Assembly: GCF_003244315.1 (NCBI RefSeq)
Contig: NZ_QKWH01000004.1
Span: 62,001 to 126,000 of the forward strand
Reading direction: 5' to 3'
Length of the DNA stretch: 64,000 nucleotides
DNA from: Xylanimonas oleitrophica
GTDB lineage: Bacteria > Actinomycetota > Actinomycetes > Actinomycetales > Cellulomonadaceae
The translations under genes were made by a program, and so were the position numbers. Positions 1 through 64,000 of this stretch are shown piece after piece. Each line of letters begins with the position of its first letter. Positions within the stretch are counted from its first letter, which is position 1. The notes beneath the pieces were generated by a model. It did not search any database. It saw only the letters and a program-made list of their open reading frames with translations, and was not told the DNA's origin.

Positions 1-663
1 GTCGCCCGGCCGCACGGGCGGCTCGCCCTCGGTGGGCGGGCCGGGCAGCTCCTCGGCGCGGCCCGCCTCCTGGCGGGGGAAGTCGTGCCGGGACTCGACC
101 TGCCGGGCGCGGGGCTCCTCCTCGGGGGCGTGCTCGAGGATGCGGGCCCACCCGACGTCGATGCGCCGGTCGCGGCCGCCCAGCACCACGGCCATCGCCT
201 CGGCCACGCTGGTGACCGGGATGTCGAGGTTGCGGGCCAGCAGGTTGCCCGTGCCGGCCGGCAGCAGGCCCATCGGCACGTCCGACCCGACCATCGCGGA
301 GGCCACCGCGCGCACCGTGCCGTCCCCGCCAGCGGCCACCACCAGGTCGGCGCCCGCGGCGAGCGCCTCGCGCGCCTGCCCCACGCCCGGGTCCTCCACC
401 GTGGTCTCGTAGAACCGCGGCGGCGGCAGCGCCGCCTGCCGGCACACGCGCCGCACCGTGTCGACGAGCTGCTCGACCCCCTCCTTGGACGGGTTGATGA
501 CGACGGCGATCTGCTCGCCCGTCGGCACCTCCGTCTCCTCCTCGGCCTCCGGGGGCGCCGGGACGCCCGCCTGCCGGGCCCTCTGCCACTGCGCCAGGGT
601 GAGCGCGAGCGCGGCACCGGCCATCACGACGGCGGCGATCGCCAACCACAGCTCCCAGGACAT
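1..663 (-). CDS. Diacylglycerol/lipid kinase family protein (3' end cut by window)
   Basis: Partial: the gene reads leftwards and its C-terminus lies outside the window. About 221 residues are visible. Residues 3-25 form one hydrophobic N-terminal membrane segment. From about residue 50 a DAGK catalytic fold follows, with VINP at 55-58, the nucleotide-binding GGDGT at 112-116 and a PAGTGN loop near 136. These motifs are typical of enzymes that phosphorylate diacylglycerol or related lipids at the inner membrane; the exact lipid cannot be told. A charged, Pro/Glu-rich insert follows residue 180. The ATG at 663 has no Shine-Dalgarno but sits seven bases after a TAGCGT box, so the mRNA may be leaderless. 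It is divergent from serS. Confidence 0.85.
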
Positions 664-670
664 GGCTGGC

Positions 671-676
671 ACGCTA
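671..676 (-). promoter_or_regulatory. -10 box of a leaderless promoter for the lipid kinase
   Basis: On the minus strand TAGCGT is followed by 7 bases and then the ATG. No ribosome binding site lies between. The spacing fits transcription starting at the start codon. Confidence 0.5.
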
Positions 677-755
677 GACGGCACCCGGCCTCGACGCTCG
701 CTGGGCGCGCACGACCGGCCGGTGGGATCTCGGCGCCTGCCAGGACCACGGCGGT

Positions 756-761
756 TAGGCT
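756..761 (+). promoter_or_regulatory. -10 box of a leaderless promoter for serS
   Basis: TAGGCT is followed by 7 bases and the GTG start of serS. No purine-rich ribosome binding site is present, so this box decides the choice of start. Confidence 0.5.
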
Positions 762-768
762 TCGGTGC

Positions 769-2040
769 GTGATCGACCTCCGCCTCCTGCGCGACAACCC
801 CGACGTCGTCCGCGCGAGCCAGGTGGCTCGCGGCGACGACCCCGCCCTCGTCGACGCCGCGCTCGACGCCGACGCCCGCCGGCGCGCGTCCCTGGCGGAG
901 TTCGAGTCCCTGCGCGCCGAGCAGAAGGCGATGGGCAAGCAGGTCGCCCAGGCGCAGGGCGAGGAGAAGCAGCAGCTGCTCGCCCGCACCAAGCAGCTGG
1001 CCGAGGACGTCAAGGCGCGCTCGAAGGAGGCGGACGAGGCCGCCGCCGAGCTCGACGGGGTGCTCTACCGCATCGCCAACGTCGTCGAGGGCGCTCCCGC
1101 GGGCGGCGAGGACGACTACGTCGTTCTCAAGCACGTGGGCACCCCGCGCGACTTCGCGGCCGAGGGGTTCGAGGCCCGCGACCACCTCGAGCTGGGCGAG
1201 GGGCTGCGCGCCATCGACACCGCCCGCGGCGCCAAGGTCTCCGGCGCCCGCTTCTACTTCCTCACCGGCATCGGCGCCCGCCTGGAGCTCGCGCTGCTCA
1301 ACGCCGCGATGGACCAGGCCGTCGAGGCCGGGTTCACCCCCGTGATCACGCCCACCCTGGTCAAGCCCGAGACGATGCGCGGCACCGGGTTCCTGGGCCA
1401 GCACGCCGACGAGGTGTACCACCTGGAGAAGGACGACCTGTACCTGGTCGGCACCTCCGAGGTGGCGCTCGCCGGCTATCACGCGGACGAGATCGTGGAC
1501 CTGTCGGCCGGCCCGGCCCGCTATGCCGGGTGGAGCGCCTGCTACCGGCGCGAGGCCGGCTCGGCGGGCCGTGACACCCGCGGCATCATCCGGGTCCACC
1601 AGTTCCACAAGGTGGAGATGTTCAGCTACTGCCGCCCCGAGGACGCCGCGGAGGAGCACCAGCGGCTGCTCGCCTGGGAGGAGGCCATGCTGGGCAAGGT
1701 CGAGCTGCCGTACCGGGTCATCGACACCGCGGCGGGCGACCTGGGCTCGAGCGCGGCCCGCAAGTTCGACTGCGAGGCGTGGCTGCCCACCCAGCAGCGC
1801 TACCTGGAGCTGACGAGCACGTCGAACTGCACCACCTTCCAGGCCCGCCGCCTGGGTGTGCGCGAGCGCACCGAGGACGGCTCGACCCGCACGGTGGCCA
1901 CCCTCAACGGCACCCTGGGCACGACCCGGTGGATCGTCGCCATCCTCGAGAACCACCAGCAGGCCGACGGGTCGGTGCGGGTGCCCGAGGGGTTGCGGCC
2001 GTACCTGGGCGGCCTCGAGGTGCTCGAGCCGGTCGCGTGA
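769..2040 (+). CDS. serS: Seryl-tRNA synthetase
   Basis: Charges tRNA-Ser with serine in the cytosol. The product is 423 residues, the normal length for bacterial SerRS. It opens with [11 protein letters not shown], followed by the long antiparallel coiled-coil arm (about 30-100) that reads the tRNA-Ser long variable arm. The class II catalytic core follows: TSEVAL near 228, motif 2 CYRREAG near 257, and motif 3 [10 protein letters not shown] near 386. The open frame continues upstream, but homology begins at the GTG at 769, which has a TAGGCT box 7 bases before it. The stop overlaps the GTG of the next gene by 4 bases, so the two are probably co-transcribed and translationally coupled. Confidence 0.97.
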
Positions 2041-2843
2041 CTGCCTCTCCCGTGTCGCCGTGGCTCGTGGCCCTCGACATCGACGGCACCCTGGTCCACT
2101 ACGACCAGACGATGTCCGACGCCGTCCTGGCCGCGGTGCGGGACGTGGCCGCCGCCGGGCACCACGTGGTGCTGTCCTCGGGTCGCTCGCTGGTGGCGAT
2201 GACGCCCGTGGCGGAGCTGATCGGGCTGAAGACCGGCTGGATGGTGTGCTCCAACGGGGCGGTCACCGTGCGCCTGGACCCCGAGGTGCAGGGCGGCTGG
2301 GAGGTCACCGACACGCTCACGTTCGACCCGGAGCCGGCGCTGCGCCTGCTGTCCGAGCACCTGCCCGGCGCGCGCTTCGCGGTCGAGGACGTGGGCACCG
2401 GGTTCCGCCTCAACGAGCTGTTCCCCGACGGCGAGCTCGACGGTGAGCACCGCGTCGTCACGCTCGAGGAGCTGTGGGACGACGAGGTGACGCGCATCGT
2501 GGTGCGCAGCCCCGAGGCCACCAGCGACGACTTCCACGAGCTGGTGCAGCGGCTCGGGTTCGACGACGTCACCTACGCCGTCGGCTGGACCGCGTGGATG
2601 GACATCGCCCCCAAGGGGGTCTCGAAGGCGACCGGTCTGGAGACCGTGCGGGAGCGGCTCGGTGTGCCCAGCGAGCGCACGCTCGCGCTCGGCGACGGGC
2701 ACAACGACGTCGAGATGCTGCGGTGGGCCGCCCGGGGCGTGGCCATGGGGCACGCCGAGGAGGCCGTGAAGGCCGCCGCGGACGAGGTCACCGGCACGGT
2801 GGAGGACGACGGCGCGGCCCAGGTGCTGCGCACCCTCCTCTGA
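2037..2843 (+). CDS. HAD-superfamily (Cof-type) phosphatase
   Basis: A 268-residue hydrolase of the Cof/IIB group of the haloacid dehalogenase superfamily. Motif I is LDIDGTL, with the nucleophile Asp14 and Asp16. A conserved SSGRS segment forms motif II. The C-terminal motif [12 protein letters not shown] near 219, binds magnesium. The large cap domain between them sets substrate choice; relatives dephosphorylate sugar phosphates, FMN or PLP, and the substrate here cannot be named. The start GTG overlaps the serS stop (GTGA), which makes a two-gene operon that ends at the strong hairpin just downstream. This pairing of serS with a HAD gene is common in actinobacteria. Confidence 0.9.
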
Positions 2844-2860
2844 GCGCGCCCGTACCCCTC

Positions 2861-2908
2861 GCACGACGGAGCCCTCCACCCCGGCCGGGGTGGAGGGCTC
2901 CGTCGTGC
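2861..2908. terminator. Bidirectional terminator between convergent genes
   Basis: A perfect 48-base palindrome: 22-base arms (2861-2882 and 2887-2908) around a GGCC loop. It lies 18 bases after the HAD stop and 8 bases from the stop of the convergent map gene, so it can serve both. There is no long U-run, as is usual at such G+C. Confidence 0.8.
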
Positions 2909-2916
2909 GGTGCGGC

Positions 2917-3729
2917 TCAGTCGCGAGCGGTCAGCACCAGCGGGCCGTCCTCGGTGATCGCGATCGTGTGCTCGCTGTGGGCACCGCGCGAACCGTCGGC
3001 CGAGCGCAGCGTCCAGCCGTCCGGGTCGGTGTAGATCTCGTCCGTGGTCTCCAGGAACCACGGCTCGACGGCGATGACCAGGCCCGGCTTCAGCGGGAAG
3101 CCGCGGCCGGCGCGCCCGTCGTTCGGCACGTGCGGGTCGCCGTGCATGGTGCGCCCGACGCCGTGGCCGCCGAAGTCGGTGTTGATCTCGTAGCCGGCGG
3201 CCCGGGCCACCTCGGCGATGGCGGCCGAGATGTCGCCGATCTTGTTGCCCGCCGTGGCGGCTGCGATGCCGGCGGCGAGGGCCTCCTCGGTGGTGCGGAT
3301 CAGCTTGCGGTCGAGCTCGGCGCGCTCGCCCGTCACCTCGTCACCGCCCACCACGAACGACACGGCCGAGTCCGAGACCCAGCCGTCCACCGACGCCGCG
3401 AAGTCGATCGACAGCAGGTCGCCGCGCTCCAGCACGTAGTCGTACGGCAGGCCGTGCAGCACCGCGTCGTTGACCGACGTGCAGATGACCTTGCCGAACG
3501 GCATCGCGCCGAACGAGGGGTGGTAGTCGATGTAGCACGACTCGGCACCCCGGTCCTTGATCATGCCGTGGGCGATCGCGTCGAGCTCCAGGAGGTTGAC
3601 GCCGGGCTTCGCGGCCTCGCGCACCGCCGTCAGCACGCTGGCGACGAACCGCCCCGCGGGCCGCATCTGCTCGATCTCCTGCGGGCTCCTCAGCTCGATC
3701 ATCGGGCTCTTCTTCCTCCACCAGCGCAT
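2917..3729 (-). CDS. map: Methionine aminopeptidase, type I
   Basis: Removes the initiator methionine from new proteins in the cytosol. The five metal ligands of the family can be placed: Asp in VDGWVSDSA (two), His in GVGRTMHGDPH, Glu in AVEPWF, and Glu in GAHSEHTIAI near the C-terminus. Two starts are possible. The ATG at 3729 gives 270 residues (MRWWRKKSP...) and lies 6 bases after a CAGAAT box, the leaderless layout seen at other genes here. The ATG at 3702 gives 261 residues starting MIELRSPQ and has a GGAGG 12 bases upstream, which is rather far. I chose 3729; the catalytic domain is the same either way. Convergent with the HAD gene. Confidence 0.93.
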   Translation of the reverse strand: MRWWRKKSPMIELRSPQEIEQMRPAGRFVASVLTAVREAAKPGVNLLELDAIAHGMIKDRGAESCYIDYHPSFGAMPFGKVICTSVNDAVLHGLPYDYVLERGDLLSIDFAASVDGWVSDSAVSFVVGGDEVTGERAELDRKLIRTTEEALAAGIAAATAGNKIGDISAAIAEVARAAGYEINTDFGGHGVGRTMHGDPHVPNDGRAGRGFPLKPGLVIAVEPWFLETTDEIYTDPDGWTLRSADGSRGAHSEHTIAITEDGPLVLTARD

Positions 3730-3735
3730 CGGACA

Positions 3736-3741
3736 ATTCTG
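3736..3741 (-). promoter_or_regulatory. Possible leaderless -10 box for map
   Basis: On the minus strand CAGAAT is followed by 6 bases and the ATG at 3729. It supports the longer map start. The first base departs from the TANNNT pattern. Confidence 0.35.
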
Positions 3742-3988
3742 CCCGCAAGCATCCCACGGTTCACGCCGGCGGTGGGGTGCCCTGTGCCACCCTGCCCGCC
3801 CCCGCGCCGTCGGGCACGTTGCAGCTTGGTCACAGAACCCGCTTTCTGGGCTGCGAGCAGGGCGTTCGCCCCGGTGTCCGGTTGCGTGACCACCACCCTC
3901 GCTGTCAGGTTTGTTGCCAGCGAGGCAGGGTGCGTCATGGCGCCCTACCACCAGCCGTCATGACCACGACGTAGTGGAAGGACACACG

Positions 3989-5389
3989 ATGACACCGACA
4001 TCGAGCGCCCGGCGCCGCCGGACGATGCTGAAGGCGGGGGCTGGAGCCTCGGTCGCCGCGCTCCTGCTGGCCGCCTGCGCGGACACCGACTCCGGGGACG
4101 GAGGCGGCGGCGGGGGTCAGGCCGCCGAGCGGGGGTCCTACGAGATCGACTGCTCCAAGTACGACGAGTTCGGCGACCTGGACGGCACCACGGTGCACGT
4201 GTACACCACGATCGTCGAGCCCGAGGGCACCGCCCACCAGGCGTCCTACGAGCCGTTCACCGAGTGCACCGGCGTGCAGATCGAGTACGAGGCGTCCCGC
4301 GAGCAGGAGGCCCAGCTCCCCGTGCGCGTCCGGGCAGGCAACCCGCCGGACATCGCGATCGTGAACCAGCCCGGCCTGCTGGAGACGCTGGTCCGCCAGG
4401 ACGACGCGGTGCTGCCGGCTCCCGCGCAGGTCGAGGCCGAGGTCGACGAGAACTTCTCCGCGGAGTGGAAGGAGTACGGGACCGTCGACGGCACGTTCTA
4501 CGCCGCCCCGTACGACGCCAACGTGAAGTCGTTCGTCTGGTACTCGCCGTCGGCGTTCTCCGACGCCGGGTACGAGGTGCCGGAGACGTGGGACGAGCTC
4601 ATCAGCCTCAGCGAGCAGATCGCGTCGGCGGGCGACGTCAAGCCGTGGTGCGTGGGCGTCGAGTCGGGCGCCGCGACCGGCTGGCCCGGCACCGACTGGA
4701 TCGAGGACGTGGTGCTGCGCACCGCCGGCCCCGACGTCTACGACCAGTGGTACCAGCACGAGATCCCGTTCAACGACCCGCAGATCGTCGAGGCGTGGGA
4801 CACGGCGGGCGAGATCCTCAAGAACGAGGACTTCGTCAACGCCGGCCTGGGCGGCGTCGACTCCATCGCCACGACCGCGTGGGACGGCGCCGGCTACGGC
4901 ATCCTCGACAACACCTGCTGGATGCACCGCGCCGCGAACTTCTACCAGGCGCAGTGGCCCGAGGGCACCGAGGTGGCCGAGGACGGCGACGTGTGGGCCT
5001 TCTACCTGCCGGCCGAGACCACCGACGAGCGGCCCACGCTGGTGGCCGGCCCGTTCATCGCGGCCTTCACCGACCGCCCCGAGGTGCAGGCGTTCCAGAC
5101 GTACCTCGCCAGCGCCGACTGGGCGAACGCCAAGGCCGTGGCCACCCCCGAGGGCGGCTGGGTCAGCGCCAACCAGGGCCTCGACCCCGAGAACCTGGCG
5201 ACCGACTTCGACCGCCTGGTCTACGAGACGCTCACCGACGAGGCCACGGTCGCGCGGTACGACGCCTCCGACCTCATGCCCTCGCAGGTCGGGTCCGGCA
5301 CCTTCTTCACCGGGATCGTGAACTGGCTGACGGGGCAGAGCACGCAGCAGGTCCTCGACCAGATCGAGAACACCTGGCCGACGTCCTGA
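3989..5389 (+). CDS. Sugar ABC transporter substrate-binding lipoprotein (AglE-like)
   Basis: A 466-residue binding protein exported as a lipoprotein. A twin-arginine-like RRRR stretch and hydrophobic helix lead to the lipobox LLAAC (about 26-30), then a Gly/Asp/Ser linker. The mature part is a family-1 solute-binding fold with ligand-site aromatics typical of carbohydrate binders. It heads an operon with two permeases that resemble AglF and AglG of alpha-glucoside transporters. No ATPase gene follows, as usual when a shared MsiK ATPase is used. The start ATG has GGAAGGA 7 bases upstream. A hairpin with 8-base arms (3897-3904, 3918-3925) lies in the leader and may be regulatory. The substrate is inferred from family only. 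Confidence 0.87.
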   Translation: MTPTSSARRRRTMLKAGAGASVAALLLAACADTDSGDGGGGGGQAAERGSYEIDCSKYDEFGDLDGTTVHVYTTIVEPEGTAHQASYEPFTECTGVQIEYEASREQEAQLPVRVRAGNPPDIAIVNQPGLLETLVRQDDAVLPAPAQVEAEVDENFSAEWKEYGTVDGTFYAAPYDANVKSFVWYSPSAFSDAGYEVPETWDELISLSEQIASAGDVKPWCVGVESGAATGWPGTDWIEDVVLRTAGPDVYDQWYQHEIPFNDPQIVEAWDTAGEILKNEDFVNAGLGGVDSIATTAWDGAGYGILDNTCWMHRAANFYQAQWPEGTEVAEDGDVWAFYLPAETTDERPTLVAGPFIAAFTDRPEVQAFQTYLASADWANAKAVATPEGGWVSANQGLDPENLATDFDRLVYETLTDEATVARYDASDLMPSQVGSGTFFTGIVNWLTGQSTQQVLDQIENTWPTS

Positions 5390-5418
5390 CGCCGTCCGGC
5401 ACCACCGCGTGACGCGGA

Positions 5419-5449
5419 GCGGGGCGGGACCTGCGAGGTCCCGCCCCGC
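5419..5449 (+). terminator. Hairpin between binding protein and permease genes
   Basis: A perfect 14-base-pair stem with a GCG loop, 30 bases after the binding-protein stop and 66 bases before the permease start. In such operons this is usually a partial terminator or mRNA stabiliser that keeps binding protein in excess over permeases. Confidence 0.7.
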
Positions 5450-5514
5450 ACCACTCCCGGCGGGCGCCGCCCGCCGCCCCGCGGACGCACGAAACCTGAG
5501 GAAGGAGAGCCGTC

Positions 5515-6504
5515 GTGGACTGGCTCCTCGCGGCCGACTCACCGGCCCAGAAGCTCACCGTCATGGTGGTGGCGATCGCGCTGTTCGTCGCCGTCGTGGG
5601 CCTGATCCTGTTCCTGGTCGACCGGCCCAAGAACCCCCCGAGGTGGGTGGTGGCGCTCGGGTTCGTGGGGCTGCCGCTCGCCGGCCTCGCGTTCGGCCTG
5701 GTCTACCCCGGGCTGGTGACGATCAAGAACTCGTTCTACAACCGCGACGGCAGCCAGTTCGTCGGGCTGGACAACTACGTCACCGCGCTGACCACCGACC
5801 AGTTCCTGATCGTGCTGCGCAACACCGCGATCTGGGTGCTGGTGGCACCCGTGCTGGCCACGCTCATCGGCCTCGTCTACGCCGTGGTGGTGGACCGCAG
5901 CCGGTTCGAGCGGGTCGCCAAGGCGCTCATCTTCCTGCCGATGGCGATCTCCATGGTGGGCGCCAGCATCATCTGGAAGTTCGTCTACGAGTTCCGGCCC
6001 GACCAGCCCGGCGTGCAGCAGACCGGCCTGCTCAACCAGGTGCTCGTGTGGTTGGGGATCCCGCCGCAGCAGTTCCTCATCAACCAGCCCTGGAACACGC
6101 TGTTCCTCGTGGTGGTGCTGATCTGGATCCAGAGCGGCTTCGCGATGACGCTCCTGAGCGCCGCCATCAAGGCGATCCCGGACGACATCATCGAGGCGGC
6201 CCGGCTGGACGGCCTCAGCGGGTTCGGGCTGTTCCGCTACATCACCGTGCCGAGCATCCGGCCGGCGATCGTCGTGGTGATGACCACGATCGCGATCACC
6301 ACGCTCAAGGTGTTCGACATCGTCCGCACCATGACGGCGGGCCAGTTCGGCACCTCGATCGTGGCCAACGAGTTCTACACGCAGTCGTTCGGGCAGAACA
6401 ACGCGGGTCTGGGCGCGGCGCTGGCCGTGCTCCTGTTCATCCTGGTCATCCCGATCATCGCGTACAACGTGCGGCAGCTGCGTCTGGCGGAGGAGGTCCG
6501 ATGA
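5515..6504 (+). CDS. Sugar ABC transporter permease, AglF-like
   Basis: A 329-residue inner-membrane permease of the MalF/AglF type. It has the N-terminal extra helix typical of AglF (about 15-38), then six core helices. The EAA loop that docks on the ATPase reads EAARLDGLSGFGLF near 226. A GTG start follows GAAGGAGAG at 5 bases. It shares 4 bases (ATGA) with the next permease, so the two are translationally coupled. With the binding protein upstream it forms a carbohydrate importer that lacks its own ATPase. Confidence 0.9.
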   Translation: MDWLLAADSPAQKLTVMVVAIALFVAVVGLILFLVDRPKNPPRWVVALGFVGLPLAGLAFGLVYPGLVTIKNSFYNRDGSQFVGLDNYVTALTTDQFLIVLRNTAIWVLVAPVLATLIGLVYAVVVDRSRFERVAKALIFLPMAISMVGASIIWKFVYEFRPDQPGVQQTGLLNQVLVWLGIPPQQFLINQPWNTLFLVVVLIWIQSGFAMTLLSAAIKAIPDDIIEAARLDGLSGFGLFRYITVPSIRPAIVVVMTTIAITTLKVFDIVRTMTAGQFGTSIVANEFYTQSFGQNNAGLGAALAVLLFILVIPIIAYNVRQLRLAEEVR

Positions 6505-7457
6505 GCAGGGACGTCACGGAGCCGGCGGTGGTGCCGGCCGGGGTCACGAGCACGCCCGCCCCCACGGCGCGGCGGGGGCTGGGCGGCCGGGCCGCCAAGG
6601 CGCGCCGACGGCTGTCGAACCCGTGGGCCTCGGGCATCGCGATCTGCCTGGCGGTGCTGTGGTCGATCCCCACGCTCGGCCTGCTGGTGACCTCGTTCCG
6701 CCCCGAGCTGGACATCCGCCGCAGCGGCTGGTGGACGGTGTTCGGCGACGCGGCCGCGGGGGAGGGCGTGTTCACCTTCCGCAACTACGAGACGGCCCTG
6801 TTCGGCAGCTCCACCAGCCTGGCGGACTACTTCATCAACTCGGTCGTGATCACGCTGCCCAGCGTGCTCATCCCGATCAGCGTCGCCCTGCTCGCGGCGT
6901 ACGCGTTCGCGTGGATCGACTTCCCGGGGCGCGACTGGCTGTTCATCGTGGTGTTCGCGCTCCAGATCATCCCCATCCAGGTGACGATGATCCCGCTGCT
7001 GACCACCTATGTGAACGTCGGCATCAACGGGTCGTTCTGGCCGGTGTGGCTGTCGCACTCGATCTTCGCGCTGCCGCTGGCGATCTTCCTGCTGCACAAC
7101 TTCATGAAGGACATCCCGCCGTCCCTCGTCGAGGCGGCCCGGGTGGACGGCGCCGGGCACGTGAAGATCTTCTTCCGCGTGGTGATGCCGCTGCTCGTGC
7201 CGGCCATCGCGGCGTTCGGGATCTTCCAGTTCCTGTGGGTGTGGAACGACCTGCTCGTGTCCCTGGTGTTCGCGGGCGGCACGCCGAACGTGGCACCGCT
7301 GACGGTGCGGGTGGCCGAGATGGCCGGTTCGCGCGGCGGTGACTGGCACATCCTGTCGGCCGGGGCGTTCATCTCGATGATCGTGCCGCTGATCGTGTTC
7401 CTGTCGTTGCAGCGGTACTTCGTGCGAGGCCTGCTCGCCGGCTCCGTCAAGGGCTGA
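6501..7457 (+). CDS. Sugar ABC transporter permease, AglG-like
   Basis: The 318-residue partner of the preceding permease, MalG/AglG type. After a basic N-terminal tail come six membrane helices. The EAA loop EAARVDGAGHVKIFF lies near 210. The C-terminus (LLAGSVKG) is the classic MalG end. The ATGA overlap and lack of any gap place it as the last gene of the operon. Transcription probably ends at the long inverted repeat 12 bases downstream. Confidence 0.92.
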   Translation: MSRDVTEPAVVPAGVTSTPAPTARRGLGGRAAKARRRLSNPWASGIAICLAVLWSIPTLGLLVTSFRPELDIRRSGWWTVFGDAAAGEGVFTFRNYETALFGSSTSLADYFINSVVITLPSVLIPISVALLAAYAFAWIDFPGRDWLFIVVFALQIIPIQVTMIPLLTTYVNVGINGSFWPVWLSHSIFALPLAIFLLHNFMKDIPPSLVEAARVDGAGHVKIFFRVVMPLLVPAIAAFGIFQFLWVWNDLLVSLVFAGGTPNVAPLTVRVAEMAGSRGGDWHILSAGAFISMIVPLIVFLSLQRYFVRGLLAGSVKG

Positions 7458-7469
7458 CCCCTGACCGCC

Positions 7470-7530
7470 GTTGGGGGCGGGAGACTCGCCGCAATCCGGT
7501 CGGGATTGCGGCGAGTCTCCCGCCCACAAC
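7470..7530. repeat. Dispersed inverted repeat, copy 1 (likely bidirectional terminator)
   Basis: Two 28-base arms (7470-7497 and 7503-7530) around a 5-base loop, with one mismatch. The same element occurs at 39533-39593. One stem position differs between copies as A-T here and G-C there, so pairing has been kept. Both copies lie between convergent genes. The outer core reads GGCGGGAGACTCGCCGCA. Confidence 0.8.
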
Positions 7531-7543
7531 GTTGTGTGGTGGG

Positions 7544-7831
7544 TCAGGCGGGGTGCCAGCGGTTGCCCCACCGGCGGGTCACCCGCGTGCCCCACGTGTC
7601 CGCGAGGCGGTCGACGGCGTCCTGCACGTGCTCGGCCACCTGGTGGGCGTCGCCGTCGGTGTCGGCCATGAACCGCACCGTGATGCGGGCCTGGCCGCGC
7701 ACCACGCCGACGTCCCACGCTTCCACCGTGGCCAGCTCGCGGGCGGCGTCGGCCGCGGCAGGCAGCACCGCGGCCGGGTCCGCACCCGGCTGGAGGGTGC
7801 CGACGGCGAGGGTCACGCGGTAGGAGGGCAC
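7544..7831 (-). CDS. Small conserved-looking protein of unknown function
   Basis: I do not recognise the family. The product is 95 residues, soluble, with no signal peptide and no Cys motif. It has an alternating beta-alpha look: VTLAVGTLQPG, an Ala-rich helix, ITVRFMADTDGDA, then a C-terminal helix. Size and layout would suit a small ferredoxin-like or dodecin-like fold, but that is only an impression. The GTG at 7831 is preceded by CAGGAT and 6 bases, the leaderless layout, so I preferred it over a start at 7858. It lies convergent to the sugar permease, with the copy-1 inverted repeat between. Confidence 0.6.
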   Translation of the reverse strand: MPSYRVTLAVGTLQPGADPAAVLPAAADAARELATVEAWDVGVVRGQARITVRFMADTDGDAHQVAEHVQDAVDRLADTWGTRVTRRWGNRWHPA

Positions 7832-7861
7832 CGGCCGATCCTGCCAGGCGCTCAGCACAGG

Positions 7862-7904
7862 ACGAGGACGGCGGCCCCGGAGACCCCGGGACCGCCGTCC
7901 TCGT
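7862..7904. terminator. Hairpin terminator downstream of the DUF805 gene
   Basis: Arms of 13 bases (7862-7874 and 7892-7904) pair perfectly and the loop holds a second small stem. It lies 74 bases past the stop of the leftward DUF805 gene. Confidence 0.65.
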
Positions 7905-7977
7905 GCACGGCCGGGCGAGCGTCACGACGGCCACAGGAGGCCGTCGGTGCGCGCCGGGCACCGCCGTCGGGCTGACG

Positions 7978-8427
7978 TCAGACGGTGGGCGCCTGCGTCA
8001 CGACGCCCGGCTGGATGCCGTAGCCGGTCTCGCCCTTCGGGTCGGGGCCGAAGCGGTTGGGGCCACGCGTGCCCTCCAGCGCGTAGAAGACCAGCAGCAC
8101 GATGTTCCCGACCGGCACGAGCGAGAGCAGGATCCACCAGCCCGAGCGGTCACCGTCGTGCAGGCGGCGCACCTGGACCGCCAGCGTGGGCAGGATGAGG
8201 CTCAGGTACACCAGGAAGAACAGCAGCGACACCACCAGCGTCGCCGCACCGGGGTCCCCGGTGACCGGGTCGGCCGTCGAGGCGGCCACCGCGACGAAGA
8301 CGATCCCGAGTGCGACGAAGGAGAGGTTCACGGCGAGCAGGTACCACCACAGCTCCGAGCGCCGAGCACGGCCGGAGAACGTGGCGTACTTGCTGAGGAC
8401 GGACTTGATGGAGTCCACGAAGGACAT
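7978..8427 (-). CDS. DUF805 family membrane protein
   Basis: A 149-residue integral membrane protein. The DUF805 signature is visible: FSGRARRSELWWY near 18-30, then helices and the VRRLHDGDRSGWW segment near 87-99. Four hydrophobic segments are present. The C-terminus carries the typical short GPNRFGPDP run. DUF805 proteins are inner-membrane proteins of unknown biochemical role. The ATG at 8427 has AAGGAG at 5 bases. It is monocistronic by its surroundings: a hairpin follows and a divergent gene precedes. Confidence 0.9.
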   Translation of the reverse strand: MSFVDSIKSVLSKYATFSGRARRSELWWYLLAVNLSFVALGIVFVAVAASTADPVTGDPGAATLVVSLLFFLVYLSLILPTLAVQVRRLHDGDRSGWWILLSLVPVGNIVLLVFYALEGTRGPNRFGPDPKGETGYGIQPGVVTQAPTV

Positions 8428-8546
8428 GGGTGCTCCTTGAAGACGGGCGGACAGCGCACCAGGAGGCTAACCGCGGCGACGAGCGGTCGACAGGGGAAGA
8501 ACTCCCCGTCCCTGTGCGCCGCCCGGGGTCGAGCGCGCCGTCCCGC

Positions 8547-8552
8547 TAGCGT
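8547..8552 (+). promoter_or_regulatory. Leaderless -10 box for the Ppx/GppA gene
   Basis: TAGCGT, six bases, then the GTG start. No Shine-Dalgarno is present. Confidence 0.55.
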
Positions 8553-8558
8553 GTCCCC

Positions 8559-9485
8559 GTGCGACTGGGCGTCATCGACATCGGCTCCAACACCGTCCAC
8601 CTGCTGGTGCTCGACGCCGCGCACGGCGCGCGGCCCGTGCCCGCGGCGTCGGACTCCACCACCGTGCGCCTGATGCGCTACCTCGAGCCGGACGGCTCCA
8701 TCTCGCCCGACGGCGTCGCCGCCCTGGACGCCGCGGTGACCCGTGCGGCCGCCGTCGGCCGAGAGCACGGCACCGAGGGCACCCTCGCCATCGCCACCTC
8801 GGCCCTGCGCGAAGCCACCAACGGGCCCCAGGTGCTCGCCCTGCTCACCGAGAGGGCCGGGGTGCCCATCGAGGTGCTCTCCGGCGGTGACGAGGCCCGC
8901 CTCACCTTCCTGGCCGCACGCCGCTGGTACGGGTGGGGCGCAGGGCGCCTGCTGCTGCTCGACATCGGGGGCGGGTCCCTCGAGATCGCCGCCGGCACCG
9001 ACGAGGACCCCGACGTCGCCCTGTCGGTGCCGCTCGGCGCCGGCCGCATGACCCGCCGGTTCCTGTGGGAGAACGACCCGCCCGCGCCCGACGACGTCGC
9101 CCGCCTGCGCGAGCACGTGCGCGCCACGCTCGCCGACGCCGTCGGCCCCGCCCTCGCCGCCCAGCGCCCCGACCACGTCGTCGCCACTTCCAAGACGTTC
9201 CGCTCCCTGGCCCGCCTGGCCGGGATGCCGCGCGAGGTGCTCGGCAACGGGCACCGCTACCGCATGCAGCGCGCCAACCTGGAGGACTGGGTGCCGCGGC
9301 TGGCGCGGCTGTCCTCCCAGGACCGCACCGTGCTGCCCGGCATCGGGCCGGGCCGGGCCCGCCAGATCGTGGCCGGGGCCGTGGTGGCCGAGGAGGCGAT
9401 GCGCGCGCTGCGCGTCGAGGAGGTCGAGATCTGCCCGTGGGCGCTGCGAGAGGGCGCCATCCTGCGGCAGCTCGACCGGCTCTGA
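8559..9485 (+). CDS. Ppx/GppA-type exopolyphosphatase / pppGpp phosphohydrolase
   Basis: A 308-residue protein of the actin/ASKHA-fold Ppx/GppA family, which cleaves polyphosphate or pppGpp. It shows the N-terminal phosphate-1 motif IDIGSNTVHLLV (5-16), TSALREATN near 88, and the phosphate-2 motif DIGGGSLEI near 135. At 308 residues it is the short, two-domain actinobacterial form without the C-terminal HD domain. Ppx versus GppA activity cannot be decided from sequence. It begins at a leaderless-type GTG and is followed by an EamA gene with its own leaderless promoter. Confidence 0.9.
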   Translation: MRLGVIDIGSNTVHLLVLDAAHGARPVPAASDSTTVRLMRYLEPDGSISPDGVAALDAAVTRAAAVGREHGTEGTLAIATSALREATNGPQVLALLTERAGVPIEVLSGGDEARLTFLAARRWYGWGAGRLLLLDIGGGSLEIAAGTDEDPDVALSVPLGAGRMTRRFLWENDPPAPDDVARLREHVRATLADAVGPALAAQRPDHVVATSKTFRSLARLAGMPREVLGNGHRYRMQRANLEDWVPRLARLSSQDRTVLPGIGPGRARQIVAGAVVAEEAMRALRVEEVEICPWALREGAILRQLDRL

Positions 9486-9534
9486 CCCGGCCGGTCCACG
9501 GCGGGCGCGACATCTGCGCGAGACGAGGCGCGGA

Positions 9535-9540
9535 TACGCT
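9535..9540 (+). promoter_or_regulatory. Leaderless -10 box for the EamA transporter gene
   Basis: TACGCT, six bases, GTG start at 9547. It gives the transporter a promoter separate from the Ppx gene. Confidence 0.55.
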
Positions 9541-9546
9541 GCCCGC

Positions 9547-10419
9547 GTGCCCAGCGCCCTCGCCCCCGCCGCGGTGGACCGCGTCCCCGCGCCGCTGCTC
9601 TTCGTCGTCTCGGGGCTGACCCTCTACGCGGGAGCCGCGGTCGCCGTCGGGCTGTTCGACCGGATCGACGCACCGGCCGTGGGCTGGTGGCGCATCGTGC
9701 TCGCCGCCGTCGTCCTCGTGGCGTGGCGGCGGCCGTGGCGGCGCAGCTGGACGCTGCGCGAGCTCGGCTGGGCGGCGCTGTTCGGCGTCGCGCTCTCGGC
9801 CATGAACGTCGTGTTCTACGTGGGCATCGACCATCTACCCCTCGGCGTCGCCGTGGCCATCGAGTTCTGCGGGCCCGTGGCTGTCGCGGCGATCACGGGC
9901 CGCGGGTGGCGTGAGCGCGGTGCCATCGGCGTCGCAGCCGCCGGGGTGGTGCTGCTCGCCGGCGTCACCCTCGAGTCCGACCTGCCGCGTGCGGACGTGC
10001 TCGTGGGGCTCACCGCCATCGGAGCCGCCGCCGCCTGCTGGGCGGGGTACATCGTGCTGGGCAAGCGCGTGGCCGGGGCAGGCAGCGGCATCGACTCCCT
10101 GGCCGTCGGCATGGTGGCCGGGGCGCTCGTGTTCGCCCCCGTGTTCGGGCGCACCGCCGCCACCGTGGTGCCCGACCCGCAGGTGCTCGGCTTCCTGTTC
10201 GTGGTGGCGCTCTGCTCGTCCGTGGTGCCCTACGTGCTCGACCAGGTGGTGCTGCGGCGCATCGGCACCGCCGCCTTCTCCGTGCTCACCGCCCTCCTGC
10301 CCGCCACCGCCGTGGTGGTCGGGGCCGTGGTGCTGCAGCAGGTGCCCACCTGGCCCGAGCTGGTGGGCCTGACGCTCGTCTCCGGGGCCATCGTCATGAC
10401 CGCCCGCGCCCGCGCCTGA
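9547..10419 (+). CDS. EamA/RhtA-family metabolite exporter
   Basis: A 290-residue inner-membrane protein of the drug/metabolite transporter superfamily. It has ten predicted helices arranged as two EamA repeats of about 140 residues each. The first contains WWRIVLAA and FYVGIDHLPLGVAVAIEFCGPV, the second AGYIVLGKRVAGAGSG and SSVVPYVLDQVVLRRIG. The GVAVAIEF...GPV segment is characteristic of the RhtA group that exports threonine or homoserine in Escherichia coli. The substrate here is inferred only. The last gene before the tRNA pair. Confidence 0.88.
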   Translation: MPSALAPAAVDRVPAPLLFVVSGLTLYAGAAVAVGLFDRIDAPAVGWWRIVLAAVVLVAWRRPWRRSWTLRELGWAALFGVALSAMNVVFYVGIDHLPLGVAVAIEFCGPVAVAAITGRGWRERGAIGVAAAGVVLLAGVTLESDLPRADVLVGLTAIGAAAACWAGYIVLGKRVAGAGSGIDSLAVGMVAGALVFAPVFGRTAATVVPDPQVLGFLFVVALCSSVVPYVLDQVVLRRIGTAAFSVLTALLPATAVVVGAVVLQQVPTWPELVGLTLVSGAIVMTARARA

Positions 10420-10471
10420 AAGGCCCGCGCCGCCGCGAACACGCAGGTGGAGGCGCTGCGGGCGAGGCGCT

Positions 10472-10500
10472 TTGGTCCCAGGGCTCCGTCCAGGTACTCT
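10472..10500 (+). promoter_or_regulatory. Promoter of tRNA-Ser
   Basis: A -35 TTGGTC (10472-10477), a 17-base spacer and a -10 TACTCT (10495-10500). The tRNA begins 26 bases further on. Confidence 0.6.
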
Positions 10501-10526
10501 GGCACGCGCGGTGGAGTACACCGCAA

Positions 10527-10618
10527 GGAGACGTCGCATAGTCAGGTCTAGTGCGCCACCCTGCTAAGGTGGTAACGGGGCAACCCGTTCGAGGGTTCAA
10601 ATCCCTCCGTCTCCGCCA
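10527..10618 (+). tRNA. tRNA-Ser (anticodon GCT)
   Basis: The acceptor arms GGAGACG and CGTCTCC pair perfectly. The discriminator is G and CCA is encoded. The anticodon stem CCACC/GGTGG carries loop CTGCTAA, hence anticodon GCT. The long variable arm typical of class II serine tRNAs is present, and the T arm has GGTTCAAATCC. Confidence 0.96.
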
Positions 10619-10620
10619 GG

Positions 10621-10655
10621 AAGGTCCCGGCTGCCGTGAGCCCGGGGCCTTTTCT
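10621..10655 (+). terminator. Intrinsic terminator of tRNA-Ser
   Basis: Arms AAGGTCCCGG and CCGGGGCCTT (one wobble) with an 11-base loop, followed by TTTCT. Confidence 0.75.
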
Positions 10656-10712
10656 GTTCCTCCGGACAGGTCGAGGTGCGCCGTGTGGTGCGTCACGAAC
10701 GGTCAGCACGGT

Positions 10713-10742
10713 TTGGGGAACCGCGTGGAGTCGTTGTAGTGT
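10713..10742 (+). promoter_or_regulatory. Promoter of tRNA-Arg
   Basis: TTGGGG (10713-10718), an 18-base spacer, TAGTGT (10737-10742). The tRNA starts 38 bases downstream. Confidence 0.5.
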
Positions 10743-10779
10743 TCTCGACGGCCGGTCAGCCCCAGGGCAAGTCGGCCAC

Positions 10780-10852
10780 GCGCCCGTAGCTCAACGGATA
10801 GAGCATCTGACTACGGATCAGAAGGTTGGGGGTTCGAATCCCTCCGGGCGCA
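10780..10852 (+). tRNA. tRNA-Arg (anticodon ACG)
   Basis: Acceptor arms GCGCCCG/CGGGCGC, D arm with AGCTCAACGGATAGAGC, anticodon stem TCTGA/TCAGA with loop CTACGGA, so anticodon ACG. The T arm is GGGGGTTCGAATCCCTC. CCA is not encoded. Its 3' end is repeated at 13521, which makes it a likely integration target. Confidence 0.97.
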
Positions 10853-10944
10853 CACCATCGACAGAGCCCTCGTCCACCGGACGGGGGCTCTCGTCGTTCA
10901 CGAGGCGAAGTGTGGGCGCGTAGCCCTGCGAGAGCGGGCGGTAC
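10840..10944. repeat. Direct repeat A: 3' end of tRNA-Arg plus its terminator and flank
   Basis: 105 bases matching 13521-13624 with about six substitutions and three single-base gaps. It includes the last 13 bases of tRNA-Arg, an AGAGCCC...GGGCTCT hairpin that is the probable tRNA terminator, and about 50 further bases. It looks like an attachment-site type duplication. Confidence 0.8.
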
Positions 10945-10977
10945 AGCTCTCCGACCTCGACGCCCAGGACTCGGGAC

Positions 10978-11322
10978 ATGTGGACGACCGGAGAGAGCGA
11001 GGCCGACCGGTACCGCGACTGGCACGCCAGCGTGTCGGCGACCGAGTTGGCCCAGCGCGTCGGTGACCGCGCCGCGGCGTTCGCCCGCCGACCCGCGGAC
11101 GAGCGTGCGCAGCTCGCTGTGGCCTGGACCGCCTACCGCGCCCGCTGGGGACTTCCCGCACCAAGCACCGGCCGCGACGTGACCCGTCTTCCCGAGGGGC
11201 GCCTGCTGGGCAGGCCTGAGCCCGCCACCGACGACCGGGTGCTCTTCGACTACGACGCGTGGCCCACGATCTTGCGATGGCTAGGGGGCCGAGGCCGCCC
11301 CGCTGAGATAACCTGGCGTTGA
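10978..11322 (+). CDS. Hypothetical protein, 114 residues
   Basis: Not recognised. It is a soluble, Ala/Arg-rich, mostly helical protein with a tryptophan-rich centre and end (AVAWTAYRARWGLP, then WPTILRWLGGRG). Codon use is like its neighbours, with G or C in most third positions. The upstream GGGAC is a weak ribosome binding site. It lies just inside repeat A in a region of broken genes, so it could be a cargo gene or a remnant. No domain can be assigned. Confidence 0.45.
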   Translation: MWTTGESEADRYRDWHASVSATELAQRVGDRAAAFARRPADERAQLAVAWTAYRARWGLPAPSTGRDVTRLPEGRLLGRPEPATDDRVLFDYDAWPTILRWLGGRGRPAEITWR

Positions 11323-11629
11323 AGGCGGCAGGCAGTGTTCAGTACACAGCCCAGCCGCCTTCACACATGCCGGGCCCCGTGCGATGTCGCCGGGGACCGC
11401 GTCGCCGTCGAGGTCACCGGTGCCTACGCCGGCAGCCCCTGCGCGAGTACGCCGCCCAGCACGTGAGCAGCTTCAAAGTTGCGCGTGTCCGGGCAACAAG
11501 CCCAGCCGTGCCTGTTCCCGTAGCGGAACGCCCCGAACCGCTGGGAGTGCGTGTCCGTGACCAGATCGTTCCGCTTCTGGCCCGGATCGCGCCTGCCGCG
11601 CGGATGCGGCCACGCCCCAGGATCGGACC
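11323..11629. other. Gene-poor stretch, likely decayed sequence
   Basis: No intact gene is seen. It starts with an inverted repeat, GAAGGCGGC (11321-11329) and GCCGCCTTC (11354-11362). Several short open frames overlap on both strands, including a minus-strand one ending near 11424 with a plausible composition, but none resembles a known family well enough to call. Confidence 0.4.
11618..11623 (+). promoter_or_regulatory. Leaderless-type -10 box before the isochorismatase remnant
   Basis: CAGGAT, six bases, ATG at 11630. It matches the leaderless layout of intact genes in the window. Confidence 0.35.
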
Positions 11630-11773
11630 ATGAACCGTGCACTGATCGTGATCGACGTCCAGGAGTCCTTCCGAGCGAGGGATGCATGGGGCACTGTCGC
11701 CAACCCGCGCATCGTTGATCCGGTGAACCGACTCGTCCGGCTGGCTCGAGCCCGAGGCGATCAGGTGGTCTGA
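11630..11773 (+). pseudogene. Isochorismatase-family hydrolase, N-terminal remnant
   Basis: Forty-seven residues match the start of cysteine hydrolases of the isochorismatase family: ALIVIDVQESF at 4-14 includes the catalytic Asp of the Asp-Lys-Cys triad. The frame stops at TGA (11771) after GDQVV. The family usually has VW next, so a TGG to TGA change is likely. After the stop the sequence soon changes frame into a GlxA-type regulator. Isochorismatase genes and GlxA regulators are often neighbours, so a deletion probably joined the two. The rest of the enzyme, with Lys and Cys, is gone. Confidence 0.6.
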
Positions 11774-12363
11774 GTGCTGCTCTCGGTCAGGCCGGCCTGC
11801 TGGACGGACGCAGATGCACCACCCACCACCAGCTGCAGGAGGAGCTTGCGTCCCGGTATCCACGTGCTCGTGTCATCGAGGACGTGCTGTTCACCGATGA
11901 CGGCGGTGTGGTGACCTCGGCCGGTATAGCGAGCGGCATCGACCTGTCACTGCACCTGCTGGCTGCCCGCCACGGCCCGGGGCTGGCCTCACAGGTCGCG
12001 CGCGACCTGGTCGTCTACGGGCGACGGAACGGGAACGAACCGCAAGCGAGCGCCATGACGGCCCATCGAGCGCACCTGGATGACACCGTTCATCGAGTCC
12101 AGGACTACATCGACGGCCACTACACCGAGACGTTGCCGCTGTCCCGGCTGGCGAGCCTCGCTGCGGTCAGCCCGCGGACCCTCACCCGCGCTTTCGCACG
12201 GGCGATCGGGTTGACCCCTCTGCGCTACCAGCAGGCGCTGCGGCTGGATCACGCCGAACGCCAGCTCGCCGCAGGCACCACGGTGGAAGCAGCCCCAGCG
12301 AGCGTGGGCTTCGGAGATGCCCGGATGCTGCGTCGTCTGCGGCGGTCGCGAGGTGACGCATGA
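11773..12363 (+). pseudogene. GlxA-type AraC-family regulator, N-terminally truncated
   Basis: The frame carries the second half of the DJ-1/PfpI-like domain (GQAGLLDGRR near 6-15, then VLFTDDGGVVTSAGIASGID, where the GlxA family is well conserved). An intact AraC helix-turn-helix follows (LSRLASLAAVSPRTLTRAF and VGFGDARMLRRL). About 100 N-terminal residues are missing, as are a start codon and a ribosome binding site in place. A GTG at 11884 could start a shortened protein. The C-terminus is slightly shorter than usual. It probably once controlled the adjacent isochorismatase gene. I regard it as broken. Confidence 0.65.
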
Positions 12364-12636
12364 AGATCAGTGCCGACCTGTGATGACCTGCTCGAGTCGT
12401 ACTCGTGAGACGCGCGGTGCGGTGGCGGAAGGGCTCGTACGGCCAACCGCTGATCCTCCCCAGCGGCATTCCCCATGGCGCTGCGACCCGTGGTCGATGG
12501 CTCGACGAGCGTTCTGCTCGCTCTGCTCGGAGGCACACCGGGACTACCGGCGGGGCGGAACGCGGCTGCGCGCGGGCTGGCGCATCGTCAACTTCCGCTG
12601 CGCCGTCTGTTGACCGCGGCTCGGCGGTCGGTGTGG
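12364..12636. other. Gene-less stretch of 273 bases
   Basis: No supported gene. A plus-strand frame ends with a CSLC...CAVC arrangement (up to 12613) that could be a zinc-binding remnant, but it has no start or family match that I can defend. Confidence 0.35.
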
Positions 12637-13002
12637 CTACATCCGTGCAGCTAGTAGGGCGTTCACGGTGGTCTGAGGGCTGAGCGGCAGAAAGTACGGG
12701 GCCCAGTCGGTCACGACGATGTCGCGCCCGGCACCGACTACGTGCGTGGCGAGCCAGGCGATGATCTCTGCCGCAAGCGTGCTCTCCGCTTCTACACTGA
12801 TCCCTGTCCCGCCCGACAAGAGAGCCACGAGGGCGACGCTCTCACTGCCGTGGATGATGAGCTGGCCGTCGCTCATCGCGCACAGTTCGCCGATCGCGGG
12901 TTGCCAAATTGCGTCCGGCCACTGCTCTTGTGCTGCAATCACCACGGCGTCTGCATCGAACCAACGTGAGCCGTCGAGCGCTCCGATCAGGACATCAGCC
13001 AT
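12637..13002 (-). CDS. Hypothetical protein, 121 residues
   Basis: Not recognised. The ATG at 13002 has GGAGG at 8 bases, a better start signal than most here. The protein is acidic with an even alpha/beta pattern: DGSRWFDADAVVIAAQEQWP, then DGQLIIHGSESVALVALLSGG, and a C-terminal aromatic WAPYFLPLSP. It has no signal peptide or membrane helix. Small acidic single-domain proteins in toxin/immunity neighbourhoods are often immunity proteins, and a toxin-immunity pair lies 1.5 kb away; this is only a contextual idea. It appears intact inside a region of decayed genes. Confidence 0.6.
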   Translation of the reverse strand: MADVLIGALDGSRWFDADAVVIAAQEQWPDAIWQPAIGELCAMSDGQLIIHGSESVALVALLSGGTGISVEAESTLAAEIIAWLATHVVGAGRDIVVTDWAPYFLPLSPQTTVNALLAARM

Positions 13003-13074
13003 GGCTTGCCTCCATCATCGGCGTGCAGCCACGCCAGGCGCCCGGCTCGTCGTCGTGCTCGCGGGGTTCGGTGG

Positions 13075-13520
13075 TCACGTAGCGGTCCTTCCGGTGACGG
13101 TCATGGCCAGCAAGGGTGCGCAGCGGTGGAGCTCACTGCTGGGGGTAGGTGGGCAGGCGGGTCGAGGCGGCGGCAGTGGGCGCCCGTAGCGGGCTCGGGC
13201 CTCAGCAGTCGCTACGCGCACGGCCTCGGTCATCCACGCGGACAGGGACAGTACGCGATCGCCGCCGAGCCTGCGGTCGACGGCCACAGCCGCCCAGCCT
13301 GTGTCGATGCACCGCTCAGGCACGCGCAGATTGAGCCGAGTGGACCCTTGGGTGCGGTCCTCGGTAGGAGCTGGGCGAGCCGGGAGCGCTCGGCCGGCGG
13401 GCGGGCGGCGTGCCGCTCGATCGCCCGCCCGACCCAAAGAGCGAAGCCGTGGGGCGGGTCGTCCAGCAGCTCCAGGTCGACCAGGTAGGCCGAGCGTGCC
13501 TGGGCGTAGGTGAGCGAACG
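13075..13520 (-). pseudogene. Ribbon-helix-helix type DNA-binding protein, frameshifted and 5'-truncated
   Basis: Read leftwards, one frame gives SLTYAQARSAYLVDLELLDD and a helix ending LAQLLP. After about 13365 the sense continues in another frame with STRLNLRVPE, LSLSAWMTEAVRVA and an Arg/Pro-rich tail. RLNLRVP...LSLSAWM is the strand-helix pattern of CopG/ribbon-helix-helix proteins that accompany plasmid or transposon functions. The frameshift and the abrupt 5' end exactly at repeat B argue that it is dead. A sequencing error would be the alternative for the frameshift. Confidence 0.45.
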
Positions 13521-13624
13521 CCCTCCGAGCGCACACCATCGGCAGAGCCTCGTCGACAGGACGGGGCTCTCGTCGTTCACGAGGCGAAGCGTGGGCGCAT
13601 AGGCCCTGCGAGAGCGGGCGGTAC
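13521..13624. repeat. Direct repeat B: copy of the tRNA-Arg 3' end and flank
   Basis: 104 bases matching 10840-10944. The tRNA part is only its last 13 bases with one change (CCTCCGAGCGCA). The hairpin is kept. It separates the truncated ribbon-helix-helix gene from the truncated methyltransferase, so it marks a junction. Confidence 0.8.
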
Positions 13625-13628
13625 GGCG

Positions 13629-14267
13629 TCACGGCCCGTGCTCCACGTGACCTCGCCCGCGGATCTTGTCGGATCTGCCCGAGCGGGGAGCGGCTCCAGC
13701 CTCTACGACGTTGTGTGCGTCGAAGACGACCTTCTTCTCCGCATCGACCTCGGTGACTTCCAGCCACTCCCGCAGGTGTCCGAACTCTGTGCGTCGCTCA
13801 CCGGCGGTGGTCTCTGGGGTCCACTGCTCCCACTCGCGTGCGGTGGGGTTCCGGCTCTCGAAGCTGAACACACCGCCGGACCTGAGCGCGCCGGCCACGC
13901 ACGCCAGCGCGCCCGGAAGCTCTGCTGGGCCGATGTGCTGGATCGCGTTGCCGGTGCAGACGACCAGGTCCACGTCACCTGTCTGCGGAATGGCGGTGGC
14001 ATCGCCCTCGACCCATCGCACCCGGTCGGAACCTTGCCGACTGCGGGCGATAGCAAGCATGGTCGGGCTGGGATCGACCCCGACGATCCTGCGCCCGGCC
14101 GCGTAGAAGGACCGGGTCAGCAGACCTGTGCCGCACCCGAGATCGACGATCGATCTGGCGCCCAGCTCGTTCGCGAGCGCGCGGTAGAACGCGTGGTCTG
14201 GGCCGTCGGGGTTGTCCAGGTCGTAGAGGGTCGCGAGCTGTGGATCGCCGTAAGGGTCCTCCTGCAC
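13629..14267 (-). pseudogene. SAM-dependent methyltransferase, C-terminally truncated
   Basis: A class I methyltransferase of the UbiE/Methyltransf_25 type. It has motif I VDLGCGTGLLTR near 41-52, an acidic residue after GVDPSPTMLA, and motif IV-like DVDLVVCTGNAIQHI. After VVFDAHNVV (near residue 188) the sequence turns into low-complexity text and stops 5 bases from repeat B, whereas relatives run on by about 50 residues of beta-strands. I therefore read it as cut at its 3' end by the event that left the repeat. The start is well supported: a minus-strand TAGGCT lies 6 bases before the GTG at 14267. The catalytic core is intact, so residual activity is possible. Confidence 0.6.
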
Positions 14268-14273
14268 GCCCCG

Positions 14274-14279
14274 AGCCTA
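14274..14279 (-). promoter_or_regulatory. Leaderless -10 box for the methyltransferase
   Basis: Minus-strand TAGGCT, six bases, GTG at 14267. Confidence 0.5.
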
Positions 14280-14441
14280 GAGTCGCGTGCCTGCCTCGAC
14301 CCACCGAATGTTCGTGATCTGTCCGTTCCGGCGGCGGCGAACCACCCGGCTCGTCACACCCGCCCTGTGGGCGGCATTCGCTTGTGAAGACCTCGTGCCT
14401 GCAAAGAACCTTCGGCACCGCACGTGCTGATCGCAGCTGGG

Positions 14442-14864
14442 CTAATCCCTGACGGCCTCGACGAGGGCGTTGTCGAGCTGTCCGGTCCGCAGCGCCTCGA
14501 GGCCCGACTCGGTAGCGCACAGGCGGTGGTTCTCGCCGATCCAGAGATCGTCGACGCCGGGCCGACCCGTGACCTTCATCCAGCGAAAGTTCGGAAGCTG
14601 GCCAGTGTGGAGCTCTGCGAAGTCAGGCGACCGGGTCACCTCTACATGGTCGAACTCGACACCGGTGATCCCACGCTCACGGAGGGCGTGCACGAGCCTC
14701 TCGGTCACGACATAGCAAGGGAACGTCGTCACGAGGTCGTCCCCGAACCAGTCGCTGAACTCGTAGTTGAGCCGCTTCACGCGGGGAGGGTGGACGGAGG
14801 CGTCCAGGATCGTCCCGGGGCCGAGCTCACCGGCAACCGCGGGCCGGATCGTGTACGTGGTCAT
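14442..14864 (-). CDS. Immunity protein, Imm11/DUF1629-like
   Basis: A 140-residue soluble protein. The pattern fits the Imm11 (DUF1629) family: LNYEFSDWFGDDLV, a YVVTERLVHALRE helix, then GVEFDHVEV, with a C-terminal half holding WMKVTGRPGVDDLWIG. Such proteins protect a cell from the C-terminal toxin encoded just upstream. The ATG has GGAG at 5 bases and overlaps the toxin stop by 4 bases (ATGA), the tight coupling expected for toxin and antidote. It looks intact even though the toxin gene is cut, which is common for orphan immunity genes. Family assignment is by pattern, not by alignment. Confidence 0.6.
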   Translation of the reverse strand: MTTYTIRPAVAGELGPGTILDASVHPPRVKRLNYEFSDWFGDDLVTTFPCYVVTERLVHALRERGITGVEFDHVEVTRSPDFAELHTGQLPNFRWMKVTGRPGVDDLWIGENHRLCATESGLEALRTGQLDNALVEAVRD

Positions 14865-15214
14865 GGGATCTCCGGTCTGAGCGGGGAGCCGTACTTGCGG
14901 TCCATCTCGGTAGCGAACTCGAGCAGTTCGTCGAGCGTCGCATGAGGGTGAGATGAGTAGAAGTCGTTCCACTCAATACGAAGGCGTGACAGGTGGAGCC
15001 TGGAGTTCGCCTCCGTGGGGATGCCCCGAAGGTTCTCCAATGAGTGCATCTGTTGCGGCTGGATCAAGCCGGGGTAGCGACGCATCGCCTGTTGCTCCAC
15101 TGCGTGGTGGACCCATACGTTCCCTTCAAGCTCGGGATGCGCCCGGAAGAAGGTCCGGCGGTAGTCGCGTGACTCGGTCCAGCGCCTCTGGGCGCTCGGC
15201 GTGGAGCGGAAGCA
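14861..15214 (-). pseudogene. Polymorphic-toxin C-terminal nuclease domain remnant
   Basis: Only the last 117 residues of a larger toxin remain. The upstream in-frame stop is at 15215-15217 and no suitable start exists at the true N-terminus. The remnant reads YRRTFFRAHPELE, then WVHHAVEQQ, MHSLENLRGIP, LHLSRLRIEWNDFY and ATEMDRKYG. This series (HH followed by an E/N-rich stretch and a WN.FY helix) is that of HNH/endonuclease VII-type toxin tips found at the end of Rhs, RHS-repeat or contact-dependent toxins. Its neighbour is a coupled immunity gene. Such orphan tips act as a reservoir for swapping toxin ends. A short in-frame GTG start (near 15112) could still make a fragment. Confidence 0.65.
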
Positions 15215-15258
15215 TCACCACCAACGCCGCCCCGTAGCGTCCGCGTCACCCCTCGCCG

Positions 15259-15293
15259 AGGACCCCACCCCCGCACGCGAGTGGTGGGGTCCT
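15259..15293. terminator. Hairpin terminator
   Basis: Arms AGGACCCCAC (15259-15268) and GTGGGGTCCT (15284-15293) with a 15-base loop, followed by TTC on the plus strand. It separates the toxin remnant from the IS remnant region. Confidence 0.65.
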
Positions 15294-15505
15294 TCACGTT
15301 CCGCGCCCCGGCAATTCACCCGCTCCTAGGCCTGTGCGACCCGTGCGCTCTCGGCCTCGCTCCGGACCGTCCCCGTTCGACGCCGGAAGGAGGCGTCAAT
15401 GACGGGCCTACAGCCCACTCGACACGGGAGAACTCATGACGAAATCGCGGGAGAAGACGACAGCGGGGCGCTGGCCGAGGGGCGAGAGAGCAGGACGTCG
15501 ACGCC

Positions 15506-15682
15506 ATGCTGCTGGTGCAGGCGAGTGCACACGTGCGGGTGCTGGGGTGGGTTGGGAGGCACCCCGACAACAACTTGCCCGCATGGCTCCAGCGCTACCT
15601 GGTCCGGCTGCTTGTCCGGGAATTGCTCAGGCTGCTCAGGGTCCTCGTGGACGAGGTGGGCAGGTATCTCAGATGGCGGTAG
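15506..15682 (+). CDS. Possible small protein, 58 residues
   Basis: A short frame with G or C in nearly all third positions. It encodes HPDNNLPAWLQRYLVRLL followed by an amphipathic Leu/Arg-rich helix. No family is recognised and no good ribosome binding site precedes the ATG. It may be a remnant or chance frame. The surrounding 15294-15776 holds nothing else that I can support. Confidence 0.2.
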   Translation: MLLVQASAHVRVLGWVGRHPDNNLPAWLQRYLVRLLVRELLRLLRVLVDEVGRYLRWR

Positions 15683-15776
15683 CGCTGACCAGCGGATCAC
15701 AGTGCGCCGTGGCCCGAGGATCGCACGACGTCGTACTGGTGGCGCCGACCTGCTGGCGTCGCGGTCGAGGTCCGGG

Positions 15777-15900
15777 CTACGCCCTGGTCCACACGATGCA
15801 GGCAGACGGGACGACGACGGCGCGGTAGGTGATGGCGAGCTTGTCGTAGCGAGTCGCCAGCCCGGGCCACTGCTTGGTGTGGGCCTGACCAAGACCAGGC
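15777..15900 (-). mobile_element. IS5-family transposase, C-terminal remnant
   Basis: Read leftwards, the frame ends QWPGLATRYDKLAITYRA, then VVPSACIVW and a stop. This is the well-known end of IS5-group DDE transposases (R..GLATRYDK....YRA). No start, no DDE residues and no terminal inverted repeats remain. It is a fossil that marks the left edge of the catabolic region. Confidence 0.7.
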
Positions 15901-15942
15901 CTCATGGCGTCTCACCGACGTGTGGCGGCCGTGACCTAGCGC

Positions 15943-17394
15943 TCATGCTCGGCCGGGTACGGAGAGCGCCTCCGCCGCCGCCCCCGCGCGGTCGAGGATC
16001 TCGTCGCGAGAGGCGTGCACGCTGCGCCGCAGCGCGTCCACGTCGACGTCGACGAGCTTGCCGTCCCACTTCCGCACACGCCCGCCGACGAACACTCCGC
16101 GGACGTTACGGGGGTCGGTGCCGAGCACGATAGTGCCGACGGCGTCGTTGAGCGGCATGTTGTTGACCGCCTCGGCGTCGATCAGGAGCAGGTCGGCCTG
16201 CTTGCCCGGCGTGATCGATCCGGTCACGTGGTCGAGCCCGTTGGTCCGGGCACCCTGAAGGGTCGCGAAGTCGAGGACGTCGCGGGCGGTGATCCGCCGC
16301 ACATCGACGTCCTTGCCGTAGGCGGCGTTCACCGCTCGCATCCGCTGGATCGCCAGGAGCGCGCGCATCTGGGTGAACATGTCGCTCACCAGCGCGACCT
16401 CGACATCGATGCTGAGCCCCGGCCGGATTCCGGCAGCCAGTGCCTCGTCAACGGCGGGGACTGCGGTCTCGAGCCCGATCTGTGCGTCTGAGGTGGGCGC
16501 GAGCGAGACAGTGGCTCCGGTGTCGCCCATCGCCTTCCACGCGTCGGCGGTCAAGCCGGTGCTGTGGATGAGTGTGGTGCTCGGGCCGAGGATGTCCTGG
16601 CGCGCCCACTCCACCACGGCGCGTGAGGACGGCTCGCCGAAGACGGCGTCGATGCTGACTCCGATTCCAAGCTCGCGTGCGACCGCCGCGAGCCGGGGCC
16701 CGTACGCGATCTCGGGTCCGGCGATCTCGTCTGTCGCCAGGGTGGCGACGCGCAGCGTGAGCAGCTGGTCGTCGGTGGGGAAGTAGGTGGAGCGCAGCCG
16801 GGTCAGATCGGCCGGCCACTGGTGTTCCCACTCGCCGAAGTGGGGCGCCATCGATGCGTGCACGCCGCGGATCCCCGAGTCGGCCAGCGCGGCGATGGCG
16901 CGGTCCGAGTGCTCGGAGGTGCGGGAGTTGTGGGCGAAGTCGAGCATGCAGGTGATTCCGCTGTCGAGCGCAGTCAGGGCGGCGAGCCGGGTACCGACGT
17001 ACACGTCGTCGGGGGTCAGCACAGGGGCCACGCCGCTGAGCGTCGACACTACGTACTCGCCCAGGTCGTTCACGTCGGGGATGCTGCGTCGCAGCGTCGC
17101 CTCCCAAGCGTGGCGGTGCGTGTCCACCAGGCCGGGCGCGACGATGTAACCCGCGGCGTCGATGACGACGGCGTCGTTCTCGGCCCCCTGGGCGGAGAGG
17201 TCCGGTGCCACTGCCGTGATCCGGCTGCCTTCAACGAGCACGTCGCCTCGGGGCAGGTCTGAGACCGTCGGGTCCATCGTGACGACGTACGCACCCTTCA
17301 CGAGGATGCGGCGATGCTCGTCAGCGGCGCTCTGGACCACGCGGTTCGTGACGGCGGAGCCGGCGTTCGGGGAGCTGGCGGGCTGGGAGTTCAT
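15943..17394 (-). CDS. Amidohydrolase, AtzA/TrzA/SsnA-like
   Basis: A 483-residue cytosolic metal-dependent hydrolase. The beta-sandwich half is VKGAYVVTMDP near 33-43, and PGLVDTHRHAWEATLRR near 82 gives the HxH metal pair at the first barrel strand. LIHSTGLTADAW supplies a later His, and LSIDVEVALVSDMF the Asp of the GLSxD...DMF motif seen in chlorohydrolases and deaminases. The C-terminal GSITPGKQADLLLID closes the composite domain. Relatives deaminate or dechlorinate triazines and other heterocycles; the substrate is unknown. The start ATG has GGAAGGAA at 5 bases. It is divergent from a frameshifted regulator-like gene and the SDR operon, suggesting one pathway. A barrel-less paralogue lies at 29820. 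Confidence 0.88.
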   Translation of the reverse strand: MNSQPASSPNAGSAVTNRVVQSAADEHRRILVKGAYVVTMDPTVSDLPRGDVLVEGSRITAVAPDLSAQGAENDAVVIDAAGYIVAPGLVDTHRHAWEATLRRSIPDVNDLGEYVVSTLSGVAPVLTPDDVYVGTRLAALTALDSGITCMLDFAHNSRTSEHSDRAIAALADSGIRGVHASMAPHFGEWEHQWPADLTRLRSTYFPTDDQLLTLRVATLATDEIAGPEIAYGPRLAAVARELGIGVSIDAVFGEPSSRAVVEWARQDILGPSTTLIHSTGLTADAWKAMGDTGATVSLAPTSDAQIGLETAVPAVDEALAAGIRPGLSIDVEVALVSDMFTQMRALLAIQRMRAVNAAYGKDVDVRRITARDVLDFATLQGARTNGLDHVTGSITPGKQADLLLIDAEAVNNMPLNDAVGTIVLGTDPRNVRGVFVGGRVRKWDGKLVDVDVDALRRSVHASRDEILDRAGAAAEALSVPGRA

Positions 17395-17591
17395 GGGGTT
17401 TCCTTCCGGGTTGGTGGATTGGCGCCATGCTCGGGGCGGCGCCAGGACCGAACCAGGCTGTCGCGCACCCAGGAAGCGCGCGGCGACCTTGCCGGCCGAG
17501 GCGGCGCGGCGAGCCGGCAAGGCCGTCCGGTCCCCGCGTCCCGCCCCGGTTCCGGAGACGAACAGGGCAGGCTCGCCGCGCACGCCGGTAC

Positions 17592-17597
17592 TAGCGT
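17592..17597 (+). promoter_or_regulatory. Leaderless -10 box before the frameshifted gene
   Basis: TAGCGT, six bases, GTG at 17604. It shows that the pseudogene once had, and may keep, a working promoter. Confidence 0.45.
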
Positions 17598-17603
17598 GCG
17601 GGG

Positions 17604-18093
17604 GTGTCTGTCCCGACCGTGCAGTCGGCCCTCGCGCTCCCCGAGCGCGAGCCCGCCGTCGTGCCCGACGGCGGTCTGCTCGTGGTCGACGCGAACCGGC
17701 GGTGGCTCACCCTCCACATGCCCTTCGCCGACCTTGGCGACGCCGGCCGGATGATGTCCGCGACCCCGCCGCCGCCACGTTCGTCGTCGACCGCCGGCAC
17801 GAGGCGCACGACGTGGTGGCCGCTCTGTTGGACGGCGTCGACGAGGAGCGCACCAGGGAGGCGGCATGCGCTGCCGTCCGCCGGCTTCTGGAGGTGATTC
17901 CCCGCTTCGAGAGTCTGTGGAGCGGACGCCGTGTGCGGAAGTTCCGCGACACCTACGCGGTACGCAACCCGATCCGGGCGAGCTGACCTTCGACCGCAGG
18001 ACCGTGCGCCACGACGGCCTTCTGTTGCGTGTCGCCACGCCGCGTCCGGCGACAGCGCGGCTACTCCCGCTGCTCGACCACCTGCCGGTCTGA
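17604..18093 (+). pseudogene. Frameshifted protein resembling an MmyB-like ligand-binding domain
   Basis: Sense runs through three frames. From the GTG comes PDGGLLVVDANRRWLTL. After about 17750 it continues in another frame with FVVDRRHEAHDVVAALLDG and IPRFESLWSGRRVRKFRD. After about 17970 a third frame gives GELTFDRRTVRHDGLLLRVA and a normal stop. The order F..LW....V...., then GELT.......DGLLL.V, resembles the C-terminal ligand domain of MmyB-type regulators, but no helix-turn-helix is present and the match is weak. Two frameshifts make a functional product unlikely unless they are sequence errors. It lies between the amidohydrolase and the SDR operon. Confidence 0.4.
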
Positions 18094-18203
18094 GCACCGC
18101 GGCGCCGAACGGGAACGGCGCCCTCCCGTTCCGGGTACCTGGTTGCGCCACGGCTAGGAAACCGACGGCCTGGTTACCCCGCCCCTCGCCCGTGATTCTG
18201 GGT

Positions 18204-18227
18204 GCGCCCCCTCGATCGAGGGGGCGC
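18204..18227. promoter_or_regulatory. 24-base perfect palindrome before the SDR operon (operator or terminator)
   Basis: A perfect 12+12 palindrome with no spacer, centred on CTCGATCGAG, 26 bases before the first SDR start. The lack of a loop fits a protein operator better than an RNA hairpin. A terminator for the preceding pseudogene is the alternative. Confidence 0.5.
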
Positions 18228-18253
18228 GGGACACCGGAGAAGGAGTCGCGACG

Positions 18254-19030
18254 ATGACCGGAATCATCATCCCTGGCGCCCTCGATGGACGCGTGGCCGT
18301 CGTCACGGGCGCGTCGAGCGGCATCGGCGAGGCCACAGCGGAGATGCTCGCGGCCCTCGGCGCCAAGGTCGCTCTGCTCGCGCGGCGCGCCGACCGCCTG
18401 GACGCCGCCGCGTCGCGTATACAGGGGAACGGCGGTACAGCGCTCGCGGTGCCCACAGATGTCACGGACCGCGCGCAGGTGCTAGTCGCCGCCGACCGCG
18501 TTGCGAGAGAGCTCGGCGAGGTGGACCTGGTGTTCGCGAACGCCGGCGTCCAGCTCATCTCCTCGATCAGCGACCTTAAGGCGGCGGACTGGGACGCCCA
18601 GATCGACCTCAACGTCAAGGGCGTCATGAATACGATCCAGGCGTTCCTGCCCGCCCTGGAGGCCGCCGCGGCGGCGGGCCGGACGGCGGACCTCGTGGCC
18701 ACCTCGTCGATCGCCGCCACCCGGGTCTTGGAGAAGTTCCAGGTGTACTCGGGCACCAAGGCATACGTCAGCCACCTCACCCGCCTGCTACGCACGGAGC
18801 TCGGCCGCAAGAACATCCGCGTGTCGACCGTCGAGCCGGGCATGGTCGACACCGAGCTGCCCGACCACGTCACCGACCCCGACGCGAGCAAGCTCATGGC
18901 CGACCTGATCGAGCAGATCGACGTGCTGCAGTCCCGTGACGTCGCCGAGACGGTCGCGTTCGTCGTCGGGTTGCCGAAGCACGTGAACCTCACCGAGATC
19001 ACGATCCTGCCGACGCAGCAGATCATCTGA
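18254..19030 (+). CDS. Short-chain dehydrogenase/reductase (SDR)
   Basis: A 258-residue classical SDR. The NAD(P)-binding TGASSGIGEA lies near 17-26 and the structural FANAGVQ near 96. The catalytic set is intact: Ser in TSSIAATR, then Tyr and Lys in VYSGTKAY. Basic residues after the second strand (ARRADR) suggest NADP. It ends with ITILPTQQ, a C-terminus shared in form with the SDRs at 25911 and 28595, so these three are paralogues. RBS AAGGAG lies 8 bases before ATG. It is first in an operon with a flavin reductase-like protein and two more SDRs. Confidence 0.9.
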   Translation: MTGIIIPGALDGRVAVVTGASSGIGEATAEMLAALGAKVALLARRADRLDAAASRIQGNGGTALAVPTDVTDRAQVLVAADRVARELGEVDLVFANAGVQLISSISDLKAADWDAQIDLNVKGVMNTIQAFLPALEAAAAAGRTADLVATSSIAATRVLEKFQVYSGTKAYVSHLTRLLRTELGRKNIRVSTVEPGMVDTELPDHVTDPDASKLMADLIEQIDVLQSRDVAETVAFVVGLPKHVNLTEITILPTQQII

Positions 19031-19038
19031 GGGCCGTC

Positions 19039-19626
19039 ATGACCGACCGACCGACCAACCGGCTCACCGACCGGTTTACGCGGTACCCGCTGGACAAGGT
19101 GCACCGGCTCTTCGAGCCGGGGCCCGTGGTGTTGGTCTCCACCTCGGACGGGCGGCACGCAAATCTCATGACCAACGGGTTCAACATGCCGGTACGGCAC
19201 TCGTCGACGATCGCCCTGGTCGTCGGGCCGTGGGACGACACGTTCACGGCGCTGCGCGACACCGGCGAGTGCGTCGTCGGCATCCCGGGTCGCGAGCTCC
19301 TCGAGAAGGTCGTCGACATCGGGAACGTGTCGGGCGCCGACGTCGACAAGTGGGAACGCTACGGCCTCACCCCGGCGCCCGGGGAGGCGGTGCGGGCGCC
19401 GCTCGTGGCGGAGTGCTTCGCCAACGTCGAGTGCACCGTGGCCGACGACCGTCTCGTGGACGACCACGACCTGTGGCTGCTGCGAATCGAGCAGGCGTGG
19501 ATCGACCCGGCTGCACCCGCGGGCGCGGAGATCCACCACCGCGGTGACGGCACGTTCTCCGCGAACGGTGAGCTGATCGACCTGCGGGCGCGCATGACCA
19601 AATGGGAAGCACTCACCCGCGACTGA
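19039..19626 (+). CDS. Flavin reductase-like (FMN-binding split-barrel) protein
   Basis: A 195-residue protein of the flavin reductase-like family. It shows PGPVVLVSTSDGRHANLMTN near 31, the NGFNMPVRHSS segment and VIGIPG-like VVGIPGRELLEK, which together form the FMN-binding split barrel. Members either bind FMN and pass electrons or are the reductase partner of two-component monooxygenases. No monooxygenase gene is adjacent. It starts 9 bases after the first SDR stop, so it is in the same operon. The substrate is not known. Confidence 0.85.
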   Translation: MTDRPTNRLTDRFTRYPLDKVHRLFEPGPVVLVSTSDGRHANLMTNGFNMPVRHSSTIALVVGPWDDTFTALRDTGECVVGIPGRELLEKVVDIGNVSGADVDKWERYGLTPAPGEAVRAPLVAECFANVECTVADDRLVDDHDLWLLRIEQAWIDPAAPAGAEIHHRGDGTFSANGELIDLRARMTKWEALTRD

Positions 19627-19675
19627 CGACCGGGGCGGCGGGTGCGCCGCGCTGCCAGAACGAGGGAGACGAGAG

Positions 19676-20470
19676 ATGGAGATCCAGGGCAGGACCGTGG
19701 TGCTCACCGGCGCGACCAGCGGGATCGGCGCGGCGGCGGCCCGGCGGTTGGCGCAGGAGGTCGGGCTCCTGATCGTGCAGGGCCCAGAGTCCGAGGCAGA
19801 CGTCTCGGACCTGCTGCGCGAGCTGCGGGCCGCGGGCAGTGCCCGGGTGGAGTACGTGAGTGCGGACTTTGCGTCGTTCGCAGAGGTCCGCCGCGCCGCG
19901 CGGTACGTGCTCAGGACCACGGACCGGATCGACGTGCTGATCAACAACGCCGGCGTGGCCGGCAGCAGGAGCCGACAGCTCACAGCTGACGGCAACGAGC
20001 GGACCCTCCAGGTCAACTACCTCGCTCTCGTGCTCTGGTCGGATCTCCTGGTGCCCGGCATGCGCGACGGCGCGCGCATCGTCAACGTCAGTTCGACGAC
20101 GCACCGGATGACCTCACTCGCGTTGGACGACATCAGCCTCGCCCACGGATACGACCCGGTCCGGGCATACGCGCAGTCGAAGCTTGCGATCGTCACCTAC
20201 TCGACGTGGCTCGCGGGCCGTCTGCCGCGCGGCATCAGCGTCGTCGCGATCAGCCCCGGTGTGATCAGCACCGCCCTGCTGCACTCCATGTTCGGCGGCG
20301 GTGGGGCACCGGTGGCCCACGGGGCGGAGCGCATACGCGAGGCAGTGCTCGCCGACGTCCCTTCCGGCACGTACATCGACGACGGCGACGTCGTCGCCGC
20401 CAGTGACGACGCCCTCGACGAGACCGCCCAGGACAGGCTCGCTGAGCTCACCCGGCGGCTGACCGCCTGA
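19676..20470 (+). CDS. Short-chain dehydrogenase, retinol-dehydrogenase-like
   Basis: A 264-residue SDR with TGATSGIGAAAARRL near 12 and LINNAGVAGSRSRQLTADGNE near 91, the latter pattern typical of the retinol dehydrogenase/WW-oxidoreductase-like group. The catalytic residues are intact: NVSSTTHR, then YAQSKLA. An extra C-terminal stretch of about 30 residues follows. RBS GAGGGAGACGAGAG precedes ATG. It is third in the operon, 50 bases after the flavin reductase-like gene. Confidence 0.88.
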   Translation: MEIQGRTVVLTGATSGIGAAAARRLAQEVGLLIVQGPESEADVSDLLRELRAAGSARVEYVSADFASFAEVRRAARYVLRTTDRIDVLINNAGVAGSRSRQLTADGNERTLQVNYLALVLWSDLLVPGMRDGARIVNVSSTTHRMTSLALDDISLAHGYDPVRAYAQSKLAIVTYSTWLAGRLPRGISVVAISPGVISTALLHSMFGGGGAPVAHGAERIREAVLADVPSGTYIDDGDVVAASDDALDETAQDRLAELTRRLTA

Positions 20471-20541
20471 CCTACGGAGCGGGACCTCGCTCCGTACCCC
20501 CGAGAAGCACCGAACAAGGTACACACGGAAGGGAACACCTC

Positions 20542-21276
20542 ATGGGAAAGCTGGAAGGAAAGGTCGCCATCATCACCGGAGCCGCTCGCGGAATGGGCGC
20601 GGCGCACGCACGGCTCTTCGTGGCGGAGGGCGCCAAGGTGGTCCTCGCCGACGTGCTCACCGAGCAGGGCGAGCAGGTTGCCAAGGAGCTCGGTGACAGC
20701 GCTCGGTTCGTCGAGCTGGACGTGCGCGACCGAGACCGGTGGACCGTGGTGGTCGACACAGCCGTGCGCGAGTTCGGCCGCGTCGACATCCTGGTCAACA
20801 ATGCCGGGATCTTCCGTCGCGAGCCGATCGAGTCGCACAGCCACGAGATGTGGGACGAAGTCATCGGCGTCAACCTGACCGGCGTCTGGAACGGGACGAA
20901 GGCCGTCATCGACGCCATGCGCGAGGCCGGCGGCGGGTCCATCATCAACATCTCGTCGACGGCAGGCATCACCGGCTATGCGTACCTGCCCGCGTACTCG
21001 GCCTCGAAGTGGGCGCTGCGCGGCCTCACCAAGGCGACGGCGCTCGACCTCGGTGGGTTCGGCATCCGCGCCAACACGGTGCACCCCGGATTCGTGCGGA
21101 CGCCCATGACCGAGGATCTCGGTGACAACACCGCCAACGTCGCCTTGCACCGCCAGGCCGCGGACACGGAACTCTCACCTCTCGTGCTCTTCCTGGCGAG
21201 CGACGACTCTGCTTTTGCCACCGGCGGCGAGTTCATCGCCGACGGCGGCGAGTCGGCAGGCATCCCGGCTCGATAG
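20542..21276 (+). CDS. Short-chain dehydrogenase, 3-alpha-hydroxysteroid/FabG-like
   Basis: A 244-residue classical SDR. Cofactor motif TGAARGMGAAHARLF at 13-27, Asp after the second strand (VLADV), which favours NAD, and LVNNAGIF near 85. Catalytic Ser in INISSTAG, Tyr and Lys in YSASKWAL. The pattern resembles hydroxysteroid and cyclohexanol dehydrogenases, so a cyclic alcohol substrate is plausible but not shown. A long leader (72 bases) with GGAAGGGAAC near the ATG separates it from the previous SDR. The terminator follows. Confidence 0.9.
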   Translation: MGKLEGKVAIITGAARGMGAAHARLFVAEGAKVVLADVLTEQGEQVAKELGDSARFVELDVRDRDRWTVVVDTAVREFGRVDILVNNAGIFRREPIESHSHEMWDEVIGVNLTGVWNGTKAVIDAMREAGGGSIINISSTAGITGYAYLPAYSASKWALRGLTKATALDLGGFGIRANTVHPGFVRTPMTEDLGDNTANVALHRQAADTELSPLVLFLASDDSAFATGGEFIADGGESAGIPAR

Positions 21277-21284
21277 TGAATGTT

Positions 21285-21319
21285 GGGCCGCCCTCCCGAG
21301 GGCGCAAGGAGGGCGGCCC
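21285..21319 (+). terminator. Terminator of the SDR operon
   Basis: Arms GGGCCGCCCTCC and GGAGGGCGGCCC, a perfect 12-base-pair stem with an 11-base loop, 9 bases after the last SDR stop. Confidence 0.8.
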
Positions 21320-21467
21320 CACTCACGGTCGACGAAGAACGGAGGCGCGGGGTCGCAGAAGACCATCCGGACCGACGTCACTGGGATCGCCGAAGGGGGC
21401 ACGCTCGCACGCTGGCCCCTCCTGTGTGGCGAGCGACTCCTTCTTCTCTGGCGCGCGGAACCTCTGC

Positions 21468-22304
21468 TCAGCCGATGACCAGGTCGTCGTGGGTCGATGT
21501 CGTCGGCATCACCGAGAGCAGCTGGAAGGCCCGCTCTGCCGCGCTCCCCGGCTCGGCGCCGTACACGACCAACTGGTGCCCGGGCATCGCGGAGACCTCG
21601 AGCGCGTCGAAGTCGATCACGAACTCACCGACGTCGGGGTGCCGAAGCGTCTTCTGGTCGTGAGTCTTCGGAACCACTTCGTGCGCGGTCCAGAGTTCGG
21701 CGAAGTAGGTGCTGCCGGACGTGAGTCGGTCCAGAAGCTCCTTGCGGCGCGCTGTGCCGGCGTAGAGCCCGGAGGTGGCACGCAGGTTGGCGACGCAGCC
21801 GGTGGCGGCGCGCTCCCAGTCGACGTAGAACGTGCGGCCCGCCGGGTCGAGGAACACCATCTCGACAAGGTTGCGCGTCGTGGCGAACGGCCGGAACATC
21901 TGGGTCGCGAGCCGGTTCGTCGCCACGATGTCGAGCAGGGGATCGAGGACGAAACAGGCCGCTCCGGGCCAACGCTCCATCAGTCGAGTCAAGGTGGTGT
22001 CCGCCAGCTCCGGCGTCTGGGGGAGCTCGGGCACCCAGACGAGCTGCGCGAGCTCGTAGGCGTAGCGCCGCTCGTGGACGGTGAGGTCCAACGAATGTGC
22101 CAGGGCGTCCAGTACCTGCGCGGACGGGTTCGTCTCCCGCCCCTGCTCGAGCCGCGTGTAGTAGTCGACGCTCACGCCGGCGAGCAGCGCCACCTCGTCC
22201 CGGCGGAGGCCTGGGACACGTCGTCGCCCGGAGGATGGGAAGGGCAGCGCCTCGACCGAGGCGGCAGCTCGCTTGGCCCGGAGAAAATCGCCCAGCTCAC
22301 TCAT
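21468..22304 (-). CDS. XRE-family regulator with MmyB-like ligand-binding domain
   Basis: A 278-residue DNA-binding regulator. The N-terminal helix-turn-helix runs LGDFLRAKR, then GLRRDEVALLAGVSVDYYTRLEQGR near 32-56. The MmyB-like domain follows, with MVFLDPAGRTFYVDWERAA near 155, FAELWTAHEV near 205 and LRHPDVGEFVIDFDALEV near 222. This domain binds fatty-acyl-like ligands in the one structure known. In actinobacteria such regulators usually sit beside and control SDR or NAD(P)H-oxidoreductase genes, which fits the convergent SDR operon and the divergent DUF1330 gene. A second ATG at 22316 is an alternative start. No strong ribosome binding site is seen. Confidence 0.9.
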   Translation of the reverse strand: MSELGDFLRAKRAAASVEALPFPSSGRRRVPGLRRDEVALLAGVSVDYYTRLEQGRETNPSAQVLDALAHSLDLTVHERRYAYELAQLVWVPELPQTPELADTTLTRLMERWPGAACFVLDPLLDIVATNRLATQMFRPFATTRNLVEMVFLDPAGRTFYVDWERAATGCVANLRATSGLYAGTARRKELLDRLTSGSTYFAELWTAHEVVPKTHDQKTLRHPDVGEFVIDFDALEVSAMPGHQLVVYGAEPGSAAERAFQLLSVMPTTSTHDDLVIG

Positions 22305-22486
22305 GTTCGGTCCCATCGGACGAGCGACGGTTGCGGTGTCCTGCCAACCTCCGCGAGGAGGGTCGCACGGTGATACGTGGCTACGCACGAATACTAACCG
22401 GCCGTTGTTGCTCAATCGAGGTCCGGCTGCGTCCGGCGCGAGGGTGGGTGTGACAGGGCGTGGTTCGACCTTGGCCGAGCTCGTAT

Positions 22487-22520
22487 CTTCCACTGATCGA
22501 AAGCTCCCGATCAGTGGAAG
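22487..22520. promoter_or_regulatory. Inverted repeat over the DUF1330 ribosome binding site
   Basis: Arms CTTCCACTGATCG and CGATCAGTGGAAG (13 bases, perfect) around an 8-base loop. The right arm runs into the GGAAGGAG ribosome binding site of the gene at 22530. It could be an operator for the divergent XRE regulator or an RNA hairpin that hides the ribosome binding site. Confidence 0.55.
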
Positions 22521-22529
22521 GAGCCCCTC

Positions 22530-22832
22530 GTGGCTGCCTACATCAGCATCGACATGACTCCGCACGACCCCGAGGCCATCGCCGAGTACGAACGCAACGT
22601 GCAGCCGATCCTCGCCAGCTACGGCGGCCGCGTCATTGCGCGGGACGAGGACCCGATCATCGCGGAAGGTAGGCGAGAGCCGCGCCTGGCGGTCCTGATC
22701 AGGTTCCCCGACAAGGCGGCGTTCCGCCGGTTCTACGAGTCCGACGAGTACGCGCCATGGAAGGAGTTCCGGCTGCGTAACGCCACCGAGGACGCGATCG
22801 TCCTCGAGGGACCGGACGACCTCGCGGTCTGA
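22530..22832 (+). CDS. DUF1330 family protein
   Basis: A 100-residue single-domain protein with the dimeric alpha/beta-barrel (ferredoxin-like) fold of DUF1330. The pattern is AAYISIDMTPHDPEAIAEYE at the start, GGRVIARDEDP in the middle, and LIRFPDKAAFRRFYESDEY near 60, all diagnostic. The biochemical role of the family is unknown. The GTG start follows GGAAGGAG by 7 bases and is covered by an inverted repeat. Divergent from the XRE/MmyB regulator, so probably its target. Confidence 0.9.
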   Translation: MAAYISIDMTPHDPEAIAEYERNVQPILASYGGRVIARDEDPIIAEGRREPRLAVLIRFPDKAAFRRFYESDEYAPWKEFRLRNATEDAIVLEGPDDLAV

Positions 22833-23161
22833 CCTGTCGTCACGCCGGGGCGGGTCGCCGCGCGCGTCCTGGATGCGCGGCGGCTCGCGGGAAGAAGAAG
22901 GTCGAGCCCCTTTTTCCCGCATCCCGGACCTTGAACTCGATCGGCGCACATGCGCGAGAGGGCAACGAACAGCTTCTTGACCCGGCCTGAACCGGTCCGT
23001 GACCGCCGCAGTCCGCCCACCGAGCGGTCGGTCTCCTCGACATCGACGTGGTGAGCAACAAGCGGGTCGGTTGGCCCCGGCCCGAACCTGCGGATAGCCG
23101 GAGGTTCGGGCGGTGGCCTGACGGCTAACTCCACAACACGTACTACGAATGGAATGGGGAC
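22833..23161. other. Intergenic region of 329 bases with hairpins
   Basis: No gene is seen. It holds a hairpin CGCCGCGC/GCGCGGCG (22856-22882), probably the DUF1330 terminator, a second one GCGGGAA/TTCCCGC (22887-22920) with a T-run in its right arm, and CCCGAACCT/AGGTTCGGG (23081-23110) 52 bases before the ABC gene, a candidate operator or leader hairpin. Confidence 0.45.
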
Positions 23162-23926
23162 ATGACCACTACGGCATTTGAGCCGGCTCCTGCGGGGACC
23201 GGCACCGCACTGTCGCTCACCGGAGCGACACGCATATACGGTGCCGGAGAGACCGGTGTCATCGCCTTGCGCGACGTCTCGCTCGAGTTGCGCCAAAGCA
23301 GCTGGACCGCCGTCATGGGGCCCTCCGGGTCCGGTAAGTCGACACTGCTCCAGGTTGCCGCAGGGCTCGATCGCGTCGACAGCGGCCGAGTCGTCCTCGG
23401 CGGCACGGACATCACCCACGCCTCGGACCAGGAACGCACCGAGCTGCGCCGCGAGCGCATCGGCTTCGTGTTCCAGAACTTCAACCTCATCGGCGCGCTC
23501 ACCGCCGAACAGAATGTCGCGCTTCCCCTAGAACTGGCGGGGCGCCCGCCCGGGCGTGACACGGTGCGGCAGGCGCTCGCGCTCGTCGGCCTGGGCGAGC
23601 GTGCCACCCACCGGCCGCGGGAGCTCTCCGGAGGCCAGCAGCAACGGGTCGCCATCGCACGGGCGATGATCACCCGCCCGCAGGTGCTCTTCGCCGACGA
23701 ACCGACCGGTGCCCTCGACTCGGCGGCCGCACGGGTGGTGCTGGAGCTGATGCGCGAGATGACCCGCAGCGGGCAGACGATCCTCATGGTGACGCACGAT
23801 CCAGCCGCAGCCGCGGCCGCCGACGAGACGGTCTTCCTGCGGGACGGCCAGCTGATCGACCGTGTCGCGGGCGCGGACGCCACCACGATCGCGAGCCGGC
23901 TCGTCGTGCTCGAGGCCAGGCGATGA
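23162..23926 (+). CDS. ABC transporter ATPase, MacB/LolD-like
   Basis: A 254-residue ATPase. Walker A is GPSGSGKST near 53, the Q-loop is [13 protein letters not shown], the signature is ELSGGQQQR near 156, and Walker B is [13 protein letters not shown] with the H-loop VTHD. The Q-loop and GALD sequences are those of the MacB/FtsE/LolD group, which works with FtsX-type permeases rather than as a classical importer. It overlaps the permease gene by 4 bases (ATGA). Such pairs export peptides, antibiotics or lipoproteins, or act as mechanotransmitters; the cargo is unknown. Confidence 0.93.
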
Positions 23927-25860
23927 ACCGCCTCGCCCTCACGGGCTTCGTCGAACGCTGGCAGACCTACGTTGGCGCGTTCGTCACCGTGGCCTTCGGT
24001 GTCGGCCTCGTGCAGTCCTCGCTGCTGCTGCTCCTGTCCGTCGCCGGGATGGAGCCGGCCGGCGGAACCGACGCCGTGATGCGCGCCGCCTACGACAGCA
24101 CCCGCCTGGTCGCCGTGACCGTCGTCTCGGTGACGCTGGGGTTCGGCGCGTTCCTCGCCGTGTTCATCATCGCTTCCACCTTCGCGTTCTCCGTCACAGA
24201 ACGACGCCGCGACCTTGCACTGCTGCGCATCATCGGTGCCGATGTCTCCCAGCTGCGCCGCATGCTCCTGGCGGAGGCCGTCGTCCTCGGTTCGCTCGGG
24301 GCGGCAGTCGGCATCCCTGTCGGCGCCGCCCTGCAGCAGGTCCAGACCAGCCTGCTGACCAGGTTCGGATTCCTGCCGAACACCTTCACGGCCGCATGGC
24401 AGCCGTGGATCGTGCCTGCCTCGCTCGCGATGGGCATCGCTCTGACGCTCGCCGGGGTGGCGCTGGCGGCCCGGCGAGCGGCCCGGATCGACCCGCTCGA
24501 CGCCCTCCGTTCGACGGGTGCGGCCGAGCGGCCGCTGAACCGAGCTCGTGCGGTGAGTGGGGGCGCGCTCGTCCTCGCGGCGATCGCACTGGTAGTCACG
24601 GCACCGTTCGGTGGCCTCGCCGGAGCGCAGGCGATGGCCATGTCGGCCGGGATCACTGCGGCCCTCGCGATCACGGTGCTCGCCCCGGTGCTGGTGCCGG
24701 CCGTCGTGTCGCTCGTGCCGCGGAGCTCCTCGCCGGTCACCCGGCTCGCCGTTGCCAATCTGCGGGACGCGACCACTCGCTCGGCGTCTACGGCGGCACC
24801 GTTGATCGTGCTTGTGGCGCTAGTCCTCAGCCAACCGATCGCCATGCTCTCGTTCGGCGACGCGGCCATGGCCCAGACGGTGCGCGGGACTGAGGCCGAC
24901 CTGGTGCTGCGGTCCACGGGGTCGCCGGATGCGGATCCTCGCCAGGTCACCGGTGTGGCGAACGCGTCGACCGAGTGGACCGTGCCGGTCCGCGTCCAGC
25001 CGTCGGGGTCCGCGATCCCCGGCATGTCGGAGGAGGTCGCCGGTACGCCGCTGGCCGTGACCACCCAGGCCCTGGTGGTCGACCCCATCGAGTTCGGGGT
25101 GGCCCACCCCGGGGCAGCCGGAGCGGTCGACGGCCTGCGGGCCGGCGACGCGGCACCTGGGCCCGGAGCGGCAGGCCTTGGGCTCGGCACCGGCGGCACG
25201 GTCAGTATCGGAGGGCGCGACCTCGGTGCCGTGCGCCTCGGCGCCGAGGTCGCGGCCGGCAGCGGCGGCTCGGCCGGCGTCGTGCTCCCGCGTGACCTTG
25301 TGCCCCCGGACATCCTGCAGCGGGTGCCCGCCACGACGTTCGTCACGCTGGACGACGACGCTGACGCGGCCGCCGTGGCCACCGAGCTGGGCCGGCTCGG
25401 ACAGGTGACCGATCTGGAGACCTGGGCGGCGGACGCAGGTGCGGCCGGGCAGGACCAGAACGCACGGGTGCTCGTCGTGGTGATGGCGGTCGGAGCGGCG
25501 TACGCGGTCATCGGGGTGGTCAACGCGATCGCGATCGCGACCTCGGGCCGGCGCTACGAGTTCGCCGTCGCGCGTGCGAGCGGCATGACGCGCTCCCAGT
25601 CCCTCCGGGCCGCGGTCCTGGAGACCCTGCTGGTCGGCGGGTCGGCGATCCTCCTCGGAGCCGTCGCGACAGCGACCACCGTGCTCGCGGTCCTGACATC
25701 GACGGCCCACGTCACAGGCGTCGCGACGTTGGACGTGCCCTGGCTGCTCGTGGCGGCGGTCGCGGGCGGCGGACTTCTCCTCACGGGCCTGGCGGGGTGG
25801 CTCACGGCCACTGGCGCGATGCGGCGTGAGCCCGCAGGTGTGCTGCTGGCCCGGGTCTAG
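23923..25860 (+). CDS. FtsX-like ABC permease with two FtsX domains
   Basis: A 645-residue membrane protein. It has an N-terminal helix (about 17-40), a first FtsX domain (helices near 65-250, with [21 protein letters not shown] at about 87-107), four further helices, an extracellular Gly/Ala-rich domain (about 325-510), and a second FtsX domain near the C-terminus ([21 protein letters not shown], about 543). The ERR.ELALLRA.G-type cytoplasmic motifs are the coupling sites for the ATPase. The ATGA overlap with the ATPase gene marks a two-gene operon. It is convergent with the SDR-NhaA-SDR operon, with a 50-base gap. Confidence 0.9.
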
Positions 25861-25910
25861 GTGTACCCCGCCGGGCGGGCGACTGGTCCGCCCATCACGG
25901 GCGGACCGGT

Positions 25911-26699
25911 TCACGCCTGGCGGGTCGGCATCACGACGAGCTCCGCCACGTTGACGTTCGGCGGCAGGGACGCGGCGAAGACGACCGAGTGCGCGACGTC
26001 AGAGGGCGTCAGCGGCTGCTCCACGGCACGCATGCGGTTCAGCCGCTCCCGGGCGGTGGCGTCGTCGATCCCTGACCCGAGCGCGCTGAGCGTCGTCCCC
26101 GGCTCGACGTGCCGCACCCGCACACCACGCCCGGAGAGCTCGGCACGCAGGGTGCGGGACAGGTGGGCCCGGGCGGCAGCGGTGGCGGAGTACACGCTGA
26201 ACTCGGGCAGAAGCAGGTGGGAGGCCACCGAGCCGACGAAGACCAGGTCAGTGGGCCGGTCCTCTGCGGCGGTCTCGAGCAGGTCGTCGATGAAGGCGCG
26301 AGCCGTGTTGAGCGACCCGACGATGTTGACGTCGACCATCGAGGCCCACTGCTCCTCCGAGGCGCGCTCGAACGCGCCACCGTACATCACGCCCGCGTTC
26401 GCCACGACCAGGTCGACCCGTCCAAGCGAACGGTGCACGGCGTCGCGGGCGTCGTGCAGCGCCTGCACGTCGGTCACGTCCGCGACCACACCGAGCGCAC
26501 GAGCCCCGGGGACGACGGGGACCGCGCGCTCGGCCAGGAGCACGGACTCCCGCCTGTCCAGCGACGCCACACTGGCTCCGGCGTCCAGCAGCGCGCGGGC
26601 GACGGCCTGGCCGATGCCGCCGGCGGCACCGGTCACTACCGCCGTGCGAGAGCGCAGCAAGTACGGGTTGTCCTCCAGTCGAGCATCCTTGACCAGCAT
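25911..26699 (-). CDS. SDR-fold protein lacking the catalytic lysine
   Basis: A 262-residue SDR. Cofactor motif TGAAGGIGQAVARAL near 24 and VVANAGVM near 100 are present. The catalytic Ser (about 157) and Tyr (170) are in place, but the YxxxK motif reads YSATA: position 174 is Ala, confirmed on the DNA as GCT. Lysine lowers the Tyr pKa and holds the nicotinamide ribose, so normal oxidoreductase activity is doubtful. It is a paralogue of the SDR at 18254 (same C-terminus, LVVMPTRQ). It lies 9 bases after the NhaA stop and is the last gene of the three-gene operon. It may be a pseudoenzyme or a cofactor-binding sensor. Confidence 0.88.
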   Translation of the reverse strand: MLVKDARLEDNPYLLRSRTAVVTGAAGGIGQAVARALLDAGASVASLDRRESVLLAERAVPVVPGARALGVVADVTDVQALHDARDAVHRSLGRVDLVVANAGVMYGGAFERASEEQWASMVDVNIVGSLNTARAFIDDLLETAAEDRPTDLVFVGSVASHLLLPEFSVYSATAAARAHLSRTLRAELSGRGVRVRHVEPGTTLSALGSGIDDATARERLNRMRAVEQPLTPSDVAHSVVFAASLPPNVNVAELVVMPTRQA

Positions 26700-26708
26700 G
26701 GGTCCTCC

Positions 26709-28598
26709 TTAGTTCGGGATGAGATCGGTGACCGGGGCACGGTGCTGCGCCGTGGCGCTGGGGGCATCGGGGACCGCCGCCGGGAACAGCGCGGCGCGCA
26801 GCGCCTCGACGTCGACCGGGCCGTCGTACAGCAGGCCGTTGACGAAGAATGCCGGCGGACCGGGCAGGCCCATGGCCGCCGCGTCAGCGGCGTCCTCCCG
26901 AACCCGGGCGAGGTGGGAGCCGTGCCGCAGTGCGTCGTCGAGCCGGTCCAGATTCAGGCCGGCCTCGGCGGCGCACCGACGCACATCGCGGGACGTGAGG
27001 CGACCGGCGGTTGCGGCGAGCGCGTCGTGCATTTGCCAGAACCGACCCTGCGCGGAGGCCTCCTCGACAGCCTGTGCGGACTCCAGCGCCACAGGATCGT
27101 CGGTGGGGAGGTGCCGGAAGATGAACTGGAGCTGCTCGCCGAGCTCGGCGCGCAGCTCGTCCACGGTCTCCACGGCGCGCCCGGCCACTCCGAAGGCGAA
27201 CGACGCATAGACCACGAGCTGGGTCGGGGCATCCGGCTCCCCGCGCAGATGGTCGCGTCCGCCGTCGACGGGCCGGATCAGGGGCTCCGCCGGCGTGGGC
27301 CGGCGGCGGTCGGTCCGGGCGGCGAGCGCGAAGGCTGCCGCGGCCAGGAGCCCGGCGATCACGGAGGCCGCGAACACGCCGATGCGCGCGTCGGCTCGCA
27401 GCGTGGAGTCGGTCAGGGCCAGGTCGATGATGAACAACGAGATCGTGAAACCGATGCCGGACACCAGGCCGCCCGCCACCAGGTGTCTGGCGTGCAGCCC
27501 GGGGGCAAGGCGGCCGAGCCGCAGACCCACCGCCGCGGTCGCACCCAGCGTGACCCCGACCAGCTTGCCCCCGACCAGGCCGAGGATCACGGCCCAGGTG
27601 ACGGGGGACGTCATCGCGGAGCGGAGCGTGGGTGCGTCGAGCACCACCCCGGCGTTCGCCACCGCGAAGAGGGGCACCACGGCCAGGTTCACGTAGGGTG
27701 CGTACAAGTTGTGCAGGCGCTCGTTCACGGACACGGCGCGCGCGATCCGCAAGGAGGCTTCCCTGCCCCGCCGTGGAGTGGGCGTCCGCGAGAACAGGGC
27801 AGCGGCCTCGGCAGCCGTCTCGACCTTGTCGCGGTTTGGTGGGTAGACCGGTATCACTAGCCCGATCGCAACCCCGGCGAGGGTGGCGTGCATACCCGAC
27901 TCGAGCACCGCGACCCAGACGACGACACCCAGCAGAAGATAGGCCAGGCCCCGCCACACCCGCAGGCGCCGGAGCGCCGCGATAGCCACGGTGGCGACGA
28001 CCGCCACGGCGAGCGGCGCGAGCCGGAGATCCTCCGTGTAGGCGAGTGCCACGACCGCGAGTGCTCCGACGTCGTCGACCACGGCCAGTGTCAGCAGGAA
28101 CAGCCGCAGTGCGGCCGGTGCCCGGCGGCCGACGACGGCAAGCAGCCCGAGGACGAACGCCGTGTCCGTGGAGATGACGACGCCCCAGGCGCCGACCGCC
28201 TCCGGGGGTGCTCCTGCCCAGCCGAGGAGCGAGACGTAGAGGCCGGCGGGGAGCAGCAGCCCGGCGAGGGCGGCGATGATGGGCACCCGGGCTCGGCGTG
28301 GGTCCCGCAGCTCACCGATCGTGAACTCACGCTTGGCCTCGAGGCTGATGAGAAAGAAGAAGAACGCCATGAGGGCGTCGTTGACCCAGTGCCGCAGGTC
28401 GAGCGACAGCTCGACGCCGCCCACGGCCACGGAGGCCGGAGTGTGCCAGAACGACTCGTAGGTCGAGCCGGGCAGGTTGGCCCAGACGAGTGCACCGCCC
28501 GTCGCCAGGAGCAAGGCAATGGCAGCGACGGCAGGAGACGCGTCGAGCCGCGCGCCCAGTCGCCGGTCCTGCCCGGGGTCCGTCGAGAGGCGAGTCAC
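26709..28598 (-). CDS. nhaA: NhaA Na+/H+ antiporter fused to a cysteine-less thioredoxin-like domain
   Basis: A 629-residue fusion. Residues about 1-430 are NhaA with the Asp pair in VVDDVGAL (near 175) that binds Na+/H+, and the conserved GIGFTISLFI near 390. A DsbA-type thioredoxin fold follows from about 450. Actinobacterial NhaA often has this tail, usually with FECPYCG; here the site reads SFAFGVAG, with no cysteine. The cis-proline loop (GPPAFFVNG) is kept, so the fold is probably intact but not redox active. The GTG start overlaps the upstream SDR stop by 4 bases. Likely role: sodium/proton exchange at the inner membrane in pH or salt stress. Confidence 0.92.
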   Translation of the reverse strand: MTRLSTDPGQDRRLGARLDASPAVAAIALLLATGGALVWANLPGSTYESFWHTPASVAVGGVELSLDLRHWVNDALMAFFFFLISLEAKREFTIGELRDPRRARVPIIAALAGLLLPAGLYVSLLGWAGAPPEAVGAWGVVISTDTAFVLGLLAVVGRRAPAALRLFLLTLAVVDDVGALAVVALAYTEDLRLAPLAVAVVATVAIAALRRLRVWRGLAYLLLGVVVWVAVLESGMHATLAGVAIGLVIPVYPPNRDKVETAAEAAALFSRTPTPRRGREASLRIARAVSVNERLHNLYAPYVNLAVVPLFAVANAGVVLDAPTLRSAMTSPVTWAVILGLVGGKLVGVTLGATAAVGLRLGRLAPGLHARHLVAGGLVSGIGFTISLFIIDLALTDSTLRADARIGVFAASVIAGLLAAAAFALAARTDRRRPTPAEPLIRPVDGGRDHLRGEPDAPTQLVVYASFAFGVAGRAVETVDELRAELGEQLQFIFRHLPTDDPVALESAQAVEEASAQGRFWQMHDALAATAGRLTSRDVRRCAAEAGLNLDRLDDALRHGSHLARVREDAADAAAMGLPGPPAFFVNGLLYDGPVDVEALRAALFPAAVPDAPSATAQHRAPVTDLIPN

Positions 28599-29428
28599 CG
28601 CAGGCTCCAGCGTGGGCGCTCCCGGGTGGGTGTGCCTTGCACACCTGGCAGAACGGCATCCTGCAGGGTGGGCAGGACCACCATGTCGGTCACCGTCACG
28701 TGCGGCGGCTGGTCCAGGCCGAACATGATCGCGGCGGCGACGTCGGCCGGATCGACAGGCGGAACCTGGTGCCGGAGCGACTGCCACTCCTTGCGTGCGC
28801 TGCGGTCGCTCATCGTCGAGCCCAGGCGGGTCGCGGTGGCGCCGGGCTGCACCTGATGTACTCGCACCCCCTGGGGGCCGAGCTCGACCCGCAAGGTCCG
28901 GGCAAGCTGACCTACGGCTGCTTCGACCGCTGAGTACACCGCGAAGCGGGGAAATCCAGAGCGGCCTGCGATGGCACCTACCAGGACGAGGTCGCTGCGC
29001 TCGTCGCTCTCGGCCGCGACACACAGGTCACGTAGGAAGGTCTGCGAGGTGTGCAACATCCCAGTGAGGTTGGCGTCGATCATCTCCGACCACTCTCCGG
29101 GCACGCTGTGTGCGAACGACCCCCCTGACATCGTTCCGGCGCCTGCGATGACGGCATCGATCGGAGCAGACAGGCGGGCGGCAAGGTTGTCACGGGCCTC
29201 CCGCAGGGAGAAGGCGTCCGACACGTCGACCTCAGCCCATACCACTTGTTCGCTGGCGTTGCGGGCAAGGTCGGTTGCCGCATAGCGCAGCGCGCGCCCA
29301 TCTCGGTCGAGCATTGCCACCGCGTCACCGCGCGCCACCAGGAGCCTCGCGCACGCCAGGCCGATACCGCTGGCAGCACCTGTGACCACAGCGACCCGGT
29401 GGGGCCCTGGGCTGGCTGTGGGTTCCAT
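28595..29428 (-). CDS. SDR-fold protein lacking both catalytic Ser and Lys
   Basis: A 277-residue SDR and first gene of the operon with NhaA. The cofactor motif TGAASGIGLACARLL near 17 is intact. The usual NAG is AGAG. Tyr165 is present, but Lys is replaced by Glu (YSAVE) and the Ser 13 residues before Tyr is Ala (GAIAGRSG). It is therefore very unlikely to catalyse a normal dehydrogenase reaction. It shares the C-terminal pattern MVVLPTLQ with the SDRs at 18254 and 25911, followed by a 20-residue extra tail. It overlaps nhaA by 4 bases. A regulatory or scaffolding role is inferred from context only. Confidence 0.88.
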   Translation of the reverse strand: MEPTASPGPHRVAVVTGAASGIGLACARLLVARGDAVAMLDRDGRALRYAATDLARNASEQVVWAEVDVSDAFSLREARDNLAARLSAPIDAVIAGAGTMSGGSFAHSVPGEWSEMIDANLTGMLHTSQTFLRDLCVAAESDERSDLVLVGAIAGRSGFPRFAVYSAVEAAVGQLARTLRVELGPQGVRVHQVQPGATATRLGSTMSDRSARKEWQSLRHQVPPVDPADVAAAIMFGLDQPPHVTVTDMVVLPTLQDAVLPGVQGTPTRERPRWSLR

Positions 29429-29819
29429 GCGGCAAGACCTCCCGGAGATCAGGCGTGCCTGACGAGCGGTGCTATGTCGAGAACCAGCGAAGCCGATCGT
29501 GACGCCATGTGCCTGGCTGTGTCACTGCCAGGTTGGGACCCGGCACAGGCCATCACCGGGGCGCTGGGGTCGTGGCCGCATGGTTGCGTCCGGAACGACA
29601 ACCGATGCATGAGACGCAGAGCGCACCGCCAGCACGACGCGTGCTCCCGGGTGTCCGAAACCTGGGTGCATCGCGGCCTGGTTCCTATCTCACCGCGCGA
29701 CGAACCTACTGGTCAGGCATCCGAGGTGGCTGCCGAACACTCGCCTCCAGACGCGAGGCCGCCGGTCCTCGCTCGCGCAACGGTCACATTCATCAGGCAC
29801 CTTTACCGAGGAGCACGCA
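29429..29819. other. Intergenic region of 391 bases between divergent genes
   Basis: No gene that I can support. It must hold the promoters of the SDR-NhaA operon (left) and the Atu4866-fusion gene (right). CCTGGC/GCCAGG type short repeats occur near 29512-29535. No clear -35/-10 pair stands out. ACCGAGGAG just before 29820 is the ribosome binding site of the next gene. Confidence 0.4.
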
Positions 29820-30569
29820 ATGAGCATCAACGACACCGTGAGCTGGAACGCTCAGGCCCTCGACGAGATCCTCTCGAACGACGACGAGCGTCCCGTCCTG
29901 TTCACCAACGCCCGCATCCTGACGATGGACCCGCTGATCGGGACCATGACCGGCGCGGACCTCCTGTTCGTCGGCTCGCTGATCGTGGGAGTCGGCCCCG
30001 GCATCGTCACCGCCGCCGGAGACGACAACGCCATCGTCGTCGACTGCACTGGCATGACCATCGCCCCCGCAGTCGTGGACACCGTCGCGCTGGCCGGCGG
30101 CCGCGGCCACCGCTCCGATTACGTCGCGACGCTGACCCCGGGCAACGTCACCGACTTCCTGGTGCTGCCCGACGAACTCGCGCCCGACGTTCCGAACGCG
30201 GTGGCCGCCCTCATGACCAAGCCAGAGCGCGTTCGCGCACTCGTCGCGACGGGCCAGCCGGTCCTGTGGGCAGGCGCCGACGTCCCTGGCCGGCCCACCG
30301 CCCCCGAGCCGGGCATGCCGACCGCGCCGGATCTGACCGGTAGCCCGCGAATCGGCGTCTGGATCGACAAGAACGACTTTCTGTACCAGGAACTGACCGC
30401 GGATGGCCGCTACGACGAGACCCGGGGCGGCCGCCCGCACGCCTACCAGGGCCGCTACTGGGTCGACGGTGACCGCATCGACTACCTGGACGACCTTGGA
30501 TTCTGGGCCTACGGAGAGTTCAGGGGCGACGAGCTGCACCATGCGGGCTATGTCATGAAGCACAGTTGA
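29820..30569 (+). CDS. Barrel-less amidohydrolase-like protein fused to an Atu4866 domain
   Basis: A 249-residue fusion. Residues about 24-82 match the N-terminal sandwich of amidohydrolases (FTNARILTMDP, then VVDCTGMTIAPAVVDT), yet the HxH that should follow is absent. After a short Gly-rich link comes LTPGNVTDFLVLP (near 102-114), the strand that closes the same sandwich at the far C-terminus of these enzymes. The roughly 300-residue TIM barrel between is missing. From about 178 an Atu4866 domain follows: GVWIDKNDFLYQELTADGRYDE, YQGRYWVDGDRIDYLDD and HHAGYV. Atu4866 is a small beta-barrel of unknown role. GAGGAG precedes the ATG by 7 bases. Probably a binding protein, not a hydrolase. Confidence 0.8.
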   Translation: MSINDTVSWNAQALDEILSNDDERPVLFTNARILTMDPLIGTMTGADLLFVGSLIVGVGPGIVTAAGDDNAIVVDCTGMTIAPAVVDTVALAGGRGHRSDYVATLTPGNVTDFLVLPDELAPDVPNAVAALMTKPERVRALVATGQPVLWAGADVPGRPTAPEPGMPTAPDLTGSPRIGVWIDKNDFLYQELTADGRYDETRGGRPHAYQGRYWVDGDRIDYLDDLGFWAYGEFRGDELHHAGYVMKHS

Positions 30570-30595
30570 CGTTCCCACCAATCAGAAGGGCACAC

Positions 30596-30634
30596 GGTCC
30601 CGACCCCGGGCTTGCGGCACCGGGGATCGGGACC
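30596..30634 (+). terminator. Terminator after the Atu4866-fusion gene
   Basis: Arms GGTCCCGACCCCGG and CCGGGGATCGGGACC with one bulged A and a 10-base loop, 27 bases past the stop. Confidence 0.75.
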
Positions 30635-30789
30635 CCGGCCTGATCGAGGACTGGTGTAGATGGCGTGGAGGATCTGCCGCTTGAAGTCGGGTCGAGGGTG
30701 AGGGGACCGCCGCCGTCACCCTCGGCGTCGAGACCGACGTCCTCAGGCTCGACCTCGACCAGATCACCGACGCTGAGCGCGTCGCAGTC

Positions 30790-31360
30790 GTGACCATCAC
30801 TTCGACCCATCGTTTCGGCGCCAGATCTTCGTGGAGATCGTCCAGTCCAGCACCTGGCCCAAGTGACGAGAGAGCGTCGCTCGACGCGCTGGCTCGGCTC
30901 GGGCACGCGCTCGCGGACGAGACCCGGGCGCGGATCCTGCTCGCCCTGCTGACGCGTTGGGGCGTCTCGCGCCAGGTGATGTCCAACCAGCTGCGTGCCT
31001 CCGTGGCCTTCTACGGGCTCGCGCTGTTCGTCACCGTCGACGCCCTGCGCAACCTGTTCAGGGCGGGGGAGCCGGCCCGCTCCACCGGCGGGGTCGTCCT
31101 GGCCACGGTGAGCCGGGTCGTGCTGCCTCTGCTCTCGTGGTTCGAGCGGCGCACCGGGCTCGAGCTCGGCTCCGCCTCTGTCGTCGCCGACTCTCGGCAG
31201 ACCCTGCTGTGCTCGTACCTGTTCGGCGTGCTACTGGCGGGTCTGGTGCTCAGCTCCACCGTGGGCTGGGGTTGGGGCTGGTGCGCTCGTGCGTTGCCCG
31301 TGGACTGGTCTGTGCGTGACAGCGCCGCTGTGGCCGGCCTGGTCTGGCCGCAGCGGCGCC
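30790..31360 (+). pseudogene. Chimeric remnant: ArsR regulator head joined to cation-diffusion transporter
   Basis: One frame joins pieces of two proteins. Residues about 30-62 match the start of a CmtR-type ArsR repressor (LARLGHALADETRARILLAL, then VMSNQL). Directly after comes the second half of a cation diffusion facilitator-like membrane protein (FYGLALFVTVDALRNLF, ERRTGLELGSASVVADSRQT, LLCSYLFGVLLAGLVLSS). The ArsR metal site and recognition helix, and the transporter N- and C-termini, are lost. Such repressor-transporter pairs occur as metal-resistance operons, so one internal deletion would explain the join. The 220 bases before it (30570-30789) contain other scrambled frames and no intact gene. 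Confidence 0.6.
31322..31359. terminator. Hairpin between remnant and oxidoreductase gene
   Basis: Arms GCGCCGCTG-T-GGCC and GGCC-G-CAGCGGCGC around a 10-base loop. It lies 18 bases from the stop of the leftward oxidoreductase gene and probably ends its transcription. Confidence 0.7.
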
Positions 31361-31376
31361 GTGCTGGCATCGGTCG

Positions 31377-32315
31377 TCATCCGGCGGGCGGCACCACCAC
31401 GACCTTGCCGTGCACCTGCCCGGCCTCGGCCTTCCGGTGCAGCTCGGGCAGCTCGCTGAGCGGGACGTGCTGGGCGATCTCGACGCGGAGCTCGCCGTCG
31501 TCGACGAGGCGGACGAGCTGGGAGAGCGCGTCGGCGTCGGGGTGGACGTAGACGGTCTCGGCGCGTACGCCACGGGCCTCGTCGCTGGGCGTCTCGACCC
31601 TGGGGGTGGTGGAGACGACGACGCCTCCGTCGCGGACCCGGGTAGCGAGGGCGGCGAAGCTCTCGGGGGTGACGGGCGCGAGGTTGAGGAGGACGTCGAC
31701 GGGCTCGGTCACGGCGTCGAGCAGGGACGTCGTGGTGTGGTCGACGATCTCGTCGGCGCCCGCGGACTGGACGGAGTCCTTGCTGCGGGGGCTGGCGGTG
31801 GCGACGACGTGGGCTCCGGCCCGCTTGGCGAGCTGGACGGCGTAGCCGCCCACGGGGCCGCCTGCGCCGTTGATCAGCACGCGCTGCCCGGCCTCCAGCC
31901 GTCCGGCCTCGAAGAGCGCCTGCCACGCGGTGAGCCCGACGGACGGGAGCCCGGCCGCGTCGGCGAGCGGGATGCTCGTCGGGGCCGTGACCAGCGCGTC
32001 CGCCGGTGCGACGACGTGCTGGGCTGCGGAGCCGTTCGCGGTCATCGGGATGAAGCCGACGACGTCCTGCCCCACGGTGAGGCCGTCCACCCCCTGGCCG
32101 AGCGCCTCGATCGTGCCGGAGACGTCGTAGCCGGGGGTGTGCGGCATGGTGATCGGGATCGGGAGGAACCCGCCGCGCATCCCTCCGTCGGCGGGGTTGT
32201 AGGCGGAGCCTGCGACGCGGACCAGCACCTCGCCGGGGCCCGGGACCGGCTGGTCGACGTCCTCGTACCGCAGGACCTCGGGGCCGCCCGTCTGGTGGAA
32301 CCGCACTGCCTTCAT
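31377..32315 (-). CDS. NADP-dependent zinc-free quinone oxidoreductase (MDR family)
   Basis: A 312-residue medium-chain reductase of the quinone oxidoreductase group. It begins MKAVRFHQTGGPEVL, has the GroES-like domain to about 120, and the nucleotide site INGAGGPVGGYAVQLAK near 148. Zinc ligands are absent, as in QOR. It ends with HGKVVVVP, typical of the group. The family reduces quinones and enones and often protects against electrophiles. It is divergent from a MarR regulator. Two TGCTTC...GAAGCA sites lie in the shared 112-base promoter region, so MarR-type control is very likely. GGGAGACAGACC precedes the ATG. Confidence 0.92.
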   Translation of the reverse strand: MKAVRFHQTGGPEVLRYEDVDQPVPGPGEVLVRVAGSAYNPADGGMRGGFLPIPITMPHTPGYDVSGTIEALGQGVDGLTVGQDVVGFIPMTANGSAAQHVVAPADALVTAPTSIPLADAAGLPSVGLTAWQALFEAGRLEAGQRVLINGAGGPVGGYAVQLAKRAGAHVVATASPRSKDSVQSAGADEIVDHTTTSLLDAVTEPVDVLLNLAPVTPESFAALATRVRDGGVVVSTTPRVETPSDEARGVRAETVYVHPDADALSQLVRLVDDGELRVEIAQHVPLSELPELHRKAEAGQVHGKVVVVPPAG

Positions 32316-32335
32316 GGTCTGTCTCCCTCGTCATG

Positions 32336-32353
32336 TGCTTCGGGTTCGAAGCA
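32336..32353. promoter_or_regulatory. Operator 1 of the MarR/oxidoreductase pair
   Basis: Inverted repeat TGCTTCG...CGAAGCA with a 4-base centre, 20 bases before the oxidoreductase start. It matches operator 2. Confidence 0.65.
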
Positions 32354-32373
32354 ACTGAGTGAGACGCTAGCAC

Positions 32374-32391
32374 TGCTTCGAATCAGAAGCA
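32374..32391. promoter_or_regulatory. Operator 2 of the MarR/oxidoreductase pair
   Basis: Inverted repeat TGCTTC...GAAGCA with a 6-base centre, 38 bases from operator 1 (start to start). A third half-site, ATTCGAAGT, lies at 32402-32410. Confidence 0.65.
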
Positions 32392-32415
32392 ACAGGTTCG
32401 CATTCGAAGTATCGG

Positions 32416-32421
32416 TAGGAT
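32416..32421 (+). promoter_or_regulatory. Leaderless -10 box for the MarR gene
   Basis: TAGGAT, six bases, ATG at 32428. The nearby TTCGAA half-site would let MarR block its own promoter. Confidence 0.55.
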
Positions 32422-32427
32422 CGGGGT

Positions 32428-32946
32428 ATGTCCTCAGAGCCCCGCCCCCTGGACCCCGTGCAGCTCGGCGCGTACTTCGCCCTCATCGAGGCGAGCAGCC
32501 TGCTCCGGCACGCCGTCGACCAGCAGCTCCAGGAGGCCGGAGACCTCAGCTACGTGCAGTTCCAGCTCCTGGCCACGCTCGGCGACGCCCCTGGAGGCAG
32601 CCGGCGGATGACGGATCTCGCCGACGGCGTCGTCTACAGCCGCAGCGGGCTGACCTACCAGGCCCAGACGCTGGAGAAGCGAGGGCTCGTCACCCGTGCC
32701 CCGTCGCCCGACGACGAGCGCGGCATCACCGTGACCATCACCGACGAGGGCCGTGCCGTGCTCGCCCAGGTCTTCCCCGGCCACGTCGCCGTCCTGGAGG
32801 AGCTCCTGTTCGCCCCGCTCTCGGCGGACGACGTCGCCACGCTCGCCGAGATCCTCACCCGCGCGCGAGACCACATGCGCCAGGCCCCGCCGCGGTCGGC
32901 GGCGTCGCGGCGCCGCAAGAAGGCGCCCGGCGCGGGCCCGGTCTGA
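32428..32946 (+). CDS. MarR-family transcriptional regulator
   Basis: A 172-residue winged-helix dimeric regulator. The N-terminal dimer helix is followed by LSYVQFQLLATLGDAPG (about 36-52), the recognition part RMTDLADGVVYSRSGLTYQAQTLEKRGLV (about 56-84) and the wing SPDDERGITVTITDEG. The GLTYQ...LE..GL..R pattern is typical of the actinobacterial group that controls NADPH-quinone reductases. It is divergent from such a gene with two matching operators between. The C-terminal 20 residues are basic and extra. No ribosome binding site; leaderless start. Confidence 0.93.
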   Translation: MSSEPRPLDPVQLGAYFALIEASSLLRHAVDQQLQEAGDLSYVQFQLLATLGDAPGGSRRMTDLADGVVYSRSGLTYQAQTLEKRGLVTRAPSPDDERGITVTITDEGRAVLAQVFPGHVAVLEELLFAPLSADDVATLAEILTRARDHMRQAPPRSAASRRRKKAPGAGPV

Positions 32947-32999
32947 CAAGCGCCGGCCTGACAGGCGCCGGCCTGACAGGCGCCGGTCTGCCAGATGCC
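32935..32999. repeat. Tandem repeat, 15-base unit, about four copies
   Basis: The unit GCGCCGGCCTGACAG occurs twice exactly (32950-32979) and is flanked by degenerate copies (32935-32949 and 32980-32994). It begins within the last codons of the MarR gene. Confidence 0.75.
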
Positions 33000-33006
33000 G
33001 GCGCCG

Positions 33007-33035
33007 AGGCCCCGCACCGAGCCGGTGCGGGGCCT
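33007..33035. terminator. Terminator between MarR gene and GH43 gene
   Basis: Perfect arms AGGCCCCGCACC and GGTGCGGGGCCT with a 5-base loop, followed by TCG. It can serve both convergent genes. Confidence 0.8.
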
Positions 33036-33093
33036 TCGTACGGCGGCGCTCGCGCCGTAGCCCTTCGTACAGCGGCGCTCGCGCCGGAGCCCC
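33032..33093. repeat. Tandem duplication of about 31 bases
   Basis: Two neighbouring copies beginning CCTTCGTAC, each with GCGGCGCTCGCGCCG. They differ at two positions. The unit itself contains a palindromic GGCGCTCGCGCC. Confidence 0.6.
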
Positions 33094-33122
33094 TCGCGGC
33101 CCCGCGGCCGACGGCGCTCGCC

Positions 33123-34868
33123 TCAGGCCGGGTGGTACTCGAGCCGCGCGCGGACCGAGCCCGCCGCCGGCCCGCCGTCGCTCGTCGCGAAGACGCCGAT
33201 CCACAGGCCGAGGAACCCGCCCGTCGTGACGGTGTCGAGCCATCGGGCGTCGGCGGTCGCGACCGCCTGCCGGGCCGCCCTCGCAGCGCCGGACGAGGCG
33301 CCGGTGCCGCCCTCCTCGACGAAGAGCTCGTAGTCCACGCCCCGCCCCCGGAGGCCGAGCACGACGACGCCGCCCTGGGGCGCGACCGTCGTCTCGCCGA
33401 GCACCTCCTCGACGCCGGGCACGACCCCGGGCGCGGACCCTGTCGCGACGGCGGTCTCGCCGTCGGCACGACCGGGGGAGCGCGTGCCGTCCTCGCCGCC
33501 GGACCGGCGCACGGCACGCACGGCGTACCCCTCGGCGGTGGGCGTGACGTCGAGGGTCACGTGGTCCTTCTCCGACTGCCGCAGCACCAGCCCGGCGCGC
33601 TCGCCCGGTCGCAGCCCGGTGACGTCGAGACGCACGAGGACGTCCACGTCCCGGTGCTGCTGGCGGACGCCCACGAACGCGGGCGTGGCGGGCTCCGTCA
33701 GCGACTCCGAGCGCACGGACAGGTGCCAGCCGTCGCCGTCGGGCGTGGCGACCGAGGTGGGCAAGGTCCGCAGCGCCGTCCAGCGGGCGTCGTCGGGCCC
33801 GACGACGCCGGGGGAGGCTGCGGGGTTCCACCCCGCCGCCGAACCGGCTGCGGCGGGTTCGTCCCCGCCCGGCCTGGACCTGTCCGGCCCGGACCCGCCC
33901 GGCTCGCCCCGGCCCGGCACCTCGACCTCGTCGGGCACCATGCCGACGCCCGGGGCGAGCACGGGCCAGCCGTCCTCCCAGACCACCGGGACCAGGAACG
34001 TCTCGCGGCCGAGCGGGTAGTGGTACCCGCCGTAGGTGCGCATGGCCAGCAGGACGGCGAACCAGTCCCCGGTCGGCGTCTGCACCAGGTCCGCGTGCCC
34101 GACGCCGACGACGGGGTGGGCCCGGCCCAGGTGCCGGTGGGTGAGGATCGGGTTGCCCTTGCTGCCCGTGTACGGGCCGGTCACGGTGTCCGCGCGGGCC
34201 ACCGAGATCGCGTGGTGGAACTCGGTGCCGGCCTCGGCCGCGAGCAGGTAGTAGACGCCGTCCACCTTGTAGAGGTGCGGCCCCTCGGCCCACACGGCGC
34301 CCGTCACGGCCCCGTTCCACACCACGTGCTCGGGCCCGGTCAGCCGCAGCGAGTCACGGTCCAGCTCCCGCACCCACACCTCGGTCTGGTCGTGCCAGCC
34401 GGCCCGCTCCTTCTCGACGAGCCGGGTGCCGTGCACCCAGACGCGGCCGTCGTCGTCGAAGAACAGGGACGGGTCGATGCCGCGCTCGTCGATCCACACG
34501 GGGTCGGACCAGGGCCCGGCGGCGTCGTCGGCGAAGCACAGGAAGTTGCCGCCGCGCTCGTCGTCGTTCTGGTCCACCAGCGTGCACACCACCCAGAACC
34601 GCTCGCCGTCGTGGCGGATGGTGGGCGCGTACAGCCCGCCGGAGGAACGGATGCCGCCGAAGTCGAGCATGCCCTCGCGGTCGATGACGTGCCCCACGGT
34701 CTCCCAGGAGGCGAGGTCGCGCGAGCGCATGACCGGCAGGCCGGGCAGGTACTCGAAGGTGGAGCAGACGAGGTAGTACCAGTCGCCCACCCGGCAGATG
34801 CTCGGGTCCGGGTAGCACCCGGGGAGGATCGGGTTGCGGGCCACGGTCACGGTGCGGACGACGGTCAA
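33123..34868 (-). CDS. Glycoside hydrolase family 43 (beta-xylosidase/arabinofuranosidase type)
   Basis: A 581-residue intracellular-type enzyme without signal peptide. The five-bladed propeller spans about 10-315 with the catalytic set expected for GH43: Asp21 in CYPDPS (base), Asp near 132 in GIDPSLFF (pKa modulator) and Glu near 195 in WAEGPHL (acid). A C-terminal beta-sandwich (about 360-580) follows, as in subfamilies 11/12 beta-xylosidases, with a Gly/Pro-rich linker between. The TTG start at 34868 has GAGGTG at 9 bases. It is last in an operon with a binding protein and two permeases, so it likely cleaves imported xylo- or arabino-oligosaccharides. Control by the divergent LacI protein is likely. 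Confidence 0.9.
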   Translation of the reverse strand: MTVVRTVTVARNPILPGCYPDPSICRVGDWYYLVCSTFEYLPGLPVMRSRDLASWETVGHVIDREGMLDFGGIRSSGGLYAPTIRHDGERFWVVCTLVDQNDDERGGNFLCFADDAAGPWSDPVWIDERGIDPSLFFDDDGRVWVHGTRLVEKERAGWHDQTEVWVRELDRDSLRLTGPEHVVWNGAVTGAVWAEGPHLYKVDGVYYLLAAEAGTEFHHAISVARADTVTGPYTGSKGNPILTHRHLGRAHPVVGVGHADLVQTPTGDWFAVLLAMRTYGGYHYPLGRETFLVPVVWEDGWPVLAPGVGMVPDEVEVPGRGEPGGSGPDRSRPGGDEPAAAGSAAGWNPAASPGVVGPDDARWTALRTLPTSVATPDGDGWHLSVRSESLTEPATPAFVGVRQQHRDVDVLVRLDVTGLRPGERAGLVLRQSEKDHVTLDVTPTAEGYAVRAVRRSGGEDGTRSPGRADGETAVATGSAPGVVPGVEEVLGETTVAPQGGVVVLGLRGRGVDYELFVEEGGTGASSGAARAARQAVATADARWLDTVTTGGFLGLWIGVFATSDGGPAAGSVRARLEYHPA

Positions 34869-34964
34869 GTGCGGATCACCTCAGAGGTCGGAGGGCCGGC
34901 GCGCGCCAGGGGCGCGTCGGCGGAGCGGGGCCGCGCGACGGCGCGGGCTCCCGGGACGGCACGA

Positions 34965-34998
34965 GGCCGACGACGGCGGTCCACCGCCGCCGTCGGCC
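34965..34998 (-). terminator. Hairpin between permease and GH43 genes
   Basis: Arms of 15 bases (34965-34979 and 34984-34998) with one mismatch and a TCCA loop. It may reduce read-through into the GH43 gene or stabilise the transporter mRNA. Confidence 0.6.
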
Positions 34999-35038
34999 CC
35001 TTCCCGGGAAGGGCGGCTCGGCGCCGCCCTGGGCCGGG

Positions 35039-35932
35039 TCAGCCCTTGATGGCGCCCGTCAGGCCGCCGACGATCCGCTTCTCGAACAGGGAGAAGAAGA
35101 TCAGCGCCGGGATCATCGACAGCGACGTGAACGCCAGCACCCTGGCGGTGTCCACCGAGTACTGCGACGCGAAGTTGGCCACGCCCAGCGGCAGCGTGAA
35201 CGTCTCCGGGTCGCTGAGGATGAACAGCGGCAGCATGTAGCCGTTCCACGCGCCGATGAACGCGAGGATGCCGGTGGTGATGACGCCCGGCAGGGACAGC
35301 GGGATGACCATCCGCCAGAAGAACCCGAGGCGGCTGGCGCCGTCGATGCTGGCCGCCTCCTCGAGCTCCTTGGGGATCGCCCGCAGGAACGGGACCAGGA
35401 TGATGACGGTCGTGGGCAGGGCGAACGCGATCTGCGGCAGGATGATGCCGGCCAGCGAGTTCGTCAGGCCCAGCGTGCGCACCATGAGGTACAGCGGCGT
35501 GATCGCCACCGTCATGGGGAACATCAGGCCCGCCGCGAACAGGGAGTACATGGCTCCCTTGCCCTTGAACTGGTAGCGGGCGATGACGTACGAGGCCATC
35601 ACACCGAGGACGACCACGCCCACGGTGGTGCCCAGCGCCGAGATCGTCGAGTTCTTCATCGCGATCCAGAACGACGGGCTGGCCAGCACCTCGGTGTAGT
35701 TGCTGAACACCCACGGCGACGGGAACCCGGACGGGTCCGCCGTGATCTGCGAGTTGGTGCGGAACCCGCCGAGGATGATGTAGAGCACGGGGCTCACGCA
35801 CGCCACGATGAGCACCAGCGCGATGAGGTACGTGACCGGGCTGCCCCAGCCGAACTTCTTCGAGCCGCGGACCTCGTACGTGCCGGGCGCCGCCGGCGGC
35901 AGCCCTGCCGGGAGGGTGACGGAGGCGGTCAC
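35039..35932 (-). CDS. Sugar ABC transporter permease, MalG-like
   Basis: A 297-residue inner-membrane permease with six helices. The EAA loop reads EEAASIDGASRLGFFWR near 188. The C-terminus RIVGGLTGAIKG is typical of CUT1 permeases. It overlaps the MalF-like gene by 4 bases. With the binding protein and GH43 enzyme it forms an oligosaccharide uptake operon; no ATPase gene is present, so a shared MsiK-like ATPase is expected. Confidence 0.92.
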   Translation of the reverse strand: MTASVTLPAGLPPAAPGTYEVRGSKKFGWGSPVTYLIALVLIVACVSPVLYIILGGFRTNSQITADPSGFPSPWVFSNYTEVLASPSFWIAMKNSTISALGTTVGVVVLGVMASYVIARYQFKGKGAMYSLFAAGLMFPMTVAITPLYLMVRTLGLTNSLAGIILPQIAFALPTTVIILVPFLRAIPKELEEAASIDGASRLGFFWRMVIPLSLPGVITTGILAFIGAWNGYMLPLFILSDPETFTLPLGVANFASQYSVDTARVLAFTSLSMIPALIFFSLFEKRIVGGLTGAIKG

Positions 35933-36969
35933 TTCTTCTTCCCCTTCCGCCCGGAGGCGCCGGTCAGCGCCCCGTCCGTGTCACGCCGCAGGACGAACCG
36001 CTGGTACACCAGCGCGACGGTCAGCGAGATCAGGAACAGCACGACGGCCACCGCGCTGCCGTAGCCGTAGTTCCCGGCCATGTGGCCGTTGAGGTACATG
36101 TACGTGGCCATCGTGGAGGTGCCCGCGGTGGACGCCACGTACTGACCCCAGATGATGTTCACCAGGTCGAAGAGCTGCAGCGCGCCGATGATCGACAGGA
36201 ACGCCCAGATCCGGATCGTCGGGCCCAGCAGCGGCAGCGTGATGCGGAACTGCTGCTGCCAGAACGAGGCGCCGTCGATCGCCGCGGCCTCGTACAGCTC
36301 CTCCGGGATGGACTGCAGGCCGGCGAGCATGAGGATGACGGCGAAGCCCACGTACTTCCACGTGAGGATCAGCATGAGCGTGCCCATGGCGATGTCCGGG
36401 TCGGCGAGCCAGCTCTGCTGGAGGTTGCTGAGCCCGAGCTTGGCCAGGAGCGTGTTGAGCGCCCCGGTGTCGGCCATCATGAGCGACCAGCCCGTACCCA
36501 CGATGACCTCGGAGATCACGTACGGCACGAAGATCAGCATGCGGATCACGGAGCGTCCGCGGATCTTCTGGTTCATCAGGAGCGCGAACAGGATGGCGAT
36601 CGGCCCCTGGAGCACCAGCGAGAAGAACAGGATGACGAAGTTGTGGCCGACGGCGGCGTGGAACGTCGGGTCGGTCAGGATCGTCACGTAGTTGCGCAGA
36701 CCGGCGAAGTCGGTCGGCGGGCCGAACCCCTTCCAGCGGAAGAAGCCGTAGTAGGCCGCCATCCCCACGGGGGCGATGACGAAGGTCAGGAAGACGATGA
36801 TGGCGGGCCCGGACAGCACCGCGATCTCTGCGCGCTTGCGCCAGTCGGCCCCCGGGCGAGACGTGCTCGCCACCGGTCGACCCGCGGGGGGCGGCGTCAT
36901 GCCGCCCCCCGCGGGCGAGGGACCCTCAGGCGCCGCTGTCCCTGCGGACAGGACCTGGGAGTCGGACAT
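35929..36969 (-). CDS. Sugar ABC transporter permease, MalF-like
   Basis: A 346-residue CUT1 permease. After a Pro-rich cytosolic tail (about 1-45) come six helices. The EAA loop is YEAAAIDGASFWQQFRI-like near 225-242. The gene follows the binding-protein gene by 6 bases and overlaps the MalG-like gene, so all are in one transcript. Confidence 0.92.
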   Translation of the reverse strand: MSDSQVLSAGTAAPEGPSPAGGGMTPPPAGRPVASTSRPGADWRKRAEIAVLSGPAIIVFLTFVIAPVGMAAYYGFFRWKGFGPPTDFAGLRNYVTILTDPTFHAAVGHNFVILFFSLVLQGPIAILFALLMNQKIRGRSVIRMLIFVPYVISEVIVGTGWSLMMADTGALNTLLAKLGLSNLQQSWLADPDIAMGTLMLILTWKYVGFAVILMLAGLQSIPEELYEAAAIDGASFWQQQFRITLPLLGPTIRIWAFLSIIGALQLFDLVNIIWGQYVASTAGTSTMATYMYLNGHMAGNYGYGSAVAVVLFLISLTVALVYQRFVLRRDTDGALTGASGRKGKKK

Positions 36970-36975
36970 GTCAGA

Positions 36976-38265
36976 TCACCCGCGCGCCGCGGCGGATTCC
37001 ATCGTGGAGATGATGCTGTCGGCGTTGCCCTTGCCGGCGAGCATGTCGACGACGGCGGTGTTGAGCGCGTTGCCGACGCTCTGGCCGAGCACGGTGTCCA
37101 TCCAGGTGCTCACGTAGGCGGCCTCGTTGTAGGCCTCCATGATCGGCTGGAGGGCCGGGTCGGCCACGACGCTCTGCGCCTGCTGGTTGGCCGGGATGGT
37201 CTGGTACGCCTCGGCGTACTTCTCCTGCTGGTCCTTCGTGGCGAGGAAGTTGAGGAAGTCCTCGCACGCGGCGGGGGAGTCCTGCGAGCAGCTGAAGCCG
37301 TCGACGCCGCCCATCATGGCGCTGGCGTCACCCTTCTGGCCGTCGATGGACGGGAACGGGAACCAGCCGAGGTCCGGCAGGGGCTCGCCGTCCGGGGTCA
37401 GGGACGCGATGACGCCCACGTTCCAGCCGCCCATGAGCTCCATGGCGGCCTTGTGGTTGGCGACCAGGCCGGCGGACGAGCCCGCGCCCTGCTGGGCGGG
37501 GGTGGTCAGGAAGCCGGTGTTGAACGGCTCGGTGCCCGCGAACTCCTCGAGGTCCTGGCCGGCCTTCTTCCAGCAGGGGTCGGAGAAGTCGGTCGAGCCG
37601 GCGAGGTTGGCGATGGTCTCCTGCGAGCACTCGCGCAGGGCGAAGAAGTAGAACCAGTGCGCGGCCGGCCAGGCGTCCTTGGCGCCCAGCGCGATCGGCT
37701 GCACGCCGGAGGCCTTGAGCTTGGCGACGGCGTCCTCGAGCTCGGCCATCGTGGTGGGGGTCTCGGTGATGCCGGCCTGCTCGAAGAGGTCCTTCGAGTA
37801 GAAGATGCCGCCCGGCAGCACCGCGGTGGGCATGGCGTAGTTCTTGCCGTCGACCTCGAACGCCGACAGCGCCGCGCCCATGGACGACTTCGCGTCGTCG
37901 CTGAGCAGGTCGCTCAGGTCCTTGACCCGGCCGGTCGCCACGATGTCCGCGAGCTTCTGGCCACCGCGGGCCATGAAGATGTCGGGCAGGTCTCCGGAGT
38001 TGACGGCGGTCTGGAGCTTGCCGTCCATGTCCTCGTTCTGGATCGACTGGATGTTGAAGGTGACGTCCGGGTTCTCGGCGGTGTACGCGGCCGTCGCCTC
38101 CTCCCAGTACGCCTTGCCGGGGCCGGTGGTCGAGTTGTGCCAGATGGTCAGCTCCACCGGGCCGTCGGCCGGGGCCGAGTCGCCGCTGGAGCAGGCGGCG
38201 AGGCCACCCATCCCCATGATCACGGCGGTCGCGAGCGCGAACGACTTGCGCACCCTCATCTTCAT
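36976..38265 (-). CDS. Sugar-binding lipoprotein of the GH43 operon
   Basis: A 429-residue substrate-binding protein. The signal peptide has KMRVRKS, a hydrophobic core and lipobox GLAAC at about 19-23. The mature part starts VELTIWHNSTTGPGK, a family-1 binding-protein opening. Inner repeats typical of CUT1 binders are seen (GGWNVGVIA; MMGGVDGFSC). AGGAAGAGGAG lies 5 bases before the ATG at 38265. First gene of the operon; it is divergent from the LacI regulator, with a LacI-type operator in between. The ligand is inferred to be a xylo- or arabino-oligosaccharide from the GH43 partner. Confidence 0.92.
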   Translation of the reverse strand: MKMRVRKSFALATAVIMGMGGLAACSSGDSAPADGPVELTIWHNSTTGPGKAYWEEATAAYTAENPDVTFNIQSIQNEDMDGKLQTAVNSGDLPDIFMARGGQKLADIVATGRVKDLSDLLSDDAKSSMGAALSAFEVDGKNYAMPTAVLPGGIFYSKDLFEQAGITETPTTMAELEDAVAKLKASGVQPIALGAKDAWPAAHWFYFFALRECSQETIANLAGSTDFSDPCWKKAGQDLEEFAGTEPFNTGFLTTPAQQGAGSSAGLVANHKAAMELMGGWNVGVIASLTPDGEPLPDLGWFPFPSIDGQKGDASAMMGGVDGFSCSQDSPAACEDFLNFLATKDQQEKYAEAYQTIPANQQAQSVVADPALQPIMEAYNEAAYVSTWMDTVLGQSVGNALNTAVVDMLAGKGNADSIISTMESAAARG

Positions 38266-38351
38266 GACTGCTCCTCTTCCTTGAGAACGTCGTCCGCGCC
38301 GTCGCGGTACGACTCCCGCCTGCACGGCGGGGACACCCGGGGGTAGGCGCT

Positions 38352-38381
38352 ACATTCGCTGGCCTGGGAGCCGGCTGTCAA
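38352..38381 (-). promoter_or_regulatory. Promoter of the GH43 uptake operon
   Basis: On the minus strand TTGACA (38376-38381), an 18-base spacer and GAATGT (38352-38357). The LacI-type operator abuts the -35. Confidence 0.6.
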
Positions 38382-38382
38382 T

Positions 38383-38396
38383 CGTTGTCGATAACG
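38383..38396. promoter_or_regulatory. LacI-type operator
   Basis: CGTTGTCGATAACG, a near-perfect palindrome with one wobble, of the CGTTATCGATAACG type bound by LacI regulators of plant-polysaccharide genes. It lies one base upstream of the -35 box of the uptake operon and 60 bases before the lacI start. Confidence 0.7.
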
Positions 38397-38443
38397 GTTT
38401 CGTCACGTCCCGCTGCGGTGTACCCGATTTCCCTTTCCGGGGC

Positions 38444-38449
38444 TACCGT
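38444..38449 (+). promoter_or_regulatory. Leaderless -10 box for the LacI gene
   Basis: TACCGT, six bases, GTG at 38456. Confidence 0.5.
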
Positions 38450-38455
38450 TCGTCC

Positions 38456-39496
38456 GTGAGCACCGACGCCCACCCTGCCGACTTCGCCTCCGAGCCCGTC
38501 GGCCGCGTGACCATCTCCGACGTGGCCCGTGCTGCGGGCGTGTCGGTGGCGACCGTCTCGAAGGTGGTCAACGGCCGGTACGGGGTGGCGGCGGAGACCT
38601 CGCAGCGGGTGCTGGAGGTGGTGGCCCGTCTTGGTTACGAGACCTCGCTGGTGGCCAGCTCGTTGCGGCGGCGCAAGACGAACGTCATCGGGATCTTGGT
38701 CGCGGAGTTCGAGCCGTTCTCGACCGAGCTGCTCAAGGGCATCTCTGGTGCGGTGGGCGGTACCGGCTACGAGCTGCTGGCGTACTCGGGTGCGGTCAGC
38801 GACGACAACCGGGTGGGCTGGGAGCGGCGGTCGCTGTCCCGCCTGGCGGGAACGCTGATCGACGGGGCCGTGATCGTGACCCCGACGGTGGTGGTCGCCG
38901 GGGCGGGGATCCCCGTGGTGGCGATCGACCCGCACACCGGTCCGGGTGGGCCGTGGACCGTCGATGCGGACAACGTGGGCGGGGCCCGCGCCGCCGTGGA
39001 GCACCTGGTAGGCCTGGGGCATCGGCGGATCGCCCACGTGCGGGGTCGCACCGATCTGGAGTCGGCGCGGTTGCGCGAGCAGGGTTACCGCGAGTCCCTG
39101 GCCGAGGCGGGTATCGGGTTCGACCCCGCGCTGGTGCGTGACGGCGGCTACCGGGCTTCGCGGACCACGGACTCGGCCCGTGAGCTGTTGAGCCTGCCCG
39201 ACCGGCCGACGGCGGTGTTCGCCGCCAACGACCTGTCCGCGCTGCGGGTGATCGAGGTGGCCCACGAGCTGGGGCTGCGGGTGCCGCAGGACCTGTCGGT
39301 CGTCGGGTTCGACGACATCCCCGAGGCGTCCAGCGGCGACCAGCGACTGACGACGGTGGCGCAGCCGCTGCGGCAGATGGGCGCCCGCGCCGCACAGATG
39401 CTGCTCGCCATGCTCGACGGCGCAGGCACCGAGGAGCACGTCCACATGCCCGCCCGCCTGATCGTCCGCGAGACCACCGCACCCCCGCCCGCCTGA
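38456..39496 (+). CDS. LacI-family repressor of the GH43 uptake operon
   Basis: A 346-residue regulator. The LacI helix-turn-helix and hinge is TISDVARAAGVSVATVSKVVNGR near 19-41, followed by YETSLVASSLRRRKTNVIG and a periplasmic-binding-like sensor domain (about 75-340). The conserved GFDDIPEAS and DLSVVGF segments are present near 280. It starts at a leaderless-type GTG. Its divergence from the binding protein/permease/GH43 operon, with a matching palindrome between, makes it the local repressor; the inducer is likely a product of xylan or arabinan breakdown. Confidence 0.93.
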   Translation: MSTDAHPADFASEPVGRVTISDVARAAGVSVATVSKVVNGRYGVAAETSQRVLEVVARLGYETSLVASSLRRRKTNVIGILVAEFEPFSTELLKGISGAVGGTGYELLAYSGAVSDDNRVGWERRSLSRLAGTLIDGAVIVTPTVVVAGAGIPVVAIDPHTGPGGPWTVDADNVGGARAAVEHLVGLGHRRIAHVRGRTDLESARLREQGYRESLAEAGIGFDPALVRDGGYRASRTTDSARELLSLPDRPTAVFAANDLSALRVIEVAHELGLRVPQDLSVVGFDDIPEASSGDQRLTTVAQPLRQMGARAAQMLLAMLDGAGTEEHVHMPARLIVRETTAPPPA

Positions 39497-39532
39497 CCGG
39501 TCCGGACCGGCGTCCAGGAACCACCTGAGAGC

Positions 39533-39593
39533 GTTGTGGGCGGGAGACTCGCCGCAGTCCGGGGAGGACTGCGGCGAGTCTCCCGCCCACAAC
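39533..39593. repeat. Dispersed inverted repeat, copy 2 (likely bidirectional terminator)
   Basis: Two perfect 28-base arms (39533-39560, 39566-39593) around a GGGGA loop. Nearly identical to 7470-7530. It lies between the convergent LacI and aldo/keto reductase genes. Confidence 0.85.
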
Positions 39594-39613
39594 GGAGGGG
39601 TGAGGCGGAGAGG

Positions 39614-40453
39614 TCAGGCGGGGACGTAGTCGAAGACGTCCGGGTCGGGCCCCGTGCGGTGGCCGCGGTCGAGCGCACCGATCGTCGCGACGTCCTCGTC
39701 GGTGAGCTCGAAGTCGAAGAGCGCGAAGTTCTCCTCGACGCGGCTGCGCGTCACCGACTTGGGGAACACGACGTCACCACGCTGCAGGTGCCAGCGCAGC
39801 GTCACCTGGGCGGTGGTGCGGCCCACGCGCTCGGCGATCTGCTGCAGGGCCGGGTCGTCGAGCACGAGGCCCTGGGCGATGGGCGACCACGCCTCGGTGA
39901 CGATGCCGTGCTCGGCGCCGAAGGCGCGCACCGCCTCGTTGGTGAGGTACGGGTGCACCTCGATCTGGTTGACGGCGGGCACCACGTCGGTCTCGTCCAG
40001 GAGGCGCTGCAGGTGCGGCACCTGGAAGTTCGAGACGCCGATCGCGCGGGCCTTGCCGGCGCGGTAGATCTCGATCATCGCGTTCCAGGTCTCGACGTAG
40101 TCGACGTCGATGGTGGGCAGCGGCCAGTGGATGAGGAACAGGTCCATCTGCTCGACGCCGAGGTCCGCGAGGCTCTGGTCGGCGGCGCGCAGCGCGTCGT
40201 CCCGGCGGTGGAACCCGTTGTTGAGCTTGCTGGTGACGAACACGTCCTCGCGGGCGAGGCCCGACTCGCGCAGCGCCTCGCCCACCCCACGCTCGTTGCC
40301 GTACATCTCGGCGGTGTCGATGTGGCGGTAGCCCACCTCGAGCGCGGTCAGCACGGCGTCCTTGGTGTCGGCCGGCGGCACCTGGTACGTGCCGAAGCCC
40401 AGCTGGGGGATCGTCACGCCGTTGTTGAGAGCGACGTCGGGAACTGCAGTCAC
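39614..40453 (-). CDS. Aldo/keto reductase
   Basis: A 279-residue AKR5-type reductase of the 2,5-diketo-D-gluconate reductase group. The catalytic tetrad is in place: Asp and Tyr in HIDTAEMYGNE, Lys in FVTSKLNN, His in LIHWPLP. NADPH-binding PKSVTRSRVEEN lies near 230. It starts PDVALNNGVTIPQLGFGTYQV, the family signature. The GTG at 40453 has AAGGAG at 7 bases. It stands alone between convergent and codirectional genes. The upstream 152 bases (40454-40605) hold nothing else I can name. Confidence 0.93.
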   Translation of the reverse strand: MTAVPDVALNNGVTIPQLGFGTYQVPPADTKDAVLTALEVGYRHIDTAEMYGNERGVGEALRESGLAREDVFVTSKLNNGFHRRDDALRAADQSLADLGVEQMDLFLIHWPLPTIDVDYVETWNAMIEIYRAGKARAIGVSNFQVPHLQRLLDETDVVPAVNQIEVHPYLTNEAVRAFGAEHGIVTEAWSPIAQGLVLDDPALQQIAERVGRTTAQVTLRWHLQRGDVVFPKSVTRSRVEENFALFDFELTDEDVATIGALDRGHRTGPDPDVFDYVPA

Positions 40454-40605
40454 GGAAGAGTCTCCTTCGGCAGGTTTTCGCAGGCGGGGCGTACGGCCCC
40501 GCACGAGCCAACCGGGGGCGCTCGGGCGGAAATTCCTTCCACGAGCACCTTGGCCATAGGGGTTCGCTATCGGGGCGAGAAGGCCCCGGCATCCATGCTG
40601 GTCCC

Positions 40606-42375
40606 TCAGGCGGAGCGGTGCAGCACGGCGGTCGCCGGAGGGTGCGGGGCCGGCTTGCCGTACAGGTAGCCCTGCCCGTGGGAGCAGCCGCGGCGGCGCA
40701 GCCAGTCCGCCTGCTCCGGGGTCTCGATGCCCTCGGCGACGACGTCGAGCCCGAGCGCGTCGGCCATCGCGAGGATCGCCGTCACCACCGGCATGGGCTG
40801 GTCGGGGTCGGTGAGGGGGCTGATGAACGAGCGGTCGATCTTGAGGATGTCGACGCGCAGCTGGTCCAGGCGGTGGAGGCTGGAGTGGCCGGTGCCGAAG
40901 TCGTCGATGGCGAGGCGCACGCCGGCGTCGGCCAGGGTGACGAGGTTGGCGCGCACGGCTCGGGAGGCGAGGCTGAAGTCGCTCTCGACGAGCTCGATGA
41001 TGAGCCGTTCGGGTGCGAGGGCGGCGTCGGCGACGTGCCGCAGCACGCGCCGCGCGTAGGTCGGGTCCTGCAGCTCGGCGCCGGACGCGTTGACGCTGAC
41101 CGCCACGGGGCGTCCGTCGTGGTGCCACGTGGTGGCGCTGTGGACGGCGGTGGACAGGATCCAGTCCCCGAGCTCGAGCATGGTGCCGGTCTGCTCGGCG
41201 AGGCGGATGAACTGGTCGGGCGGCACGATCTGCCCGTCGGGCCGCACCCAGCGCACCAGGGCCTCGGCCTTGTCCACCGTGCCCGTGGCCAGGTCGACGA
41301 CGGGCTGGTAGTGCAGCACGAACTCCTGGTCCTCCAGGGCGCGCCGGATGTCGGCGCCGTTGTGGACGGTGCTGCCGCGGGGGGCGGTGACGGTCTGGCC
41401 GTACCCGCGGCTCTTGGCCTGGAAGATGGCGGCGTCGGCGCGCAGCATCAGCATGGTGAGCGTCTCGCCGGCGATGCACCAGGCGACGCCGGCGGTGAGG
41501 CTGAGGCCGGACGACAGCGACCGCATGGTGTCCAGCAGGGAGTCGACCTGGTCGGGCGTGACGTCGTCGACCAGCACGGTGAACTCGTCGCCGCCGTGTC
41601 TGGCCAGGAGGGTGCCCGGGGGGAGCGCCGCGGACCAGGAGCGCCCGAGCCGCAGCAGGAGGTCGTCGCCGTGCTTGTGCCCGCGGCGGTCGTTGGTGGC
41701 CTTGAGCTCGTCGATGTCGATGACGAGGAGAGCGGCGGGCCGGCTGCCGTCGTAGGCCCCGAGGAACGCCTCGGCGCGCCGTTCGAAGCCGCGCCGGTTG
41801 GTCAGTCCGGTGATGTAGTCGCGCTCGGCGAGGTCGCTGGCGCGCACGAGCCAGCTGACAGCCGTGGTGAGCAGCAGCGCGATACCGACCCCTCGCACCA
41901 TCTCGGGCGCGCCGAAGGCGGGGTTGTCGCGCAGCACGGCGAAGGCGAGCACGCCGATCATGACGGTGTGCCCCCAGGCGACCGGCCGGGGGTAGAGGTA
42001 GAACGCCGGCACGAGGAGGGGCAGATACATCAGCGCGGCGGAGACGGCCTCGGAGCCGTGGCCGGCGAGATGGATCGAGACGGTCAGCAGGAGCGCGCCG
42101 AGGGTCATGGAGACCCCGACCAGCCAGGGGATCATCCGCTTGATCAGGAGGAACAGCGGTGCGGCCAGGAGCACGAGGGCGTTGCCGATCAGCCGTTCCC
42201 GGGCGTGGTTGCCGGTCTCCTGGAGCGCGACGACGTTGGCGACGACGCCGATGAGGGCGCTCGCGCCGAAGAGGAGCGCGAGCATGCGTCCCACCATCGG
42301 GCCGGACGCGACCGCAGGTGTGCGCGAGGTCGTGCGCGCCCGCCGCAGCGATCCGGGAGTCCGGGTGAGGTGCAT
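40606..42375 (-). CDS. Membrane GGDEF-EAL cyclic-di-GMP protein
   Basis: A 589-residue signalling protein. Five or six membrane helices (about 30-185) are followed by a GGDEF domain with RHGGDEF near 260, the intact active-site motif, and an EAL domain with EALVRW near 371, NxxE-region and DDFGTGHSSL near 498. Both diguanylate cyclase and phosphodiesterase motifs are kept, so it could make or break c-di-GMP; which dominates cannot be told. The membrane part has no named sensor domain. Start: ATG at 42375 with GAGGGG 6 bases upstream; a GTG directly before it is too close. Confidence 0.92.
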   Translation of the reverse strand: MHLTRTPGSLRRARTTSRTPAVASGPMVGRMLALLFGASALIGVVANVVALQETGNHARERLIGNALVLLAAPLFLLIKRMIPWLVGVSMTLGALLLTVSIHLAGHGSEAVSAALMYLPLLVPAFYLYPRPVAWGHTVMIGVLAFAVLRDNPAFGAPEMVRGVGIALLLTTAVSWLVRASDLAERDYITGLTNRRGFERRAEAFLGAYDGSRPAALLVIDIDELKATNDRRGHKHGDDLLLRLGRSWSAALPPGTLLARHGGDEFTVLVDDVTPDQVDSLLDTMRSLSSGLSLTAGVAWCIAGETLTMLMLRADAAIFQAKSRGYGQTVTAPRGSTVHNGADIRRALEDQEFVLHYQPVVDLATGTVDKAEALVRWVRPDGQIVPPDQFIRLAEQTGTMLELGDWILSTAVHSATTWHHDGRPVAVSVNASGAELQDPTYARRVLRHVADAALAPERLIIELVESDFSLASRAVRANLVTLADAGVRLAIDDFGTGHSSLHRLDQLRVDILKIDRSFISPLTDPDQPMPVVTAILAMADALGLDVVAEGIETPEQADWLRRRGCSHGQGYLYGKPAPHPPATAVLHRSA

Positions 42376-42591
42376 CACAGTCCCCTCATCGGCCGGCCGG
42401 GTGACAGGTGTGAGCCACAGCGGTCGAATCGTTGCTAGAGCGGTTTGCTATCGCTCCCACAAGTGCTGTCTATGGGACGCGACGGTGCCCCGTCAGGGTC
42501 CAGGAGGGCGGTGGTCGCGGCAGCGGGGGGCGGCCGCCCCAGGGCTAGGCTGAGCCGCCCGGCGCCACGGCCGGCGCGGTGGAGGAGAGCG

Positions 42592-43545
42592 ATGGACGTC
42601 CGACAGATCGAGTTCTTCCTGGCGGTGGTGGAGGAGCGCAGCTTCACCCGTGCCGCCGAGGCGAGCCACGTGAGCCAGCCCGGCCTGTCGTCCTCCATCC
42701 GCAGCCTCGAGCGCGAGCTGCGCGTGCGGCTGTTCGAGCGCTCCCCGCGCGGGGTCAGCCTGACGCCGTCGGGCGAGGCGTTCCTCCCGCGGGCGCGGCG
42801 CATGCTCGACGACGCCCGTGCCGTGCGCCAGGAGGTGCTCGAGGCCTCGGGCGAGGTCCGAGGGAGCCTGCGGCTGGGGGCCGAGCAGTGCCTCGGTGAC
42901 CTCGTCGACCTGCCGGACCTGCTCGCCACCTTCCACGGGCGCCACCCCGGCGTGACGCTGAGCATGGTGCAGGCCGGCACCGGGTCGTTGCTCGACGCCG
43001 TGCGGCGCGGTGAGCTCGACGTCGCCCTCGTGGGCACCCCGGTGGACGCCGACGCCACGCTCGCCGGCCTCGAGACCGTCGACCTCGCCCTCCACGGGTT
43101 CGAGCTGCTCGCCGCACCGGACCATGCCGTGGCCGCGACCGGGTGCGTCTGCCTTACCGACCTGACGTCCACCGAGTTCGTCGACCTGGACGTGGCGTGG
43201 GGCGCGCGCCGTGTCGTCGACGCCGTGTTCGCCGGGCGGGGGCTGGAGCGGCGCATCGCCTTCACGGTCAACGACGTGCACCTGCTGATCGACCTCGTCC
43301 GGCAGGGCCTGGCCGTCGCGCTCGTGCCCGCGTCCGTGGGCGAGAAGCCGCAGGCCGCCGGCCTCTCGCGCCTCCCTCTCGACGACGCGGTGCTCCGCTG
43401 GAGCGTGCGTGCCGTCGTGGCACCGGGGGCGGGCAACGCGGGCCGCCTGTTCGCCGACATGCTGGTACCGACGGCGGCGATGGACGACGGTCCCGCGGTG
43501 GAGGACGCGCCCGCGGTGGGCGACGCCGTGGTGGCGGGGCGCTAG
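42592..43545 (+). CDS. LysR-family transcriptional regulator
   Basis: A 317-residue regulator. The helix-turn-helix is FLAVVEERSFTRAAEASHVSQ (about 8-28) and continues PGLSSSIRSLERELRVRLFER. The substrate-binding domain runs from about 90 to 290. GGAGGAG lies 5 bases before the ATG. No divergent metabolic gene is adjacent: the left neighbour is the GGDEF-EAL gene and the right one a convergent lipoprotein, so the target is unknown. The C-terminal 25 residues are low-complexity (Asp/Ala/Val). Confidence 0.93.
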   Translation: MDVRQIEFFLAVVEERSFTRAAEASHVSQPGLSSSIRSLERELRVRLFERSPRGVSLTPSGEAFLPRARRMLDDARAVRQEVLEASGEVRGSLRLGAEQCLGDLVDLPDLLATFHGRHPGVTLSMVQAGTGSLLDAVRRGELDVALVGTPVDADATLAGLETVDLALHGFELLAAPDHAVAATGCVCLTDLTSTEFVDLDVAWGARRVVDAVFAGRGLERRIAFTVNDVHLLIDLVRQGLAVALVPASVGEKPQAAGLSRLPLDDAVLRWSVRAVVAPGAGNAGRLFADMLVPTAAMDDGPAVEDAPAVGDAVVAGR

Positions 43546-43548
43546 CGG

Positions 43549-44337
43549 TCAGCCGCGCACGACCGGCTCGGCCACCGGCACGCTGGCGGCCATCCGGACC
43601 GCGTCCTCGGCGCTGATGCCGCTGGTCCCCGCGGCCGTCCACAGGTTCGTGGTGCTCAGCAGGTAGGTGCGCTCGCCGTCGGACCACGTCACGTGCAGGG
43701 GGCCGTAGCCGTTCTCGGCCTGGGTCACCACGACCTCGGTGCCGCTGCTCAGCCTCACCGTGCGAGCCACGAGCACGGGCGCCCGGGGGTGATCGACCGG
43801 GATCGCGGACGGCTGGACCACGAGCCGCACCTCCGTCGCGGGGTGATAGGTACCGGCCGCCACGCCCTCCGGGGTCTCCTGCCCGGGCGGCACCAGCGTG
43901 TCCGCGTTCGCCTCCCCGGCCAGCTCGTAGGTGACGACCGTGCCCAGCACCGCGGGCTGCACCCCCGTGACGCCGCGCCACGCCAGGTCGGTCACCTGCG
44001 CCGTCGGGCACGTGACGGCCACCCGTGCGACGGTGGGCGGCGTCCAGGCCGGCAGGGGCACCGATGCGGAGCAGCCCTCCGTCGTGGGAGCCGTCACGGC
44101 CGGGTCGTCCGACGGTGCGCCGACCTCGGCAGGCATGACGATGCCCGGCGGCGCAGCGCCGGGCGGGGCGTGGCCGGAACCGGCGCACCCTGCCACCGTC
44201 ATCACGAGGCCCACCGCTCCCGCCACGCCCATCCTGCCCGCCAGGGCTGGGACCCGGTGCGCGAGACGGGTGCCGTGACGGGCCGGGTGCCGGGCGGTGC
44301 TGGCGGTGGCGTCGGGGAGGCCCTCGGTCGGGTGCAC
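43549..44337 (-). CDS. Secreted lipoprotein of unknown function
   Basis: A 262-residue predicted lipoprotein. A basic N-terminal tail (about 1-35) leads to a hydrophobic stretch MGVAGAVGLVMTVAGC with lipobox VAGC near 50-53. The mature part is beta-rich with no domain that I recognise; two cysteines (in EGCSAS and VTCPTA) may form a disulphide. The N-terminal tail is unusually long for a signal peptide; a later ATG (MGVAGAV) would give a normal one. It is convergent with the LysR gene, 3 bases apart. Confidence 0.65.
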   Translation of the reverse strand: MHPTEGLPDATASTARHPARHGTRLAHRVPALAGRMGVAGAVGLVMTVAGCAGSGHAPPGAAPPGIVMPAEVGAPSDDPAVTAPTTEGCSASVPLPAWTPPTVARVAVTCPTAQVTDLAWRGVTGVQPAVLGTVVTYELAGEANADTLVPPGQETPEGVAAGTYHPATEVRLVVQPSAIPVDHPRAPVLVARTVRLSSGTEVVVTQAENGYGPLHVTWSDGERTYLLSTTNLWTAAGTSGISAEDAVRMAASVPVAEPVVRG

Positions 44338-44558
44338 GGCACCACGATCCCAGCCCGGCCCCGCCCGTGTGGGCAGGGGAGCGGGTGAAGGCCGCCGCCG
44401 GTCGGGTCGGCGTTCTCGCCGGTCCGTCACGGCTGGCCGGGGCCGGGCTTGCCCGGCACGGCGCGATGCGGAACGCTGCGCCTGACCAGGGTGTCGCTCG
44501 GGTGCAGGGGTTCCGCTGCCCCGGGGGCACCGGCGCCGTCGAGAAGAGGGAGTCGAGC

Positions 44559-45596
44559 GTGCCCGACCGCCGGCCGCTGCTCCGCGACGTCGCGCAGCGC
44601 GCGAACGCCTCGGTGTCCCTGGTGAGCCACGCGCTCAACGGCAGCGGCCGCGTCTCGGAGGAGACGCGGGCGCGGATCCTCAAGGCGGCGGAGGAGCTGG
44701 GGTACCGCTCCAACCGGTACGCGCGCCTGCTGCGCACGGGCCGGCGCGAGGACGTCGGCGTGGTGATCCGCAACATGCACAACCCGATGTTCCTCGACGT
44801 GCTGACGTCGCTGGAGGAGGCGGCCCGCCGGGAGGACCGGGCGCTGCTGGTCACCAACTCCCGCTATGACGTGGCGGAGCAGCGCAAGCTCCTCGACCAC
44901 CTGCTCGACCTGGGGGTAGGGCGGATCGTGATCGCTCCCGTGGCGGGCCTGACCGACCTGCGGGCGTGGCAGGCCGAGCACCCGGAGGTTCACGTCGTCG
45001 CGCTGAACGCCACCGGGGGCGACGGCGAGGGCGCGGCGCCCGGGGCCCCGGGCCTCGGCTCGGTCAACCCGGACCACCGGGCGGCGGTGGGGCTGGCGCT
45101 CGCCCTCGTGGCGGAGCGTGGGCACCGGGCGGTCGACTTCGTCGCCGCCCCCGCGGGGCTGGCGTCGGACACGGTGCGCGAGCGGGCGTTCGCGGAGGCG
45201 TGCGCGGCGCACGGGATCGTGGGGAGGGTGCGCCGCACGCCGCTGGACGCCCGCGCGGTCTCCGGGTTCCTGGCCGACGACCTGCGGGCGCGCGTGCTCG
45301 GGGCCGGGGTCCCTGAGCACCCCTGCTACCTGTTCAACAGCGACTACCTGGCGGCCGTGGCGTACGGCGTGGCGGCGGACCTGGGGCTGCGGGTGGGGCG
45401 GGACCTGAGCGTGGTGGGCCACGACGACCTGCCGACGTCGGCCCTCCTGGACCCGGGCCTGACCACCCTGGCGTTCGACCGTACCCGGGTGGGTGTGGAG
45501 GCGCTGCGCCTGGTGGTAGAGGCCCCGGGGGAGCACGTGGTGCTCCCCGTCGAGCTGCGGGTGCGCGGCTCGGTGGCCGACCTCGGCGCTCGCTGA
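44559..45596 (+). CDS. LacI-family regulator of the downstream ABC operon
   Basis: A 345-residue regulator. LacI helix-turn-helix: LLRDVAQRANASVSLVSHALNGSGRVS near 7-33, then AAEELGYRSNRYARLLRTGR. The sensor domain follows, with DLSVVGHDDLPTSALLDPGLT near 287. It starts at a GTG with AGAGGGAG at 8 bases. A possible operator, TCGTTGCTGTAACGA, lies between it and the binding-protein gene 147 bases on, so it probably controls that operon and itself. LacI control of an iron/polyamine-type transporter is unusual. Confidence 0.92.
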   Translation: MPDRRPLLRDVAQRANASVSLVSHALNGSGRVSEETRARILKAAEELGYRSNRYARLLRTGRREDVGVVIRNMHNPMFLDVLTSLEEAARREDRALLVTNSRYDVAEQRKLLDHLLDLGVGRIVIAPVAGLTDLRAWQAEHPEVHVVALNATGGDGEGAAPGAPGLGSVNPDHRAAVGLALALVAERGHRAVDFVAAPAGLASDTVRERAFAEACAAHGIVGRVRRTPLDARAVSGFLADDLRARVLGAGVPEHPCYLFNSDYLAAVAYGVAADLGLRVGRDLSVVGHDDLPTSALLDPGLTTLAFDRTRVGVEALRLVVEAPGEHVVLPVELRVRGSVADLGAR

Positions 45597-45665
45597 CGCC
45601 TCCCGTTCACCGGGAGTTCTCGCACTCGTCGCGTATCCGTCCGACGACGGCCGTCTGCGGTTCCC

Positions 45666-45680
45666 TCGTTGCTGTAACGA
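45666..45680. promoter_or_regulatory. Putative LacI operator upstream of the ABC operon
   Basis: TCGTT-GCTGT-AACGA, a 5-base inverted repeat 64 bases before the binding-protein start. It resembles the half-sites of the operator at 38383. Confidence 0.45.
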
Positions 45681-45743
45681 TTTCGCACGGCGGGCAGCGA
45701 GCCCGCCGACATCGCCTCGTCAGTGCCCCGTCAGGAGAACCCC

Positions 45744-46799
45744 ATGCGCTCGCGCCCCCGCACCACCGCCGCGGCGATCGCCGCCGCAGCGGCGACCCTC
45801 GCCCTGGCCGCCTGCGGCTCGTCCCAGCCGGTCCAGGCCCAGGGCGACCTCGCCCACGAGCCCGACGGCGACATGGTCGTCACCTACAACAGCCCCGCGG
45901 AGTGGGCCAACTTCGGGGAGGTGCTGAGCGCGTTCTCCACGGCGAGCGGCATCCAGGCGCCCAACGACCCCAAGAACTCCGGCCAGGCGCTCGCCGCCCT
46001 GCAGACCGAGGCCGCCGCCCCGGTGGCCGACGTCGTCTACGTGGGCATCGCCTTCGCCCAGCAGCTCGTGGACGCCGACCTCCTTCAGCCGTACACCCCC
46101 GCCGGTGCGGAGGACCTGCCCGAGGACAACCGCTCGGCCGACGAGCTGTGGCACGTGGTGCACTCCGGCACGGTCGCGTTCCTCGTCAACACCGACGCCC
46201 TCGGCGACGTCCCGGTGCCGCGCTCGTGGGCCGACCTGCTCAAGCCCGAGTACCGCGGCATGGTGTCCTACCTCGACCCGGCGCAGGCCGCCGTCGGCTA
46301 CTCCGTGGCCACCGCCGCCAACCACGCGCTCGGCGGGGACCTGGACGACTGGGAGCCCGGCCTCGACTACCTCGAGAAGCTCGCCGCCAACGGCGCCACC
46401 ACCCCCGCGCAGACGGCCACCGCCTCGCTCGCCCAGGGCGAGATCCCCATCCTGATCGACGCCGACTTCAACGGGTACAACCTCCAGGAGGAGGGCAGCA
46501 ACATCGAGGTGGTCATCCCCGCCGAGGGCAGCCTCGAGATCCCCTACGTCGTCGGCCTGGTCAAGGACGCCCCGCACCCCAACAACGGCCGCAACCTGCT
46601 GGACTTCTACTTCTCCGCCGAGGGCGAGCGCCTGTTCTCCGAGGGCTTCATGCGGCCCGCGGGCGGAGGGTTCCCCGAGGACCTCGCCGACAAGGTGCTC
46701 CCGGCCTCCGAGTACGAGCGGGCCGTGACCGTCGACTACGCCCGCATGGGCGCCGTCCAGGCCGACTTCGTCGAGCAGTACGACCAGCGGGTGCGCTGA
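45744..46799 (+). CDS. Substrate-binding lipoprotein, FbpA/phosphonate-type
   Basis: A 351-residue binding protein. Signal peptide with lipobox LALAAC near 23-28. The mature protein has MVVTYNSPAEWANFGEVLSA, ADVVYVGIAFAQQL and IPILIDADFNGYN, matching type II solute-binding proteins of the iron(III), polyamine and 2-aminoethylphosphonate groups. The Tyr pair used by iron binders is not evident, so iron seems less likely. AGGAG lies 6 bases before the ATG. It is followed without a gap by two permeases, an ATPase and a phosphodiesterase. The last suggests a phosphorus-containing ligand; that is inference. Confidence 0.85.
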   Translation: MRSRPRTTAAAIAAAAATLALAACGSSQPVQAQGDLAHEPDGDMVVTYNSPAEWANFGEVLSAFSTASGIQAPNDPKNSGQALAALQTEAAAPVADVVYVGIAFAQQLVDADLLQPYTPAGAEDLPEDNRSADELWHVVHSGTVAFLVNTDALGDVPVPRSWADLLKPEYRGMVSYLDPAQAAVGYSVATAANHALGGDLDDWEPGLDYLEKLAANGATTPAQTATASLAQGEIPILIDADFNGYNLQEEGSNIEVVIPAEGSLEIPYVVGLVKDAPHPNNGRNLLDFYFSAEGERLFSEGFMRPAGGGFPEDLADKVLPASEYERAVTVDYARMGAVQADFVEQYDQRVR

Positions 46800-46801
46800 G
46801 C

Positions 46802-47689
46802 GTGACCGCAGCAGCACCTCTGCTCCGCCGGCCCCGCCGGGCGGTGAGCGGCGCCACCGCGCGCTTCTCCTCGCTCGGCGCGGCCGTGCCGGGCATCGCC
46901 CTGCTCGTGGCGTTCGGCGTGGTCCCCCTGGCCGTGCTGACGGTCACCGCGCTCGGGCTCGGAGCCACGGGCGCGGGGGAGGAGCCCGGCCTCACGCTGG
47001 ACAACCTCACCCAGGCGGTGACGAGCCCGCGGCTGCGGCAGGAGCTCGTCGCCTCGGTCGTGGTGGGCATCGGCTCGGTGCTCATCATGCTGGTGGCCGG
47101 CATCCCGCTCACGCTCGCCATGTCACGGCACGGCGGGCAGGTGGGGCACGGTCGGCTCACGAGCGTCGTGTTCACCCTCCCGATCGCCCTGCCCGGCATC
47201 GTGGTCGGCTTCTTCACGATCCTGATGCTCGGCCGCACCGGCATCTTCGGCCAGGTCGTCCCGGCGCTCGGCGGGGCGGCGTACACGTTGCCCGGCATCT
47301 TCGTCGCCTACGTGTACTTCTCGTTCCCGCGCGTCATCGGCCCCCTGCAGGCGGCGATGTCCACGTTCGACCACTCGCTGGTGGACACGGCCCGCACGCT
47401 CGGCGCCTCCCGCGCCCGCGCGTTCGTCTCGGTGACGCTCCCCGTGGTGCTGCCCGCGGTGGTCCAGGTGCTCGGCACCGCGGCGGCGGTGACGATCGGC
47501 GGCTACGGCACCATCGCCACCCTCGCCCAGAGCGAGCGCCTGCTGCCCCTGTCCGTGGCGGACCGGCTGTCCAACGGCTACCAGGTGGCCTCGGCGTCCG
47601 GCCTCGCCGTCGTCCTCGCGCTGCTCGCGGCCGGGACGCTGGCCGTCTCGCGCCTGCTGAGCGCCTGGCTCGAGCGGAGGCTGCGATGA
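46802..47689 (+). CDS. ABC transporter permease 1 (PotB/PhnU-like)
   Basis: A 295-residue permease with six helices after a basic tail. The EAA-type loop is DTARTLGASRARAFVSVTLP near 198-217, as in iron/polyamine/phosphonate permeases, not sugar permeases. It starts at a GTG 2 bases after the binding-protein stop and overlaps the next permease by 4 bases. Confidence 0.9.
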   Translation: MTAAAPLLRRPRRAVSGATARFSSLGAAVPGIALLVAFGVVPLAVLTVTALGLGATGAGEEPGLTLDNLTQAVTSPRLRQELVASVVVGIGSVLIMLVAGIPLTLAMSRHGGQVGHGRLTSVVFTLPIALPGIVVGFFTILMLGRTGIFGQVVPALGGAAYTLPGIFVAYVYFSFPRVIGPLQAAMSTFDHSLVDTARTLGASRARAFVSVTLPVVLPAVVQVLGTAAAVTIGGYGTIATLAQSERLLPLSVADRLSNGYQVASASGLAVVLALLAAGTLAVSRLLSAWLERRLR

Positions 47690-48473
47690 GAGGTCTGCCC
47701 GACACCCTCGGCACGCGCATGGCCGTCGGCCTGTGCGTGGTGTTCGTGCTGCTGCCGGTGGCCACCTCGGTCGCGGTCGCCACGAGCGTCAGCTCCGCCC
47801 GCGGGCTGTGGGGCGACGGCGTCACCCTGCAGTGGCTCGTCACGGGCTGGGAGCAGATCAGCCCCACGCTGGGCCGCAGCACCGCCGTGGCCCTCGGCGT
47901 CGTGGCCGCCAACCTGGTGCTCGGCGGGCCGCTGGCCATGTGGCTCGCCCGCAGCCCCTCCCGGCTCACGCGCGCGGTCTCGTTCCTGGCCACCCTCCCG
48001 CTGGCCGTGCCGGGCATCGCCCTGAGCATCGGCCTCATCACCGTCTACCCCCAGCTGCGGCCCAGCGGCCTGCTGCTGTTCCTGGGCCACGTGCTGCTCA
48101 CCCTGCCGTTCACGCTCGCCGCGCTGACACCCGTGCTGGCCGACCAGGAGCTGCAGGACTGCGAGAACGCGGCCACCACGCTGGGCGCCGCCGGGTGGCG
48201 GGTGCTGGCCACGGTCACCGTGCCGTTCAGCGCCACCGCCCTGGTGCAGGTCGTGATCACCGCCTTCGCCCTGTCCTTCGGGGAGTTCAACATCAGCTTC
48301 TTCATCAACCCGCCTGCCGCCCCGATGGCGCCGTTCGCCCTGTTCGACGCCTACTCCACCCAGCGCCTGGAGCTGGCCTCGGCCAAGACGGTGCTGTTCA
48401 TGCTCTGCCTCGTGCCCGTGCTGGCCCTCCTCGTGGCCGCCCGGCGCACCCCCTCGACCAGGAAGGCCCGCCC

Positions 48474-48477
<4 letters not shown>
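47686..48477 (+). CDS. ABC transporter permease 2 (PotC/PhnV-like)
   Basis: A 263-residue permease with six helices. Its coupling loop reads NAATTLGAAGWRVLATVTVP near 163-182. Both permease genes lie between the binding protein and the ATPase, overlapping at ATGA and GTGA, so synthesis is coupled. Together they form a heterodimeric channel. Confidence 0.9.
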
Positions 48478-49537
<1,060 letters not shown>

Positions 49538-49541
<4 letters not shown>

Positions 49542-50335
49542 CCCTGACCCTGGAGATCCTGGGCAGCAACGCCACCGCCCCCACCGCGCACGGTCCGGCG
49601 TCGGGCTACCTGCTGCACACCGAGGGCGGGCTGGTGCTCGTGGACGCAGGGCCGGGCGTCATGGCGGAGCTGGTCAGCCGGCACGACCTGGCCGACCTGC
49701 GCGCGATCGTCGTCACCCACCTGCACGCCGACCACTCCCTGGACCTGATGGCGCTGGCCTACCGGTGGACGTTCCCCGTGGCCCTCGACCGCATCCCGCT
49801 GTACGCACCCGCGGCGGACCTGGCCCGCCTGCGCGCGTTCGACGAGGTCTTCGGCATCACGTCGCTGCCGGGGATGGCGATGCCGATCCACGAGGCGTTC
49901 GACGTGCGCGGCCTGCACCTGGACGGCCGTGAGGAGCCCGGCCTCGAGGCCCTCGGGCTGAGCCTGCGCTCCTACCGTGCCCACCACCCCGTCCCGGCCG
50001 CGTGCCTGCGGTTCACGACGACGGGAGCCGACCGGCGCGTGGTCGCGTTCTCCGGCGACACCGGGCGCTGCCCGGGCCTGGAGGAGGCCGCGCACGAGGC
50101 GGACCTGCTGGTGTGCGAGGCCACCTACCTGGAGGCGGACGACGCCGCGCTCGACGGGCACGGCCACCTGACAGGCCTGATGGCGGGCACCGCTGCCAAG
50201 CAGGCCGGCGTGCGCCACCTCGTGGTGTCCCACGTAGCCACGGACGACATGCGCCCGCACGTGGGCGGCCAGGCGGCCCAGACGTTCGACGGCGTGGTGA
50301 GCGTGGCCGCGCGCGGCAAGCGGTTCCACCTCTGA
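49538..50335 (+). CDS. Metallo-beta-lactamase-fold phosphodiesterase (RNase Z/PhnP-like)
   Basis: A 265-residue cytosolic enzyme. The zinc motif THLHADHSLDL near 65-75 is present, with further ligands likely at SGDTG near 167 and SHVATDD near 227. The fold and spacing match the RNase Z/PhnP branch that cleaves phosphodiesters, such as cyclic phosphates. Its stop-start overlap with the ATPase gene ties it to uptake: it may process an imported phosphodiester or phosphonate-derived cyclic phosphate. No C-P lyase genes are nearby, so this is only a contextual idea. Confidence 0.88.
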
Positions 50336-50376
50336 GGCTCCGCCTCGCGACGGATCCGCCGGGGAGCGGCCCTCCC

Positions 50377-50382
50377 TACGCT
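50377..50382 (+). promoter_or_regulatory. Leaderless -10 box for the histidine kinase
   Basis: TACGCT, six bases, GTG at 50389. It separates the two-component system from the ABC operon. Confidence 0.55.
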
Positions 50383-50388
50383 GGTGCG

Positions 50389-51789
50389 GTGCGAGAACGA
50401 GAGCCCGTCACCGCCCGTGCCCTGTCGTGGCTGGGCGTGGACGCCGACTGGGAGCGGGTGCCTGCCGACGCGGCAGGGACCGCCCGCAGCGACGCGCTGC
50501 TGGCGGGGCTGCTGACGGCGTGGACGGTGCTCGGCATCGAGCTGATGCGCAGCATCGGGTACTTCGAGGGCGAGGAGGTACCGGCCTGGGGCCTGTACCT
50601 CCTCGCGGTGGCGGGCGTGGCACCGCTCGCGTGGCGGCGCCGGTTCCCGCTGGGCGTCCTCGCCGTGGTCTACACGCACTTCCTGGCCGTGGGGCTCACC
50701 GTGCCGATGGTGACGCAGGAGCTGGCGCTGCAGGTGACGTACTTCGTCGCGCTGTACACGGCGGTGGCCTGGGCGCGCGACCGGCGGGCCATGCTGGTGG
50801 TCGTCGGGGCGGCGCTGCTGGCGATGTTCGGGTGGCTCGCCTGGCAGCTCGCCGTCGGCTCCGGCATCGACACGTTCCTGCGCAGCAACGGCCTCGACGA
50901 GCGCACGGGCACCGTCAGCCCGTTCGTGGCGATCGTGATGCAGACGTGGATGCTCAACCTCGCCTACTTCGCGGGGGCGATCCTGGTCGGTCAGACGGCG
51001 TGGCACGCCGCGCACCGCCGGGAGACGCTGCGGGAGCAGACGGTCACCATCGCCCGCCAGTCGGACGAGCTGCAGCGCCGGGCGGTGGTCTCCGAGCGGC
51101 TGCGCATCGCGCGCGAGCTGCACGACGTCGTCGCGCACCACGTGTCCGTCATCGGCATCCAGGCCGCGGCCGCCCGCCGCCTGGTCGCGGCCGACCCGGC
51201 CGCCGCCGCGGCTCCGCTGAGCACCATCGAGGGCGCCTCCCGCGAGGCGGTGCAGCAGATGCGCGGGCTGCTGGGCACCCTCCGCGAGGTGGACGAGGCG
51301 CTGCCGTCGCCCCGTGGCGAGCGGCCGGGGGAGGCTGCCGTGGCCGCGCCGGAGCCGGGCCTGGCTGATGTCCCCCGGCTGGCGGAGGTGGACGACGGCC
51401 TGGCCGTCACCGTCACCGTGGTGGAGCAGCCCGACGGCGCGGCGGCGGGTGTGCCCGCGCCGGTGGGCCTGAGCCTGTACCGCACGGCGCAGGAGGCGCT
51501 GGCGAACGTGCGGCGGCACTCGACGGCGCGGTCCGCCGGGGTGGTGGTGCGCGTCGAGCGTCCGGCGGCCGGTGCGCGCACGATCGACGCCGCGTTCCCG
51601 CACGGCTTCGCCGAGGTGGAGGTGCTCGACGCCGGCCGGCCGCGCGCGGGCTCCTCCGGCAGCGGCCTGGGCCTGCTCGGCGTGCGCGAGCGCGTGTCCA
51701 CGCACGGCGGGGTGGCCGAGATCGGCCCGCGCGTGACGGGCGGCTACCGTGTCCGGGTCCGCCTGCCCCTCCCGGAGGAGTGCCCGTGA
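50389..51789 (+). CDS. DesK/NarL-type sensor histidine kinase
   Basis: A 466-residue membrane kinase. Five or six helices (about 40-210) make an N-terminal sensor without a named domain. A HisKA_3 dimerisation helix follows, with the phospho-acceptor His245 in ARELHDVVAHHVS, then an HATPase domain with YRTAQEALANVRRHS (N box) and GSGLGLLGVRERV (G box). It overlaps the response-regulator gene by 4 bases. Systems of this kind next to a NatAB-like exporter usually sense membrane or antibiotic stress and induce the exporter. Confidence 0.93.
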   Translation: MREREPVTARALSWLGVDADWERVPADAAGTARSDALLAGLLTAWTVLGIELMRSIGYFEGEEVPAWGLYLLAVAGVAPLAWRRRFPLGVLAVVYTHFLAVGLTVPMVTQELALQVTYFVALYTAVAWARDRRAMLVVVGAALLAMFGWLAWQLAVGSGIDTFLRSNGLDERTGTVSPFVAIVMQTWMLNLAYFAGAILVGQTAWHAAHRRETLREQTVTIARQSDELQRRAVVSERLRIARELHDVVAHHVSVIGIQAAAARRLVAADPAAAAAPLSTIEGASREAVQQMRGLLGTLREVDEALPSPRGERPGEAAVAAPEPGLADVPRLAEVDDGLAVTVTVVEQPDGAAAGVPAPVGLSLYRTAQEALANVRRHSTARSAGVVVRVERPAAGARTIDAAFPHGFAEVEVLDAGRPRAGSSGSGLGLLGVRERVSTHGGVAEIGPRVTGGYRVRVRLPLPEECP

Positions 51790-52487
51790 GCGTCCGCGTG
51801 CTGCTGGTGGACGACCAGCGCCTGGTCCTGTCCGGGTTCTCGCTCATCCTCTCGGTGGAGGACGACATCGAGGTGGTGGGGGAGGCTGCCGACGGCGCCG
51901 CTGCCGTGGAGCGGACCCGCGAGCTGCGGCCCGACGTCGTGCTGATGGACGTGCAGATGCCCGTCATGGACGGCATCGAGGCCACCCGCCGCATCGTGGC
52001 CGAGGATCTGGCCAAGGTGCTGCTGCTGACCACGTTCGACCACGACGAGTACGTGTTCTCCGGGCTGGCCGCCGGGGCGTCCGGGTTCCTGCTGAAGAAC
52101 TCCGACGCCGACGAGCTGGTCGACGCCGTGCGCACCGTCGCCGCCGGCCACGCCCTGCTGGCACCCGAGGTCACACGCCGGGTCATCGAGCAGATGGTGG
52201 CCTCCGGGAGCAGCGCGTCGGCCGGGCCGCCGGTGCCGGGCGGGCCGGTGGCCGGGGCCGGGGCGGACGACGAGCGTCTGGCCCGCCTGACCCCCCGCGA
52301 GCGCGAGGTGCTGGTGCACCTGGGCCAGGGCATGTCGAACGCCGAGATCGCCGCGGCGCTCTACCTGGGCGAGGCGACGGTCAAGACGCACGTGTCGAGC
52401 GTGCTGGCCAAGCTGCACCTGCGCGACCGGGTGCAGGCCGTGGTGCTGGCGCACCGCCTCGGGCTGGTGGGTCCGTCGCGAGGATGA
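51786..52487 (+). CDS. NarL/LuxR-family response regulator
   Basis: A 233-residue regulator. Receiver domain 1-120 with the acidic DD at 9-10, phospho-acceptor Asp55 in VLMDVQMP and Lys in GFLLKNSD. The LuxR helix-turn-helix is LTPREREVLVHLGQGMSNAEIAAAL-type near 165-190, and VKTHVSSVLAKL. A Gly/Ala/Pro-rich linker of about 25 residues is longer than usual. It starts with a GTGA overlap with its kinase. The likely target is the ABC exporter that starts 60 bases downstream from its own promoter. Confidence 0.93.
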   Translation: MSVRVLLVDDQRLVLSGFSLILSVEDDIEVVGEAADGAAAVERTRELRPDVVLMDVQMPVMDGIEATRRIVAEDLAKVLLLTTFDHDEYVFSGLAAGASGFLLKNSDADELVDAVRTVAAGHALLAPEVTRRVIEQMVASGSSASAGPPVPGGPVAGAGADDERLARLTPREREVLVHLGQGMSNAEIAAALYLGEATVKTHVSSVLAKLHLRDRVQAVVLAHRLGLVGPSRG

Positions 52488-52535
52488 CCCGCCGGTCTCC
52501 GGCTCGCGGCTGATCCGCGGTGCCGCGCTCCCGCC

Positions 52536-52541
52536 TACGGT
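52536..52541 (+). promoter_or_regulatory. Leaderless -10 box for the ABC exporter
   Basis: TACGGT, six bases, ATG at 52548. It may be the promoter used by the adjacent response regulator. Confidence 0.5.
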
Positions 52542-52547
52542 CGTGCC

Positions 52548-53495
52548 ATGACCAGAACGACGAGCATCTCGACCGCCGGGCCCGCCGGCCGCGCGACGGC
52601 GCGCGGGGCGGACCTGGAGGTCCGTGACCTGACCCGCGTCTTCGGTGACGGCCTGCGGGCCGTGGACCGGGTGACGTTCACCGCGCCGTCGGGCCTCCTG
52701 ACCGGGTTCGTGGGCGGCAACGGGGCGGGCAAGACGACCACCATGCGCATGATCATGGGGGTGCTGGCCGTCTCCGAGGGCGAGGTGCGGTTCGGCGGCG
52801 CACCCATCACGGCGGCCGACCGCCGCACCTTCGGGTACATGCCCGAGGAGCGTGGCCTGTACCCGAAGCAGGCGGTGCTCGATCAGCTCGTCTACCTGGC
52901 GCGGCTGCGGGGCGTCTCGGCGCGCGCGGCACGGGCCGAGGTGCTGGAGCAGCTCGAGCGGCTGGGCCTGGCCGAGCGGGCCAAGGACCACGTGGAGAAG
53001 CTCTCGCTCGGCAACCAGCAGCGCGTGCAGATCATCGCCGCCCTCATGGGCTCCCCGCGGGCGCTGGTGCTGGACGAGCCGTTCAGCGGCCTGGACCCCT
53101 CCGCCGTCGACGGCATGGTGGACCTGCTGCGCGAGCACACCGCCCGCGGCGTGCCGGTGCTGTTCAGCTCCCACCAGCTCGACCTGGTGGAGCGCCTGTG
53201 CGAGCGGCTCGTGATCCTCAAGGGCGGCCGGGTGGTGGCCGCCGGCACGCCCGCCGAGCTGCAGGAGACGGGCACGGTGCGCCACCGCCTCGTCGTCGGC
53301 GGCGACGCCGGCTGGGTGCGGGGCGTGCCCGGCGTCCACGCCGTCGACGTCGAGGGATCGGTCGCCCTGGTCGAGCTGGCCGACGAGGGCGCGACCCGCC
53401 GCCTGCTGACGGCCGCGCTGGAGCGCGGCCCCGTCCACGAGCTCACCCCTCTCCGGCCCACGCTGGCCCAGATCTTCCGCGAGGTGACGGCATGA
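52548..53495 (+). CDS. ABC exporter ATPase, NatA-like with DUF4162 tail
   Basis: A 315-residue ATPase. Walker A GGNGAGKTT near 55, MPEERGLYP Q-loop region near 101, signature KLSLGNQQRVQ near 150, Walker B ALVLDEPFSGLDP and H-loop FSSHQLD. The MPEERGLYPK segment and the C-terminal DUF4162-like domain (about 225-315) are typical of NatA/YhaQ-type exporters. It overlaps the permease gene by 4 bases (ATGA). Confidence 0.93.
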   Translation: MTRTTSISTAGPAGRATARGADLEVRDLTRVFGDGLRAVDRVTFTAPSGLLTGFVGGNGAGKTTTMRMIMGVLAVSEGEVRFGGAPITAADRRTFGYMPEERGLYPKQAVLDQLVYLARLRGVSARAARAEVLEQLERLGLAERAKDHVEKLSLGNQQRVQIIAALMGSPRALVLDEPFSGLDPSAVDGMVDLLREHTARGVPVLFSSHQLDLVERLCERLVILKGGRVVAAGTPAELQETGTVRHRLVVGGDAGWVRGVPGVHAVDVEGSVALVELADEGATRRLLTAALERGPVHELTPLRPTLAQIFREVTA

Positions 53496-54838
53496 GCACC
53501 ACCACCGACCCCCGGCCGCACGGCACGCCGGCCAGCCTGCAGGACTCCCAGGACGCCGTCGGGCGGCTGAACCCCGGCGCGTGGCTCCTGGTCATGAACC
53601 GCGAGATCGTGGTGCGGGCGCTCAACAAGGCGTTCCTCGTGGGCCTGGTCGTCAGCCTCGTGCTCATCGGCGGCGTTCTTGCCTTCGTCGCCTGGCAGAG
53701 CGAGCGCACCGACTCCTACACCGTGGCGGTGGTGGGCGACGACGCCACGGCCGTGGCCGTCGCGCAGACCGCCCGGGAGCGCGGCCTGGCGAGCGCCGAG
53801 GCCGCCGAGGCGTCCGAGGACGGCGACGACGGCGACGAGGCCGCGGCGGGCGCCGCGGGCTTCGGTGCGGTGGCGGTCCCGCAGGCGGACATCACCGTGC
53901 TGGAGGTGGCCGACGACGCCGCTGCCCGCACGGCTCTCGAGGACGGCACGGCCGACGCCTGGCTGCACCGTGCCGGCGCGGGTGACCCGGGGGCGGGCTG
54001 GACCCTGGCGGGCTGGTCGGAGCCGTCCGGGACCCTCACCACGCTGCTCGGCGCGGGCGTCACCGAGCGCGTGCTGGCCGACAACGCCGCCCGCGCCGGC
54101 ACGAGCGTCGCCGAGCTGACCGCGGGCAGCACGCTCACCACCGAGCGGCTGGACGGCCACGCCGTGGACCGCACGTTCGTGTTCATGGCCGGCTTCGCGT
54201 TCGCGTTCCTGTTCCTCATGGGTGCCATCGGGTCCGGAGCCATGGTGGCCGGCAGCGTGGTCGAGGAGAAGCAGTCCCGGCTGGTCGAGATCATGGCGCC
54301 CGCCGTCTCGCTGCGGCACCTGCTCGCGGGCAAGATCCTGGGCAGCTCGGTGATCGCGCTGGCACAGAACGTGCTGTTCGCCGGGGTGGGGCTGGTGGGG
54401 CTCTCGTTCACGCCCCTGGCCCAGACGCTGCCCGCCATGTCCGTGTCGCTCGGCTGGTTCGTCGCGTTCTTCACCGTCGGGTTCGTGGCCGTGGCGTCCC
54501 TCTACGCCGTGGCGGGGGCGCTCGCCTCGCGCACCGAGGACCTCCAGTCCACGTCCACGCCCATGACCATGCTGGTGATGGCCGTGTACTTCCTGACGTT
54601 CTCCGCCAGCGGCACGTTCGAGAAGGTCCTCTCGTTCGTGCCGCTCACCTCGGTGGTGTCCATGCCGGTGCGGGTCCTGGCCGGCGAGGCCGCCTGGTGG
54701 GAGGCGCTGGTCTCCCTCGGCATCCTGGCGGCCTTCACCGCCGTCGCCGTCCTCGTCTGCGAGCGCGCCTACCGCGGTGCGCTGATGCAGACCGGAGGCC
54801 GGGTGACCTGGCGCAAGGCGCTCACCGCCGAGGCATAA
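53492..54838 (+). CDS. ABC-2 type permease, NatB-like
   Basis: A 448-residue membrane protein. One helix near 50-72, a large extracellular domain (about 75-230) with an Asp/Glu/Ala-rich stretch, then five or six helices from about 230 to 430 with GSVVEEKQSRLVEIMAPAVS near 254, the ABC-2 family coupling motif. It forms the membrane half of the exporter. The export of Na+ by NatAB is known in Bacillus; here the substrate may equally be an antibiotic. The acidic stretch (SEDGDDGDEAAAG) is an unusual insertion. Confidence 0.9.
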   Translation: MSTTTDPRPHGTPASLQDSQDAVGRLNPGAWLLVMNREIVVRALNKAFLVGLVVSLVLIGGVLAFVAWQSERTDSYTVAVVGDDATAVAVAQTARERGLASAEAAEASEDGDDGDEAAAGAAGFGAVAVPQADITVLEVADDAAARTALEDGTADAWLHRAGAGDPGAGWTLAGWSEPSGTLTTLLGAGVTERVLADNAARAGTSVAELTAGSTLTTERLDGHAVDRTFVFMAGFAFAFLFLMGAIGSGAMVAGSVVEEKQSRLVEIMAPAVSLRHLLAGKILGSSVIALAQNVLFAGVGLVGLSFTPLAQTLPAMSVSLGWFVAFFTVGFVAVASLYAVAGALASRTEDLQSTSTPMTMLVMAVYFLTFSASGTFEKVLSFVPLTSVVSMPVRVLAGEAAWWEALVSLGILAAFTAVAVLVCERAYRGALMQTGGRVTWRKALTAEA

Positions 54839-54864
54839 CCCCGGCCGGCACCGGCCCCCCGGTA

Positions 54865-54906
54865 CGGCGACGGCCCCGCACCCCCCGGTGTGCGGGGCCG
54901 TCGCCG
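54865..54906 (+). terminator. Terminator of the ABC exporter operon
   Basis: Perfect 16-base arms (54865-54880 and 54891-54906) extended by one more pair, with an 8-base loop, 27 bases after the permease stop. Confidence 0.85.
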
Positions 54907-54967
54907 TCGGGCCTCGCGGTCACGGAGAATGGGTGCCCGCCACCGCTCCCGCCGTCGAAGGACACCG

Positions 54968-55933
54968 ATGCCCGAGCCTGCCCCTGCCCGCGACCTGCCG
55001 CCCGCCCCCGCCGCGGGGCCCGGCGGCGCCTCCTGGCGCTCCCGCCTGGGCGACTGGGTGGAGTCGACGCAGGTGCAGCGGGTGGTCATCACGGTGATCC
55101 TCGTCAACGCCGTGGTGCTGGGGCTCGAGACCTCCGCCGGCCTGATGGCCGCGGCGGGCGGGGTGCTGCGCACGATCGACACGGTGTGCCTGGCCGTGTT
55201 CGTCGTGGAGATCGCGCTCAAGCTCGTGGCCCACGGGCTGCGGTTCTTCCGCTCGTCGTGGAACGTGTTCGACTTCCTCGTGGTGTCGGTGGCGCTCGCC
55301 CCGGCCGGCGCGGGCTTCGCCGTGCTGCGGGCCCTGCGGGTGCTGCGCGTGCTGCGGATCGTCTCCGTGGTGCCGCAGCTGCGCAAGGTGGTCGGCGCCC
55401 TGCTCGCCGCCGTGCCCGGCATCGTCTCCATCGGGGCGCTGCTGATGCTGGTGTTCTACGTGGGCGGCGTCATGGCCACCACCCTGTTCGGGCCCGGCCT
55501 GCCCGAGTACTTCGGCACCCTCGGGGCGTCCCTGTTCACCCTGTTCCAGATCATGACGCTGGACAGCTGGACTTCCGTGGCCCGGCCCGTGATGGAGCAG
55601 CAGCCCTGGGCGTGGGCGTTCTTCGTGCCGTTCATCCTGGCCAGCGCGTTCACCGTGCTGAACCTGTTCATCGCCGTGATCGTGGACGCGATGAACGCCA
55701 TGCAGGCGGTGCCTCCGCCCGCCACGGGTGCTGAGGCGGGGCCCGGCAAGGCCGTCAAGGGCGCCGCGGAGCCTGGCGCCGGAGCGCACGAGGACGACGG
55801 CGTGGACCGCACCCGCTCCCACGGCCTGCCCGCCGGGGCGCCGGCCGCCGCTGCCGACGTCGCCGCCCTCCACGAGGAGATCCGCGCCCTGCGCGGCGAG
55901 GTCGCGGAGCTGTCCGAGGCCCTGCGGCGCTGA
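54968..55933 (+). CDS. Voltage-gated-type ion channel (NaChBac-like)
   Basis: A 321-residue channel subunit with one six-helix ion-transport domain (about 35-265). S4 carries arginines every third residue: LRALRVLRVLRIVSVV near 122-137. The pore loop is FQIMTLDSWTSV near 203-214; in NaChBac the same place reads TLESW, so the selectivity Glu is Asp here. The S6 end is FIAVIVDAMNAM. The C-terminus ends in a helix EEIRALRGEVAELSEAL with heptads, the coiled coil that makes tetramers. GAAGGA lies 6 bases before the ATG. Likely role: voltage-gated Na+ entry; Ca2+ cannot be excluded. Confidence 0.88.
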   Translation: MPEPAPARDLPPAPAAGPGGASWRSRLGDWVESTQVQRVVITVILVNAVVLGLETSAGLMAAAGGVLRTIDTVCLAVFVVEIALKLVAHGLRFFRSSWNVFDFLVVSVALAPAGAGFAVLRALRVLRVLRIVSVVPQLRKVVGALLAAVPGIVSIGALLMLVFYVGGVMATTLFGPGLPEYFGTLGASLFTLFQIMTLDSWTSVARPVMEQQPWAWAFFVPFILASAFTVLNLFIAVIVDAMNAMQAVPPPATGAEAGPGKAVKGAAEPGAGAHEDDGVDRTRSHGLPAGAPAAAADVAALHEEIRALRGEVAELSEALRR

Positions 55934-55943
55934 CCCGCGCTGC

Positions 55944-57209
55944 TCAGGGGGCAGGGGCGCTCGCAGGCTCGGCGCTCGCGGCACCTGCTCGGGCCGGCCT
56001 GCCGTGGCGGACCAGGGCGGCGGCCCCGGCGCCCGCGGCGAGGAAGAGCGCCGCCAGCACCGCCCAGCCGACGGTGCCGTGCTCGATGGCGGTCACGGTG
56101 ACCAGGGGCGGCGCCACCATGGACGCGACCGCGTACCCCGTCTGGCTCAGCCCCTGGTAGGCGCCCGCGCTGCGCGGGTCGGCGAGCTCGAACGCCATGC
56201 CCCACCCGCCGGCCTCACCGAGGATCTCGCCCAGAGAATGGGCCAGGGCGGCCAGCACGAGCAGCGCGCACGCCACCACCACGTCGCCGTACCCGGCGAG
56301 CGCGTAGAGCATGCAGGCGCCCGCCAGCAGCCACGAGGCCCGGCGCACGGTGAGGCCGGCGCGGCGCACGTCGTCCGTGCCGCGCGAGGCGCGGACCTGC
56401 AGCAGCGCGACGACGACGGTGTTGAGCACGAGCAGCACGGAGACCATCACGGTGGGGGCGTCCGTGGTCGCGATCCACAGGGGCACGCCCACGGTCTGGA
56501 GGCCGAAGTGCATCGCGACCACCGAGTTGAGGGCGACGCTGCTGACGTAGGTGCGGTCGCGCAGGGGTGACGGCCCGCTGGCCGGCCGGCTGCCGTCGTC
56601 GGGCCGCGGGGCCCGCATCCGCACGGCGAAGCCGGGCACGCCGCCCAGCCGCGCCACGGGGAGGGACGCCGCGAGCAGCAGCCCGGCGACGGCCAGCATC
56701 GCCGTCTGGTAGGCGGCGGCGGTGTCCACCAGGAGGGCGGCCGCGGCCGCCACGGTGCCCAGCCCGATGAACACGTTGGTGACCACCCGGAGGCGGGCGC
56801 GCACGGCGACGCGGTCGGGGCCCACGTACCAGTGGGCGATCATCGCCTGCTTCGCGGAGCCGCTGGCGGAGCGCATGCCGACGGCCAGGCAGGCGACGAC
56901 GACGAACGCGACGGCGTCGTGCGCCGTGGCGTAGGCCAGCATGGCCAGGCCGTTGAGGGCCGTGGCGCACCACTGCACCCGGTGGGCGCCGACGCGGTCC
57001 GCCAGCCGTCCGGCCGCGTAGGCCCCGACCACCCCGGCACCGCCGGCGACGCCCAGGCCGATCCCCACCGTCGTCGGGTCGAGCCCCACGACCCGCGTGA
57101 AGTACAGGGCGCTGACCGTGTAGAACACCCCGCTGGACAGCGCGAACGCCATGGTGCTGAGGGTGAGGGAGCGCGCCACGCGCTCGCGTGGCCAGAAGGT
57201 CTCGATCAC
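55944..57209 (-). CDS. MFS transporter
   Basis: A 421-residue protein with twelve predicted helices in two halves. The MFS loop 2-3 signature appears as GRLADRVGAHRVQW near 66. The central loop (about 195-220) is rich in Arg and Pro. The type is that of drug-efflux or uncharacterised permeases. I chose the GTG at 57209, which has AAAGGT at 5 bases; a start at 57266 would overlap the divergent regulator. The regulator at 57265 probably controls it. Convergent with the channel gene, 10 bases apart. Confidence 0.88.
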   Translation of the reverse strand: MIETFWPRERVARSLTLSTMAFALSSGVFYTVSALYFTRVVGLDPTTVGIGLGVAGGAGVVGAYAAGRLADRVGAHRVQWCATALNGLAMLAYATAHDAVAFVVVACLAVGMRSASGSAKQAMIAHWYVGPDRVAVRARLRVVTNVFIGLGTVAAAAALLVDTAAAYQTAMLAVAGLLLAASLPVARLGGVPGFAVRMRAPRPDDGSRPASGPSPLRDRTYVSSVALNSVVAMHFGLQTVGVPLWIATTDAPTVMVSVLLVLNTVVVALLQVRASRGTDDVRRAGLTVRRASWLLAGACMLYALAGYGDVVVACALLVLAALAHSLGEILGEAGGWGMAFELADPRSAGAYQGLSQTGYAVASMVAPPLVTVTAIEHGTVGWAVLAALFLAAGAGAAALVRHGRPARAGAASAEPASAPAP

Positions 57210-57250
57210 GGCACCTTTGTGCCGCACGGCCGGGACAGGACGAACTGATG

Positions 57251-57256
57251 TAGCGT
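57251..57256 (+). promoter_or_regulatory. -10 box for the DUF5937 regulator gene
   Basis: TAGCGT, eight bases, ATG at 57265. It lies in the 55-base space shared with the divergent MFS gene. Confidence 0.45.
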
Positions 57257-57264
57257 CTGGCTTC

Positions 57265-58260
57265 ATGGTCACCAGGTCGCTCCCGTCGGGCGGCGGTCTG
57301 GTCGAGTACGAGCTGGCCGGCACGGACGTTGCGGACGTCCGGTTCGCGATCTCGCCCCTCACCGAGCTGACGCTCTCGCTGCGCACCTTCCGTGAGCCCG
57401 GCCGCTACCCGGTGCACCTGCCCTGGCTGCGGCGCACCGAGCAGGCGCGCGAGCGGCTCGACGTGCCGCTGCTCACCGCGCTGACGAACGAGGCGCTGTG
57501 GACGCCCGACTACCTCACGCCCCGCCCCCACAGCCCCCTGACCCGGATCGACGACGAGCTCGAGGCCGCTGCCGGCGTCCCGCCCCACAGGCTGCTCGAC
57601 GACCTCGCGGCGGTGCACCCGCGCGGCCTCCCGGCACCCCTGCGAGGGGACCCCGCCCAGGTGCGCGTCCGTGTGGCGCAGGCGCTGCGCACCTACTGGG
57701 ACACCTGCTTCGCCCCGTGGTGGCCGCGCATGCGCGCCGTGCTCCAGGCCGACGTCGTGCACCGCGGCCAGGTCATCGGCGCCTACGGCCTCGGCGCCAT
57801 GTTCGCCGGGCTGAGCGAGCGCATCCGGCTGGAGGACGGCGTCGTCCGCGTGCGGCTCGGGAGCCCGGCACGGTTCCGCCGTTCCACGGCCGGTGCGGGC
57901 CTGACCCTCGTCCCCACGCTGTTCACGCGTGCCGCCTCCGCCCCGATCTCGCCGGAGGAGCCGCCCACCATCATGTACGGCGCGCGGGGCGCCGGGAACC
58001 TGTGGCAGGCGGAGGTCCAGCGGGCGCCGGGGGTCCTGACCGACCTGCTGGGGGCCACCCGCGCTGGCCTCCTGACCGCGCTGGGCGACCCGGCGTCGTC
58101 CAGCGACCTGGCCGGGCGCCTCGGGGTCACCGTCTCCGCCGTCAACCAGCACCTGCGCGCCATGCGCGCGGCAGGGCTGCTCACCAGCGCCCGCCACGGG
58201 CGGTCGGTGCTCTACCTGCGCTCCGAGCTCGGCGACGCGCTGGTCGGGAGGCCGGGCTGA
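57265..58260 (+). CDS. ArsR-type regulator with DUF5937 domain
   Basis: A 331-residue regulator. The N-terminal two thirds match DUF5937, with ISPLTELTLSLRTF near 30 and WWPRMRAVLQADV near 153, the family's conserved points. The C-terminal winged helix (about 255-325) has SSDLAGRLGVTVSAVNQHLRAM-type recognition and RSVLYLRSELGD. Such proteins are common in actinobacteria and are often divergent from an MFS gene, as here, so control of the neighbouring transporter is likely. The ligand is unknown. Leaderless-type start. Confidence 0.88.
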   Translation: MVTRSLPSGGGLVEYELAGTDVADVRFAISPLTELTLSLRTFREPGRYPVHLPWLRRTEQARERLDVPLLTALTNEALWTPDYLTPRPHSPLTRIDDELEAAAGVPPHRLLDDLAAVHPRGLPAPLRGDPAQVRVRVAQALRTYWDTCFAPWWPRMRAVLQADVVHRGQVIGAYGLGAMFAGLSERIRLEDGVVRVRLGSPARFRRSTAGAGLTLVPTLFTRAASAPISPEEPPTIMYGARGAGNLWQAEVQRAPGVLTDLLGATRAGLLTALGDPASSSDLAGRLGVTVSAVNQHLRAMRAAGLLTSARHGRSVLYLRSELGDALVGRPG

Positions 58261-58321
58261 TCCCTACGCATCCCGGCGCCCGAGCCGATCGGTGGGGCTC
58301 GGACGACGAAGGGACACGGCC

Positions 58322-58660
58322 ATGCGCGATCTCACGACCGGTGCGGCGTCCACCCGCGCGCCCGCCCTGGCGGCAGGCAGCACAGTGCCTGCCGGCTCTC
58401 CCGCCCACCAGGCGTACGACCGGGCGGTGAAGCGCTTGGCGGAGGCCCAGCAGCAGCTCACCCGGCACCTGCTCGAGCAGGCGCCGGAGGAGGTGGTGGA
58501 GGCGGCCCGCACGACAGGGGGCATGGCGGCGGCCGCCGTCGCCGCAGCGGCCGCGACGCTCGCACGCGAGCAGCAGGGTTCGCTCGTCTCGGGGAACCCG
58601 TCACCCATGCCCGTCCCGGTGACGCTCCCGCACGAGGGGCGCGTCCGCCTCACCGCCTGA
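58322..58660 (+). CDS. Hypothetical protein, 112 residues
   Basis: Not recognised. A central helical part (HQAYDRAVKRLAEAQQQLTR, then EQAPEEVVEAARTT) is followed by an Ala-rich segment and a Pro/Val-rich tail. No signal peptide or clear membrane helix. GAAGGGAC lies 8 bases before the ATG. The stop codon is inside the stem of a terminator hairpin. It is 61 bases after the DUF5937 gene and could be co-transcribed. Confidence 0.6.
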   Translation: MRDLTTGAASTRAPALAAGSTVPAGSPAHQAYDRAVKRLAEAQQQLTRHLLEQAPEEVVEAARTTGGMAAAAVAAAAATLAREQQGSLVSGNPSPMPVPVTLPHEGRVRLTA

Positions 58661-58680
58661 GCCGCGACCAGCGGCTCAGG
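58656..58680 (+). terminator. Terminator overlapping the stop of the 112-residue gene
   Basis: Perfect arms CCTGAGCCGC and GCGGCTCAGG with a 5-base loop. The TGA stop is in the left arm. Confidence 0.7.
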
Positions 58681-58875
58681 CGTGCCGCGTGGGGAGAACG
58701 GGGGCCCCGCTGGTCAGCGGGTGAACAGATGGCGGGGATGCGCCAGTGTCGCGATCGGGCGATCACGACCGGATAGGTTCCGGCTGCTGCTGCGGCGCGA
58801 GGCGTGCTGCCGCAGCGCCTCCCGCCGGGCGGATCTCGCCCGTCCGGGCCGAGACCAGCAGAGACGAGCTCCCAG

Positions 58876-59562
58876 ATGCCGGTGGTCCTGGTCGACCACG
58901 TCAGTCATTCCTACGGCCGCCGCCAGGTCCTGGACGACGTCAGCCTCGCGGTCGAGGCGGGGCATTCGCTGGCGATCACCGGGAAAACGGGTTCCGGGAA
59001 GAGCACGCTCCTGTCGATCATGATCGGTCTGGAGAGGCCGTCGCGGGGCGCGGTGTCCCTCGCGGGCGTCGAGATCAGCCGGCTGAGTCGTCGGCGCGCC
59101 GCGCGCCTGCGCCTGGACCATCTGGGAATGGTGTTCCAGGCGGGGGAGCTCATCCCCACCCTGACCGCGCGTGAGAATGCCGCACTGCCCCTGATGCTGG
59201 CAGGGCGCAAGGGCGCCGAGGCGCTCGACCGGGCGGACCACCTGCTCTCGACTCTCGGTGTCGACAGCCCGGACGTCGTGGCGGAGAGCCTCTCGGGTGG
59301 GGAGAAGCAGCGTGTGGCGATCGCGCGTGCGCTGGCGAACGAGCCGGCCGTGGTGGTGGCGGACGAACCGACGGCCGCGCTCGACGAGCGCACGCGAGAC
59401 GACGTGTGCGACCTCCTCTACTCGCTGCCGGTCACGGCGGGGTGCGCGCTCGTCGTCGTCTCCCATGACGCTGCCGTCTCAGGCAGGGCAGACCGTGCGC
59501 TGACGCTCGACGGAGGTCGGCTGATCGAGTCCGCTCCCGTGGGGGGCGTCGGACTCCCGTGA
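58876..59562 (+). CDS. ABC transporter ATPase, MacB/LolD-like
   Basis: A 228-residue ATPase. Walker A GKTGSGKST near 36, Q-loop MVFQAGELIPTL, signature SLSGGEKQR near 139, Walker B VVVADEPTAALD and H-loop VSHD. The pattern is that of ATPases that work with FtsX-type permeases. No strong ribosome binding site is seen before the ATG (GAGCT is weak). It is followed by a large FtsX-type permease. GATAGGTT near 58774 could be its -10. A two-component system converges from the right, which suggests control by a signal at the cell envelope. Confidence 0.88.
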   Translation: MPVVLVDHVSHSYGRRQVLDDVSLAVEAGHSLAITGKTGSGKSTLLSIMIGLERPSRGAVSLAGVEISRLSRRRAARLRLDHLGMVFQAGELIPTLTARENAALPLMLAGRKGAEALDRADHLLSTLGVDSPDVVAESLSGGEKQRVAIARALANEPAVVVADEPTAALDERTRDDVCDLLYSLPVTAGCALVVVSHDAAVSGRADRALTLDGGRLIESAPVGGVGLP

Positions 59563-59596
59563 TCAGCATCCTCGACAACCCCGGACGGGGAGCCGG

Positions 59597-61726
59597 TTGC
59601 ATCGAGCGGCAGCGGCGTTGACGGCTGCTCTGCTGGCTCTGGTGGGGGCGCTGTTCGTCGTCGTCGACCAGGGGTACGACGCCAGGATCGCGAGGGACGC
59701 GGCGCGGACGCCGCACGTCGTCGACCCCTCGACGCCCGCAGCGCAGGACGCGGTCGCCTGGTACACGTGGCGAGGCGATGCGCTCGGTGTCCTCGATGCA
59801 CAGGTCCTGTACCTCGCTGTCACGGACCCGGGTGCGCCTCCGCCTCCGGGGCTCCCCGAATGGCCCGCAGCCGGTGACGTGTGGGCGTCGCCGGCTCTTC
59901 TCGAGCTCGAAGGGTCACAGGCGTACGTCGCTCGTTATGGCAGCCTCGCCGGCGTCATCCAGCTGGCGTCCCTGGTGGACGACGGTGAGCGGATCGCGTA
60001 CGTCGGCGTCCGCGCAGAGGACGTCACTCCGCCGCACCACTGGGTGCCCATCACGGGATTCGGCGTAGAGCCGAGGGCTGACGGGGGCGGATATCTCGGA
60101 GCAGCCCTCTACCACGGCACCAAGCGGAGCCTGGTGATGGGCCTCGTGCTGTTCGGCGTCGCTCCGGCGCTGGTGGCAGCGATCGCACTGCTGTCGCTCG
60201 GTGCGGAGGAACGACGACGACACCTGGCGCAGGTCCAGGCGATGGGAGGTTCGCCCCGGCAGCTGAGGGCAGCGCTCCTGCGCGTCTTCCTCGGCCCGGC
60301 AGCCGTCGGGTCTGGCCTGGTGACGCTGCTTCTCGTCGCCTCGACGTACTGCACCTGGCGTGTGCCGATCGCCGGCATCTCGGTACCGGGAGCGGACTAC
60401 GGTTCCCTGACAGGGATCGGGGCGCTCCTCGCCGTCGGGCTTCTCGCTGCGGCGGCGGTCGTCGCGCTGGTCCTGTGGCTCCATCGCGCGGCGACGCTCC
60501 CTCGTGTGGGGCAGGGGAGCGCTCCCCGGCCCGTGGGTGCCCGTGGTCTCTGGGTCCTGCTGCTGTGCGTGGACCTCGCCCTCGCGAACTGGGGCTACGC
60601 GTTCTTCTACACCACCGATCCGAGCCTTGCCTCGTTCATCTCCCTCTCCGCCTGCGCGGTGGCACTCGTGCTGCTGGTCCCGACGATGGGGGTCGTCACG
60701 TCCGGGCTCGGGCGGGTGCTGGGAGCGCTCGCGCTCCGGACCGGTTCCGGCCCGGTGCTCGTCGGGGCGCGAGAGGTCCAGCACGTCCCTCGGGCGACCA
60801 CGAGGATCACATCGGTGATCGCCATGGCGATCGTGCTCTCGGCGCAGCTGCAGGTGTGGGGGAGCCAGTCGGCGCCGAGCTTCCGCGAGGCGGTGGCGTC
60901 CGACAGGGTGAACGCGGACCTCTCGATGCTCGTCGACCTCAGCACCGAGGAGCGTGCGGCCCGGGCCCGCCTGTTCGACGATCGACCGGCCGGGACAGGC
61001 TTCGTCGCTCTCGGAGGGGAAGGACTCCCCGACCGCGTCCTGGGCGACTGCGAAGTACTGGTGCACGTCTTCGGAGAGTGCCCCGAGAGCCCGAAGCCGC
61101 TGGAGGCGTTCCGCGGCGCGGCTGCCCCGCAGGTGTGGCTGTGGGGCCTGGCCCCCGACGCCGTGGTCGAGCGGGCTGACGGCGATGCGCTCGCCGAGGC
61201 CACCCTGCTCGCGGCGGTGTCCCTGGACGGGAGGCCTATCTCTCAGGACGCGCTGCTCCGAGAGCTGGGCCAGAGAGTCCTGCCGCCACCACGGGTAGCG
61301 ATCCCCCAGGAGGAGACGATCGTGGGGGCGTGGCTCGGTGTCGACAAGGCACGGTGGTACGCCGTCGGCGGTCTGCTGGCGCTCGTGATCTCGCTGGCTC
61401 TCGCGGCGTTGAGCTCTTTGGCCGAGGTCGAGAAGATGGCGGCACGCCACGGCGTCGTCGCGTTCTACGGGGCGCGACGACGGCACTTCCTGAGCTTCGC
61501 GCTCACCCTCGTGGGGGTGCCTGCGGCTGTCGCTGCTGCTCTGGGTGCCTGCGTGGCGGTGCTGATGTCATGGGCGCCGACGTCCGTGCCCGGTGCCGTG
61601 GTCCGCATGCCCTTCGACAGCGTGCTGCTCATGCTTGCCGTCGCTGCCGTGTACAGCGCCGGGGTGAGCGTCGTCGCGGCGCTCCGCATCGCCGGACGCC
61701 GTGGTGCGAGGGCGTTGTCCGTGTGA
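59597..61726 (+). CDS. FtsX-type ABC permease, large
   Basis: A 709-residue membrane protein starting at a TTG with GGGGAG 4 bases upstream. It has an N-terminal helix (about 7-24), an extracellular domain (about 25-175), helices near 177-200 followed by EERRRHLAQVQAMGGSPRQLRA (the FtsX coupling motif), and three pairs of later helices. A second extracellular domain (about 420-590) precedes the last FtsX part. Unlike the permease at 23923 it is larger and its C-terminal FtsX motif is weak (EVEKMAARHGVVAFYGARRRH). A 20-codon frame, GTG at 59559 to TGA at 59621, overlaps both genes and may couple translation. Confidence 0.82.
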   Translation: MHRAAAALTAALLALVGALFVVVDQGYDARIARDAARTPHVVDPSTPAAQDAVAWYTWRGDALGVLDAQVLYLAVTDPGAPPPPGLPEWPAAGDVWASPALLELEGSQAYVARYGSLAGVIQLASLVDDGERIAYVGVRAEDVTPPHHWVPITGFGVEPRADGGGYLGAALYHGTKRSLVMGLVLFGVAPALVAAIALLSLGAEERRRHLAQVQAMGGSPRQLRAALLRVFLGPAAVGSGLVTLLLVASTYCTWRVPIAGISVPGADYGSLTGIGALLAVGLLAAAAVVALVLWLHRAATLPRVGQGSAPRPVGARGLWVLLLCVDLALANWGYAFFYTTDPSLASFISLSACAVALVLLVPTMGVVTSGLGRVLGALALRTGSGPVLVGAREVQHVPRATTRITSVIAMAIVLSAQLQVWGSQSAPSFREAVASDRVNADLSMLVDLSTEERAARARLFDDRPAGTGFVALGGEGLPDRVLGDCEVLVHVFGECPESPKPLEAFRGAAAPQVWLWGLAPDAVVERADGDALAEATLLAAVSLDGRPISQDALLRELGQRVLPPPRVAIPQEETIVGAWLGVDKARWYAVGGLLALVISLALAALSSLAEVEKMAARHGVVAFYGARRRHFLSFALTLVGVPAAVAAALGACVAVLMSWAPTSVPGAVVRMPFDSVLLMLAVAAVYSAGVSVVAALRIAGRRGARALSV

Positions 61727-61778
61727 AGAGGTGGACGGCGCCCGCCGCCGGCTTCTCGCACGGGATGGACGGTCGCCG

Positions 61779-62444
61779 TCAGCGGCGCACGATCCCGTGC
61801 TGGTAGGCCCACACCACGGTCTGCAGGCGGTCGCGGGTGCCGATCTTGGCCATGGCCCGGCCCAGGTGGGACTTCACGGTGCTGGTCTCGACCACGAGCT
61901 CGCGGGCGATCTCGGCGTTGGACATGCCCCGGGCGAGGAGCTGGACGATCTGGGTCTCGCGGGCCGTGAGGGGTTCTGCGAGGTCGGCGTCGGGCAGCGC
62001 GGGCGGGGTGCGGCGGGCGAACTCGGTGATGACACGCCGGGTCACGCTGCCGTCCACGAGCCCTTCACCGGCGGCCAGGCGGCGCACGGCGGCCACCAGG
62101 TCCTCGGGCTCGGTGTCCTTGAGCACGAACCCGCTGGCGCCGGCCTCCAGCGCCCCGAACACGTACTCGTCGAGGTCGAACGTGGTGACCACGAGCACGG
62201 CCGGGGCGGGGCGGCCGTCGGGGCGGGCCTCCTGGAGGATCGCGCGAGTGGCGGCGAGCCCGTCGCCGCCGGGCATGCGCACGTCCATGCACACGACGTC
62301 GGGCGCGGTGCGCCGCACCTCGCGCACCGCCGTCGGGCCGTCCCCGGCCTCGCCCACCACCTCGATGTCACCGGCCTGCTCGAGGAACACCCGGAACCCT
62401 GCCCGGACCACGGCCTGGTCGTCGGCCAGCACCACGCGGATCAC
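61779..62444 (-). CDS. NarL/LuxR-family response regulator
   Basis: A 221-residue regulator. Receiver with DD at 8-9, phospho-acceptor Asp54 in VCMDVRMP and Lys in GFVLKDTE. The LuxR helix-turn-helix is LTARETQIVQLLARGMSNAEI near 156 with VKSHLGRAMAKIG. It overlaps its kinase gene by 4 bases and is convergent with the ABC permease, 52 bases apart. A role in control of that exporter is likely from position, as with the similar module at 50-55 kb. Confidence 0.94.
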   Translation of the reverse strand: MIRVVLADDQAVVRAGFRVFLEQAGDIEVVGEAGDGPTAVREVRRTAPDVVCMDVRMPGGDGLAATRAILQEARPDGRPAPAVLVVTTFDLDEYVFGALEAGASGFVLKDTEPEDLVAAVRRLAAGEGLVDGSVTRRVITEFARRTPPALPDADLAEPLTARETQIVQLLARGMSNAEIARELVVETSTVKSHLGRAMAKIGTRDRLQTVVWAYQHGIVRR

Positions 62445-63745
62445 TGCCTGCCCTCCTCGTCCTCGTCCTCGTCGTCGACGGCGTCCGGCGGCGTGCTCCG
62501 GGTCTGCGGCACCGTCAGGCGCACGGCCCAGCCGCCGGCGGGCGTCGGGCCGGCGTCGAGCGTGCCGCCCACGAGGGTGGCGCGCTCCCGCATCCCCACC
62601 AGGCCGGCGCCGGTGCGGTTGCGGCCGTCGTCCGTGGGCGGGGCGGGCGAGGGGTCGTTGACCACCTCGAGCACCACGTCCGTTCCGCCGGTGCTCAGCC
62701 CCACCCGCACCGGGGCGCCGGGGGCGTGCTGGCGGGCGTTGGCGAGCGCCTCCTGCGTCACCCGGTACAGGGCGGCGTCGGCGAGCGGCCCGAGCTGCGG
62801 CGCCGGGCCGCTGCGCCGCAGCACGACGTCGTCGCCGAGCGTGCGAGCGTCCGTGACCAGCCCGTCCAGGTCGGCCGTGCCGGGCACGGGAGCGGTGCCG
62901 TCGTCACCCTCCCGGAGCAGGCCCACCACCTGGCGGAGGTTGTCGAGGGTCTCCTTGCCCTGGGAACGGATCCAGGCGGCGCCGGCGCGGGCCGCGTCGG
63001 GGTCCTGGTCCACGAGCCGTTCCACCGCGGCCGCCTGCACCACCATCCCGGACAGGTGGTGGGCGGCGACGTCGTGCAGCTCGCGCGCCATCCGCCCGCG
63101 CTCGGCGACGACGGCGGCCCGAGCGGCGTCGTGCTGGGCCCGGACCGCCTCCGCCGCCCGCAGCCGCACCAGGTCCAGGTACCGGCGGCGGGTGGCCGTC
63201 CACACGCCGACCAGGGCCGCACCCGGGTAGCTGATGGCTGCGGTCGCGAGGCCGAGGAGCGCGAGCTGCGGCAGGGACGGCGACCCGGCGGGGGCCACGG
63301 CCACGGCCGCCGCGGCCTCCAGCACGGCGGCGGCACCGGTCACCGCCAGGGCCCGGCGCACGGGCATCAGCGTGCCGAGGGTGTAGCCGACGACCAGGGG
63401 CGCCAGCCCGCGCACGCTGAAGTCCGCGGGCGCCGCCGCCACGAGCGCCACCTGGAGCGCGACGACGACGCCCAGGGCGAGCAGAGGACGCGTGCGCCGC
63501 AGCGCGATCGCCGCCGCCTGCACCGTGCACAGCGCCACGACGGCGCTCGGGTGCTGCACCACGATGCCCTCCAGCGCGGCCAGCTCGTCCAGCGTGAGCG
63601 CCAGCGTGACGAGCGTGAGGACGGCGACGACGGCCGCCAGCACGGCGTCCCGCGCCGGCACGCCGACCACCCCGAGGCGGGTGAGCAGCGCGTCGACGCG
63701 GGACGGGCGCGGTGGCGCGAGGTCCTCGACGGAGCGGCGGTCCAT
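62441..63745 (-). CDS. DesK/NarL-type sensor histidine kinase
   Basis: A 434-residue kinase. Four to six helices (about 35-185) form the membrane sensor. HisKA_3 carries phospho-acceptor His224 in ARELHDVAAHHLS. The HATPase domain has YRVTQEALANARQHA and GAGLVGMRERATL. The C-terminus is a highly acidic tail (DAVDDEDEDEEGRQ), an odd feature. It precedes its response regulator with a 4-base overlap. The sensor resembles that of many orphan actinobacterial kinases, so no signal can be given. Confidence 0.93.
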   Translation of the reverse strand: MDRRSVEDLAPPRPSRVDALLTRLGVVGVPARDAVLAAVVAVLTLVTLALTLDELAALEGIVVQHPSAVVALCTVQAAAIALRRTRPLLALGVVVALQVALVAAAPADFSVRGLAPLVVGYTLGTLMPVRRALAVTGAAAVLEAAAAVAVAPAGSPSLPQLALLGLATAAISYPGAALVGVWTATRRRYLDLVRLRAAEAVRAQHDAARAAVVAERGRMARELHDVAAHHLSGMVVQAAAVERLVDQDPDAARAGAAWIRSQGKETLDNLRQVVGLLREGDDGTAPVPGTADLDGLVTDARTLGDDVVLRRSGPAPQLGPLADAALYRVTQEALANARQHAPGAPVRVGLSTGGTDVVLEVVNDPSPAPPTDDGRNRTGAGLVGMRERATLVGGTLDAGPTPAGGWAVRLTVPQTRSTPPDAVDDEDEDEEGRQ

Positions 63746-63767
63746 GCGTGAATCCTCGCAGCCGGTC

Positions 63768-64000
63768 TCAGTACGACACGCTGGGGGCCAGCAGGCGGTA
63801 GGTCACGGCGAACCACGCCACGACGCCCAGCGCCAGCACGATCAGGACCCCGCCGGTGACGCGGCGCCAGCCGGCACGACGGCGCACGTCGCCCACCACG
63901 CGCAGCACTGCCGGCACCAGGCCGAGCACCCCGAGCGCCTGGAGGCCCTGGAGCCCGCGCAGCGCCACCGTGGGCACCTCGGCGAAGCTCATCACGGCCA
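63768..64000 (-). CDS. C-terminal membrane part of a larger protein (5' end outside window)
   Basis: A frame open to the right edge; about 77 residues are visible. It has two hydrophobic segments, ALGVLGLVPAVLRVV and TGGVLIVLALGVVAWFAVTY, separated by a basic loop (DVRRRAGWRR). A pair of C-terminal helices like this closes many actinobacterial serine beta-lactamase-like (CubicO) hydrolases, but the catalytic part is not visible, so the assignment is a guess. It could be co-transcribed with the kinase, 22 bases downstream. Confidence 0.4.
   Translation of the reverse strand, partial: AVMSFAEVPTVALRGLQGLQALGVLGLVPAVLRVVGDVRRRAGWRRVTGGVLIVLALGVVAWFAVTYRLLAPSVSY

Follow-up and report, generated by a model that had tools for sequence, protein, structure and literature searches.

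Two lysine-less SDRs encoded with an NhaA antiporter whose thioredoxin-like tail has lost its CxxC site form a conserved actinobacterial module

The window analysed here, a stretch of 64,000 nucleotides from Xylanimonas oleitrophica, carries three adjoining genes for an SDR (SDR1), an NhaA-thioredoxin fusion and a second SDR (SDR2), and this module has a single origin, has been inherited jointly, has lost catalytic residues jointly and evolves under purifying selection with the ion site of the antiporter intact. It was found in 14 actinobacterial genomes as an antiporter with a disabled tail accompanied by one or two lysine-less SDRs, which suggests that the SDRs now accompany the antiporter in a regulatory or structural role. 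Our preferred reading, held tentatively, casts the SDRs as accessory subunits without catalysis, which would use the pseudo-thioredoxin tail as a docking site and gate NhaA, perhaps via NAD(H) occupancy.

All three genes lie on the minus strand (Table 1); SDR1 overlaps the inferred NhaA start, and SDR2 begins 9 bases beyond the end of the NhaA gene (26709 to 26699) with AGGAGG preceding its start, in line with a first-pass annotation that had described an SDR, NhaA-thioredoxin and SDR overlapping or near-touching. Both SDRs match the adh_short family (E-values 3.1e-39 for SDR1 and 5.6e-41 for SDR2), and the AF2 model of SDR1, the one SDR whose fold was modelled (mean pLDDT 87.5), has 2jah as its best PDB match. 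Neither carries the Ser-Tyr-Lys (YxxxK) triad of catalytic classical SDRs: SDR1 keeps Tyr165 and has Ala152 and Glu169 in place of Ser and Lys, and SDR2 keeps Ser157 and Tyr170 and has Ala174 in place of Lys. The TGxxxGxG cofactor motif is present in both (TGAASGIG in SDR1, TGAAGGIG in SDR2). Of the 30 PF00106 matches in the same genome, 6 have no readable site and another 22 all have YxxxK, leaving the window pair as the only lysine-less proteins among those that can be read; the loss of lysine in the two SDRs of the module is more than chance would give within this genome.

The middle gene matches Na_H_antiport_1 (4.2e-117) and Thioredoxin_4 (6.2e-13), and passes both the curated PF06965 cut-off (391.6 bits against 23.5) and that of TIGR00773 (299.4 against 254). 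Residues aligning with E. coli Asp133, Asp163, Asp164 and Lys300, which we take to be the ion-site positions in E. coli NhaA numbering, are all kept. The tail reads FGVA at residues 469-472, where relatives have CPFC or CPYC and variants of these, and does not have the CxxC site of redox-active DsbA-like thioredoxins. The first-pass annotation had read the same features from the letters, and its account agrees with ours on them: lysine replaced by Ala in one SDR (position 174, SDR2) and by Glu in the other (position 169, SDR1), the latter also without its Ser; cofactor glycines kept; the antiporter Asp pair kept; and no CPYC site in the tail.

Table 1. Features of the module and its possible associates in the window.
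Feature	Position	Strand	Basis
SDR1, classical SDR	28595..29428	-	Pfam match, AF2 model, PDB comparison
NhaA-thioredoxin fusion	26709..28598	-	629 aa counted from inferred GTG start
SDR2, classical SDR	25911..26699	-	Pfam match
FGVA codons, in the place of CPxC in relatives	27183..27194	-	alignment to relatives
GTGA, shared by the SDR1 stop and the inferred NhaA start	28595..28598	-	window sequence
Normal (YxxxK) SDR, possible associate	19676..20470	+	relatives near module elsewhere
MmyB-like regulator (MLTR_LBD), possible associate	21468..22346	-	relatives near module elsewhere

The SDR-nhaA-SDR arrangement recurs with the same losses, the outcome that the first-pass annotation had named as the sign of a real system. 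Relatives were taken from a scan of genome contigs (best 80 of 240) and from genome draws, which are samples; G033 was counted once with L006, and G1055 once with L013. The order SDR1-NhaA-SDR2 is found in six genomes and SDR2-SDR1-NhaA in two, and the module genes therefore stay together through rearrangement. A lysine-less SDR2 beside NhaA is missing in 5 of the 14 members, a call from which G093 was left out because its contig ends inside NhaA. Reading frames are open in all 14 genomes as far as the contigs reach. The lysine is missing from all 22 member SDRs, window pair included (14/14 SDR1, 8/8 SDR2), with E, S or G in its place in SDR1 and A, S or Q in SDR2. CxxC is missing from 14/14 tails, and the antiporters have the STD and DD strings in 14/14, with Lys invariant in the nine members aligned. 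Not one of the 14 members keeps Lys or CxxC, and among the loci examined no intact homologue of SDR1 or SDR2 was seen adjoining NhaA; the nearest normal relatives in the SDR tree (L284, L285, L287) have no NhaA within their short flanks. The other SDR1-profile matches listed keep YxxxK; they make up 19 of the 28 rows of the family search and 8 of the 13 of the order search.

In a tree of the antiporters (54 rows, thioredoxin part left out), the 14 module members form one clade (100/99). SDR trees, built with the lysine column included, likewise place the 14 SDR1 proteins in one clade (100/99) and the eight SDR2 proteins in another (98/93), and the two clades group with each other apart from the 30 sampled normal SDRs (98/92). 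The very long branch of one SDR2 (G550) lay inside SDR1 in the first SDR tree and moved to SDR2 once its sister G1026 was added. Values of dN/dS were obtained by NG86 only, without correction for the strong G+C bias, on pairs that cover 8/14 SDR1, 7/14 NhaA and 4/8 SDR2 genes and leave out comparisons of the three Microbacteriaceae with the rest. They range over 0.18-0.37 for SDR1 (9 pairs), 0.20-0.38 for NhaA (9 pairs), 0.20-0.42 for the NhaA tail alone (9 pairs) and 0.15-0.34 for SDR2 (6 pairs), with 0.52-0.69 in the four SDR1 pairs that involve G220, whose SDR1 evolves faster. A ratio near 1, named beforehand as the sign of decay, is not seen: all 28 whole-gene pairs computed lie below 1, and plain decay is therefore unlikely.

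The link between dead tails and lysine-less SDRs was also followed in a census of 126 NhaA-thioredoxin fusions picked regardless of SDRs (E <= 1e-140 or 1e-150 against profiles made from the antiporters of the module), in which a neighbour was counted when encoded on the same strand no more than 400 bases away. A lysine-less SDR neighbour was present at 3 of the 5 redox-dead fusions versus 0 of the 121 with CxxC; 4 of the 126 census loci (L148, L263, L270, L272) have fewer than 400 bases on one side, as do 2 of the 25 fusions of the contig scan (L021, L027). The Fisher p of 3e-5 for this link overstates it, because the link reflects one evolutionary origin. Half of the members (G150, G093, G220, G1026, G1221, G1164 and G1077; 7/14) were found via the SDR1 profile and thus give no independent evidence linking dead tails to SDRs. 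The 14 members and the fusion census speak against a chance pair in one genome.

From these sequences we infer an actual loss of catalysis, and suggest that SDR1 and SDR2, as paralogous lysine-less proteins, would form dimers or tetramers as ordinary SDRs do, dock on the redox-dead tail at the cytoplasmic side of NhaA and set its Na+/H+ exchange activity, with NAD(H) or NADP(H) in the SDR1 cofactor site as the likely signal. The high conservation of helices 110-140 and 160-186 of SDR1, presumably its dimer helices, and the low conservation of segment 209-221 fit this reading. The non-catalytic assembly suggested by the first-pass annotation is, as a conserved non-catalytic set, well supported by the recurring losses and by dN/dS below 1, and its physical association is predicted. 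Simple NAD(P)(H) sensing, as also suggested there, is weighed against by the members in which SDR2 is missing beside NhaA, by the Geodermatophilus SDR2 (L007), which has lost the glycine motif with the gene retained, and by the SDR1 motif, which is kept in 14/14 as TGxxxGxG in seven and as GxxGxxG only in the other seven. Loss of the lysine, whose usual extra role is a nicotinamide ribose contact of the kind described for MAT2B (PMC3793261), would moreover be expected to weaken nicotinamide binding. The fuller proposal, a Na+/H+ antiporter gated by three pseudoenzyme parts, with two NAD(H)-reading lysine-less SDRs and a dead tail as their dock, is put forward as possible but doubtful. Were the SDRs to gate NhaA by NAD(H), sodium and pH exchange in these bacteria would come under direct control of the cellular redox state; the module is compact enough for testing in a laboratory strain.

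A purely structural role, in which the two SDRs and the pseudo-thioredoxin would lend NhaA stability or anchor it to other proteins without nucleotide sensing, is somewhat unlikely. It would explain why catalytic residues are gone from all three parts and why the L007 SDR2 is kept despite its lost motif, and the best-conserved SDR1 helices, 110-140 (0.55) and 160-186 (0.64), are presumably the usual SDR dimer helices, which may be equally conserved in normal SDRs. Against it stand the glycine-rich motif of every SDR1 and the first strand of SDR1, its most conserved element (0.73). We regard it as improbable that SDR1 and SDR2 bind an organic ligand, such as a substrate of the normal SDRs nearby, and signal its presence to NhaA. 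Several members do have normal SDRs close to the module, and regulators of MmyB-like or AraC type also recur there: a search of the 13 other member loci found relatives of the window's normal SDR (46-59% identity) in 6 and relatives of its MmyB-like regulator in 3 (L006, L145, L338). One shared ligand would, however, need a conserved binding side, whereas SDR1 segments 209-221 (0.20, among the least conserved) and 227-238 (0.37), which we take to be the substrate side, are poorly conserved. The same normal SDRs mean that the module may belong to a metabolic pathway, and with the Ser (8/8) and Tyr (7/8) kept in SDR2 they speak for SDRs still catalytic with an altered active site, encoded in an operon for an enzyme pathway with a transporter as one of its parts; the absence of a common lysine substitute and the loss from SDR1 of Tyr in 9/14 and Ser in 12/14 leave this with an equally low likelihood. 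Independent decay of neighbouring genes would account for catalytic residues being what was lost and for a dN/dS of up to 0.69 in the G220 SDR1, but is very improbable given the open frames, the one origin and long joint inheritance seen in the trees, and a dN/dS of 0.15-0.4 in 24 of the 28 whole-gene pairs.

Among the matches listed in the literature on NhaA partners and inactive SDRs, none describes the module. The closest proteins are actinobacterial NhaA antiporters with a C-terminal DsbA-like thioredoxin, which have the same two domains and keep the ion-site residues as here; those with CxxC among the best 80 of 240 show 39-53% identity along almost their full length. They differ in that 121/126 in the census keep CxxC, and none of these has the lysine-less SDR neighbour. 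The human heterotetrameric ketoacyl reductase (PDB 4cql, 4cqm) likewise has a tetramer built of two distinct classical SDRs, but is an enzyme without a transporter. MAT2B, HSCARG/NMRAL1 and NmrA are extended or atypical SDRs, whereas those of the module are classical. They resemble it as SDR folds that act as regulators, with NAD(P) sensing as their common feature, and no transporter partner is among the features described in that account (PMC3793261); MAT2B, which regulates MAT2A and for which its authors speculate on redox sensing, keeps its catalytic triad (PMC3793261), unlike the SDRs here. Pseudoenzymes arising together in a single operon and persisting across bacterial families would offer a clear example of enzymes taken on as transporter partners. 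The K+/H+ antiporter system KefC/KefF likewise has an NhaA-fold antiporter, cytoplasmic parts that bind nucleotides, and an oxidoreductase-like protein as ancillary subunit (PMC2920069, PMC11150392): KefF, homologous to quinone oxidoreductases, is described as an ancillary subunit bound to the KTN domains of KefC, whose listed ligands include NADH as an inhibitory one (PMC2920069). The Kef precedent is itself debated, as KefC and KefF purified apart are reported to have formed no complex (PMC11150392). Kef differs in its fused KTN/RCK domain and in its KefF, which binds FMN and has a seemingly intact active site, whereas the module has separate lysine-less SDRs and a pseudo-thioredoxin, and in its middle gene Pfam lists the antiporter, Thioredoxin_4 and DSBA only, with no KTN/RCK domain. 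The gating proposed here, if true, would mean that dinucleotide control of a proton antiporter was invented a second time, independently and with a fold unlike that used by Kef.

The first-pass annotation had described three closely packed genes encoding an SDR (SDR1), an NhaA-thioredoxin fusion and a second SDR (SDR2), an arrangement borne out, on the minus strand, by the gene coordinates and Pfam domains; the end of SDR1 and the inferred GTG start of NhaA (28598) share a GTGA overlap. Its claims on the active sites also hold. A residue-by-residue reading gives Ser157-Tyr170-Ala174 in SDR2 and Ala152-Tyr165-Glu169 in SDR1, which has thus lost the serine as well as the lysine, tail residues 469-472 read FGVA where relatives have CPxC, and the ion-site residues of the antiporter are kept in alignment with E. 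coli NhaA. Among the 30 PF00106 matches of the window genome, only the operon's two SDRs lack the lysine, with YxxxK kept in 22 others and 6 unreadable.

Features of the operon and its surroundings in the window
Feature	Position	Strand	Remarks
SDR1	29428-28595	minus	adh_short by Pfam
NhaA-thioredoxin fusion	28598-26709	minus	Na_H_antiport_1 and Thioredoxin_4 by Pfam; GTG start inferred
SDR2	start 26699	minus	adh_short by Pfam; AGGAGG before start
ABC ATPase and FtsX-like permease pair	23162-25860	plus	adjoins SDR2
Three YxxxK SDR genes in a row	18254-21276 (18254-19030, 19676-20470, 20542-21276)	plus	~5 kb from operon
Atu4866-domain (PF11512) protein	29820-30569	plus	near operon start, opposite strand

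The module recurs with the same losses, the outcome that the annotation had named as the sign of a real system: none of 14 members keeps the lysine in SDR1 or SDR2, or CxxC in the tail. When genome contigs were scanned with the window NhaA protein, 80 loci were kept among at least 240 relatives; among the matches listed, at least 25 loci had the thioredoxin tail covered, CxxC was missing in 6 of these 25, and a lysine-less SDR adjoined NhaA in 5 of the 6, versus 0 of the 19 with CxxC (two of which have no upstream flank). SDR1 profile searches gave matches in 18 of 221 genomes of the window's family, five of them with lysine-less SDRs beside NhaA (G150, G093 and G220 being new), and in 2 of 151 and 4 of 219 genomes of the families of G550 and Labedella, respectively, which together added G1026, G1221, G1164 and G1077. 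NhaA profile searches of the order (396 genomes; 57 fusions in 56) and the class (394 genomes; 83 fusions in 82) combine to a census of 126 distinct fusions. Five lack CxxC, and three of these (window, G033, G550) have lysine-less SDRs on their own strand no more than 400 bases away, as does none of the 121 CxxC fusions.

Three loci show other arrangements. The CxxC fusion of G350, with a normal YxxxK SDR (L157:5438-5989) 121 bases after the gene, is the only one of the 121 with any same-strand SDR within 400 bases. At L043:2612-4419 a CxxC thioredoxin-like stretch lies directly upstream of NhaA, unfused behind it, and a normal SDR precedes; at L036 a thioredoxin-like stretch follows NhaA on the opposite strand.

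Residues at the Ser/Tyr/Lys positions and gene order in the 14 members
Member	SDR1	SDR2	Gene order
Window; C. hominis (L006, taken as G033); G150	AYE	SYA	SDR1-NhaA-SDR2
Geodermatophilus amargosae (L007)	AYE	SHA, glycine motif missing	SDR1-NhaA-SDR2
G093	AYS		
G220	AFS	SYA	SDR2-SDR1-NhaA
G1077	AFS	SYQ	SDR2-SDR1-NhaA
Labedella (L013); Herbiconiux (L015); G1221	AFS	no lysine-less SDR2 beside NhaA	
Salinibacterium (L012); G1164	SFS	no lysine-less SDR2 beside NhaA	
G550	TFG	SYS	SDR1-NhaA-SDR2
G1026	TFG	SYA	SDR1-NhaA-SDR2

Members fall in the window's family (Cellulomonadaceae, provided that G033 is C. hominis), Geodermatophilaceae, Microbacteriaceae and family f3 (G550, G1026); G093, at a contig end, was left out of the SDR2 presence count. 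The Geodermatophilus SDR2 (L007:6842-7495) has His for the catalytic Tyr and is missing a segment near the beginning of the Rossmann fold, with its frame still open.

Simple decay, for which the annotation had expected dN/dS near 1, fits these genes poorly. NG86 values were 0.184-0.369 for SDR1 (9 pairs), 0.196-0.383 for NhaA (9 pairs; tail alone 0.197-0.420), 0.154-0.339 for SDR2 (6 pairs) and 0.311 for a normal SDR pair; the highest, 0.686, came from the four SDR1 pairs with G220 (0.520-0.686, at dS of 0.70-1.08). Within SDR1 alone, conservation is highest in the first strand (0.73) and strand 189-195 (0.66), followed by helices 160-186 (0.64) and 110-140 (0.55), and is low in segment 209-221 (0.20). 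This pattern would suit a protein that still folds and pairs, perhaps holding a nucleotide, with no fixed substrate.

In a tree of the antiporter part (thioredoxin excluded, 54 rows) the 14 members form one clade (support 100/99), matching an earlier tree of 63 rows that included 10 members, and dead fusions without SDR neighbours (Amycolatopsis L014; G361, L193; G568, L159) occupy two other positions. SDR1 (n = 14) and SDR2 (n = 8) each form a clade, and the two join in a clade that stands apart from 30 normal SDRs (98/92); as these were picked from search matches, a closer normal relative may exist. The simplest reading of these trees is that one SDR was recruited beside an NhaA-thioredoxin fusion, duplicated and lost catalysis, the set being kept or transmitted as a unit thereafter. 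A second, CxxC-keeping fusion is present in two of four member genomes searched (Geodermatophilus, Salinibacterium), so the dead fusion is no replacement for it there.

Comparison of the 13 member loci besides the window revealed relatives of the normal SDR at 19676-20470 near the module in L012, L015, L145, L147, L336 and L337, MmyB-like regulators in L006, L145 and L338, and regulators that we take, from the L336 sequence, to be AraC-type in L012, L013, L015, L336 and L337. In L338 (G1077) the module adjoins an ABC/FtsX pair related to that of the window, at 61% and 43% identity. Given these recurring neighbours, the module may belong with an SDR-based pathway.

The predicted SDR1 model (mean pLDDT 87.5) matches classical SDR enzymes, best of all clavulanic acid dehydrogenase (2jah), and the NhaA model (mean pLDDT 85.3, pTM 0.73) matches E. 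coli NhaA, while its tail matches thioredoxin- and DsbA-like proteins. As the NhaA C-terminus is on the cytoplasmic side, the tail would sit in the same compartment as the SDRs. Both window SDRs have Asp at the end of strand 2 (LDRD, LDRR), the usual mark of NAD(H) preference; the corresponding SDR1 strand end reads VARD in L012 and VGRD in L013.

The three parts, still under selection, have lost residues jointly and have remained neighbours even where the gene order changed; these two findings suggest a putative complex. Together with the Kef and MAT2B parallels, they lead us to favour a role in which the SDRs would be accessory subunits gating NhaA, and the likely signal would be whether SDR1 holds a nucleotide; all three steps (binding, gating, sensing) are inferred. 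No description of SDR partners of NhaA appeared among the papers listed, whose scope left out preprints and most subscription journals, and we rate the module as a known kind of system, an antiporter with accessory proteins, built of parts for which we know of no account in such a role. Kef offers the closest functioning parallel: its antiporter KefC shares the NhaA fold (PMC11150392), NADH is given as an inhibitory ligand of KefC, and KefF, a quinone oxidoreductase homologue, is an ancillary subunit bound on the KTN domains (PMC2920069), although separately purified KefC and KefF formed no complex (PMC11150392). A further SDR, MAT2B, serves as the regulator of an enzyme; the authors of that study cite HSCARG and NmrA as NAD(P)-sensing SDR regulators (PMC3793261).
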